Shown piece by piece: positions 1 to 40,779 of a stretch of DNA of 40,779 nucleotides. The notes beneath the pieces were generated by a model. That model ran no database searches and had not been told where the DNA came from. It worked only from the letters and a program-made list of their open reading frames with translations. Made by a program: the position numbers and the translations under genes. The stretch covers positions 1 to 40,779 of the forward strand of contig JAOUCZ010000008.1 of the NCBI GenBank assembly GCA_029859505.1, written 5' to 3'. Origin of the DNA: Lysobacterales bacterium (lineage in GTDB: Bacteria; Pseudomonadota; Gammaproteobacteria; Xanthomonadales; SZUA-36). Position 1 is the first letter of the stretch. Every line of letters starts with the position of its first letter.

Positions 1-61
1 ACGCAGTGAGGTCGAAATGGTACGCATGGCGATGCGCTATGGTTTGCTGGACGGCACCTGA
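1..61 (+). CDS. 3' end of an unidentified protein (partial)
   Basis: Only the last 19 codons and the TGA stop (59-61) lie in the window, in the frame starting at base 2, ending in YGLLDGT. This is too short to assign a family. It converges on rne, and a strong hairpin lies between the two stops. The frame is believable because it is open from the window edge and stops just before an AT-rich spacer with a terminator-like hairpin, but nothing else supports it. Confidence 0.4.
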   Translation, partial: RSEVEMVRMAMRYGLLDGT

Positions 62-112
62 GTTTTTAATGGTACGTTTTCAATTCCCCAGGCTAAGTAA
101 TTGCATTTGTGT

Positions 113-144
113 GCGGCCAGCAAAGCTGGCCGCCACTAATTTTT
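113..144 (+). terminator. Hairpin terminator between convergent genes
   Basis: A perfect 9-bp stem, GCGGCCAGC (113-121) and GCTGGCCGC (125-133), closes an AAA loop. A run of five T starts seven bases after the stem. It lies between the plus-strand stop at 61 and the minus-strand rne stop at 171. The T-run favours termination of the plus-strand gene; the hairpin could also protect the rne mRNA 3' end. Confidence 0.6.
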
Positions 145-170
145 CTATCACGTCGTATAGCTGAAAACGC

Positions 171-3068
171 TTACTCTCCCGACGTGTGCTCTGAAGGTGG
201 TGGCTTCAGGGTATAGATGCCTTTTGAATCCTGCTCAGCGGCTATCACCGGACTCTGTGGTGCTGCTGTCGGTTTGTTGTTTGCAGCGGGTTTGGCGCTG
301 GTCTTTTTAGTTTCTTTCTTGGACGCGGCTTTTTTCCGGGCAGGGCGCTTTTTCGGCTTTGGCGATTCATCGCCACCTTTTGCAGCTTTGGCGGCCGATG
401 GGGTTTTCTTTGAGGCAGCCTTATTTGAAGTTTTTGGCTTGCTGTCCGTGCTTTTCACAACGTCTGGAGTTGCAGTTTTTTCAGCAACCTTGGATTCGGA
501 AGATTCTGACTTCGATTGAACAGCTTCTGCTGCTATATCAGCAGGCTTGGCCTTTCTGGTCCTTGGTTTTGCAGGTTTGTCTGCTTTAGGCGTAGTAGCA
601 GGCGTAGCTGTGGACGTTGATGCCGCAACGGGCGATGCCGTATCTTGTGCCGCAGGTTTATCAGTTACATTCCTGGCGATATCCGGTTTTCCGGCATCGG
701 AAGCTGGCTGTGCCTGTTCCGGAGTCTTGTCTGCCACTGTTTTCCGGGCCTTATCTTCTGTCATTGGCTTTTTATCTGAAGCAGCTTGCTCTGGAGAGTT
801 GCCAGCTTCTGTCGTTTGAGCTTGTGACTCAGTTTGTTCAGGGCGTGGCTTTGCACCACCTGTCTTGTAAGGTGAACGTCTTCTGCGACCGCCTCTGCGA
901 CTAGTGCTTTCCTTCTTCTCAGGTTTGACGTTTCCATTAACATCACTTGCCACTGCTGGTGCAACAACCGCGGTTTGAACATTTGATTCGGCTGTTGCTG
1001 CGCTGGTGGCTTCAGCAACGTCCTGTTTGGCTTTTGGTGGCCGACCCCTGTTGCCCCGCCTGGTTTGACCCTTATCGGCTTGACCCTGGGTTTGCTTGCT
1101 CTGAGTTTGCTTGCTCTGGGTTTGCTGAGCCTGGGTTTGTTTGGCTTGACCCTGTTTCGATGGCTGTTTCTTGGATGACTGCTTCTTGGTTTGCCGTTGT
1201 GGCTGCCTGGCTCGAGTTGCGTTGCCGCCTTTCTGAGCGGCCTGACCAGTTCGTTTGTTGTTGTTCCTTCGGTTGGACTGTTGCCTGGAAGATTGTGTCT
1301 GTTTTTGTCTGTTTTGCTGGCTGGCAGGCTTATTACCTGTCTTTGCTGTACTTTTCTTGCGTTGTGCCGGTGTGCTTTTAGGTTCTTTTTCCGGATGTGA
1401 GAAGAGCATATTTGCAAGACGTGCAAATAGTCCCGGTTCTTTTTCCTCGGTCCGCATGGGGGCCGGTCGATCGCGTACTATGCGTTTTACAGCCGGTCCC
1501 GGTGGGGCAATTGCATTGGTTTGCGTCCGCTCGTTGGCAACCACTTGCGCCTCGGGTAAATCAATCCGGGAATAGCTTGGTGCGTCTGAGATGTCTGATT
1601 TTCTGACACGCAGAATTTCAAAGTGAGGTGTTACCAGGTGCTGGTTAGCTAGCATCACGATCGGCACTTTATGCCGGGATTCCACTTCCGCCAATGCCGT
1701 ACGTTTCTCATTATGAAGAAAGTTGATCACTTCGGTCGGAGCCTGGACAATAATCTGGCCGGTGAACTCCTTCATGACCTCTTCTTCTACGAGACGCATT
1801 ATGGAAAGTGCAAGGGACTCAACACTTCGGATGGTGCCGTGACCGGTACAGCGAGGACAGGTTTCCTGGCTCGATTCACCCAGTGACGGGCGGAGCCGTT
1901 GACGTGACATCTCCAGAAGCCCAAAGCGTGAAATACGCCCGATCTGAACCCGGGCCTTATCGATCTGCATGGCAGAACGCAAACATTCTTCAACTTCACG
2001 CTGATGCTTGCGACTGGTCATATCAATGAAATCGATCACGATCAAACCACCCAGATCACGTAAGCGTAACTGGCGGGCAATTTCGTTGGCCGATTCCATG
2101 TTCGTGCTATACGCGGTGTCTTCAATATCAACACCCTTGGTTGCACGGGCGGAGTTGATATCAATCGAAAGCAGGGCTTCAGTGTGATCAAATACAACGG
2201 CACCGCCTGAAGGCAGATGCACTGTCCGTGCAAATGCTGATTCAATCTGGCTTTCAATTTGGTAGCGATTAAATAGTGGGACCTGGTCGCTGTACAACTT
2301 GAGCTTGTTCAGGTTATGCGGCATCACCTGCTGCATAAATTCCCGTGCGTCGTTATACACCACTTCATTGTCGATGAGAATTTCACCGATGTCATTTCTC
2401 AGGTGGTCACGTAGGGCTCGTATGAAAAGATTGCTCTCCTGGTGGATGAGGAAAGGTGCAGCTTTGCTGGCCGCAGCTTGTTCGATAGCTGTCCACAGTT
2501 GCAGCAAATAATCGAGATCCCACTGCAGTTCTTCTGCATCCCGGCCAACACCTGCCGTACGAATGATGATGCCAACATTGTCCGGCGTGGTTACCTTTTG
2601 CAGTTGCTCACGTAAATGATCGCGATCATTGCCCGTGATGCGACGGGAAACACCACCTGCCGACGGGTTGGTTGGCATCAGGACCAGGTAACGGCCTGCC
2701 AGTGAAATGTAGGTTGTCAGGGCAGCACCCTTGTTGCCGCGCTCCTCTTTTTCGACCTGGATGATGATTTCCTGACCTTCGCGGACCACATCGCGAATGG
2801 CCAATTTGCCGCCTTTCTTTTTATAATCTTTCGCGTAGGCTTTTTCACAAATCTCTTTGAGTGGTAAAAAACCATGCCTGCTTGAGCCAAAATCAACGAA
2901 ACAGGCTTCCAGTGACGGTTCAACCCGTGTGATCTTGCCTTTATAAACGTTTGATTTTTTCTGTTCCTGGGAGGGTACTTCTATATCAAGATCAAACAGA
3001 TGTTGACCTTCAGCAATTGCTACACGCAACTCTTCTGGCTGAGTTGCGTTTATCAGCATTCTTTTCAT
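171..3068 (-). CDS. rne: Ribonuclease E
   Basis: RNase E is the main endonuclease of mRNA decay and of rRNA/tRNA processing and the scaffold of the degradosome. The 965-residue product has the S1 RNA-binding region (about 38-125), the DNase I-like catalytic core with D303 and D346, and the Zn-link CPRC at C404 and C407. All four positions carry the E. coli numbers, which fixes the start at [11 protein letters not shown] short amphipathic stretch, [12 protein letters not shown] (546-557), corresponds to the inner-membrane targeting helix. From about 560 on the protein is low-complexity, rich in Lys, Gln, Ala, Thr and Arg, as expected for a disordered scaffold tail, and has an internal 5-residue tandem repeat. 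The SD is GAGGAA, 8 bases before ATG. The leader is long and hairpin-rich, which suggests autoregulation. No enolase or PNPase binding site could be recognised by eye. Confidence 0.97.
1086..1145 (-). repeat. 15-base tandem repeat in the rne tail
   Basis: Four consecutive 15-base units (1086-1100, 1101-1115, 1116-1130, 1131-1145), of consensus ctgggtttgcttgct on the plus strand. Read on the coding strand they give five-residue units of the type (S/A)-(K/Q)-Q-T-Q. The second unit differs from the first by one base, and the last two diverge at the end. This is an in-frame repeat that can change the tail length without breaking the frame. Confidence 0.8.
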
Positions 3069-3458
3069 TATTTATTCCTCAGGCACCCCGGTACGGGGCG
3101 GCGGTGGAACGATATGACATATCTTTGTCATATTCCCCCACTTAGCTGACCCGGCGATGTCTTGCATCTTTGCCGGGGGTACCAAATATTGTTTTCATAG
3201 CCAGACCAACTACTTTCCGGTCCGGTCCGTGGATGGCAGATTGTCGGTCTGCCATCAAAAATAAGTGTTTCCTGCAATTAAGCAGTAGGTGAATTCAAGC
3301 TTTCCGCTAATGAAACAACGTGTAAACTGTTGTTGCACCCTTGCAGTCCTGCCCTTTTAAAGCACGGCTAAGGTGAGATAATCGGGCGGTATCGGAGGGC
3401 AATTCGGCGGGGCGAATTCCTTACCGCGACAATATAGCAGTGTTTTCATTTTCTATCA
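3069..3458 (-). promoter_or_regulatory. Structured 5' leader of rne and divergent rne/rluC spacer
   Basis: This 390-base gap between divergent rne and rluC holds no credible gene. On the rne side it carries several hairpins: 3232-3256 (perfect 9-bp stem GATGGCAGA/TCTGCCATC, 7-base loop), 3150-3177 (CCCGGC/GCCGGG plus an inner GATG/CATC stem) and 3112-3133 (perfect 8-bp ATATGACA/TGTCATAT, 6-base loop). A short CCCCG/CGGGG hairpin sits just upstream of the SD. E. coli rne has a leader of similar length whose hairpins let RNase E control its own mRNA, so the same role is inferred here. Further inverted repeats lie at 3314-3334 (AACAAC/GTTGTT) and 3401-3418 (AATTCG/CGAATT). No clear -35/-10 pair was found for either gene. 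Confidence 0.6.
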
Positions 3459-3465
3459 ATGAGTT

Positions 3466-3470
3466 GGGGA
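3466..3470 (+). promoter_or_regulatory. Ribosome binding site deciding the rluC start
   Basis: GGGGA ends 9 bases before the ATG at 3480. The in-frame ATG at 3459 has no SD-like sequence upstream, so translation most likely begins at 3480. Confidence 0.55.
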
Positions 3471-3479
3471 CAGTTGTCC

Positions 3480-4409
3480 ATGAATAAAGTCAGTTCAACA
3501 GTCAGTCTGGTTGAAGTAACACAGGATCGCGATGGGCAAAGGCTGGATAATTTCCTTACTGCCAGGTTGAAAGGAATTCCCCGGTCTGTAATTTACCGGA
3601 TTATCAGAACCGGGCAGGTTCGGGTGAACGGAGGCAGGGCAAAACCCGCCACTCGCCTCGAAACAGGTGACATCGTCCGCGTTCCTCCGGCATCTGTACG
3701 TGAAAATAAAACAGGAGATATCCCACCGGCCGTTCTGCAACTGCTGAACCAGTCCATTTGCTATGAAAAGCACGGGATCATGGTAATCGATAAGCCTGCA
3801 GGAATGGCTGTGCATGGCGGCAGCGGGCTAGCCTGGGGTGTCGTGGACGTGGTTCGAAAAATGCGGCCCGCAATGAAAGTGGACCTGGCTCACCGCCTGG
3901 ACCGCGAAACCAGTGGTTGTTTATTGTTGGCACTTGATGGCAACGCCCTGAGGGATTTGAACACACAGATTGCCAGCGACCGGGTAGACAAACGTTATTT
4001 ATGCCTGATGGACGGGAAACTGGGGCAGGATCTTGTTCATGTGAATGAACCGATTGGACAGTTTGAACGTGCCGGGCAGAAATTCATGCGTGTAGATCCA
4101 CAAGGAAAACCGGCTCATACCACTTTCCGCCTGTTGCAAACCTATGCGGGGTACAGTTTTGCAGAAGCAGAACTCCATACCGGCCGAACCCATCAGATTC
4201 GGGTACACGCAGCACACCTCGGAGCATCACTGGCCGGCGACAAGCGGTATTCACCGACCGACCGTCAGAAATTCTGGAAAGCGCAAGGACTAAAAAGAAT
4301 GTTCCTCCACGCACACCAGGTTCAATTCTATACGGGAGACGGTGAACAACAGCTGGTCAGTTCACATTTACCTGACGAACTTAGGAACTTGCTTGCAGAG
4401 CTGGACTGA
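3480..4409 (+). CDS. rluC: 23S rRNA pseudouridine synthase RluC
   Basis: RluC converts specific uridines of 23S rRNA (955, 2504 and 2580 in E. coli) to pseudouridine. The 309-residue product starts with an S4 RNA-binding domain (about 17-80, beginning GQRLDNFL) followed by the RluA-type catalytic domain. The active-site motif HRLDRETSG places the nucleophile at D141. The C-terminal region has the family motif GRTHQIRVHAAHLG. The start at 3480 is chosen because GQR then falls at residues 19-21, as in E. coli RluC, and because of the SD at 3466; an upstream in-frame ATG at 3459 would add seven residues. Divergence from rne is the usual gammaproteobacterial arrangement. Confidence 0.93.
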   Translation: MNKVSSTVSLVEVTQDRDGQRLDNFLTARLKGIPRSVIYRIIRTGQVRVNGGRAKPATRLETGDIVRVPPASVRENKTGDIPPAVLQLLNQSICYEKHGIMVIDKPAGMAVHGGSGLAWGVVDVVRKMRPAMKVDLAHRLDRETSGCLLLALDGNALRDLNTQIASDRVDKRYLCLMDGKLGQDLVHVNEPIGQFERAGQKFMRVDPQGKPAHTTFRLLQTYAGYSFAEAELHTGRTHQIRVHAAHLGASLAGDKRYSPTDRQKFWKAQGLKRMFLHAHQVQFYTGDGEQQLVSSHLPDELRNLLAELD

Positions 4410-4434
4410 CCCTCCCCCTGTAAACCAAAGGCAA

Positions 4435-4515
4435 CGTCATCCCCGCGACAGCGGGGACCTCATCGATCTGGCACAGTGTTTTCTGTGGGAGGTCCCCGTT
4501 TTCGCAGAGATCATG
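4435..4515. repeat. REP/BIME-like inverted repeat pair
   Basis: In the rluC-lolC spacer, 4435-4461 contains a self-complementary CCCCGC-gaca-GCGGGG core followed by ACCTC. An imperfect inverted copy lies at 4489-4515 (GAGGTCCCCG, then TTTTCGCAGAGATCATG). The right copy is degenerate in its outer stem. The layout matches extragenic palindromic elements often dispersed in proteobacterial genomes. No second pair was seen in this window, so the repeat status is inferred. Confidence 0.5.
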
Positions 4516-4616
4516 CTGCCTGCAATTGTCTGTTTTTAGAGTGGTCAACAAATTCCTACAAGCTAAAAGCGTAAATTCGACTGGTTGAGTCTTTGGCGTT
4601 ATGGTCTAATTCGCGT

Positions 4617-5864
4617 ATGTATAAACCACTATCTGCTTTTATTGGCCTTCGCTACCTTGGGGCCAAGAAGCAAAACCACTTTATCTCGTTCATTTCCCTG
4701 ACTTCCATGCTGGGAATTGCGCTTGGTGTCACCACTCTGATCACGGTGATATCAGTGATGAACGGTTTTGAAAAAGAACTGCGTGCTCGAATCCTGGGCG
4801 CAATATCGCATGCAACCATTCAGCCTCTTGAAAGGCCGCTCGATGAGTGGCGCGAGGTTATCAATGATGTCAATACACGTGATGATGTAGTTGCTTCAGC
4901 ACCTTATATTGAAGTCGGCGCCTGGTTGCAGTCGAATGGATCAAGTGCGGCGCTGGTACGTGGTGTCGTCCCGGAATTTGAAGCAACCGTCTCAGATGTC
5001 GACACCAGCATGGTCAGTGGTGAACTGGCGGATCTGCGTAGTGGTGAGTTTGGTATTGTGCTGGGTATAGGGCTTGCAGTGCGTTTACGGGTTGGTCCAG
5101 GGGACAAGGTTACGGTCATTGCGCCTCGACTCAAAGCCAGTCCATTTGGTGCGAGCCCGTTGATGAAACGTTTTACCGTGGTAGGTATGTTTGAGTTTGG
5201 CGAGCACGAGAATGATAGCGGTCTGGCCATGGTTCATATTGAAGATGCCGCCAGGTTATTGCGTATGCCGGCTGAGTCCGTCAGTGGCATCCGCCTCAAA
5301 CTGGAGGACCTGGATACCGCCTGGCTGGTGGCAAGGGATATCTCAGACCAGCTTGAGGGTGCTTACCGTGTCCGGGACTGGAGTCAGGAACGTGGCAATC
5401 TTTTCCAGGCCGTGCGAACCGAAAAAACGGTCATGTGGGTCATTTTGTCTCTCATTATCGCCGTGGCCGCGTTCAACATAATTTCCATGCTGGTCATGGT
5501 TGTTACGGACAAACAAGCAGATATTGCCATACTCAAAACCATGGGAGCTCACGCCGGAACCATCATGCGGGTATTCGTGGTGCAGGGCAGTCTTATCGGT
5601 ATCATTGGCACCGCCCTGGGGGTGGTAGGCGGTATTTTACTGGCTCAGAACATTGCAACTGTTGTACCGTTTCTCGAACGCATTTTCGGTTTTGCCTTGT
5701 TCCCGTCGGATATTTATTACATTACTGAATTGCCATCGGATTTGCGCCAGGCCGATGTAGTTGGTTTCGCCATCATGTCACTGGTCATGTCCTTGCTGTC
5801 AACACTGTACCCGGCGTGGCGCGCATCCAGAACCGATCCGGCAGAGGCTTTACGCTATGAATGA
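4617..5864 (+). CDS. lolC: Lipoprotein-releasing ABC transporter permease (LolC/LolF)
   Basis: This inner-membrane subunit of the Lol exporter extracts mature lipoproteins and passes them to LolA. The 415-residue product has an N-terminal membrane helix (about 23-48), a large periplasmic domain, then three C-terminal helices (about 265-290, 315-345, 375-400) of the FtsX/MacB fold. It starts MYKPLSAFIGLRY, closely matching the start of E. coli LolC; the longer TTG frame at 4593 is therefore not used. lolD follows with an 8-base overlap. No lolE is present, so this may be a LolF-type permease that forms a homodimer; the choice between LolC and LolF cannot be made by eye. Confidence 0.88.
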   Translation: MYKPLSAFIGLRYLGAKKQNHFISFISLTSMLGIALGVTTLITVISVMNGFEKELRARILGAISHATIQPLERPLDEWREVINDVNTRDDVVASAPYIEVGAWLQSNGSSAALVRGVVPEFEATVSDVDTSMVSGELADLRSGEFGIVLGIGLAVRLRVGPGDKVTVIAPRLKASPFGASPLMKRFTVVGMFEFGEHENDSGLAMVHIEDAARLLRMPAESVSGIRLKLEDLDTAWLVARDISDQLEGAYRVRDWSQERGNLFQAVRTEKTVMWVILSLIIAVAAFNIISMLVMVVTDKQADIAILKTMGAHAGTIMRVFVVQGSLIGIIGTALGVVGGILLAQNIATVVPFLERIFGFALFPSDIYYITELPSDLRQADVVGFAIMSLVMSLLSTLYPAWRASRTDPAEALRYE

Positions 5865-6546
5865 TAAGGGCAAAATGGTGATTCAAGCGACGGGCATCTC
5901 ACGGGGATTCAGGCAGGGTCCAAAAAGAGTTCAGGTACTTTCGGATGTCAGTTTGCAGGTGCCCGCAGGAACTTCGATGGCCATCGTAGGTGCATCGGGT
6001 GCGGGTAAAAGCACACTATTGCATATCCTGGGCGGACTTGATCAACCGGATGAAGGGGATGTCCTGGTCGATGGTCAATCGCTGTGGAAAATAGGTGATA
6101 GCGAGCGTTGTGATTTGCGTAACTCACGTATGGGTTTCATCTATCAGTTTCATCACTTGCTGCCGGAGTTCACGGCCCTCGAGAATGTTGCGATGCCCCT
6201 GTTGATTCGTGGCGAATCAACAACCGAAGCAGCAAGGCGGGCTACTGAATTGCTTGAGAAAGTGGGCTTGGATCAACGTATGGATCACAAGCCTGGTGAA
6301 TTATCAGGCGGAGAACGGCAGCGTGCTGCAGTGGCAAGGGCACTGGTTGGCAATCCGGGTTGTGTATTGGGTGACGAACCCACAGGCAACCTGGATGAGC
6401 GCACCGCCAACCATGTATTTGAACAACTGCTTGAGCTCAATACCGAACTGAACACCAGTTTGATACTGGTTACACACGATATGGCTCTTGCAGCGAAGAT
6501 GAATCAGCGTTTCGAATTACACATGGGGAGCCTGAAGCCTTTTTAG
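5857..6546 (+). CDS. lolD: Lipoprotein-releasing ABC transporter ATPase LolD
   Basis: LolD hydrolyses ATP to drive lipoprotein release from the inner membrane. The 229-residue product has a Walker A loop (GASGAGKS, 45-52), Q-loop region (YQFHHLLPEF, 96-105), signature LSGGERQR (149-156), Walker B ending DE at 173-174 and the H-loop THD (206-208). The FHHLLPEFTALEN stretch is typical of LolD among MacB-like ATPases. The start at 5857 overlaps the end of lolC by 8 bases, and an AGAGG upstream serves as SD; a longer frame from 5761 is dismissed because its extra residues do not look like an ATPase N-terminus. It is translationally coupled to lolC. Confidence 0.95.
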   Translation: MNDKGKMVIQATGISRGFRQGPKRVQVLSDVSLQVPAGTSMAIVGASGAGKSTLLHILGGLDQPDEGDVLVDGQSLWKIGDSERCDLRNSRMGFIYQFHHLLPEFTALENVAMPLLIRGESTTEAARRATELLEKVGLDQRMDHKPGELSGGERQRAAVARALVGNPGCVLGDEPTGNLDERTANHVFEQLLELNTELNTSLILVTHDMALAAKMNQRFELHMGSLKPF

Positions 6547-6557
6547 GCAGATTACAA

Positions 6558-6565
6558 AAGGGGGG
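6558..6565 (+). promoter_or_regulatory. Strong SD that sets a TTG start for comEC
   Basis: AAGGGGGG lies four bases before TTG at 6570. The strength and spacing of this site are the main reason to accept the non-ATG start, since the next residues (KFWVLLISG) already begin the first membrane helix. Confidence 0.6.
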
Positions 6566-6569
6566 ATAA

Positions 6570-8927
6570 TTGAAGTTCTGGGTTCTGCTCATTTCAGGAG
6601 CGGTTTCACCGTACCTGTTCACATCGACATTACCATCCACGGGTGCGCTTGTTTTACTCCTGTTCACTGCACTCCTTTGTTTGGGGTTGGCAAATGATTA
6701 CAAGGCCTTTTGCCTGGTTCCATGCTTCTTTCTCATCAACACCCTGGCGATCAATGAACGAATTTCTCAACGCCTGCCACTTTCAAAGAGCAAATCAACT
6801 CATGAGCTTACTGGTGTAATCGCTGGTTTGCCGGAGTCGCAAGTGAACGGTGTACGGTTCCTGTTTCTTCCGGATAATGGCGCACAAAAAATTGCTTCCA
6901 GAATCTATGTGAACTGGTACGAAGACAGGCACAGGGAAGAGGGTGCTGAGTCGGGCGTGCCACGGCTGCGTGCGGGTGAACGGTGGCGACTGCAGTTGGT
7001 TTTGCGTGCAACACGCGGTCGCGTCAATTTCCATGGTACGGACACCGAGCGCTGGTATTTCACCGAGGGTATCGACGCACTCGCCTATGTAAAAGATGGG
7101 GATAACACACTACTTGCCGCTCCAGCCAGCTTCAACTTACACCACTGGCGGGAAATAGTACTGGATAAACTCATTGAAAAAGCTGAGGGAGTACCCGCTT
7201 TCAGGGTGCTTGTGGCACTTGCCATTGCCGACCGGCGGGGACTTCATGTGCGTGACAGGGAGATATTATCGGCCACGGGTACCGGTCATCTGCTGGCCAT
7301 ATCCGGTCTGCATATTGGTCTTGCGGCAGTAATGGGTTTTTACCTGGGCAAGTTGAGCCTGCTGTTGCTTTCAACAGGTCTGCAACTACGATTGGCAATC
7401 GCCTTGCCGTGGTTAACTGCATGGTTGACGGCTTTTTGTTACGCGGCCCTGTCCGGTTTTGGCGTTTCCACTCAACGGGCCCTGATCATGTTGACTGTTG
7501 CCACCCTGGCATCATTGAGCAGGCGAAACATCCATCCTTTTCAGGCCTGGCTAATCGCCATGTCTTTGGTGTTGATCGCAGATCCCTTTGCGCCACTGCG
7601 CGCGGGATTCTGGTTTTCGTTCATCGCGGTGGGTGTCTTGATGATGTTGTTTGTTCCCCGTCATGGTCCCATGCCTGGCTGGCGAAGAATGTTACTCGCG
7701 CAGTTCGGTATTTCGCTGCTGATGGCACCACTTGGTATGTACTGGTTTCAACAGGCAAGCTTACCCGGGTTATTGGCTAATCTGGTGGCAATCCCGATAG
7801 TCAGTGTGTTTATCGTACCGCTGGTGCTCACCTCGCTGGCATTGTTGTGGTTACCCGGGTCGATAGCAGCATGGTTACTTGAGCTGGCCGGGTATTTAGC
7901 CAGTTGGTTGATGTTGACGCTCGATTACCTCTCAGGGATCCAACCCCACAGCTACAACACAACGCATATTCCTGATCTGGCAGCAACCGTTCTGGCTATG
8001 TTGGGTGCCGCCATTTTATTGCTGCCACGCGGTATACCATTTCGTATTGCAGGTCTGTTTTTGATGCTTCCCTTGTTGTTACCTGCCAATGATTCACCCG
8101 GAGAAATGGAGACTCGGATTGATTTCATGGATGTGGGTCAGGGACTTTCTGTGCTGTTGACAACGCACGACTACCAGCTGGTCTACGATACCGGTCCGGG
8201 TAACGGTGTTGAGGGGGAAGCCGGGTCGGATATGGTTCGAGGAACCATTCAGCCGATGATCAGGGCCAGTGGCAGAAAGCCGGACCTGATCGTTGTCAGT
8301 CATGCTGACCTGGATCATTCCGGCGGTCTCAATCGTCTGCGTTCTGTTTATCCCGGTGCCGATTACCTTGCAAGCCTGCCAGAGAGTCGCCCCGGTATCC
8401 GGATCTGCAGTTCACCGGGAACATGGGTGACAAAGAACCTGGGATTCCGGATTCTGCATCCCTCGACGGGTTTGCCGTATCTTGGTAATGACAGTTCCTG
8501 CGTCATCAGTGTCAATGGTGCGGGTCTGAGCCTGTTGCTTAGTGGTGATATAAGCCGTGTTGTGGAGCAGCGCCTGGTGAATAACGGACTTGAACAGCAC
8601 GCAGTTTTGACCGCCCCGCATCATGGTAGCTCGACATCCTCCTCTCAGTCATTGATCGATGCTGTCATGCCATCCTGGGTTCTGATTTCCGCAGCTCATG
8701 GCAATCGTTTTGATTTTCCGCGCGCTGATGTGCTCAAGCGTTTTGTGAACTCCAATGTGACAGCTTTAACCAGTGCGCACTGTGGAGGTATAAGGATGAC
8801 GACCGACGGGGCGGGAGGTATCAGAATCAGTTCCGCTCGTATCCTCCGCAAAGCCATCTGGCGATGGCCCGCCATAGGCAAATGCCCGGAAGGTCAAGCC
8901 ACATTAAATAAATTCGAGGGGATATAA
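6570..8927 (+). CDS. comEC: ComEC/Rec2-family DNA uptake channel
   Basis: ComEC carries single-stranded DNA across the inner membrane during natural transformation. The 785-residue product has the family's three parts: an N-terminal hydrophobic and OB-like region (about 1-190), the multi-helix competence domain (about 195-500, with GTGHLLAISGLHIGL near 240-255), and a C-terminal metallo-beta-lactamase-like domain with HADLDHSGG starting at H578 and a later APHHGS motif. Length is normal for a full three-domain protein. It starts with TTG behind a strong SD. Position between lolD and exbB matches the conserved order in pseudomonads and relatives. Other pilus or competence genes are not in the window, so active transformation is not shown. 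Confidence 0.93.
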   Translation: MKFWVLLISGAVSPYLFTSTLPSTGALVLLLFTALLCLGLANDYKAFCLVPCFFLINTLAINERISQRLPLSKSKSTHELTGVIAGLPESQVNGVRFLFLPDNGAQKIASRIYVNWYEDRHREEGAESGVPRLRAGERWRLQLVLRATRGRVNFHGTDTERWYFTEGIDALAYVKDGDNTLLAAPASFNLHHWREIVLDKLIEKAEGVPAFRVLVALAIADRRGLHVRDREILSATGTGHLLAISGLHIGLAAVMGFYLGKLSLLLLSTGLQLRLAIALPWLTAWLTAFCYAALSGFGVSTQRALIMLTVATLASLSRRNIHPFQAWLIAMSLVLIADPFAPLRAGFWFSFIAVGVLMMLFVPRHGPMPGWRRMLLAQFGISLLMAPLGMYWFQQASLPGLLANLVAIPIVSVFIVPLVLTSLALLWLPGSIAAWLLELAGYLASWLMLTLDYLSGIQPHSYNTTHIPDLAATVLAMLGAAILLLPRGIPFRIAGLFLMLPLLLPANDSPGEMETRIDFMDVGQGLSVLLTTHDYQLVYDTGPGNGVEGEAGSDMVRGTIQPMIRASGRKPDLIVVSHADLDHSGGLNRLRSVYPGADYLASLPESRPGIRICSSPGTWVTKNLGFRILHPSTGLPYLGNDSSCVISVNGAGLSLLLSGDISRVVEQRLVNNGLEQHAVLTAPHHGSSTSSSQSLIDAVMPSWVLISAAHGNRFDFPRADVLKRFVNSNVTALTSAHCGGIRMTTDGAGGIRISSARILRKAIWRWPAIGKCPEGQATLNKFEGI

Positions 8928-8980
8928 AACCGGGCTTCAGGTATTATTCCGATCAGCAATAATCAAAGGAGTGAAACCGC

Positions 8981-9619
8981 GTGCTGGAAATTATTCTTGC
9001 TGGTGGCTGGCTAATGGTGCCCATCCTGCTCTGTTCGACCCTGTCTGTGGCAATCATCATTGAGCGATTCTGGACTTTACGCAGAAGTAAAGTGACACCT
9101 GAAGGCTTAACCAGCATGGTTGAGGACTGGGCTGCCCGACATGAACTGGATGCGAGACACCTCGAACAGATAAAGAACGAGTCGCCCCTTGGCCGGATTT
9201 ATTCGGCTGCCTTGATCAATCGAAAACGTCCAAGGGTTGCGATAAAAGAGGCGGTTGAAGATACCGGTCGTCATGTCGTTCACGACCTCGAGAGGTTTCT
9301 GAATACACTGGGCACCATCGCGGGCATATCCCCTTTGTTGGGGTTGTTGGGCACCGTAGTCGGGATGATCAAGGTATTCTCAGCCATCATGATCAGTGGT
9401 GTCGGTGATGCCAATGTGTTGGCAGGAGGTATTTCGCAGGCGTTGATCACTACGGCGGCAGGTTTGACCGTGGCAATACCCAGCTATTTCTTCTATCGAT
9501 TTTTCCGCGGCATGGTTGCGGAGTATGTCATTTCAATGGAAGAGAAGGCCATCAGCCTGATTGACTGCATTGAACGCGGCAATACCTCACCGGCCAGACA
9601 TTCTTCATACGAGGACTAG
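8981..9619 (+). CDS. exbB: ExbB/TolQ-family proton channel subunit
   Basis: This inner-membrane subunit forms the proton-conducting complex with the ExbD partner encoded next. The 212-residue product has a helix at about 5-27, a cytoplasmic stretch, and two more helices (about 108-135 and 150-175). The motif GISPLLGLLGTVVGMIKVF and the later GISQALITTAAGLTVAIPSYF part are typical of MotA/TolQ/ExbB. It starts with GTG behind AAAGGAG. It sits in the lipid A/Kdo cluster, where many gammaproteobacteria keep a copy whose partner is not settled. No TonB or TolA is present, so the energised target is unknown. Confidence 0.9.
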   Translation: MLEIILAGGWLMVPILLCSTLSVAIIIERFWTLRRSKVTPEGLTSMVEDWAARHELDARHLEQIKNESPLGRIYSAALINRKRPRVAIKEAVEDTGRHVVHDLERFLNTLGTIAGISPLLGLLGTVVGMIKVFSAIMISGVGDANVLAGGISQALITTAAGLTVAIPSYFFYRFFRGMVAEYVISMEEKAISLIDCIERGNTSPARHSSYED

Positions 9620-9622
9620 TCC

Positions 9623-10048
9623 ATGCAACTCCGAGCATCCAGTCATGAAGACCCGGAGGTTAGCCTGACCAGTCTGATCGACGTAGTGTTTTTGCTACTG
9701 ATCTTTTTCATGGTAAGCACCACTTTTGAGCATCAGGCCGTTTTGAAGGTTGACCTGCCGGAGGCCAAGAATGTCAGTGCACCGGAAGACCAGCCCAATA
9801 GTTTCGAATTGGTGATTGATCCCAAGGGTCTGTTCTATCTCAATGACCGGCAACTGGTCGATGGTAAGCGGGCAACACTCGAGGCAGCCTTTCTGGAGGC
9901 TGCTGGAGAAGATCGCAATGTTCCCGTCATTCTAAGGGCGGATGCTGAGACACCCCATCACTTTGTTGTGACTGCAATGGATGTCACGGCCCAACTCGGC
10001 TTCACCCGTTTATCAATTGCAACTGAACAAATTACAGAAGAAGAATAA
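9623..10048 (+). CDS. exbD: ExbD/TolR-family partner subunit
   Basis: This is a single-pass inner-membrane protein that couples proton flow to a periplasmic partner. The 141-residue product has a short cytoplasmic N-terminus, one helix (about 18-36, LIDVVFLLLIFFMVSTTF) with the conserved proton-carrying Asp at position 20, and a periplasmic domain. It lies three bases after exbB, and its stop TAA shares one base with the msbA start, so the three genes are almost certainly co-translated. Confidence 0.9.
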   Translation: MQLRASSHEDPEVSLTSLIDVVFLLLIFFMVSTTFEHQAVLKVDLPEAKNVSAPEDQPNSFELVIDPKGLFYLNDRQLVDGKRATLEAAFLEAAGEDRNVPVILRADAETPHHFVVTAMDVTAQLGFTRLSIATEQITEEE

Positions 10049-11817
10049 TGCCCCAGCAACAAGCAGTTTCAACCGCGGGTGCCGTATATAAACGCTTGTG
10101 GGGATACACAAGAAAATACTGGCTGATGTTCGTGATCGGTGTGTTAGGTGTTAGCCTGGATGCCGGTATGCAGGCGATGTTCATCGGTTTTGTTGAGCCC
10201 CTGATTGACCGTGTATTTGTTGAAAAAGACGCCGCCTATGGAACGTGGCTTGCGGTCGGTGTGATGGGTGTGGTGCTGTTACGTATCATAGGACATTTCG
10301 CTGGTGCCTACGGTATGGAATGGACCGGCCGGCGCGTCGTGGCTGATCTGCGCAAGGAGCTGTTTGCCAGTTACCTGCATCTGCCCGCAACTTTCTATGA
10401 CCGGAATTCTCCCGGCCAGCTCATTTCAAAACTTGCCTATAACAGTGAACAGGTTGCTCATGCCGCAACCAAGGCGGTTATTTCAGCTTTTCGCGATATC
10501 CTCCTGCTGATATACCTGGTGATCCTGATGCTCAGCACCAACGCCCGATTAACTGCCGTTCTGTTGATCCTGGTGCCGGTTGTATCCTTGGTGGTTACAG
10601 TGATCAGCCGTAAATTTCGTAAGATCTCCCGAAACATCCAGAACTCAATGGGAGACGTAGCACATGTGACCGAGGAAGCTGTTATCGGACAGCGCGTTGT
10701 TAAGGTCTTTCTTGGGCAGGATACGGAGAAAGAAAGATTCGAACGGGTGAATGAGCGAACCCGCCGGCTGCATATGCGTATGGTTGCAACACATATGCTC
10801 AGTTCCTCAATCGTTCAGTTTGCCGCCGGTATTGCCCTGGTATCGCTGATGCTTATAGCGACCCGTCCGGCAATGTTAAGCACAATTACTGCGGGCACCT
10901 TCACCGCGATCTTCTTTGCCATGATCGCCACAATTCCGCCGTTGAAGCGTTTGACAAATGTTCAATCGCAAATGCAAAAGGGCATTGCAGCTGCTGACAG
11001 TATTTTTGTTGTGATCGATGCTGAAAAGGAACAGGACAACGGAACCCGCCGGGTTGATCGGGCCAAGGGAGAAATCGAATTCCGGGATGTTGTTTTCCAG
11101 TACGACAACAGCCATAAGCCCGTGTTGGATAACATCAGTTTACATTTTCCCGCTGGAAGTGTGACTGCTGTGGTCGGACAAAGTGGTAGCGGAAAAACTA
11201 CATTGGCAGGTCTGTTGCCCCGCTTTTACACCTATAACCAGGGTAATATTCTGCTCGACGGGTTTGAACTGACTGATTACGAACTTAATAACCTGCGAAA
11301 GCAGATCAGCCTGGTCAGTCAGGATGTTGTGTTATTCAATGACACCATCGCCGGCAATATCGCTTATGGCGCGCTTGAAGGGATCGACCGCGATGCTATT
11401 ATCCGTGCCGCAACGGCAGCTCATGCAATGGAGTTTATTGAGCAGCTCCCTGAAGGACTGGATACCGTGTTGGGTGAAACCGGCACCCTGTTGTCAGGGG
11501 GGCAACGGCAACGTCTGGCCATTGCAAGAGCGTTACTTAAGGACGCGCCGATATTGATTCTTGATGAAGCAACCTCTGCGCTTGATTCGGAATCGGAGAG
11601 GGCCATTCAGATCGCACTTAAAGAAGTGATGAAAGGCCGCACAACCCTGGTGATTGCACATCGACTTTCAACAATTGAGAATGCGGATCAGGTCATCGTG
11701 TTGGGTGCGGGGCAAGTGATAGAGCAGGGTACCCATACCGAATTGCTTGAAAGGGGTGAGGCGTATGCACGGTTGTATCATACCCAGTTCGAAATTCAGG
11801 GCCGGGTCGTGGACTAA
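10048..11817 (+). CDS. msbA: Lipid A export ABC transporter MsbA
   Basis: MsbA flips lipid A-core from the inner to the outer face of the cytoplasmic membrane. The 589-residue product is a half-transporter: six-helix membrane domain (about 1-325) followed by the nucleotide-binding domain. Walker A is GQSGSGKT at 377-384, the signature LSGGQRQRLAIARA is near 487, and Walker B is ILILDEATSALD. The length matches E. coli MsbA (582). lpxK follows after nine bases, the conserved msbA-lpxK pair, which supports MsbA over a generic multidrug exporter. Confidence 0.95.
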   Translation: MPQQQAVSTAGAVYKRLWGYTRKYWLMFVIGVLGVSLDAGMQAMFIGFVEPLIDRVFVEKDAAYGTWLAVGVMGVVLLRIIGHFAGAYGMEWTGRRVVADLRKELFASYLHLPATFYDRNSPGQLISKLAYNSEQVAHAATKAVISAFRDILLLIYLVILMLSTNARLTAVLLILVPVVSLVVTVISRKFRKISRNIQNSMGDVAHVTEEAVIGQRVVKVFLGQDTEKERFERVNERTRRLHMRMVATHMLSSSIVQFAAGIALVSLMLIATRPAMLSTITAGTFTAIFFAMIATIPPLKRLTNVQSQMQKGIAAADSIFVVIDAEKEQDNGTRRVDRAKGEIEFRDVVFQYDNSHKPVLDNISLHFPAGSVTAVVGQSGSGKTTLAGLLPRFYTYNQGNILLDGFELTDYELNNLRKQISLVSQDVVLFNDTIAGNIAYGALEGIDRDAIIRAATAAHAMEFIEQLPEGLDTVLGETGTLLSGGQRQRLAIARALLKDAPILILDEATSALDSESERAIQIALKEVMKGRTTLVIAHRLSTIENADQVIVLGAGQVIEQGTHTELLERGEAYARLYHTQFEIQGRVVD

Positions 11818-11826
11818 ATAGCTAGC

Positions 11827-12861
11827 ATGCGTGCAGGTATTGAAAATTGGTTACTGAAGCATTGGTACGGCAGACACAACCCTCCGTGGTACCTTCGAAT
11901 GCTTGAACCGGTGTACAGGGCTGCATATCAACAGGCCAAAAGAATCGGTAATTCCAGGCAGGATCGCTGCCATTCAGAAATACCACTGATCGTAGTGGGT
12001 AATTTGACGGCAGGTGGCAGTGGCAAAACGCCCCTGGTGATAGGCTTGTGCAGACTGGCAGGTGATATGAATCTCAAGTCCGGTATTGCATGTACCGGTT
12101 ATGGCAGGCAAAGCAGCGAAACAGTCATGGTCCACGCCAACAGTGATACCCGTATCTGTGGTGACGAGCCGGTACTGCTTGCAGACCGGACTGGTTGTGC
12201 GGTCGTGGTTGCCAAGCGTCGCTGTGATGCTATTAGGAAATTGAATGAATTGAACCTGGACCTGATTTTCTCCGATGATGGCCTTCAGCAAGCTGACCTG
12301 GACCCGGATTGGTCGTTCTGTGTAGTAGATGGTGCCCGTGGACTGGGTAATGGACATCTTCTCCCAGCTGGGCCTTTGCGTGAAGCGGCCAAGCGTCTTG
12401 GCAAGGTTGATTTTGTCATTAGCAATGGTGTATGGGCCGGCAAACCGGATGACCTAGAGGTTACTGTAATGTCTCTGAAGGCTGACAGGGTTTGTTCACT
12501 TGATGGTGCAACTGTCATCCCCGCAGATAAATTCCAGCAAGGTCACAGCGGAACAGCGATTCACGCAATGGCAGGCATAGGTAACCCACAGCGATTCTTC
12601 AGAACACTTGAAGCGCTGGGCTTTGAAATAATCCCGCACCGATTTGCGGACCACCACATGTTCCAACGGAAGGATTTTGATTCCTTCCCACCCGGTTCTA
12701 CCGTTATCATGACGGAGAAAGACGCCGTAAAATGTCGCTCGCTTGGTATTGAGAATGCCTGGTATCTGCCGGTTGATACAGTTTTGCCTGATGAATTTGA
12801 AGTCGATTTTAAACGCCGACTTCAGGGCTTGTTAAAGAAAAGTACTGTTATAGGAGAGTAA
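11827..12861 (+). CDS. lpxK: Tetraacyldisaccharide 4'-kinase LpxK
   Basis: LpxK phosphorylates the 4' position of the tetraacyldisaccharide 1-phosphate intermediate to give lipid IVA. The 344-residue product begins with a membrane-associating N-terminal helix, then carries a P-loop at about 61-69 (TAGGSGKTP) and the family stretch IFSDDGLQQADLDPDW. Near the C-terminus TEKDAVKC is also typical of LpxK. Its stop is directly followed by the kdsB ATG at 12862, and the kdsB SD (AGGAGAG) lies inside the lpxK end. Confidence 0.95.
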   Translation: MRAGIENWLLKHWYGRHNPPWYLRMLEPVYRAAYQQAKRIGNSRQDRCHSEIPLIVVGNLTAGGSGKTPLVIGLCRLAGDMNLKSGIACTGYGRQSSETVMVHANSDTRICGDEPVLLADRTGCAVVVAKRRCDAIRKLNELNLDLIFSDDGLQQADLDPDWSFCVVDGARGLGNGHLLPAGPLREAAKRLGKVDFVISNGVWAGKPDDLEVTVMSLKADRVCSLDGATVIPADKFQQGHSGTAIHAMAGIGNPQRFFRTLEALGFEIIPHRFADHHMFQRKDFDSFPPGSTVIMTEKDAVKCRSLGIENAWYLPVDTVLPDEFEVDFKRRLQGLLKKSTVIGE

Positions 12862-13644
12862 ATGAGCACGGCCAGTGTGAGTGCCTACCATATTGTTATT
12901 CCTGCACGGTTTGCTTCTGAGCGTCTGCCGGGTAAGGTTTTGCTTGATCTGGCGGGATGCTCTCTTTTAGAGCATGTTTGGCAGCGTGCAGGCGAATCGT
13001 CGGCGGAGTCCGTTGTTATTGCCACTGATGATGAAAGAATAGTCAGTGTCGCAGAGGCATTTGGTGCACGGGTGGTACTGACAAGTCAGGATCATCAAAG
13101 TGGTAGCGACCGGATTGCGGAATGTGCTGCCGTTTTAAATTGGCCTGATGAGCAATTAGTGGTTAATCTGCAAGGCGACGAACCTTTGATGCCGTCAGCC
13201 TGTCTCGACCAGGTGGCTGCTCTCCTCGATGAGCGACCGGATTGTGAGGTTGCAAGTCTTTATTGGCCGATAACAGAAGCTGACGAAGTTGTGAATTCCA
13301 ATGCGGTAAAGGTGGTCACGGATTCAAAGGGCAGGGCGCTGTATTTCAGCCGGGCACCCATACCTTTCGCACGTAGCTTTGCTTCGATAACTGAGGCAAT
13401 GGAGTCCGGTATTGAATGGAAACGGCATCTTGGTCTGTATGCCTATCGTCTGGAAGCGTTGCGCCGCTATACTGCTTGCTCGCCAACGCCGCTTGAAAAA
13501 AGCGAACGTCTTGAGCAATTGAGGATCATGGAGCAGGGTGGTCGTATTGCCATGGCACAGGCCTGTGAGTTCATTCCTGCCGGAATTGATACTCCTGAAG
13601 ACCTTAATCGCGTGCGTTGTCTTATTGAAAGTAAAACATTATAA
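12862..13644 (+). CDS. kdsB: 3-deoxy-manno-octulosonate cytidylyltransferase KdsB
   Basis: KdsB makes CMP-Kdo from CTP and Kdo, activating the first inner-core sugar of lipopolysaccharide. The 260-residue product has the N-terminal CTP-binding motif IPARFASERLPGK (13-25), the NLQGDEPLMP motif near the middle, and YFSRAPIPF. The length is typical (about 250). It directly follows lpxK, joining Kdo activation and lipid A phosphorylation in one transcript. Confidence 0.95.
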   Translation: MSTASVSAYHIVIPARFASERLPGKVLLDLAGCSLLEHVWQRAGESSAESVVIATDDERIVSVAEAFGARVVLTSQDHQSGSDRIAECAAVLNWPDEQLVVNLQGDEPLMPSACLDQVAALLDERPDCEVASLYWPITEADEVVNSNAVKVVTDSKGRALYFSRAPIPFARSFASITEAMESGIEWKRHLGLYAYRLEALRRYTACSPTPLEKSERLEQLRIMEQGGRIAMAQACEFIPAGIDTPEDLNRVRCLIESKTL

Positions 13645-13659
13645 ATATACTTTATATCT

Positions 13660-14136
13660 ATGATTAATATATTATTTGTGTGCATGGGAAATATTTGCCG
13701 GTCACCCTCGGCTGAGGGTTTCTTTATCCGTGCGTTGCAAGATTCAAAGATCAGAGGTCAGGTGTCGACAGATTCCGCCGGCACCCATAGTTATCATGTC
13801 GGTCATCCACCCGATTCGAGGGCGGTAAGCACGGCACTCGATTTTGATGTTGATATCAGTCAATTGCGTGCACGCAAGGTTGATGCATCTGATTTTAATA
13901 GGTACGACCTGATCATTGCGATGGATCGCAGCAACTTCGAGGATTTACAACGGATTCAGCCAGCGGGCTCAAAGGCCGACCTGCAAATGATGATGCAATA
14001 CCACCCGGAGGCTCGTCCTGACGAAGTTCCAGACCCATATTATGGTGGAATGGATGGTTTTACCTATATGTGCAAGCTACTTGAGTCCGCCACCAGGGGT
14101 TTATTGAACGATATTGAGGGGCGTTTGGCGGACTAG
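13660..14136 (+). CDS. Low-molecular-weight protein tyrosine phosphatase
   Basis: This cytoplasmic phosphatase of the LMW-PTP fold removes phosphate from tyrosines. The 158-residue product has the P-loop C8-M-G-N-I-C-R14-S near the N-terminus and the general-acid loop DPYYGG at D125. A homologue follows kdsB in pseudomonads and others. In polysaccharide clusters such enzymes (Wzb type) act on a BY-kinase, but no such kinase is here, so the substrate is unknown. The stop TAG shares its last base with the GTG start of uvrC. Confidence 0.9.
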   Translation: MINILFVCMGNICRSPSAEGFFIRALQDSKIRGQVSTDSAGTHSYHVGHPPDSRAVSTALDFDVDISQLRARKVDASDFNRYDLIIAMDRSNFEDLQRIQPAGSKADLQMMMQYHPEARPDEVPDPYYGGMDGFTYMCKLLESATRGLLNDIEGRLAD

Positions 14137-15971
14137 TGGAAGATGCTGGTTTAAAGCAGTCCGCGGGGGACTTTGACGGCAAGAAGTTTGCCAAACGCCT
14201 GTCTGCCGGTCCCGGTGTTTACCTGATGCGTGATTCAGAAGGTGTCGCCTTGTATGTTGGCAAGGCTGCTAACCTGCGTAAACGTGTTTCCAGTTATTTT
14301 GATGCCAGGCCCAAGATCGAGCGGATCATGCGGATGGTGGCGCGGATTCGGTCCATCGAAGTCAGTTTGACTCGTACGGAAGCCGAAGCGCTATTACTTG
14401 AGAATGAGTGGATCAAGTCACTCAAGCCCCGTTATAACGTACTTCTGCGTGATGACAAGAGCTATCCGTGGGTGATGCTGGGAACCGATCATGAGTTCCC
14501 ACGGATTGCCTTTCATCGTGGAGGTAAAGACAAGCGTCGGCAATACCTCGGGCCATATCCATCAGCGAGCTCGGTAAGGGAAAGTATCAACCTGATTCAA
14601 AAACTGTTTCTGTTGAGAAACTGTGAAGACAGTTATTTCAGCCACCGTACGAGGCCCTGCCTGCAATATCAGATCAAGCGTTGTACCGCACCCTGTGTGG
14701 ATAAGGTAAGTCCAACGGAGTACGCAGGGCAGGTCGACAATGCATTACTTTTTTTGCGGGGACACTCTCAGAAGGTGATAGCCCGCCTGATAGAGCGCAT
14801 GGAGCATTCGGCTGGTTTGCAGCAATATGAGCAGGCCGCGCAGTATCGCGATCAGATCAATCATCTGAAACAGATGCAGGCACGGCAGTTTGTCTCGGCG
14901 GGTAACGGCGACCTGGACATTATCGCGCTTGCGAGGATGGACCGAAGCGTTGCCATTGAGGTGATTTCAGTTCGTGGCGGCCGGAGCCTGGGGCAACGAG
15001 ATTATTTTCCTACTCAATCAGAGGGTCATACTGATACTGAGATACTGCATGCCTTCCTTGGGCAATATTTTAGTGAGCGCCTGCCACCACCTGAGTTGAT
15101 CATTTCGCATAAACTCGAACAACAGGAGCTGTTTGAGTCGGTCTTCAGTGAACGCAGCGGACGCCGGGTGAAAATCCAGTCTCATCCACGCAGTCACCGC
15201 AGGAACTGGCTTGAACTGGCGGGCAGAAATGCACTAAACGCGCTGCATATGCGTACTTCCGAGTCATCGCGCATCAGCAGCCAATTCGAAGAGTTGGCCG
15301 AATTGCTACAACTAGAAGAAGCGCCAAAAGTTATCGAGTGTTTCGATGTTTCGCATACGTCCGGACATAAAACGGTCGCGTCATGTGTTGTCTATGATGC
15401 TGAAGGACCGGTTAAATCCCGTTACCGCCGTTATAACCTGAAGGGATTTGAGCCCGGAGACGATTATGCAGCCATGCGTGAAGTACTGGGCAGGAGGTAC
15501 CGAAAGCTTCAGAAAGACGAGGGTCTTTTGCCGGGTCTTATCCTGGTTGATGGTGGTAAGGGTCAATTGGGAGTCGCTATAGAAGTACTTTCGGAATGCG
15601 GCCTGAGTGACATTCCGTTAATGGGTGTGGCCAAGGGTGCTTCAAGGCGGGCTGGATTTGAAGAGTGGGTTTTACCGGTAGCACCTCATAGTCTTCGACC
15701 GGGTCCGGAATCTGCCGCCTCTCACCTGGTACAGCAGGTCAGGGATGAAGCACACCGTTTTGCGATTACCGGTCACCGTGGTCGTCGTCAGAAGGCAACG
15801 GTTCAGTCGGTGCTGGAAGATATACCTGGTGTCGGCGCGCGCAGGCGTCGTGCACTGTTGACCCATTTTGGTGGTCTTCAGGGCGTTCGTAAGGCCGGGA
15901 TTGAAGAGTTATCCGGAATTCCCGGGATTAACAGGCAACTGGCCACTCGAATATTTAAAGCGCTTCATTAA
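14136..15971 (+). CDS. uvrC: Excinuclease ABC subunit C
   Basis: UvrC makes both incisions around a bulky lesion in nucleotide excision repair. The 611-residue product has an N-terminal GIY-YIG nuclease domain (GPGVYLMRDSEG and ALYVGKAANLRKR, about 25-50), a four-cysteine region (near RPCLQYQIKRCTAPC), a UVR motif (about 205-240) that binds UvrB, an RNase H-like second nuclease domain (FDVSHTSG) and C-terminal helix-hairpin-helix repeats. The start is GTG overlapping the upstream stop by one base. The uvrC-pgsA neighbourhood is conserved in gammaproteobacteria; the usual response regulator uvrY/gacA is not upstream here. Confidence 0.96.
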   Translation: MEDAGLKQSAGDFDGKKFAKRLSAGPGVYLMRDSEGVALYVGKAANLRKRVSSYFDARPKIERIMRMVARIRSIEVSLTRTEAEALLLENEWIKSLKPRYNVLLRDDKSYPWVMLGTDHEFPRIAFHRGGKDKRRQYLGPYPSASSVRESINLIQKLFLLRNCEDSYFSHRTRPCLQYQIKRCTAPCVDKVSPTEYAGQVDNALLFLRGHSQKVIARLIERMEHSAGLQQYEQAAQYRDQINHLKQMQARQFVSAGNGDLDIIALARMDRSVAIEVISVRGGRSLGQRDYFPTQSEGHTDTEILHAFLGQYFSERLPPPELIISHKLEQQELFESVFSERSGRRVKIQSHPRSHRRNWLELAGRNALNALHMRTSESSRISSQFEELAELLQLEEAPKVIECFDVSHTSGHKTVASCVVYDAEGPVKSRYRRYNLKGFEPGDDYAAMREVLGRRYRKLQKDEGLLPGLILVDGGKGQLGVAIEVLSECGLSDIPLMGVAKGASRRAGFEEWVLPVAPHSLRPGPESAASHLVQQVRDEAHRFAITGHRGRRQKATVQSVLEDIPGVGARRRRALLTHFGGLQGVRKAGIEELSGIPGINRQLATRIFKALH

Positions 15972-16080
15972 TGGCTAAATCGGGTAATCCTGAAAATCCT
16001 TTAAATCTACCGCTTATTAACCTGCAAAACAGTCCGACTGTCTGCGATAATAGCCGGATAAACATGACCGGACCGAATCC

Positions 16081-16689
16081 ATGAAAATGACATTCCCGAT
16101 GATTCTTACACTAATGCGTATCGCGCTGATTCCGGTGCTGGTCCTGTTCTTCTATTTGCCTTACGTCTGGGCGCCCCTGGCAACTGCGGCAGTTTTCATT
16201 TTCGCGGCGATTACCGACTGGTTGGATGGTTACCTGGCGCGCCGCATGGGCTTGTTATCCGAGTTTGGGGCATTTCTTGATCCGGTGGCCGACAAGCTGA
16301 TGGTTGCCACCGCCCTGGTATTAATGGTGCATATACCGCCACCGATCGTGTTCCCCGAGATTTTTCTGACCTTATCTGCTGCCATTATCATCGGTCGTGA
16401 GATTGCAATTTCAGCACTTAGGGAGTGGATGTCGGAAATGGGTGAAAGCGGTACTGTAAAAGTCGGGGTTCTCGGGAAGTTCAAAACGATTTTCCAGATG
16501 ACTGCAATCAGTCTCTTACTTTATGAAAATGATCTCTTTGGCTTGCCTGTGGCCTTAGTGGGTGAATTACTGCTTTACCTGGCCGCTGCGCTGACCCTGT
16601 GGTCGATGTGGGAATATTTACATGCCGCGTGGCCTGTCATGAGTCGCGAGAACAACGAATCTTCTGATGACGGCGTCTCCGGTAGCTGA
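16081..16689 (+). CDS. pgsA: CDP-diacylglycerol-glycerol-3-phosphate 3-phosphatidyltransferase
   Basis: PgsA makes phosphatidylglycerol phosphate, the committed step to phosphatidylglycerol and cardiolipin. The 202-residue membrane protein has the full CDP-alcohol phosphotransferase signature: D49-G50, A53-R54, G63, D67 and D71, with an extra acidic residue at D46. There are several hydrophobic helices. The 109-base gap after uvrC includes TGCGATAAT, a possible extended -10 at about 16043-16051, but the -35 is poor, so an own promoter is only possible. Confidence 0.93.
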   Translation: MKMTFPMILTLMRIALIPVLVLFFYLPYVWAPLATAAVFIFAAITDWLDGYLARRMGLLSEFGAFLDPVADKLMVATALVLMVHIPPPIVFPEIFLTLSAAIIIGREIAISALREWMSEMGESGTVKVGVLGKFKTIFQMTAISLLLYENDLFGLPVALVGELLLYLAAALTLWSMWEYLHAAWPVMSRENNESSDDGVSGS

Positions 16690-16695
16690 AACTGT

Positions 16696-17928
16696 ATGAA
16701 TCCCGAACTGGAAGTACGCGAAAGACGTATGTCACCCACCGTCAAAGTTGGTGGTGTACTGATCGGCTCCGGGCATCCGGTCGTGGTTCAATCCATGACT
16801 AACACCGATACCGAAGATATCCGCGCAACGGCCAGGCAGATTGCCGAATTGGCACGCGCCGGGTCGGAACTTGTACGTATCACTGTTAACACAGAGAATG
16901 CCGCTGCCTCGGTACCCGGAATCATGGAACGTCTGGAAATGATGTCATGTGATGTTCCCGTCGTCGGTGATTTTCATTACAACGGTCACAAACTTTTGCA
17001 GCAATATCCCGAATGTGCCCGATTGCTGGCCAAGTATCGTATCAACCCGGGAAATGTCGGTTTTGGTAAAAAGCGCGACGATCAGTTTGCAACCATCGTC
17101 GGGCTTGCCATTGAGTATGACAAGCCAGTCAGGATTGGTGTTAACTGGGGCAGTCTGGATCAGCGACTGTTGGCCAGCTTGATGGATATCAATGGCAAAC
17201 GTAGTTCTCCGGAACCAGCCGATGCAGTGATGCGTGAGGCACTGGTCCGATCTGCCCTTGATAGCGCACAGCAGGCCGAGGAACTTGGTCTGGGACATGA
17301 CCGGATCATCCTTTCCTGCAAGGTGAGTGGTGTTCAGGATTTAATCCGCGTTTACGGGGATTTGGCAACGCGTTGTGATTACCCATTGCACCTTGGTTTA
17401 ACCGAGGCGGGTATGGGTAGCAAGGGTATTGTCTCTTCTACCGCCGCGCTCGCAGTGCTATTGCAACAGGGTATTGGCGATACGATCCGTATATCACTGA
17501 CACCCGAGCCTGGCCAATCAAGAAATGATGAAGTGATCGTTGCACAGGAATTACTGCAAAGTATGGGCTTACGGGCCTTTTCACCGATGGTAACCGCCTG
17601 TCCCGGTTGTGGTCGCACAACCAGCACCTTTTTCCAGTCCTTGGCCCTTGACGTCACCAATCATGTGCGTGAACGGATGCCGGAGTGGAAGCTTCAATAT
17701 GAAGGTGTTGAGAACCTGGATCTCGCAGTCATGGGCTGTATCGTAAACGGCCCGGGTGAAAGCCGGCAGGCCAATATCGGGATCAGTCTTCCGGGCACTG
17801 GCGAGTCACCTGTTGCACCTGTATTTATCGATGGTGTGAAGGCCGCCACGCTCAGGGGTGATAATCTTAGTGCTGAATTCCTTGCATTGATTGATAAGTA
17901 TGTTTCGGAAAAATACAAAAGCATCTGA
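16696..17928 (+). CDS. ispG: (E)-4-hydroxy-3-methylbut-2-enyl diphosphate synthase
   Basis: IspG is the iron-sulfur enzyme of the non-mevalonate isoprenoid pathway that converts MEcPP to HMBPP. The 410-residue product has an N-terminal TIM barrel ([20 protein letters not shown]) and a C-terminal reductase-like domain with cluster ligands C302 and C305 (CPGCGR) and C348 ([11 protein letters not shown]), plus the conserved Glu in GPGES. Length is normal. Here it follows pgsA by six bases and overlaps the next methyltransferase frame. Confidence 0.96.
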
Positions 17929-18751
17929 TACAGCTTCCCCCCAGCCAATGGCAGCATTGGCAGACCTCCATGTGCTTTACGAGCAAGCGGTTCAGGATGT
18001 GGAAGCGGAAATCAATTTTGTCGAACAGACATGGGCCGAATTGCGGCAACGACCCGCAGTAGTTTTGCGGGAGGATTTCTGCGGCACGGCCAACACCGCC
18101 TGTGAATGGGTTATACGGGATGACAATCACCACGCAATCGGTGTTGATCTTGACTCTGACGTTCTCAACTGGGGTCGTTTAAACAGACTCAGCCAACTTG
18201 ATGAGGAGCAATTGAAGCGTATCGAGTTGCTTAACGAGGATGTAGCGCAGACCTGTCCCGGCCAGGTGGATATCATCCTGGCGATGAACTTCAGTTATTA
18301 CCTGTTCATGAAGCGGCAAGAGTTACGTGACTATTTTATCAATGTACTTGATGGATTGGTTTCTGACGGTATTTTATTTTTGGATGCCTATGGTGGCTAC
18401 GAGGCGCCAATGGTTCTGACCGAGTCCCGTGAATGCCAGGATGAAGACGGTAACAAATTTACCTATATCTGGGAGCAGGCATCATTTAATCCCATAGATT
18501 CGTCCATGAACTGTCAAATCCATTTTGAGTTTCCCGACGAGTCCCGTATCGACCATGCTTTTGACTATTGCTGGCGCTTATGGACCTTGCCGGAAATTCG
18601 TGAAATTCTCTATGAAGCCGGTTTCTCGAAAGTAGATATCTATTGGGAAGGTACCGACGAGGAACAAAACGAAGGTAATGGCATTTATACACCATCGGAA
18701 ATCGGTGACGCCGATCCGGGTTGGGTATGTTATATCGTCTGCCAGGCCTGA
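17900..18751 (+). CDS. Class I SAM-dependent methyltransferase, substrate unknown
   Basis: The 283-residue product has a Rossmann-like methyltransferase core: the segment [17 protein letters not shown] (about 55-71) is the glycine-containing SAM loop, [13 protein letters not shown] the second strand with its acidic residue, and [13 protein letters not shown] the motif III/IV region. I do not recognise a named family member. The ATG at 17900 lies inside the end of ispG (29-base overlap in another frame); a later ATG near 17948 would avoid the overlap and still keep the SAM domain, so the start is uncertain. The protein is strongly acidic, with no membrane segment. It converges on ygfZ. Confidence 0.82.
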
Positions 18752-18784
18752 ACCAATTCCGATCCGTAGTAGCAGGCTCAACCG

Positions 18785-19600
18785 CTAAATTACGTCGACC
18801 GCATTACCCTGGTACTCAATCTGCCTGGCAAGTAGTTCTGGTTCCATACGGGTAACGACCATCAGGCTGGTGTCACCATCCTCACCGGACTGGCAGTCCA
18901 CAACAATCGCGTCATAAGATTGATCGTCACCAATCAAGCTGATTTTATCCATCAGGCCCGGACAAACGGTTGGTTTGCAGTTAAGCAGGCGGGGGTGGCG
19001 TTTTACCTTTCCCAGGTAATGTGTACGAGCGACGATTTCCTGGCCCGGGTAACAACCCTTGCGAAAATTGACAGCGCCAAGTTGGTCAAAGCCAAGCATT
19101 TGTGGCAGGAACTGACCGCTGGTTTCCGTGCTTAACCAGCAGACTCCTCTTTGCAGCTCTGATGTCCTCCAGCCATCCGATAGTTTGGTGTCGTGACCTG
19201 GAGCTTTGGCACGACTTATGATCGCAAGTTGCTGACCACTTCCTGGCAACGGGATGACGATCGTCGAACTTACCTCATGGTCTGACGAATTATCTTCGAA
19301 TAGAACTGCTACCACCTTTTCAGTCAGAACCTCAGTATCCACCTGTGAACGCATCACATACATCTTCAAACGCCTGGCAATTGAATCGGCGAGGGCTTGC
19401 GAGAGAATGACGAAATAATCATTGCCAACTTTGCTGACCAGCATCAGCGCCAGTACCCGTCCTTTGGGTTCGCAGTAACAGGCAAATACTGACTCCCCGG
19501 ATGATAAGGCCAGGACATCAGAGCTGACCTGATTGTGCAAAAAATCACCGGCATCAGCACCACTGAAGCAAATGGCTGACAGGTAGGGAAGTGCGATCAT
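18785..19600 (-). CDS. ygfZ: YgfZ/GcvT-like folate-binding iron-sulfur factor
   Basis: YgfZ is a folate-binding protein needed for normal activity of some iron-sulfur enzymes in E. coli (for example MiaB). The 271-residue product carries the family signature KGCYPGQE at 181-188, with the essential Cys at 183. The start at 19600 (MIALPYL) is chosen because the fold begins there and AGGAAA precedes it; an upstream in-frame ATG at 19663 adds 21 residues of unrelated sequence. It is divergent from the sdh operon; in E. coli the same gene is divergent from sdhE-ygfX, so the association is conserved. The link to iron-sulfur supply for SdhB is inference. Confidence 0.9.
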   Translation of the reverse strand: MIALPYLSAICFSGADAGDFLHNQVSSDVLALSSGESVFACYCEPKGRVLALMLVSKVGNDYFVILSQALADSIARRLKMYVMRSQVDTEVLTEKVVAVLFEDNSSDHEVSSTIVIPLPGSGQQLAIISRAKAPGHDTKLSDGWRTSELQRGVCWLSTETSGQFLPQMLGFDQLGAVNFRKGCYPGQEIVARTHYLGKVKRHPRLLNCKPTVCPGLMDKISLIGDDQSYDAIVVDCQSGEDGDTSLMVVTRMEPELLARQIEYQGNAVDVI

Positions 19601-19756
19601 TGGAGTGGGTTTCCTGTTCTTACTTGTAAATGATGTCCACTCGCATTTTACGGCACAATTCAATCTATAAAAAGATAAAGTGGACTCGCATGGTACCGCC
19701 TTTTGCCGTTACAATTCATGATTGGAGAAATTGACCGGGGTGCGGGGAGGTAATCA

Positions 19757-19936
19757 GTGAAGAATGACCAGTCAAAATCCTCGCGCGCCTCGTCAAATCC
19801 CTCCGCGAAAACCTCGAAGCAAGAACATCCAGTCCGTACAACCACCGAGAAGCCCACTGAAGTGGGTGGCCCGAAAGGTCCCGAGCCCACGCGCTATGGT
19901 GACTGGCAACAAGCTGGTCGTTGTACCGATTTTTGA
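19757..19936 (+). CDS. DUF1674 / SDHAF4-like succinate dehydrogenase assembly factor
   Basis: This 59-codon gene starts with GTG, six bases after GGGGAGG, and stops with TGA. The N-terminal two-thirds is hydrophilic and low in complexity (Ser, Lys, Thr). The C-terminus carries GGPKGPEPTRYGDW at 37-50 and ends GRCTDF, the hallmark of the DUF1674 family that includes eukaryotic SDHAF4/Sdh8. In eukaryotes that factor binds the flavinylated SdhA subunit before it joins SdhB. sdhC starts 31 bases downstream, so co-transcription with the enzyme is very likely. Its role in bacteria is inferred from family and position. It is easily missed because of its size, its GTG start and longer frames overlapping it on both strands. 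Confidence 0.9.
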   Translation: MKNDQSKSSRASSNPSAKTSKQEHPVRTTTEKPTEVGGPKGPEPTRYGDWQQAGRCTDF

Positions 19937-19967
19937 CTCACAATCCAGGGAGTAAAGGCAGCTAATA

Positions 19968-20354
19968 ATGAGTACCTCAAAACGCCCAATGTCACCCTAT
20001 ATGCTGGGGCCATATTACAAGTTCCAGATTACCTCGGTCCTGTCAATTCTCAACCGCCTTACCGGTGTGTTTATGTCGGTTGTAACTTTACCGTTATTGC
20101 TTTGCTGGCTGATTGCCCTGGCAAGTGGTGCAGATGAGTTTGCAGCCGTAAGCGCATGGCTGGGTAGTGGTCTGGGCAAGCTCGTCATCGCAGCTAGCGT
20201 CTTCAGTTTCAGTTTTCACCTGTTTGGCGGAATCCGTCACCTGATCTGGGATGCCGGTTGGATGATGGAGATGCCACAGGTGCGTATGTCCGGTTGGCTG
20301 GCCATCATTGGCTCGGTAGTACTGACACTCATCGTAATTGGAGCAGGCTTATGA
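19968..20354 (+). CDS. sdhC: Succinate dehydrogenase cytochrome b556 subunit
   Basis: SdhC is one of the two membrane anchors that bind heme b and ubiquinone. The 128-residue product starts with the family pattern RPMSPYM, has the quinone-site stretch SILNRLTG, and three helices (about 28-52, 62-85, 105-126). The heme-ligand region is FHLFGGIRHLIWD. Its stop overlaps the sdhD start (ATGA at 20351-20354), showing translational coupling. Confidence 0.95.
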   Translation: MSTSKRPMSPYMLGPYYKFQITSVLSILNRLTGVFMSVVTLPLLLCWLIALASGADEFAAVSAWLGSGLGKLVIAASVFSFSFHLFGGIRHLIWDAGWMMEMPQVRMSGWLAIIGSVVLTLIVIGAGL

Positions 20355-20731
20355 GTATGCAGAATCCTCTGGCCCGGGTCCGTGGTAAGGGTAGTTCAGG
20401 TGGGGGTGCTCACCATTGGCGTTCACAGCGTTACTCTGCGCTGATCCTTCTTTTATTAACGAGCTGGGTTTTGTGGCTGGGTATTTCGCTGGCTGGCGCA
20501 GACTATTCAACGGCCAAAATCGCCATGTCATCACCGCTCAATGCAGGTATGACCATATTGATGGCCGGTACCGTTTTTTATCACACGCACCTTGGTTTAC
20601 AGGTCGTGATTGAGGATTATGTACATATCGCAGCATTGGAATTTGCATTGTTGATATTTGTGCGTTTTGCCTGTCTTGTCGCATTCTTGATCAGTGCCAT
20701 CGCAGCTCTGAAACTGGTACTGGGAGCCTGA
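20351..20731 (+). CDS. sdhD: Succinate dehydrogenase membrane anchor subunit
   Basis: SdhD pairs with SdhC to hold heme b and the quinone site. The 126-residue product has a polar N-terminus (about 1-28) and three helices. FYHTHLGLQVVIEDYVH carries the heme-ligand His and the conserved Asp-Tyr pair near the quinone site. The start at 20351 overlaps the sdhC stop by four bases; a longer frame from 20258 runs through sdhC and is not used. Confidence 0.93.
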   Translation: MSMQNPLARVRGKGSSGGGAHHWRSQRYSALILLLLTSWVLWLGISLAGADYSTAKIAMSSPLNAGMTILMAGTVFYHTHLGLQVVIEDYVHIAALEFALLIFVRFACLVAFLISAIAALKLVLGA

Positions 20732-20734
20732 ACC

Positions 20735-22525
20735 ATGAGTAACGGTTATTCAATTACAGAACATAAATATGATGTCATTGTAGTGGGTGCTGGCGGTGCC
20801 GGTTTACGCGCGACCATGGGGCTTGCTGCAACCGGTTTAAAAACCGCATGTATTTCCAAGGTTTTCCCGACCCGCAGCCACACCGTGGCAGCACAGGGTG
20901 GTATGTCTGCCGCACTCGGCAACATGGGTGAAGACGACTGGCGTTGGCATATGTACGACACCATCAAGGGCTCGGACTGGCTGGGTGACCAGGATGCGAT
21001 CGAGTATATGTGCCGGGAAGCCGTGCCTGCAGTGATTGAACTGGAACATTATGGTGTACCGTTCTCACGTACGGAAGACGGCAAAATTTACCAACGGCCA
21101 TTTGGCGGTATGACTACCCATTACGGTGAGGGAACTGCACAGAGAACCTGCGCGGCAGCCGATCGTACCGGACATGCCATTTTGCACACCCTGTATCAAC
21201 AGGCACTGAAACATGACGCGACGTTTTTTATTGAGTATTTCGCGCTTGACCTGTTGATGGATGATGACGGTGTATGCCGGGGCGTACTGGCCTGGGATCT
21301 CGCCGAAGGTACATTACACCTGTTCCGGGCACACGCCGTGATCCTGGCTACCGGTGGCTATGGCCGCACCTATTTCTCATGCACGTCGGCTCACACTTGC
21401 ACCGGTGACGGCAATGGCATGGTTTTACGCGCCGGCCTGCCATTGCAGGATATGGAATTCATTCAGTTCCATCCAACCGGTGTTTATGGCGCCGGTGTCT
21501 TGATTACAGAGGGAGTTCGAGGTGAGGGTGGTTTCCTGACCAATTCGGAAGGCGAGCGTTTTATGGAACGATATGCGCCCAATGCCAAAGATCTTGCTTC
21601 ACGTGATGTGGTCAGTCGTTCAATGACCATTGAGATCAGGGAAGGACGTGGTGTTGGTCCCAAGAAGGACCATATACATCTGAACCTGCAACACCTGGGT
21701 GCTGATGTTATCAACAAGCGTTTGCCGGGTATTGCCGAGAGCGCAGAGATTTTTGCCGGTGTGGATGTCACCAAGGAACCTATTCCAGTCATTCCCACCT
21801 GTCACTACAACATGGGTGGCGTTCCTACGAACTACCACGGTGAAGTGGTGCATATGAAAGATGGCGACCCCGATGCAGTGGTCCCGGGCTTGTTTGCCAT
21901 CGGTGAAGCAGCCTGTGTTTCCGTTCATGGCGCTAACCGCCTGGGTTCAAACTCGCTTCTGGACCTGATTGTTTTTGGCCGGGCCGTTGCGCATCGTTGT
22001 GCGGAAGTGATCAAGCCCAATCAGCGTCATGACAACCTGGACCAGAAGATCGTGGATGACCTGGTCGCAGATTTTGATGGTATACGTCACGCTGACGGTA
22101 AAAACAGCGCAGCCAGCATCAGGGATGAAATGCAGCAGGTTATGCAAAATAACGCCGCTGTATTCCGTACCGGTGAGGTACTGGAGGAAGGCAGCAAATT
22201 GATTTCTGAGGTTTATGAAACCTTCAAAGACCTCAAGGTCAGCGACCGTTCCATGATCTGGAACTCCGATCTTGTCGAAACGCTGGAATTACGTAATCTG
22301 TTGGGTTGCGCAATGGTGAGTATGTCAGGTGCGGCAAACCGGAAAGAAAGCCGGGGCGCACACGCCCGTGAAGATTATCCTGACCGGGATGATGAAGACT
22401 GGATGAAACACACCCTGGCAAGCCTGGATGAATCCGGTAGCGTGTCTATCGACTACAGGCCCGTGCATCTGTACACACTGACAGATGACGTCGAGGTTGT
22501 CCCACCCAAACCACGTGTATATTGA
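20735..22525 (+). CDS. sdhA: Succinate dehydrogenase flavoprotein subunit
   Basis: SdhA oxidises succinate to fumarate with covalently bound FAD, linking the TCA cycle to the quinone pool. The 596-residue product has the N-terminal dinucleotide loop [11 protein letters not shown] (17-27), the flavinylated His in SHTVAAQGG (H49), the substrate-site segment [15 protein letters not shown] and the [16 protein letters not shown] motif. The C-terminus [16 protein letters not shown]...KPRVY is typical. Both SdhE and the DUF1674 protein encoded in the same operon would act on this subunit. Confidence 0.97.
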
Positions 22526-22540
22526 GAGGCAGGAATCCCA

Positions 22541-23326
22541 ATGCTCGAATTAAGATTACCCCCTGAATCCCGCCCGCAAAAAGGACAGAAGTTTTCTGCG
22601 CCCGAGGGTTCAAGCAATACCCGCACTTTTCATGTTTACCGGTGGGATCCTGATAAGGGTGAGAACCCCTGTATCGAAAGTTATGAAATTGACCTGGATG
22701 ATTGCGGGCCGATGGTGCTGGATGCCATTCTCAAGATCAAGAACGAAATTGATCCATCACTGACGTTCCGCCGGTCCTGCCGGGAAGGTATTTGCGGCTC
22801 TTGTGCAATGAATATCGACGGCACCAATACGCTGGCGTGCACCAAGCCGATTAGCTCGATCTCCGGCGACGTGAAAATCAACCCGCTGCCTCATCTGGAG
22901 GTGGTCAAAGATCTGGTGCCGGACATGACCCATTTCTATGCCCAGTACGCCAGCATCAAGCCATGGATTCGTACCCAAAGCGTGCCTTTGCCAGACCAGG
23001 AAAGATTACAATCTCAGGAAGACCGTGAAAAACTTGATGGCTTGTACGAATGTATTTTGTGTGCCTGTTGCTCTACTTCCTGCCCCAGTTATTGGTGGAA
23101 CGGCGACCGCTATCTTGGCCCGGCGATACTATTGCAGGCATACCGCTGGCTGGTGGATAGCAGAGACGAAGATACCGGTGAACGACTGGATGAGCTGGAT
23201 GACCCGTTCAGGCTTTATCGATGTCACACTATTATGAATTGTACTTCTACCTGTCCCAAGGGATTGAACCCGGCTAAAGCCATTGCAGAAACAAAGAAGA
23301 TGCTTCTGGAAAGGCAAGGAGCCTGA
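22541..23326 (+). CDS. sdhB: Succinate dehydrogenase iron-sulfur subunit
   Basis: SdhB carries electrons from FAD to quinone through three clusters. The 261-residue product has the [2Fe-2S] ligands C80, C85, C88 and C100, and two ferredoxin-like groups, C171-C174-C177-C181 and C228-C234-C238. The arrangement is complete for [2Fe-2S], [4Fe-4S] and [3Fe-4S] centres. The N-terminus is about 20 residues longer than in E. coli SdhB, with a polar stretch before [10 protein letters not shown]. It follows sdhA by 15 bases. Confidence 0.96.
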
Positions 23327-23341
23327 GTTTGTCAGTGTTCT

Positions 23342-23590
23342 ATGTGTAGTGGTCAGGACAGGGTTAGAAAGCTGCGGTGGCAAAGCCGTCGCGGCATGAA
23401 AGAACTGGACGTACTTTTTGAAGCGTTTTTTGTGACCCAGGCTGAACCCTTGCTTGAGGGAGCCTGGCCAGAACTCGAAGTGCTGCTGGGACAAGAGGAT
23501 GACGTTTTATTTGACTGGGTTTCCGGCAGAGATTTACCAGCAGACCCTGCCTTACTGGATTTAATTAAGACCTTGACCAATGCTACTTAA
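23342..23590 (+). CDS. sdhE: FAD assembly factor SdhE
   Basis: SdhE (YgfY; eukaryotic SDHAF2) promotes covalent attachment of FAD to SdhA. The 82-residue product has the diagnostic RGMKE motif at 17-21 inside RRGMKELD, and the family pattern of a small five-helix protein with FLxxxDxxLFDWxxG-like spacing (here EDDVLFDWVSG). It lies 15 bases after sdhB. In E. coli the gene is away from sdhCDAB, so inclusion in the sdh operon is informative. The ygfX start overlaps its end by 11 bases. Confidence 0.93.
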   Translation: MCSGQDRVRKLRWQSRRGMKELDVLFEAFFVTQAEPLLEGAWPELEVLLGQEDDVLFDWVSGRDLPADPALLDLIKTLTNAT

Positions 23591-24014
23591 CAGACCAGTC
23601 AAATTGAGAGTTTCCAGCGCAAGTGATTTTATGCTGCCTGTTGGTCTGCTTAGCGTACTGCTTGTGATTGCAGCATTGATCAGCCCTTATCCCGTTGTGT
23701 TGTCTTTAGTTGTCATTGCTTCGGTCGGGGTTGGGTGGACAGCAACTATATTAAAGTTTTCTAAATCAACTAAGGTAAAATTGACCTTGGTCATTTTTCC
23801 CGATGGAAGGGTCCGTTTAGAATCTGATCAGTCAGATACAATTGAGGGTTTTCTGGATGGTCAGCAATGGTCTACCAGTTGGATTAGCGTATTGCGAGTT
23901 GTCGATGGGGGCAGGGTGCGCAAACTGCTGATTCGGTCCAGCTGTCAACGGCCAAAGGATAATTTTCGGCGCCTGAATATGTGGCTTCGACAAGGCTTGA
24001 ACTCCAGCACATGA
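23580..24014 (+). CDS. ygfX: YgfX-like membrane protein
   Basis: The 144-residue product has two closely spaced N-terminal helices (about 18-38 and 40-58) and a soluble C-terminal region containing the WSTSWISVLRV stretch and a polar tail. Size, topology and position directly after sdhE match YgfX (CptA). In E. coli YgfX has been described both as an SdhE-interacting membrane protein and as the toxin of a proposed pair; the sequence here does not decide between them. Similarity is moderate and mostly topological, so context carries much of the call. Confidence 0.78.
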   Translation: MLLNRPVKLRVSSASDFMLPVGLLSVLLVIAALISPYPVVLSLVVIASVGVGWTATILKFSKSTKVKLTLVIFPDGRVRLESDQSDTIEGFLDGQQWSTSWISVLRVVDGGRVRKLLIRSSCQRPKDNFRRLNMWLRQGLNSST

Positions 24015-24152
24015 GAATAGCAGGTGTTGGAAAATTGACCCGTTAAGCGGGTTTGGTATGAGGTTTCCGGGGTGCATTCAGGAAACATCAGCGGTGACGG
24101 TCCAGGTTTGGGTTGTCACGTTATTTTTAAAAAGTGAGGAAAGAGTTCAATC

Positions 24153-25571
24153 ATGACTTACAACGACAAAGTTGTCAGACAATTCGTCATAGCGACGATC
24201 CTCTGGGGCATTGTGGGAATGCTTGTGGGTGTCATTATTGCTGCGCAATTATGGCTGCCCATATTGAATCTCGACATACCCTGGTTGACGTATGGACGTT
24301 TGCGTCCGCTTCATACCAACGCTGTCATTTTCGCCTTTGGCGGGAGTGGTCTGATAGGTACTTCCTTGTACGTTGTACAAAGAACCTGTCATGTTCGCCT
24401 GATTTCCGACAAATTGGCAAGCCTTGTTTTCTGGGGTTGGCAGTTGGTTATCGTGGCAGCGGCCGTAACCCTTCCGCTGGGCTGGACCCAGGGCAAGGAA
24501 TACGCTGAACTCGAATGGCCAATTGATATTCTGATCACACTGGTATGGGTGGCCTATGCCGTGCTGTTTTTCGGAACGATTGTAAAACGCCGGGTCAGTC
24601 ACATTTACGTGGCCAATTGGTTTTATGGCGCTTTCATCCTGACCATTGCGGTACTTCATATCGTTAATAACCTGTCGTTACCGGTTGCCATTGACAAGTC
24701 CTACCCAATCTATACAGGCACAGTCGATGCGATGGTGCAGTGGTGGTACGGCCACAATGCAGTGGGCTTTTTCCTGACGGCCGGTTTCCTCGGAATGATG
24801 TATTACTTTGTTCCCAAACAGGCTGAAGGACCGGTTTATTCATACCGCTTGTCGATTGTGCATTTCTGGGCGCTGATTGCCATCTACATGTGGGCAGGAC
24901 CTCATCACCTTCACTACACGGCCTTGCCCAACTGGGTTCAGTCAATTGGTATGGTTTTTTCACTGATCCTGCTTGCACCGAGTTGGGGCGGCATGATCAA
25001 CGGCATCATGACTTTGTCGGGCGCTTGGCACAAGCTACGCACCGATCCGGTTTTGAAGTTCATGATCGTGGCGCTGAGTTTCTACGGTATGTCGACGTTT
25101 GAAGGGCCAATGATGTCGATCAAGACGGTTAATGCATTGAGTCACTATACCGATTGGACTATCGGTCACGTGCATTCAGGTGCACTCGGCTGGGTTGCAA
25201 TGATGACCATCGGGTCGATTTATTGCCTGATCCCGCGGTTGATCGGTGAAAAGGAAATGTACAGCATCAAGGCCATTGATATCCACTTCTGGACATCAAC
25301 GATTGGTGTGGTGATGTACATCACTTCCATGTGGATCGCCGGTGTCATGCAAGGCTTGATGTGGCGTGCGTTTAATGATGACGGCACATTGACATACAGC
25401 TTCATCGAAAGTCTCGTGGCAACCAAGCCGTATTACGCGGTGAGATTGATGGGTGGTTTGTTATTCCTCTCAGGTATGTTTTTCATGGCATGGAATACAT
25501 GGAAAACACTTGGTAATAAGGAAATGAAACCGATTCCTGCCTCAGAACCTGCAATTTGGGGAGACCACTAA
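24153..25571 (+). CDS. ccoN: cbb3-type cytochrome c oxidase subunit I
   Basis: CcoN is the catalytic subunit, with low-spin heme b and the heme b3-CuB site that reduces oxygen. The 472-residue product has about 12 membrane helices. [17 protein letters not shown] and the helix with [23 protein letters not shown] are typical of CcoN, and [13 protein letters not shown] gives the CuB histidine pair. AGGAAAG precedes the ATG. The 138-base upstream gap shows no clear FNR box (TTGATnnnnATCAA). It shares one base with the ccoO start. Confidence 0.97.
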
Positions 25572-26182
25572 TGAGCACAGGACACAAAAAACTCGAAACA
25601 AATATCAGCCTCATGGCTATATTTATCATCATCGCAATCAGTCTTGGCGGGCTGGTCGAAATTGTTCCATTGATGTTTATGGATCAGGTCAGGCAGCCGG
25701 CTGAGGGGATAAAACCATACCCTGCGCTGGAGCTTGCCGGTCGCGATGTATATGTGCAAGAAGGATGTTACAACTGCCATTCACAAATGATTCGTCCGTT
25801 CCGCAGTGAGACCGAGCGTTACGGGCCATATTCTGTCGCTGGCGAGTCCGTTTATGACCGCCCGTTCCAGTGGGGTTCCAAGCGTACCGGGCCTGACCTG
25901 GCGAGGGTAGGTGGCCGTTATAGTGATGAGTGGCATTACATTCACCTGAACAATCCACGTGACGTGGTACCTGAGTCCAATATGCCGAATTATGGCTGGC
26001 TATCAGACAGAATGGTCGATGGTGCTCTTGTACAAAAGAAAATGCGTGCTTTGAACGCCCTCGGTGACCCGTATTCGGAAGAGGATATTGCGGCTGCACC
26101 ATCGGTGGTGGCTGGTAAAACCGAGATGGATGCTGTTATTGCATATTTGCAAAGCCTTGGTCATGCCAGGAGTGGGCGCTGA
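25571..26182 (+). CDS. ccoO: cbb3-type cytochrome c oxidase subunit II (monoheme)
   Basis: CcoO is a membrane-anchored monoheme cytochrome c that passes electrons to CcoN. The 203-residue product has one N-terminal helix (about 13-38), then CYNCH (C66, C69, H70) within [14 protein letters not shown]. The later Met in NMPNYGWL is the likely axial ligand. ATG at 25571 directly overlaps the ccoN stop; a longer frame from 25556 is not used. Confidence 0.96.
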
Positions 26183-26183
26183 A

Positions 26184-26396
26184 ATGGATATTAATATTAT
26201 CCGCGGCGTCATTCTTCTGGTCTTGGTTTTTTCTTTCCTGGGCCTATGGGCCTGGGCATGGAGCAGCAAACGTAAGTCGGCATTTCACGATGCCAGCATG
26301 CTGCCCCTGGAAGAAGACAAGGGCGTAATTCCGAACGATATAGACCCTACTGATGAGACCCGGTCAACGGGAGAGGGAGTGAGTCATGTTAACTAG
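26184..26396 (+). CDS. ccoQ: cbb3-type oxidase small subunit CcoQ
   Basis: CcoQ (FixQ) is a small single-helix subunit that stabilises the oxidase. The 70-residue product starts MDINIIRGVILL, with one membrane helix (about 6-26), then WSSKRKSAFHDASMLPLEED, the usual CcoQ pattern around a short basic patch, and an acidic tail. The ATG at 26184 lies one base after the ccoO stop; the end overlaps ccoP by 11 bases. The protein is slightly longer than many CcoQ (about 50-60). Confidence 0.88.
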   Translation: MDINIIRGVILLVLVFSFLGLWAWAWSSKRKSAFHDASMLPLEEDKGVIPNDIDPTDETRSTGEGVSHVN

Positions 26397-27282
26397 TTTC
26401 TGGCACTGGTATGTCATTATCATCACCATTGGCACCATTCTGGGTTGTTTCTGGCTATTACAATGGACCAAGGGTGTTTCCAATCGCGATGAAGAAGGCG
26501 ATGGAACAGGTACGACCGGTCACGTATGGGACGAGGACCTGGTAGAGCTTAATAATCCACTGCCAAGATGGTGGTTGCAGTTGTTTTATGGAACCATTGT
26601 TTTTGCTTTCGTTTATATGGTTTTATTCGGTGGCTTCGGCAATATTGCCGGCGTTCTGGATTGGTCCCAGGAAGGTCAATACGAAGCAGAAATGAAAACC
26701 GCAACCGAGGCACAGGAGGCCATATTTGCGCGTTACAGGGAGATGGACAATGAAACCCTGATAGCGAATGCCGAGGCCAATGCGACGGGTCAAAGACTGT
26801 ATGCTAATAGTTGTGCAATGTGTCACGGGTCTGATGCACGCGGCGCACGTGGCTTCCCGAACCTGACCGACGATGACTGGTTGTATGGCGGCAGTTTTGA
26901 CACCATCATGCAAACGCTCGAGAACGGCCGTGCTGGCATCATGCCGGTGATGGTTGCTGGTCTTGATGACAAAGCCATCGGTGAGTTGGTGGTTTATGTG
27001 CAAAGCATGTCCGGTCAAAAGGCTGATGCAGTCATGGCCGCAAATGGCAAAAAGAACTTTGATATGTTGTGTGTAGCCTGTCATGGGGCAGATGGTAGTG
27101 GCAACCAGGCACTGGGTGCTCCCCGTCTGAATGATCAGATATGGTTATATGGCGGTGAACCTGAAACCATCAGGAAAACACTGACGGAAGGTCGCAATGG
27201 CAATATGCCGGCGCATAAGGATCTATTAAGTGAAGACCGGCGTCGACTGATTACTGCTTATGTGTTGAGCCTGTCAGAGTAG
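26386..27282 (+). CDS. ccoP: cbb3-type cytochrome c oxidase subunit III (diheme)
   Basis: CcoP is the diheme cytochrome c that receives electrons from soluble cytochromes. The 298-residue product has two N-terminal helices (about 6-27 and 65-88) with the family stretch HVWDEDLVELNNPLPRWW between them, then two heme c sites: CAMCH (C143, C146, H147) and CVACH (C229, C232, H233). Its start lies inside the end of ccoQ. Length is normal. Confidence 0.96.
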   Translation: MLTSFWHWYVIIITIGTILGCFWLLQWTKGVSNRDEEGDGTGTTGHVWDEDLVELNNPLPRWWLQLFYGTIVFAFVYMVLFGGFGNIAGVLDWSQEGQYEAEMKTATEAQEAIFARYREMDNETLIANAEANATGQRLYANSCAMCHGSDARGARGFPNLTDDDWLYGGSFDTIMQTLENGRAGIMPVMVAGLDDKAIGELVVYVQSMSGQKADAVMAANGKKNFDMLCVACHGADGSGNQALGAPRLNDQIWLYGGEPETIRKTLTEGRNGNMPAHKDLLSEDRRRLITAYVLSLSE

Positions 27283-27306
27283 ACGACAGGTGGAGTAGCG
27301 GTAACA

Positions 27307-27666
27307 ATGAAGACAGAACACCCGGTTAACCGGCGATGGACTATGCGGCAGCGCGATTGGGCTGTCGTATTCTGGATTGCCTTCCTGTCAGCAGCGGCGG
27401 GTGCCTTTGTGCTGTTCGGACTGGTTAACCCTCTGGATATGGTCAACAACTGGGCGGATCAATTTGATATCGGTATGAAGCTTGCTTACGGACTCGCATT
27501 TGCATTCCTGTATATTGTCTGCCTGATGGCATCTGCGTTAACCATGTTCATGATCCGAACCGGTCCGTCTCGCGGACACGCCACGGGTAAAGGAAATCGT
27601 GCTATTCCGGAAGTTCATGACCCGTCACAATCCAATCCGGATATTGACGGCGAGGATTGGAAATGA
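27307..27666 (+). CDS. Small membrane protein between ccoP and ccoG
   Basis: The 119-residue product has a basic N-terminus, a helix at about 18-42 (VVFWIAFLSAAAGAFVLFGLV), a second helix at about 60-84, and a polar tail. I do not recognise a characterised family. It sits between ccoP and ccoG, and its stop overlaps the ccoG start (ATGA at 27663-27666), so it is translated with the oxidase genes. A role in assembly or stability of cbb3 oxidase is possible, but nothing in the sequence shows it. Confidence 0.75.
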   Translation: MKTEHPVNRRWTMRQRDWAVVFWIAFLSAAAGAFVLFGLVNPLDMVNNWADQFDIGMKLAYGLAFAFLYIVCLMASALTMFMIRTGPSRGHATGKGNRAIPEVHDPSQSNPDIDGEDWK

Positions 27667-29039
27667 GCCAGGCTCAGGATGATAGTGCCTCACTATATCG
27701 AAAAGACCCAAAAGTTTATCCACGCGATGTAAAAGGAAGTTTTGCGAGTTTACGCAAACTTGCAGTTATTGTTTTATTGGGTTTGTATTACATACTGCCG
27801 TGGCTTAACTGGGGTGGTCACCAGGCGATACTTTTCGATCTTCCGGCCCGAAAGTTCTATATCCTGGGTCTTACATTCTGGCCGCAGGATTTTATATTTC
27901 TGACCCTGATGTTAATCATCGCTGGTCTCTCGCTGTTTTTTGTAACAGCCGTGGCAGGGCGGTTATGGTGTGGTTATGCCTGCCCGCAAACCGTCTGGAC
28001 CGAAGTGTTTTTATGGATGGAACGTTGGGTTGAGGGTGACCGAAATAAGCGCATCAAGCTGGATGCTTCCCCGTGGAACGCCAATAAGATCCTGCGAAAA
28101 TCCTCCAAGCAAATTTTATGGATCGGTTTTGCATTGTGGACCGGTTTTACCTTTGTAGGTTTTTTCACACCCATCCGGGGGTTGGGGCAATCGCTTATTA
28201 GCTTCCAACTCGGTGGTTGGGAGACTTTTTGGTTGATTTTCTACAGCTTTGCCACCTATGGCAACGCCGGTATCCTGCGTGAGCAGGTATGTAAGTATAT
28301 GTGTCCCTATGCGCGCTTTCAGAGTGCGATGTTCGACAAGGACACTCTTGTCATTGCCTACGATGAAGCGCGTGGGGAGCCTCGCGGAGGTCGCAGCAAA
28401 ACGGTTAACCCGGCAGAAAAAGGGCTGGGAGACTGCATTGGCTGTACGCTTTGTGTTCAGGTGTGTCCAACCGGAATTGATATCCGGGAAGGCTTGCAGA
28501 TTGAGTGTATCGCCTGTGCAGCCTGCATTGATGTCTGTGATCAGGTCATGGAGAAGATGGACTACAAAAAGGGTCTGATCAGCTATACCACCGAACATAG
28601 ACTTAGTGGTAATGAATCACACATATTTCGGCCGCGTATCCTTGTCTACGCAACCCTGTTGTTGATCTTGATTGCCGGGCTTATTTATTCGGTCAATGAC
28701 CGCGTGTTGTTACGAGCTGACCTGCTGCGTGACCGCAATGCACTTTATCGCGAACTGCCGGGCAATATTATTGAGAACGTCTATACGCTCAAACTAATTA
28801 ATATGGACTTTAAACCCCACCGGTATAAGATCGAAGTCCTGAATAATGACAACATGACGTTGCTTATCTCACCGGAACCCAGACTTGAATCTGAAGAGGT
28901 AGGTAATTTCATATTACGTATGCAGGCACCTGAAAACGCCGGTCGTGGTTCCATGAAAGTTGACGTGCGCTTTTCAACCCTGGATGAACCCATTATCGAA
29001 CGTACTGTCAGCGCCCGCTTCCTGATGCCGTTTGACTAG
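27663..29039 (+). CDS. ccoG: cbb3 oxidase copper/assembly protein CcoG
   Basis: CcoG is a membrane iron-sulfur protein that has been shown in other bacteria to reduce Cu(II) for cbb3 oxidase assembly. The 458-residue product has four to five helices, WCGYACPQTVW, CKYMCPYARF, and a two-cluster ferredoxin-like domain in which CIGCTLCVQVCP precedes CIACAACIDVCD. The C-terminal part has a further helix and an Ig-like periplasmic domain. The start at 27663 overlaps the upstream stop by four bases; TTG at 27657 is an alternative. Confidence 0.95.
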   Translation: MSQAQDDSASLYRKDPKVYPRDVKGSFASLRKLAVIVLLGLYYILPWLNWGGHQAILFDLPARKFYILGLTFWPQDFIFLTLMLIIAGLSLFFVTAVAGRLWCGYACPQTVWTEVFLWMERWVEGDRNKRIKLDASPWNANKILRKSSKQILWIGFALWTGFTFVGFFTPIRGLGQSLISFQLGGWETFWLIFYSFATYGNAGILREQVCKYMCPYARFQSAMFDKDTLVIAYDEARGEPRGGRSKTVNPAEKGLGDCIGCTLCVQVCPTGIDIREGLQIECIACAACIDVCDQVMEKMDYKKGLISYTTEHRLSGNESHIFRPRILVYATLLLILIAGLIYSVNDRVLLRADLLRDRNALYRELPGNIIENVYTLKLINMDFKPHRYKIEVLNNDNMTLLISPEPRLESEEVGNFILRMQAPENAGRGSMKVDVRFSTLDEPIIERTVSARFLMPFD

Positions 29040-29056
29040 GAGACTATCCCTCAGCT

Positions 29057-29317
29057 ATGACCCCAACTCAACAACCGCAAAAAAATGAACCGTTGCCCGT
29101 AGAGAACGTACCGTGGTTCAAACAATTCTGGCCCTGGTTTATTATCGCGTTGCCCGCAGCGGCAGTGATTGCGAGCTTCGTTACCTTGTGGATTGCTATC
29201 AGTAATCCGGATCAAGTGATTGTGACCGACGACGAATACCGGCAGTTGAAAAGTGAGTTGAAGGCCCAGCCCCCTAAAAAAGCTGAAACCACCGAAGCTG
29301 ACCCCAGCTCAAGCTAG
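29057..29317 (+). CDS. ccoH: Short FixH/CcoH-like protein
   Basis: CcoH is a single-helix protein needed for cbb3 assembly. The 86-residue product starts with a polar stretch, then VPWFKQFWPWFIIALPAAAV, the family's helix motif (about 18-48), and a short charged tail. Usual FixH proteins are about 150-170 residues, so the periplasmic domain is missing or reduced to about 35 residues. The frame ends with a normal stop four bases before ccoI, with no sign of a frameshift, so a naturally short form is likely. Confidence 0.82.
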   Translation: MTPTQQPQKNEPLPVENVPWFKQFWPWFIIALPAAAVIASFVTLWIAISNPDQVIVTDDEYRQLKSELKAQPPKKAETTEADPSSS

Positions 29318-29321
29318 AGCA

Positions 29322-31763
29322 ATGACTGAAAATTCAAGGTCGTGTTTCCATTGCGGAGAACCCGTTCCATCTGCGTGTGATCTGAGTGTTGAAATTGAAG
29401 GGCAGTTGGAGCCAGTTTGCTGTAGTGGTTGTGAGGCTGTAGCCAAGCTGATATTGCAGTCAGGACAGTCGCGTTACTATCAGTTTCGTACCGAGAAGGC
29501 CCTCAAACCGGCAGAAGAGGATGCGGATATCGAGGCTGCCTGGGGACGTTATGATGAGCGATTTTCACTATGGGGCAGCCCTTTAAAGAATGGTCGTTAT
29601 GAGTTGCTGCTGCAAGTCGAGGGAATACGCTGTGCAGCCTGTGCATGGTTAATCAGAAGTCAGTTGGAAGCACGTGAGGGCATTGACCAGGTTCAGGTTG
29701 ATGTTGCAACCGGTTTTGTGCGAATCAACTGGCAACCGGACAAGCTGAAGCTCAGCAGGGTTGCCGCAATTCTCGCCGGTGTCGGATACCGGCCACATCT
29801 TCCGCTATCGGGCGCAGAAGCCATGGGCCGGCAGCACGAGCGTCGTGACGCCCTGAAGCGCCTGGGTGTGGCGGGCCTCGGTATGATGCAGGTAATGATG
29901 TATGCCGCAGGACTCTATGCAGGTGATGCCCTGGGTATCTCAGAAGGTCCCGAACGGTTTTTGCAATGGATTAGCCTGATCGTTACAACTCCGGTCCTGA
30001 TCTACTCGGGCCGGGTGTTTTACAGCAGTGCCTGGCGTAGTCTGTCCCATCGGAGGGTGGGCATGGATGTACCGGTTGCGCTCGCTATTTCTATAGCATT
30101 TATAATGAGTTGCATTAACTTCTTAACCGGTAATGGTCATGTGTATTTTGATTCGGTGGTCATGTTTATCTTTTTCCTTTCATTGGGAAGATACGCAGAA
30201 CTGGTTATCCGTCATCAAAACCTTCAAACGGGTCTCGCGCTTGCCCGCCTATTGCCCGAGTGGGCTGAACTGTTGCGAGACGGTGAATCCGAACAGGTGC
30301 TGGCCGCTGATTTACGTATCACTGACCAGGTCCGGGTGAGGGCAGGGCAAACCTTTCCTGCCGATGGACTGCTGATTCGTGGGTCTACTGAGGTTGATGA
30401 GGCACTGCTGACCGGGGAATCAAGACCGGTGGAAAAACACATTGGTGACGTTGTGATAGCCGGCAGTATTAACCGTACACAGACAGTGGAGGTTGAGGTG
30501 AGCCGGGATCCTGATGATTTCACAGTTTCGGTAATGGGGCGCATGCTGCTGAAATCACAAACACATCGAAGTCGTTACACGCGACTCTCAGAACGTTACG
30601 CCGGCTGGTTTGTGGCCATTGTACTGATAGTTGCCAGCCTGACGGCATTGTGGTGGCTTAATCATGATATGGCGATGTTGTTTCCTGCAACCCTCGCTGT
30701 GCTGGTGATCAGCTGTCCTTGTGCATTGTCACTGGCTACACCGGCTGCAATTGCATCTTCGAGCCGGGCCTTGCTAGAACAGGGTGTGCTTTTAACCCGC
30801 AGTGCAGCGCTCGAGGTTCTGGGAAGTATCGACACCATTGTTTTTGATAAGACAGGGACTTTGACGAGTGGCTCACCGTCAATTGTTAACACGGTCGTTA
30901 ACCCATCACGCGAAGGGTTTGATGCCGATACTGTATTGCGCATTGCCGCACTTTTGGAGGTTGATTCCTCTCACCCTGTTTCAAGGGCGTTTGCGGACAT
31001 AACGGTTGACCGCGACTTGGTTACGGGTATTGTCAATCATGAGAATGGTGTTGAGGGCAGAGTGGGTCAAGACCGCTTTCGGCTGGGTAATGCGGCCTTC
31101 ACCGAGGTTAATGTTATTGATTTTAGCGGAGGTCTTGGCAGGTTATGGTTGGCTGATGAAACCGGTTGGATCGCACGATTTGACCTTGACGATGGATTGC
31201 GCGACTCAGCCATTGAAACCATGTCAGCTTTACAAGAACGTGGTTTGGAATTGATTATACTTTCCGGTGATCATGAGCAGGCTGTTGCCTCTGCAGCAAA
31301 GCGCACAGGGATAAAAACCTGGCTTTCCGAGCAGACACCCGGAATGAAAATGGACTACCTGGAATCCCTGCAAGCTGAAGGTAAAACAGTCTTAATGGTA
31401 GGTGATGGCGTCAACGATGCACCGGTACTTTCCGTAGCAAATGTGTCCATGACCGTGTCGGGTGCGAGTGAGCTGGCCAACAGTACGGCCGATTTCATTA
31501 TGACAGGTATGTCTCTAATAAATATAAAGAATATCCTTGAATCAGGCGACATGACCCGCTCGGTTATTAGTCAAAACCTGTTGTGGGCACTTACGTATAA
31601 TCTGCTGGCTGTACCGTTCGCTGCTGCAGGCTTAATCGTACCCTGGATGGCGGCACTGGGCATGTCATTGAGCTCCCTGTTAGTAGTACTGAATTCAGGC
31701 CGTCTGGCAAGACGTAGGGTGGCGAAGAAACCCCAAATTCAACCAAGGTTAGTCACACAATGA
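29322..31763 (+). CDS. ccoI: Copper-transporting P-type ATPase (CcoI/FixI)
   Basis: CcoI moves copper across the inner membrane for insertion into the cbb3 CuB site. The 813-residue product has an N-terminal Cys-rich segment (CFHCGEPVP and CCSGCEAV, about 8-45), a heavy-metal-associated domain with CAACAW (about 103-108), eight predicted helices including the metal-site CPC (C465-P-C467), the phosphorylated Asp in DKTGT (D509) and the hinge GDGVNDAPVL. The CxxC-rich N-terminus and position between ccoH and ccoS identify it as the FixI type. It overlaps ccoS by four bases. Confidence 0.96.
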   Translation: MTENSRSCFHCGEPVPSACDLSVEIEGQLEPVCCSGCEAVAKLILQSGQSRYYQFRTEKALKPAEEDADIEAAWGRYDERFSLWGSPLKNGRYELLLQVEGIRCAACAWLIRSQLEAREGIDQVQVDVATGFVRINWQPDKLKLSRVAAILAGVGYRPHLPLSGAEAMGRQHERRDALKRLGVAGLGMMQVMMYAAGLYAGDALGISEGPERFLQWISLIVTTPVLIYSGRVFYSSAWRSLSHRRVGMDVPVALAISIAFIMSCINFLTGNGHVYFDSVVMFIFFLSLGRYAELVIRHQNLQTGLALARLLPEWAELLRDGESEQVLAADLRITDQVRVRAGQTFPADGLLIRGSTEVDEALLTGESRPVEKHIGDVVIAGSINRTQTVEVEVSRDPDDFTVSVMGRMLLKSQTHRSRYTRLSERYAGWFVAIVLIVASLTALWWLNHDMAMLFPATLAVLVISCPCALSLATPAAIASSSRALLEQGVLLTRSAALEVLGSIDTIVFDKTGTLTSGSPSIVNTVVNPSREGFDADTVLRIAALLEVDSSHPVSRAFADITVDRDLVTGIVNHENGVEGRVGQDRFRLGNAAFTEVNVIDFSGGLGRLWLADETGWIARFDLDDGLRDSAIETMSALQERGLELIILSGDHEQAVASAAKRTGIKTWLSEQTPGMKMDYLESLQAEGKTVLMVGDGVNDAPVLSVANVSMTVSGASELANSTADFIMTGMSLINIKNILESGDMTRSVISQNLLWALTYNLLAVPFAAAGLIVPWMAALGMSLSSLLVVLNSGRLARRRVAKKPQIQPRLVTQ

Positions 31764-31951
31764 GTATCTTATATGTCTTGATTCCTTTGGCTGTTATGTT
31801 GCTTGCTCTAGCCGTCTGGGCCTTGTTATGGGCCATTAAAAACGGCCAGTTTGATGACCTGGAAACGCATGGCTGGAGCGTGGTTTTGGATGACGATCAA
31901 AAGCCGCCTCCTATGGATGACACTGAAGATAAACCAAATAAAGAAGAGTAA
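31760..31951 (+). CDS. ccoS: cbb3 oxidase assembly protein CcoS
   Basis: CcoS is a small single-helix protein needed for cofactor insertion into cbb3 oxidase. The 63-residue product has one helix (about 4-26) followed by AIKNGQFDDLETHGWSVVLD, the family signature with the FDDLE motif, and an acidic tail. The ATG overlaps the ccoI stop. Confidence 0.93.
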   Translation: MSILYVLIPLAVMLLALAVWALLWAIKNGQFDDLETHGWSVVLDDDQKPPPMDDTEDKPNKEE

Positions 31952-31956
31952 TTACA

Positions 31957-32760
31957 ATGACATATGTTATTGATCTCTCCGCCTTGTTTACAGCATTTTT
32001 AGTCGGTTTGTTAGGCAGTGGTCACTGTTTCGGCATGTGTGGCGGAATCGCCGCCGGTTTAGGTACGTTACCCGTTGGCGGTGAAGCGCAAGACGAACAG
32101 AAGCCACAGATGTCATCCGCAGTTCTGTTCAATATCGGACGTATTCTGAGTTACGCGTTTCTGGGCTTGCTTTCTGCCTGGTTGCTGGCAAGCCTGGGGC
32201 ACGCGTTGAATGTACCTAAATGGAGCATGATTCTTCGTTTTGTTACGGCAGTAATGATTTTTCTGATTGGTGTGCAGTTCCTGTTCAATTGGCAAACACT
32301 GGCGGTTATCGAACGCCTTGGTTCGAAAGTATGGAAATTGATTCTACCGATTGCTGTGCGTGCCGGGAGCATGCCTGGTGGTAGCGGACGTTTGGCATTG
32401 GGCTTGTGCTGGGGGCTTTTACCATGCGGATTGGTCTACAGCGTGCTTCTGACAGCTGCCGCCGCTGGTTCACCTGTTTCCGGCGTCGGTGTGATGCTAG
32501 CGTTCGGTGCGGGCACTTTACCATCCATGCTGGGCATGAGCATGGCGGCACCAGCGCTGGCGGCGATACTTAACGACAAGTGGACCAGAAAGCTTATGGG
32601 GGCGGCTTTGATCTTGCTGGCTGTTCTAAGTGTGTCGTTAATGGCTGTAAAGATGCAGGGCAAGGGTTCGCACATGCATGCAGATTCGGAACGTTCTCAT
32701 TTTTCTACTCACATAGCGGTTGTGATTTTTGAACAGGACACAACACGCAACAGCGGATAA
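31957..32760 (+). CDS. TauE/SafE-like (UreH-type) membrane protein after ccoS
   Basis: The 267-residue product has about six helices. The first contains GSGHCFGMCGGIAAGL (about 20-35), a Cys/His motif common to the UreH-like family that follows ccoS in many proteobacteria and is linked to metal or copper supply for cbb3 oxidase. LCWGLLPCGLVYS is a second family motif. The last 35 residues (KGSHMHADSERSHF and on) are polar, with several His, and longer than in the usual family member. It lies five bases after ccoS and ends the operon. Confidence 0.8.
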   Translation: MTYVIDLSALFTAFLVGLLGSGHCFGMCGGIAAGLGTLPVGGEAQDEQKPQMSSAVLFNIGRILSYAFLGLLSAWLLASLGHALNVPKWSMILRFVTAVMIFLIGVQFLFNWQTLAVIERLGSKVWKLILPIAVRAGSMPGGSGRLALGLCWGLLPCGLVYSVLLTAAAAGSPVSGVGVMLAFGAGTLPSMLGMSMAAPALAAILNDKWTRKLMGAALILLAVLSVSLMAVKMQGKGSHMHADSERSHFSTHIAVVIFEQDTTRNSG

Positions 32761-33266
32761 ACGAAAAACCGTTATCTCGGATTTGGTGGAGTAGGCCTCA
32801 CTAACCTTCATATCTCATTTATTTAATTGCGTATAATGTATATTATGTTAAATAGAATGTGTGTTTAGGTCGATATATGCGCACGGAGAAGTGTTTGCTC
32901 TGCTCTGACCATAAGACACCCTGGCTCGTTCAGGCTTGGTTTATCGGTGGTTTTTCGGATGTACGGATGGCTGATGATAGCTCCTGACTATACTGTTTTT
33001 AAGTATATATATGTTTTGAATACAGTGTTTTACGGTGCTTATCTAGAGTCTCTATCTGTAAAACAGCATGCAAGCATACTCACCTATGCGCTTAGGTTAT
33101 GAGTGAGAAGTAGTGATATTGAGGTCTACAGGCCTCACTTTTGCTGTGCTTTGTTGTTCTAACGACTTTTAGAAGCACTATTTAGGGATTTAGACGAGCA
33201 CGCCAGTTCAATCTAACTATGTAACAATAGCCACCGTATCCCCGCAATACGAAATGAGAGTGACTG
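32761..33266. other. 506-base AT-rich intergenic region
   Basis: No long gene is present. The stretch is visibly richer in A+T than its neighbours. It contains a TATAAT at 32832-32837 without a good -35, a 36-codon frame at 32877-32987 (with CLLC and AGG eight bases upstream of its ATG), and an inverted repeat TGTTTTAC (33026-33033) / GTAAAACA (33058-33065) with a 24-base gap. It holds the 3' end of the cco transcript and the promoter of the M49-like gene, neither of which can be placed exactly. Confidence 0.5.
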
Positions 33267-35066
33267 ATGAAAGTCAAAACATTGATTCTGAGCTTAATAG
33301 TAGGCACTGCCCTTCTGTTTGGTAGTTCTCAAGCGCAGGACCTCCCTGAGGGTTACTGGAGTCTTGAGCAAGCGAACGAAGTGCAAAATAAAACCCGTAC
33401 GGTGGTGCTTGACCCAGATCTCTCTTCTTTAAGCGACGCAGAGAAAGCTGTAACCGCAAAACTGATATCTGTTGGTCATATTTTCAACCGAATTTATCAG
33501 AATTCCCTCCATCCACAGGCTCTTGAGTCACTTCGGAGTCTAAAAAGCTTGCACAAGGGCGGTAAGCACACAGCTGCGTTGCTGGATATCTACTATCGAT
33601 CCGGTGGACCAATTACAACCACGCTTGATAACAGGCGTGATCCTTTTTTACCGGTAAATGACGAGGAGCCAGGTAAAAATGTCTATCCAACAGGTATGAC
33701 TAGTGAACTGTTGGACCCCTTTATTGAAACCCGGCCAGAGCTTGCATCGCAGTTGCTTGACGTCCGCACGGTTGTTCGGGCCAGTTCAGACGAAAATATT
33801 CAACGTGACTTGCGTATGCTTGACCGTTTTCCAGTATTGGATGGTTTACATCCTGGTTTACGTTCCCGTTTGAACGCCTTGAATGCGGGTAATGACGATG
33901 CGCCCTGGTACGCCCTTCCCTACTCTGTTCGCTGGGCTCCAGACATCATGCAAGCCTACACATTGCTGCTGGCTGCTGCCGATGATATAGCCTCCGAGGA
34001 CCCGGATTTCGCAGCGTATCTAACTTTGCGAGCCAGGGACATCATAAGCGATGATTATGAAGCGGGTGATGCAGCCTGGGTCCGGGGCCGTTTTCGAAAC
34101 ATGAATGCCCAAATCGGCAGTTACGAGGTTTATGCTGATTCACTTTACGGTGTGAAGTCGTTCTTTAGTTTAAATGTACTTTTGCGCGACAAGGCAAAGA
34201 GCGATGAACTTTCTGCCGCATTGGGAGGCTTGCAGAGCATTCAAGACAGCTTGCCGGTCGCCTCAGACCGAAAGATTCAGAACGATATTTCCGTTGGCGT
34301 CTATAACATCGTTGCCGATTTTGCCCAGTCCCGGGGTGCAAATACAGCCACAATCCTACCCAACGACGCTGATCACACCCGCAAGTACGGTCGTACCATC
34401 CTGCTGCGTTACAACATAATGGCGAACCCGGGACTGTTCGAGGATAGAAAAGAGGCATTTCAGACAGCGGTTGAGGCCAAACACGCCAACGACCTGACAC
34501 TGGACGGCCCGTTTTACCGCACGCTCTGGCACGAAGTCGGTCATTACCTTGGTGTAGACAAGACCAGCGATGGTCGTGAATTGAATGCAGCATTGTCACC
34601 CTGGGGCAGTCACTATGAGGAGATGAAGGCCGATCTTGTGTCTGCTTTCACATCGGCTCACCTGAACGCAAACGGAGAAATGAGCGACGAGGTATTTCGA
34701 TCGGTTCAGGCTGCAAGTATCTTACGGGTTTTGCAGAAAAACCAACCACGTACCAAGGATCAGCCATACCAGACCATGCAACTGATGCAGCTAAACTATT
34801 TTCTCGAACATGGTTTGCTCAGTTATGACCCATCAAGCGCAAGTTTGGAAATTCATTATGACCGTTATAATGAAGTCGTCGGCCAAATGCTGGGTGATGT
34901 ACTCAGCATTCAACAGCAAGGTGATAGTCAGCTTGCGGGCGAATTCATTGAAAAGTACGTCAATTGGACTCCCGAGCTTCATGACCGGTTGGCGAAACGC
35001 CTGCGTGACTCGAGCCGTTATCGTTTTGTAATGGTCCGTTACAAAGCGCTGGACAAGGACCTGTAG
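33267..35066 (+). CDS. Exported M49-like zinc metallopeptidase
   Basis: The 599-residue product starts with a signal peptide (basic MKVK, hydrophobic core, SQA cleavage after about residue 23), so it acts in the periplasm or outside. The zinc motif is H422-E-V-G-H426, followed 25 residues later by E451-E-M-K-A-D456, which matches the paired HExxGH and EExxAE/D motifs of the M49 (dipeptidyl peptidase III) family. Here the first motif is a plain five-residue HExxH instead of the six-residue form. Residues around NIMANPGLFEDRKEAF and GDVLSIQQQGD fit M49-like bacterial hydrolases. Substrate is unknown. A promoter should lie in the AT-rich gap upstream; arginase follows after 41 bases. Confidence 0.78.
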   Translation: MKVKTLILSLIVGTALLFGSSQAQDLPEGYWSLEQANEVQNKTRTVVLDPDLSSLSDAEKAVTAKLISVGHIFNRIYQNSLHPQALESLRSLKSLHKGGKHTAALLDIYYRSGGPITTTLDNRRDPFLPVNDEEPGKNVYPTGMTSELLDPFIETRPELASQLLDVRTVVRASSDENIQRDLRMLDRFPVLDGLHPGLRSRLNALNAGNDDAPWYALPYSVRWAPDIMQAYTLLLAAADDIASEDPDFAAYLTLRARDIISDDYEAGDAAWVRGRFRNMNAQIGSYEVYADSLYGVKSFFSLNVLLRDKAKSDELSAALGGLQSIQDSLPVASDRKIQNDISVGVYNIVADFAQSRGANTATILPNDADHTRKYGRTILLRYNIMANPGLFEDRKEAFQTAVEAKHANDLTLDGPFYRTLWHEVGHYLGVDKTSDGRELNAALSPWGSHYEEMKADLVSAFTSAHLNANGEMSDEVFRSVQAASILRVLQKNQPRTKDQPYQTMQLMQLNYFLEHGLLSYDPSSASLEIHYDRYNEVVGQMLGDVLSIQQQGDSQLAGEFIEKYVNWTPELHDRLAKRLRDSSRYRFVMVRYKALDKDL

Positions 35067-35107
35067 TAATATCCGCAAAGCATTAAACCAACAGTTGGCA
35101 TTAAAAC

Positions 35108-36031
35108 ATGAACAATAAATCAGACAAAACTGTAAGAATTATCGGTGTACCAATGGATCTCGGTGCCAGCCGCCGTGGTACAGACGTGGGTCCATCCGCG
35201 ATGCGAGTTGCCGGCCTGGGCGCTGCCATACGTAAAATGGGTTATACACTTGCACGCGAAGAGGATATCTTCGTTCCCGCCATGGAAACGCGCCCACCAG
35301 AGGACAGCGAGGCCCGCTTTAAGCCGCAAATTCTAAGTGTATGCACAGAGCTGGCTGGCCGGGTGAAAGAGCTAATGGATGACGGAGAGTTCCCACTGGT
35401 TATTGGTGGTGATCATTCAATCGCAATGGGCACTGTAGCAGGTGTCTCCGCCCATTACCGGGATCGTGGTAAAGCAATGGGTTTGATCTGGTTTGACGCC
35501 CATGGCGATATGAACATCCCCGGTGTATCACCCAGTGGCAATATTCACGGTATGCCATTGGCCCACCTACTCGGCCGCGGTGATCCGGATCTCGCCGGCA
35601 TTCTCGGTTTCAGCCCAAAACTGGACCCTGACAAAGTGGTGTTAATTGGAATACGCGACATTGATGGCGGGGAACGTAAAATCATCAATGATTCCGGCAT
35701 CCATGTCTTCACCATGCGTGATATCGACGAGCACGGCATGGCCAAGGTGGCACGCAGAGCCATGGAGATTGTCACCAATGGAACAGATGGCTTCCACCTC
35801 AGCTTTGACGTTGATGGCTGTGATCCTTCCGTCATTCCAGGGTCAGGGACACTTGTGCCAGGTGGTGTGCGTTACCGGGAAGCGCATTTACTGCTGGAAT
35901 ATTGCGCTGACTCCCGCCAGATGACATCGATGGAAGTGGTTGAATTAAACCCGTTTATGGATCACAAGAACATCAGCGCTGAACGCACGCTTCGCCTGAT
36001 TACAAGTGCATTGGGAAAAAGCATTCTCTAG
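35108..36031 (+). CDS. rocF: Arginase
   Basis: Arginase hydrolyses arginine to ornithine and urea with a two-manganese centre. The 307-residue product has the metal ligands H103 (GGDHS), D130, H132 and D134 (DAHGD), and D234 and D236 (FDVDGCDP). The substrate-side stretch MNIPGVSPSGNIHG is typical of arginase rather than agmatinase. The N-terminus IIGVPMDLGASRRGTDVGPS is also arginase-like. It lies 41 bases after the exported peptidase and 35 bases before tRNA-Leu. Possible joint use in peptide and arginine catabolism is inference. Confidence 0.92.
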   Translation: MNNKSDKTVRIIGVPMDLGASRRGTDVGPSAMRVAGLGAAIRKMGYTLAREEDIFVPAMETRPPEDSEARFKPQILSVCTELAGRVKELMDDGEFPLVIGGDHSIAMGTVAGVSAHYRDRGKAMGLIWFDAHGDMNIPGVSPSGNIHGMPLAHLLGRGDPDLAGILGFSPKLDPDKVVLIGIRDIDGGERKIINDSGIHVFTMRDIDEHGMAKVARRAMEIVTNGTDGFHLSFDVDGCDPSVIPGSGTLVPGGVRYREAHLLLEYCADSRQMTSMEVVELNPFMDHKNISAERTLRLITSALGKSIL

Positions 36032-36052
36032 AAGTTACAATACAGGTACAAT
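36024..36052 (+). promoter_or_regulatory. Probable promoter of tRNA-Leu
   Basis: TACAAT at 36047-36052 is followed by a G+C-rich discriminator (GCGC), as expected for stringently controlled stable-RNA promoters. The initiation point would be about eight bases before the tRNA. The -35 (TTCTCT at 36024-36029, 17-base spacer) is weak. Confidence 0.4.
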
Positions 36053-36066
36053 GCGCACTGCACAGC

Positions 36067-36153
36067 GCCCGGGTGGCGAAATTGGTAGACGCAAGGGACT
36101 TAAAATCCCTCGGTAGAAATACCGTGCCGGTTCGATTCCGGCCCCGGGCACCA
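36067..36153 (+). tRNA. tRNA-Leu (UAA)
   Basis: The acceptor stem is GCCCGGG (36067-36073) with CCCGGGC (36143-36149). The discriminator is A, followed by an encoded CCA. The anticodon stem AGGGA/TCCCT closes the loop CTTAAAA, giving anticodon TAA. The long variable arm CGGTA-GAAA-TACCG marks a class II tRNA, and the T arm is GCCGG-TTCGATT-CCGGC. All stems are intact. Confidence 0.97.
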
Positions 36154-36277
36154 TCTTAAAAGCAATATATTCAATAGCTTATACCTGTTTCAGCGTAACT
36201 GCTGATGTATAGCTGCATTCGTAAATGTCACTTAGCAAAGGTTTTAGTAAAGGTTGTGCAAGGTTCAATACAGGAAA

Positions 36278-36302
36278 AGAGCCGCCAGTGATTGACGGCT
36301 CT
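36278..36302 (-). terminator. Rho-independent terminator of the VanZ-like gene
   Basis: AGAGCCG (36278-36284) and CGGCTCT (36296-36302) form a 7-bp stem with an 11-base loop. Read on the minus strand it is followed by TTTCC. It lies about 120 bases after the minus-strand stop at 36424. There is no T-run on the plus strand, so the direction is clear. Confidence 0.55.
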
Positions 36303-36423
36303 ATCTCAGTGTCACTAGTTTTCACAAATGATACTTATTAAAGATCAGCCGTGTGCTGGCAATCCCTGAAGGATTAACCTGCCCTCCCTGTGATTGACCC
36401 GTATCAAATACCCCTCGCCTGGT

Positions 36424-36798
36424 TTAGCCTTCTTTAGCTTTCGTTAAAAACAAGAAGAGCTGTGCCAATAACATACCGATTACTAGACCACCTACATTGG
36501 CGGCCAAATCCAACCATTCGCCATAACGATTAGCGTAAGGTTGAATTAATTCAATCGCGCCACTGTAACAAATAAAAAAAACTGCAAAGAGCCAGCGGTA
36601 TCTATGCTGCTTAATGGCTATTGGGAACATCAACAAGGCATAGGCAATGAAATGATGGGTTTTGTCAGTGCCCGGTACGGTCGGTAACTCCGCGATAGGC
36701 CATAAGGACAATAATGTGATCATCGTCAAAATGAGCATGGTCAAAGCAAGATAAAAACGACTAATGAAATTGATAAATATCTGCATAGTGAACAGCAT
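36424..36798 (-). CDS. VanZ-like family membrane protein
   Basis: The 124-residue product has four helices (about 8-32, 48-62, 66-84, 98-118). The VanZ-domain pattern is clear: GTDKTHHFIAYALL, then GAIELIQPYANRYGEWLD and LAANVGGLVIG. Members near cell-envelope genes are common but mostly uncharacterised; the name comes from a teicoplanin-resistance gene and does not show resistance here. It is a single gene on the minus strand with its own terminator. Start may be the first or the fifth codon (both ATG), neither with a clear SD. Confidence 0.82.
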   Translation of the reverse strand: MLFTMQIFINFISRFYLALTMLILTMITLLSLWPIAELPTVPGTDKTHHFIAYALLMFPIAIKQHRYRWLFAVFFICYSGAIELIQPYANRYGEWLDLAANVGGLVIGMLLAQLFLFLTKAKEG

Positions 36799-37266
36799 GA
36801 TTAGGTGAATATCAGCAAATAACGAAGATTATCTGTACTGCATTATAAAGGCTTGTAATTTAGCAAGTGTGATAACCGATACCGGGATAGCCGAAAAAGC
36901 GTTCACGATGGACCGAGTTACTCCTTCCCATGACCCACATCAACGCCCTCGGAAATTGTCCTGTTTGGCAGTTAATAATGGCCTAAAAAACTCATTGAAC
37001 AGGCTACCTATGGGCAGGTGTTGTTTCGAGCAGCAATGGAGTTTGCAGCGCCCTGTAACGGCCTTAAAGACCTGAAGAAGATGATTGATTCAAAGAACGA
37101 ATCTGGTGCTTCCTGATACTTCCCTTGCTCAAAAAACTCGAGTCCGGAAAGATAGGCCACCTGACACGGTGAGAAAGCGCCGAGATCCATCTGGAACTGG
37201 CCCATACTACTAAAAGTGATCCCTAGACCGACTGAGAGTAGATCACTACAAGGCATCAAACAAAAA

Positions 37267-37295
37267 GCCTCGCCCATTTGGACGGGGCTTTTTTT
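37267..37295. terminator. Strong bidirectional rho-independent terminator
   Basis: GCCTCGCCC (37267-37275) pairs with GGACGGGGC (37280-37288) around a four-base loop, with one mismatch and one G-T pair. It is preceded by five A and followed by seven T, so it can work on both strands. No gene is recognised immediately on either side, so what it terminates is unclear. Confidence 0.75.
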
Positions 37296-37511
37296 GATAC
37301 CTCCCAATGAACTCTCACGTGTGTGTGGGGGCGATTCAAACCACATCTGATGTTTGATTGTTTTGAGCCTCGGAGGGTCTGGTTTGCGAAACACGGGGGC
37401 AAACTAGAGGTGCAGCAGGATAGAATTCGGACTCAGGGATTCAAACTAGCAAGATTTTATGGTGGCCTGTCCTGAAAGCTGATTTAATAGGCCGCTCAAT
37501 ACTGTAAATTT

Positions 37512-37539
37512 CAGGCAAAAAATCATTTTTTTTTGCCTG
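37512..37539 (+). promoter_or_regulatory. A/T-core hairpin just before the LPG-synthase-like gene
   Basis: CAGGCAAAAAA (37512-37522) and TTTTTTGCCTG (37529-37539) form a perfect 11-bp stem with a 6-base loop. It ends 16 bases before the ATG at 37556 and just upstream of the weak SD GGGCGAG. It could attenuate read-through or shape translation start; the sequence does not decide. Confidence 0.45.
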
Positions 37540-37555
37540 TACCCTTGGGCGAGAT

Positions 37556-38524
37556 ATGTCAAAAGCGTTGCCGTGGATCAAAATTGGATTATCAGTTAGC
37601 CTCCTTGGCGCCGTCGTCTATTTACTGGATTGGCGAGAAGCAAAACAACTCCTTCTTGAAACACCGCTGATGAACTTGGTCATCGCCCTGGCGCTGTTGC
37701 TTGGCGCTTACCTTGCGAATGGCATTCGGCTCATCCTGCTGCAGAAGCGTATCGACCTGGAAGTGCCCAGAGCACTATTTTGGGGCAGCTACTACACGGG
37801 ACTCCTGATGAACTCCATTTTGCCAAGCGGGGTGGGTGGTGACGTGGTCCGGGTGCTACTGCTGACCAGGCGTGGTTATCCGATGGGCTTACTTGCTGCG
37901 TCAGGTCTGGTCGACCGTTACCTGGGTTTGCTGGGCTTGCTGGCTATCGCCGGGCTCGCCTTGATTTTTGTGCCCGTAGAGTTGCCAATGGCAAGATCTC
38001 ACGGTCAGCTTGCTGGTGTTGCGCTGGTCCTGGTCGCAGTGCTGGGCCTGTCGTGGTTGCCCCGGCTTGGATTATTCTTCTTTAGCCGCATGAGCAACCA
38101 TGGTACCAGTGGTTTATGGGAAAAGGTCAAACGTGGCGCCGGGATATTTCAGCAGATTTTCAAACACCCTGGGCAGCTGTTAATCCCGGCGTTGCTAAGC
38201 CTGGTAAGTCATGTGCTGTACATATTGAGTTACGCGAGCCTGGGGCACTCCTTGCTTCCCGACATGTCACTGTTGAGCTACTTTCTCGCCATACCGGGCG
38301 TGATGCTGATATTGCTGCTTCCCATCAGCCTGGGCGGGCTCGGGGTGCGGGAAATCAGCACGGTGGGCCTGTTGGTCTGGCTGGGGGCCGGTCAACAGGA
38401 AGCTTTGACGCTTTCGTTACTGTTTCTCGCGATCTCCTGGATTTCGGTCATTCCCGCAATTGTAACTGCGATACACTACGGCCTTGGCCTCAAAACGATA
38501 AAGGAACATACCGATGCAACATGA
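37556..38524 (+). CDS. LPG-synthase-TM (AglD/MprF flippase-like) membrane protein
   Basis: The 322-residue product is almost entirely hydrophobic, with about eight helices. ANGIRLILL and GLLMNSILPSGVGGDVVRVLLL in the first third, and LPISLGGLGVREISTVGLL in the last third, are the marks of the lysylphosphatidylglycerol synthase transmembrane family (UPF0104). It lacks the soluble aminoacyl-transfer domain of full MprF, so lysyl-PG synthesis is not expected. Family members include proposed lipid or lipid-linked-sugar translocases. It overlaps the glycosyltransferase gene by 11 bases, which points to a joint role. Confidence 0.83.
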   Translation: MSKALPWIKIGLSVSLLGAVVYLLDWREAKQLLLETPLMNLVIALALLLGAYLANGIRLILLQKRIDLEVPRALFWGSYYTGLLMNSILPSGVGGDVVRVLLLTRRGYPMGLLAASGLVDRYLGLLGLLAIAGLALIFVPVELPMARSHGQLAGVALVLVAVLGLSWLPRLGLFFFSRMSNHGTSGLWEKVKRGAGIFQQIFKHPGQLLIPALLSLVSHVLYILSYASLGHSLLPDMSLLSYFLAIPGVMLILLLPISLGGLGVREISTVGLLVWLGAGQQEALTLSLLFLAISWISVIPAIVTAIHYGLGLKTIKEHTDAT

Positions 38525-39470
38525 AAATGTGTTCATCAGCCTGGTTATCCCGGTTTTCAAAGAAGAAGACGTCATCATGCTGACCCTGAATGAAGCAACC
38601 AGGGTTCTTGAGACGATCACCCAGGACTATGAAATCGTGGCCGTCGATGATGGATCAACTGACAAGACCTTTACCAGGGTGATGGAAGCCCATCAGGCCA
38701 ACCATCGAATCAAGGGGTTGAGGTTTTCCCGTAATTTTGGGAAAGAAGCCGCGATGCTGGCAGGTATGGCCCGGGCCAAGGGACAGGTGGTGGTCACCAT
38801 GGACGGAGACCTTCAACATCCACCCGGGTTAATCACCGAAATGGTGGAAAAATGGCGCAAGGGTGCACAAATTGTTCATGGCGTAAAGCAGACCCGGCAG
38901 TATGGCGGGCTGTTTCACCGCACATCCGCACGAATATTTTATGACCTGTTTTCGAAAATCGCGGGTTTCAAGATAAACAACAGTTCCGACTTCAAGCTGC
39001 TTGATGCGCAAATTGCCAGTCTCCTGGTGCGGGATTTCCCCGAGCAACAACGGTTCCTTCGCGGTTTGAGTTGTTGGGTGGGGTATCGGCAGGAATCGGT
39101 TACGTTCGAGGTCTCCGAACGCCCGGTCGGAGAAAGTAGCTGGGGGCTGTCAACCTTGTTCCGCTATGGCTGGAATTCTCTGACCTCTTACACCTCCCTG
39201 CCGCTGCAGTTGGTTCCATTCATGGGTGTGATCATGTTGCTCATCTCCGTTGTTCTGGGAACGGAAACACTGGTGTCACGCATACGCGGTGAATCAATCT
39301 CAGGCTTCGCCACACTTGAAATCACCATCCTGTTCTCAGGCAGCATGATCATGATCGGGCTTGGAATCATCGGCCAATACCTGGCCCGGGTTTACGATGA
39401 GTTGAAAAAACGGCCTTCGTTCCTGGTGGCAGATGAAGTGGGGTTTGAGCAGTCTACCCGGTCTGAGTAA
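38514..39470 (+). CDS. Family 2 glycosyltransferase, polyprenyl-phosphate sugar type
   Basis: The 318-residue product has a GT-A catalytic domain (SLVIPVFKEEDV at 9-20, D45-D46 in VDDGSTD, DGD at 97-99 in TMDGDLQHPP) followed by two C-terminal helices (about 232-255 and 270-293). This layout is that of ArnC/GtrB/DPM1-like enzymes that move a sugar from a nucleotide donor to polyprenyl phosphate on the cytoplasmic face. QQRFLRGLSCWVGYRQ also fits this group. Sugar and final acceptor are unknown. It is translationally coupled to the membrane protein upstream. Confidence 0.9.
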   Translation: MQHENVFISLVIPVFKEEDVIMLTLNEATRVLETITQDYEIVAVDDGSTDKTFTRVMEAHQANHRIKGLRFSRNFGKEAAMLAGMARAKGQVVVTMDGDLQHPPGLITEMVEKWRKGAQIVHGVKQTRQYGGLFHRTSARIFYDLFSKIAGFKINNSSDFKLLDAQIASLLVRDFPEQQRFLRGLSCWVGYRQESVTFEVSERPVGESSWGLSTLFRYGWNSLTSYTSLPLQLVPFMGVIMLLISVVLGTETLVSRIRGESISGFATLEITILFSGSMIMIGLGIIGQYLARVYDELKKRPSFLVADEVGFEQSTRSE

Positions 39471-39562
39471 CAAAATATCTTAATATATCATTATGAAAAT
39501 CAGATGATCGCTTCGGGTTATAAATTTGCCCATAATGACTCCTTCGTGACAGGAGAGACTCT

Positions 39563-40779
39563 ATGAGGGTTAAGATCCGCGATTTCGAAGTTAACCTTCT
39601 AATAGCAATAGTTCTGATTTTCGCTACTGTTTTTTTCCTGAAGGCCGCTCAATTACACTTGGTCTTCAGTACAGCGGCTTACGACTTTGGGATATTTATT
39701 CAGAATTTTTGGCTCCTCAGTACGCTGAACGAGACGTTTAACACCGTGCGCGGTCTCAATACGTTTGGTGACCATTTCCAACCCATTCAAATCCTTTTTG
39801 CACCGCTATACAGAGTCATGCCATCCCCGCTCTTGCTTCTGCTAATACAGGTAGCCGCTGTCGCATGGAGCGCGATCATTCTGCATCGAATTGCAAACCA
39901 CCTGTTGCCAAACCATCGCATGGTTGCGTTTGCCATTGCGCTCGCCTACCTTATTAACCCTGTTGTTCACAATCCTTTGCTTTGGCAATACCACGCAATA
40001 GTACTGGCATCACCACTTTTTTTACTCTGGCTGAAAGCGTATCTGGACCGCAACGACAAGCGATTTTTTGTATTTCTGATACTGTTGCTGATGGTACGAG
40101 AGGATGTCTCCGTGATCACTCTCAGTTTCGGCCTGGTTGCTCTGTATCACCGGCGCTGGCGTCTAAGCATCGCGACAATTTTACTATCCATGGCATGGTG
40201 GCTGTTGGTATCCAAGATAGTCATGCCCCATTTCAATGGTGAGGGCTATTTTCGGCATGAAGGTTATACGGTCGGGGCTCTTCTCGACCGCATATTTGAC
40301 CTCCAATACTATATCAAGCAACTTTGGGAAAACGATCAGGCTCTCAGGTACCTGGGATTCATATTCTTGCCCCTGTTGCTGTTGTCATTTCGTTCTCCTG
40401 TCTGGCTCCTGCCCGCTTTCCCCACTCTCCTTGCCAACATTTTGATTGGCGGATATAACACCCAAATCGGCTACCACTATTCGGTGTACGCCATTCCCTT
40501 TGTATTCATGGCTGCCATCATGGGCATCAAAGCGATACTCAAGACCCGGCCCCGGCTGGCCCCGCTGATTGGGGCAGGTCTGCTCCTGGCGACAGCATGG
40601 TCATCCATGGAAGGTTCAAAGTTTTCCATACGCAATGCCGACAACGACTGGCGCCACTGGGAGAGACAGAGCCCATTGCGCGAGCTTGTATCTGGCTACA
40701 ACGATTCCCTGGATCCGGATATTGGAATTTCTGCGAGTGATTTTCTATTGCCCCATTTTGCCAATCGGACTGGAATCTA
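39563..40779 (+). CDS. DUF2079 membrane protein (partial, cut by window end)
   Basis: ATG at 39563 follows AGGAGAG by five bases, and the frame stays open for 405 codons to the last base of the window. The product has an N-terminal helix (about 11-30), then A39-YDFG with D41, and GDHFQP with D70-H71. These are the features of DUF2079, a family of polytopic proteins resembling GT-C glycosyltransferases, with acidic residues in the first periplasmic loop. Several further helices follow, and GYHYSVYAIPFVFMAA is also typical. A role as acceptor-side transferase of the lipid-linked sugar made upstream is inferred from position. The C-terminus is not visible. Confidence 0.85.
   Translation, partial: MRVKIRDFEVNLLIAIVLIFATVFFLKAAQLHLVFSTAAYDFGIFIQNFWLLSTLNETFNTVRGLNTFGDHFQPIQILFAPLYRVMPSPLLLLLIQVAAVAWSAIILHRIANHLLPNHRMVAFAIALAYLINPVVHNPLLWQYHAIVLASPLFLLWLKAYLDRNDKRFFVFLILLLMVREDVSVITLSFGLVALYHRRWRLSIATILLSMAWWLLVSKIVMPHFNGEGYFRHEGYTVGALLDRIFDLQYYIKQLWENDQALRYLGFIFLPLLLLSFRSPVWLLPAFPTLLANILIGGYNTQIGYHYSVYAIPFVFMAAIMGIKAILKTRPRLAPLIGAGLLLATAWSSMEGSKFSIRNADNDWRHWERQSPLRELVSGYNDSLDPDIGISASDFLLPHFANRTGI

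Follow-up and report, generated by a model that had tools for sequence, protein, structure and literature searches.

We propose that a 59-codon gene lying directly upstream of the succinate dehydrogenase operon of a Lysobacterales bacterium, here called AF4, encodes a bacterial SDHAF4, and thus a relative of the human mitochondrial complex II assembly protein. By analogy with its human counterpart, and with a probability that we put at roughly 0.75, AF4 would act as a complex II assembly factor that plugs the active site of SdhA and releases SdhE, after which SdhB binds. The gene was found in a window of 40,779 nucleotides, this being the whole stretch of DNA that was analysed (contig JAOUCZ010000008.1), in the order ygfZ, on the minus strand, followed on the plus strand by AF4-sdhC-sdhD-sdhA-sdhB-sdhE. 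The operon is therefore flanked by the genes of two complex II assembly factors, AF4 and SdhE. The features referred to below are as follows.

18785 to 19663, minus strand: ygfZ-like gene, used as a context marker, divergent from AF4 (TIGR03317, 83 bits against a cut-off of 49)
19660 to 19890, minus strand: rival open frame of 76 amino acids, overlapping AF4
19746 to 19750, plus strand: Shine-Dalgarno-like GGAGG, ending six bases 5′ of the AF4 GTG
19757 to 19936, plus strand: SDHAF4/DUF1674 gene (AF4), 59 codons, GTG start, TGA stop (Pfam PF07896)
19764 to 19955, plus strand: rival open frame of 63 amino acids, overlapping AF4
19859 to 19933, plus strand: conserved C-terminal block of AF4, codons 35-59, defined by alignment to human SDHAF4 and by the invariant columns of a 14-row alignment (A1)
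19968 to 20354, plus strand: sdhC, cytochrome b556 subunit (PF01127, E 3.4e-26; TIGR02970), starting 31 bases after the AF4 stop
20351 to 20731, plus strand: sdhD, membrane anchor (TIGR02968, E 3e-20, in the longer frame 20258-20731)
20735 to 22525, plus strand: sdhA, mitochondrial-type flavoprotein (TIGR01816)
22541 to 23326, plus strand: sdhB, iron-sulphur subunit (NF004616, E 2.4e-114)
23342 to 23590, plus strand: sdhE (SDHAF2/Sdh5), flavinylation factor (PF03937, E 1.6e-16)

Two further elements were observed at the edges of this cluster. Overlapping sdhE by 11 bases is a plus-strand frame (23580-24014) that is weakly CptA/YgfX-like (PF07254, 20.1 bits, below the cut-off of 27.3); CptA/YgfX is the neighbour of sdhE in E. 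coli too. Between ygfZ and AF4, at 19630-19699, a direct repeat of 25 bases occurs in two diverged copies that are 45 bases apart and 72% alike, a possible operator. Scans of the sequence returned no promoter-like site and a single stem resembling a terminator, located within the coding end, against an expectation of 0.6.

AF4 belongs to a family that already has a name. Its product matches the Pfam profile PF07896 (DUF1674) with an E-value of 5.2e-16, scoring 59.2 bits where the cut-off is 23.5, residues 21-59 aligning with profile positions 11-50, and it is the single DUF1674 match in the window's own genome (400 contigs, 88.67% complete). None of the NCBIfam models matched AF4 or any of the 14 members tried, and the sole plasmid record with an AF4 relative is annotated 'DUF1674 domain-containing protein'. 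A search of solved structures gave two matches in all; 1) human SDHAF4 (8dyd_C, E 2.3e-9; structures PDB 8DYD and 8DYE, Sdh8 in yeast), whose C-terminal block aligns with that of AF4 over 27 residues; and, 2) the bacterial DUF1674 protein RhR2 (PDB 2k5k, phmmer E 8.4e-7), which has the C-terminal block in common with AF4 and was deposited as uncharacterised. These matches uphold the proposal, made earlier in a sequence-only reading, that the frame carries the conserved C-terminal block of the DUF1674, or SDHAF4, family. The further suggestion of that reading, that automated annotation may overlook the gene, is no more than a conjecture. AF4 differs from the human protein in length (59 residues as against 108 in human numbering) and in being encoded directly 5′ of sdhC, and its function is putative.

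The residues through which human SDHAF4 engages its partner are all kept in AF4, and their partner residues are kept in SdhA. Specifically, a structure-chain alignment places AF4 E35, E43, D58 and F59 at human E84, E92, D107 and F108, while SdhA H49, R121, H357 and R402 correspond to human SDHA H99, R171, H407 and R451 (numbering by offsets to the precursor chain 8gs8_A). Sharma and colleagues report that E84 and E92 of human SDHAF4 contact SDHA R171, that D107 and F108 sit in the dicarboxylate site at H407/R451, that SDHA-SDHAF2 dissociation failed with each of five variants altered in the final two residues, and that isolated human SDHAF4 is disordered (PMC10784507). Among bacteria the D-F terminus is found in all 44 complete AF4 frames of our relatives set, the window's included (the 45th, in genome G011, is cut by a contig end), and E43 is replaced by Asp in some relatives in alignment A1.

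Based on these correspondences we suggest the following sequence of events; 1) SdhE would aid the attachment of FAD to SdhA; 2) AF4 would dock on SdhA R121 through E35 and E43; 3) D58 and F59 of AF4 would thread into the dicarboxylate site at H357/R402; 4) AF4 would shield the new flavin and push SdhE off; and, 5) SdhB would take over and the enzyme be completed. We infer the binding of AF4 and the order of steps from the human work, from which the release of SdhE is taken in its entirety, and the displacement of AF4 by SdhB would be our own addition to it. SdhE itself shares with AF4 a gene cluster and a target subunit (PMC10238741), but is of another Pfam family, PF03937, and acts at the flavinylation step.

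An alternative is that AF4 is a true SdhA chaperone which in bacteria serves mainly to block the active site of free SdhA and to protect its flavin, with SdhE leaving by itself, so that AF4 would matter only under oxidative or assembly stress. Such a role would agree with the shielding of FAD from solvent by SDHAF4 during assembly (PMC10784507), and with the lack of AF4 in several genomes that have sdhCDAB and usually SdhE. However, human SDHAF4 does displace SDHAF2 (PMC10784507), and SdhE accompanies AF4 in 69 of 69 AF4-bearing genomes of a class-wide sample (tables compared by eye), although this company is weak evidence because SdhE is common anyway (248 of the 276 genomes sampled). We consider this alternative improbable, while still giving it appreciable weight.

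The pattern of presence and absence on which this alternative draws was followed among 61 relatives, the window's own genome counted in. Whole-genome searches with the Pfam profile found DUF1674 in 45, of which 40 carry AF4 on the same strand as sdhC and directly 5′ of it (hit-to-hit gap of 25 to 264 bases), and the place before sdhC given in the sequence-only reading holds. Wherever ygfZ was located in these 40 genomes (36 of them), it lies upstream and divergent (36/36). SdhE accompanies AF4 in 43 of the 45, the two misses being in genomes that are 77% (G023) and 85% (G026) complete. Three genomes of one family (G040, G051 and G060; loci L071, L083 and L078) have ygfZ beside an AF4-sdhE pair, with sdhCDAB elsewhere, an arrangement resembling the ygfZ and sdhE pair of E. 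coli with AF4 added in front. In the last two, AF4 either has no ygfZ, sdhE or sdh neighbours (G053) or stands at a locus cut by the contig end (G011).

The remaining 16 relatives have no DUF1674. In 12 of them ygfZ adjoins sdhC with no AF4 between, one of the 12 (G033) having no SdhE match either; two (G012 and G036) have loci cut before sdhC; and two (G002, 97% complete, and G009, 82%) have no SdhE and no mitochondrial-type SdhA. No diverged, hidden AF4 was found by a six-frame motif search of the fetched loci, either in the 16 relatives (L031-L051) or in 23 genomes of the class sample (L225-L247); the motif search covered these loci, and whole genomes were covered by the Pfam profile alone. 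An 816-base ygfZ-sdhC gap in G027 holds two opposite-strand frames and no AF4; by eye, these frames (L103, 5126-5763) look like an AbrB/MazE-type antitoxin and a PIN-like protein. When the presence of AF4 is mapped on a tree of SdhA plus SdhB from 51 genomes, seven changes are required, and well-supported branches make five of these unavoidable. AF4 comes and goes while sdhCDAB stays, and repeated loss is the simplest reading because the neighbouring genes remain in place, although the tree is no proof of the direction of change.

Within the samples analysed, AF4 occurs only with one type of SdhA. The SdhA of the window is closer in score to mitochondrial SDHA chains (800-903 bits) than to E. 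coli SdhA (681 bits), and we distinguish a mitochondrial type from an other type, these labels being our own, with mitochondrial and E. coli sequences left out of the trees. All 45 AF4-bearing relatives have the mitochondrial type, including the four whose AF4 is not next to sdh (G040, G051, G053 and G060). For the class sample of 276 genomes, the mitochondrial type was set at 64% or more identity to the window's SdhA (839 bits or more, or fragment G113), the next SdhA listed having 744 bits and below and 54-58% identity. By this measure 92 genomes have it, two of them as fragments assigned by identity (G113 and G119), and 69 have DUF1674; all 69 are among the 92, and DUF1674 occurs in 0 of the 184 others. 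These 184 include 31 for which the threshold used gave no match to SdhA and, judged by the SdhA matches listed, may hide fragments of the mitochondrial type, which leaves the 69 unaffected. A phylum sample of 299 genomes gave the same picture, with all 112 DUF1674 genomes falling within the 120 that have mitochondrial-type SdhA (888 bits or more, the next being 775) and none among the 179 others, 16 of which had no SdhA match. The two samples share some genomes and relatedness inflates both sets of counts, so that Fisher p values, which ignore kinship, are not readable as probabilities. DUF1674 was matched in only one of 14 control genomes, that of Caulobacter vibrioides.

Mitochondrial-type SdhA is found without AF4 in the 12 relatives with ygfZ beside sdhC, in 23 of 92 class genomes and in 8 of 120 phylum genomes, and AF4 is therefore dispensable in some settings. 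The tie to SdhA type is not due to linkage alone: among the best 80 of at least 538 named DUF1674 loci, AF4 stands before sdh in 31 and before sdhE in one, and the other 48 show no sdh operon downstream within the fetched stretch (up to 4 kb), one of these (L167) having an SdhA-like match upstream. Three DUF1674 loci (L146, L213 and L212) are titled Klebsiella pneumoniae (two MAGs) and Mesoflavibacter sp., labels which look wrong for such genes.

The residues predicted to receive AF4 do not account for this restriction. R121, H357 and R402 are invariant in all 51 relatives whose SdhA is usable, but equally so in 17 of 17 SdhA proteins of the other type, and therefore cannot explain it and are necessary at best. 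SdhA N359 and Y251, near the active site by motif, are among the positions that divide the two types, being fixed in the 39 rows that have AF4 and missing from all 17 other-type proteins sampled. Comparison of AF4-bearing with AF4-lacking genomes gave no convincing dividing position in SdhA, the best in one comparison, position 302, not being among the best in another. In an SdhA tree of 86 rows, a fully supported branch sets the 17 other-type proteins apart from the rest, among which the presence of AF4 changes 11 times. In the best rpoB tree, built from 71 genomes, SdhA type switches ten times, although no more than three switches are required by supported branches. The three supported contrasts are too few to decide the matter: AF4 changes in parallel with SdhA type in an average of 0.5 of them, in the opposite sense in none and not at all in 2.5. 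The co-occurrence of AF4 with mitochondrial-type SdhA is thus strong in count and, as a functional dependence, unproven.

What has been reported of the complexes themselves fits the restriction of AF4 to genomes with mitochondrial-type SdhA, the human SDHA-SDHAF2 complex being stable and its bacterial counterparts being said to dissociate readily (PMC10238741). In 2018, work on an assembly intermediate of E. coli stated that no bacterial SDHAF4 homologue had been identified, and left open whether bacteria have a counterpart or simply a weaker SdhE complex (PMC5773532). Homologues in alpha- and gamma-proteobacteria have since been mentioned in a 2023 review (PMC10238741) and a 2024 structure paper (PMC10784507), so that the sequence-only reading was right to describe the bacterial members as much less studied, but their existence is already in print. 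Among the listings that searches of the open literature returned, no title or abstract opening mentions the operon position of AF4 or its tie to SdhA type, which is no proof that these points are new. We tentatively suggest, at somewhat less than even odds, that SDHAF4 is a hallmark of the alpha-proteobacterial/mitochondrial SdhA clade, in bacteria and mitochondria alike; that the relay from SdhE to AF4 would predate mitochondria; and that lineages with the other SdhA type would never have needed AF4, because their SdhA-SdhE complex dissociates unaided.

The comparison with relatives confirms that the AF4 frame is conserved. Neither of the outcomes named by the sequence-only reading as refuting it appeared, since the Pfam match is strong and the frame persists in relatives. 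Six congeners carry it (G001, G003, G004, G005, G007 and G008), and in these and the window (7/7 genomes) there is no internal stop across the 180 bases. The GTG start proposed earlier is well supported, because ATG stands at that codon, 59 places 5′ of the stop, in 6/6 congeners, some of which have an open frame extending upstream, so that for those an earlier start is possible. The GGAGG lies at the six-base spacing first claimed for it; the same GGAGG is absent from the 25 bases upstream of AF4 in all six congeners. Purifying selection acts on the C-terminal block, codons 33-59 giving a pN/pS of 0.12 (all pairs, gap-free alignment). For codons 2-32 the value is 0.74, the N-terminal half diverging almost freely and having no conserved block in alignment A1.

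Could the frame instead serve sdhC as a leader peptide or as a translational coupler, with its sequence incidental? It is short and lies immediately 5′ of sdhC, 31 bases away, as such an element might. However, a C-terminus conserved from bacteria to humans, the pN/pS of 0.12, the placement before sdhE and away from sdhC in the G040, G051 and G060 family, and the 48 named loci with no sdh operon downstream in the fetched stretch rule this out as the main reading and leave it very improbable. That AF4 is a chance frame, the true gene being one of the longer overlapping frames, is more improbable by far, for although such frames do exist on both strands, as the sequence-only reading noted in calling them spurious, and the antisense one is open over the overlap in 3/6 congeners, the 63-residue plus-strand frame is broken in 6/6 (its one Pfam match being below cut-off, to an unrelated family, E 0.036), the overlapped part of the 76-residue antisense frame is broken in the other 3/6 (no Pfam match), and AF4 itself has the Pfam match, the congener ATG and the low pN/pS.

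If the hallmark reading of SDHAF4 is true, a weaker SdhA-SdhE complex would be expected in those lineages that have lost AF4. The restriction of AF4 to genomes with mitochondrial-type SdhA, together with its scattered natural absences, makes the question left by the 2018 paper testable as a contrast between bacteria, and bacterial hosts may allow the late steps of SDHA maturation to be studied without mitochondria.
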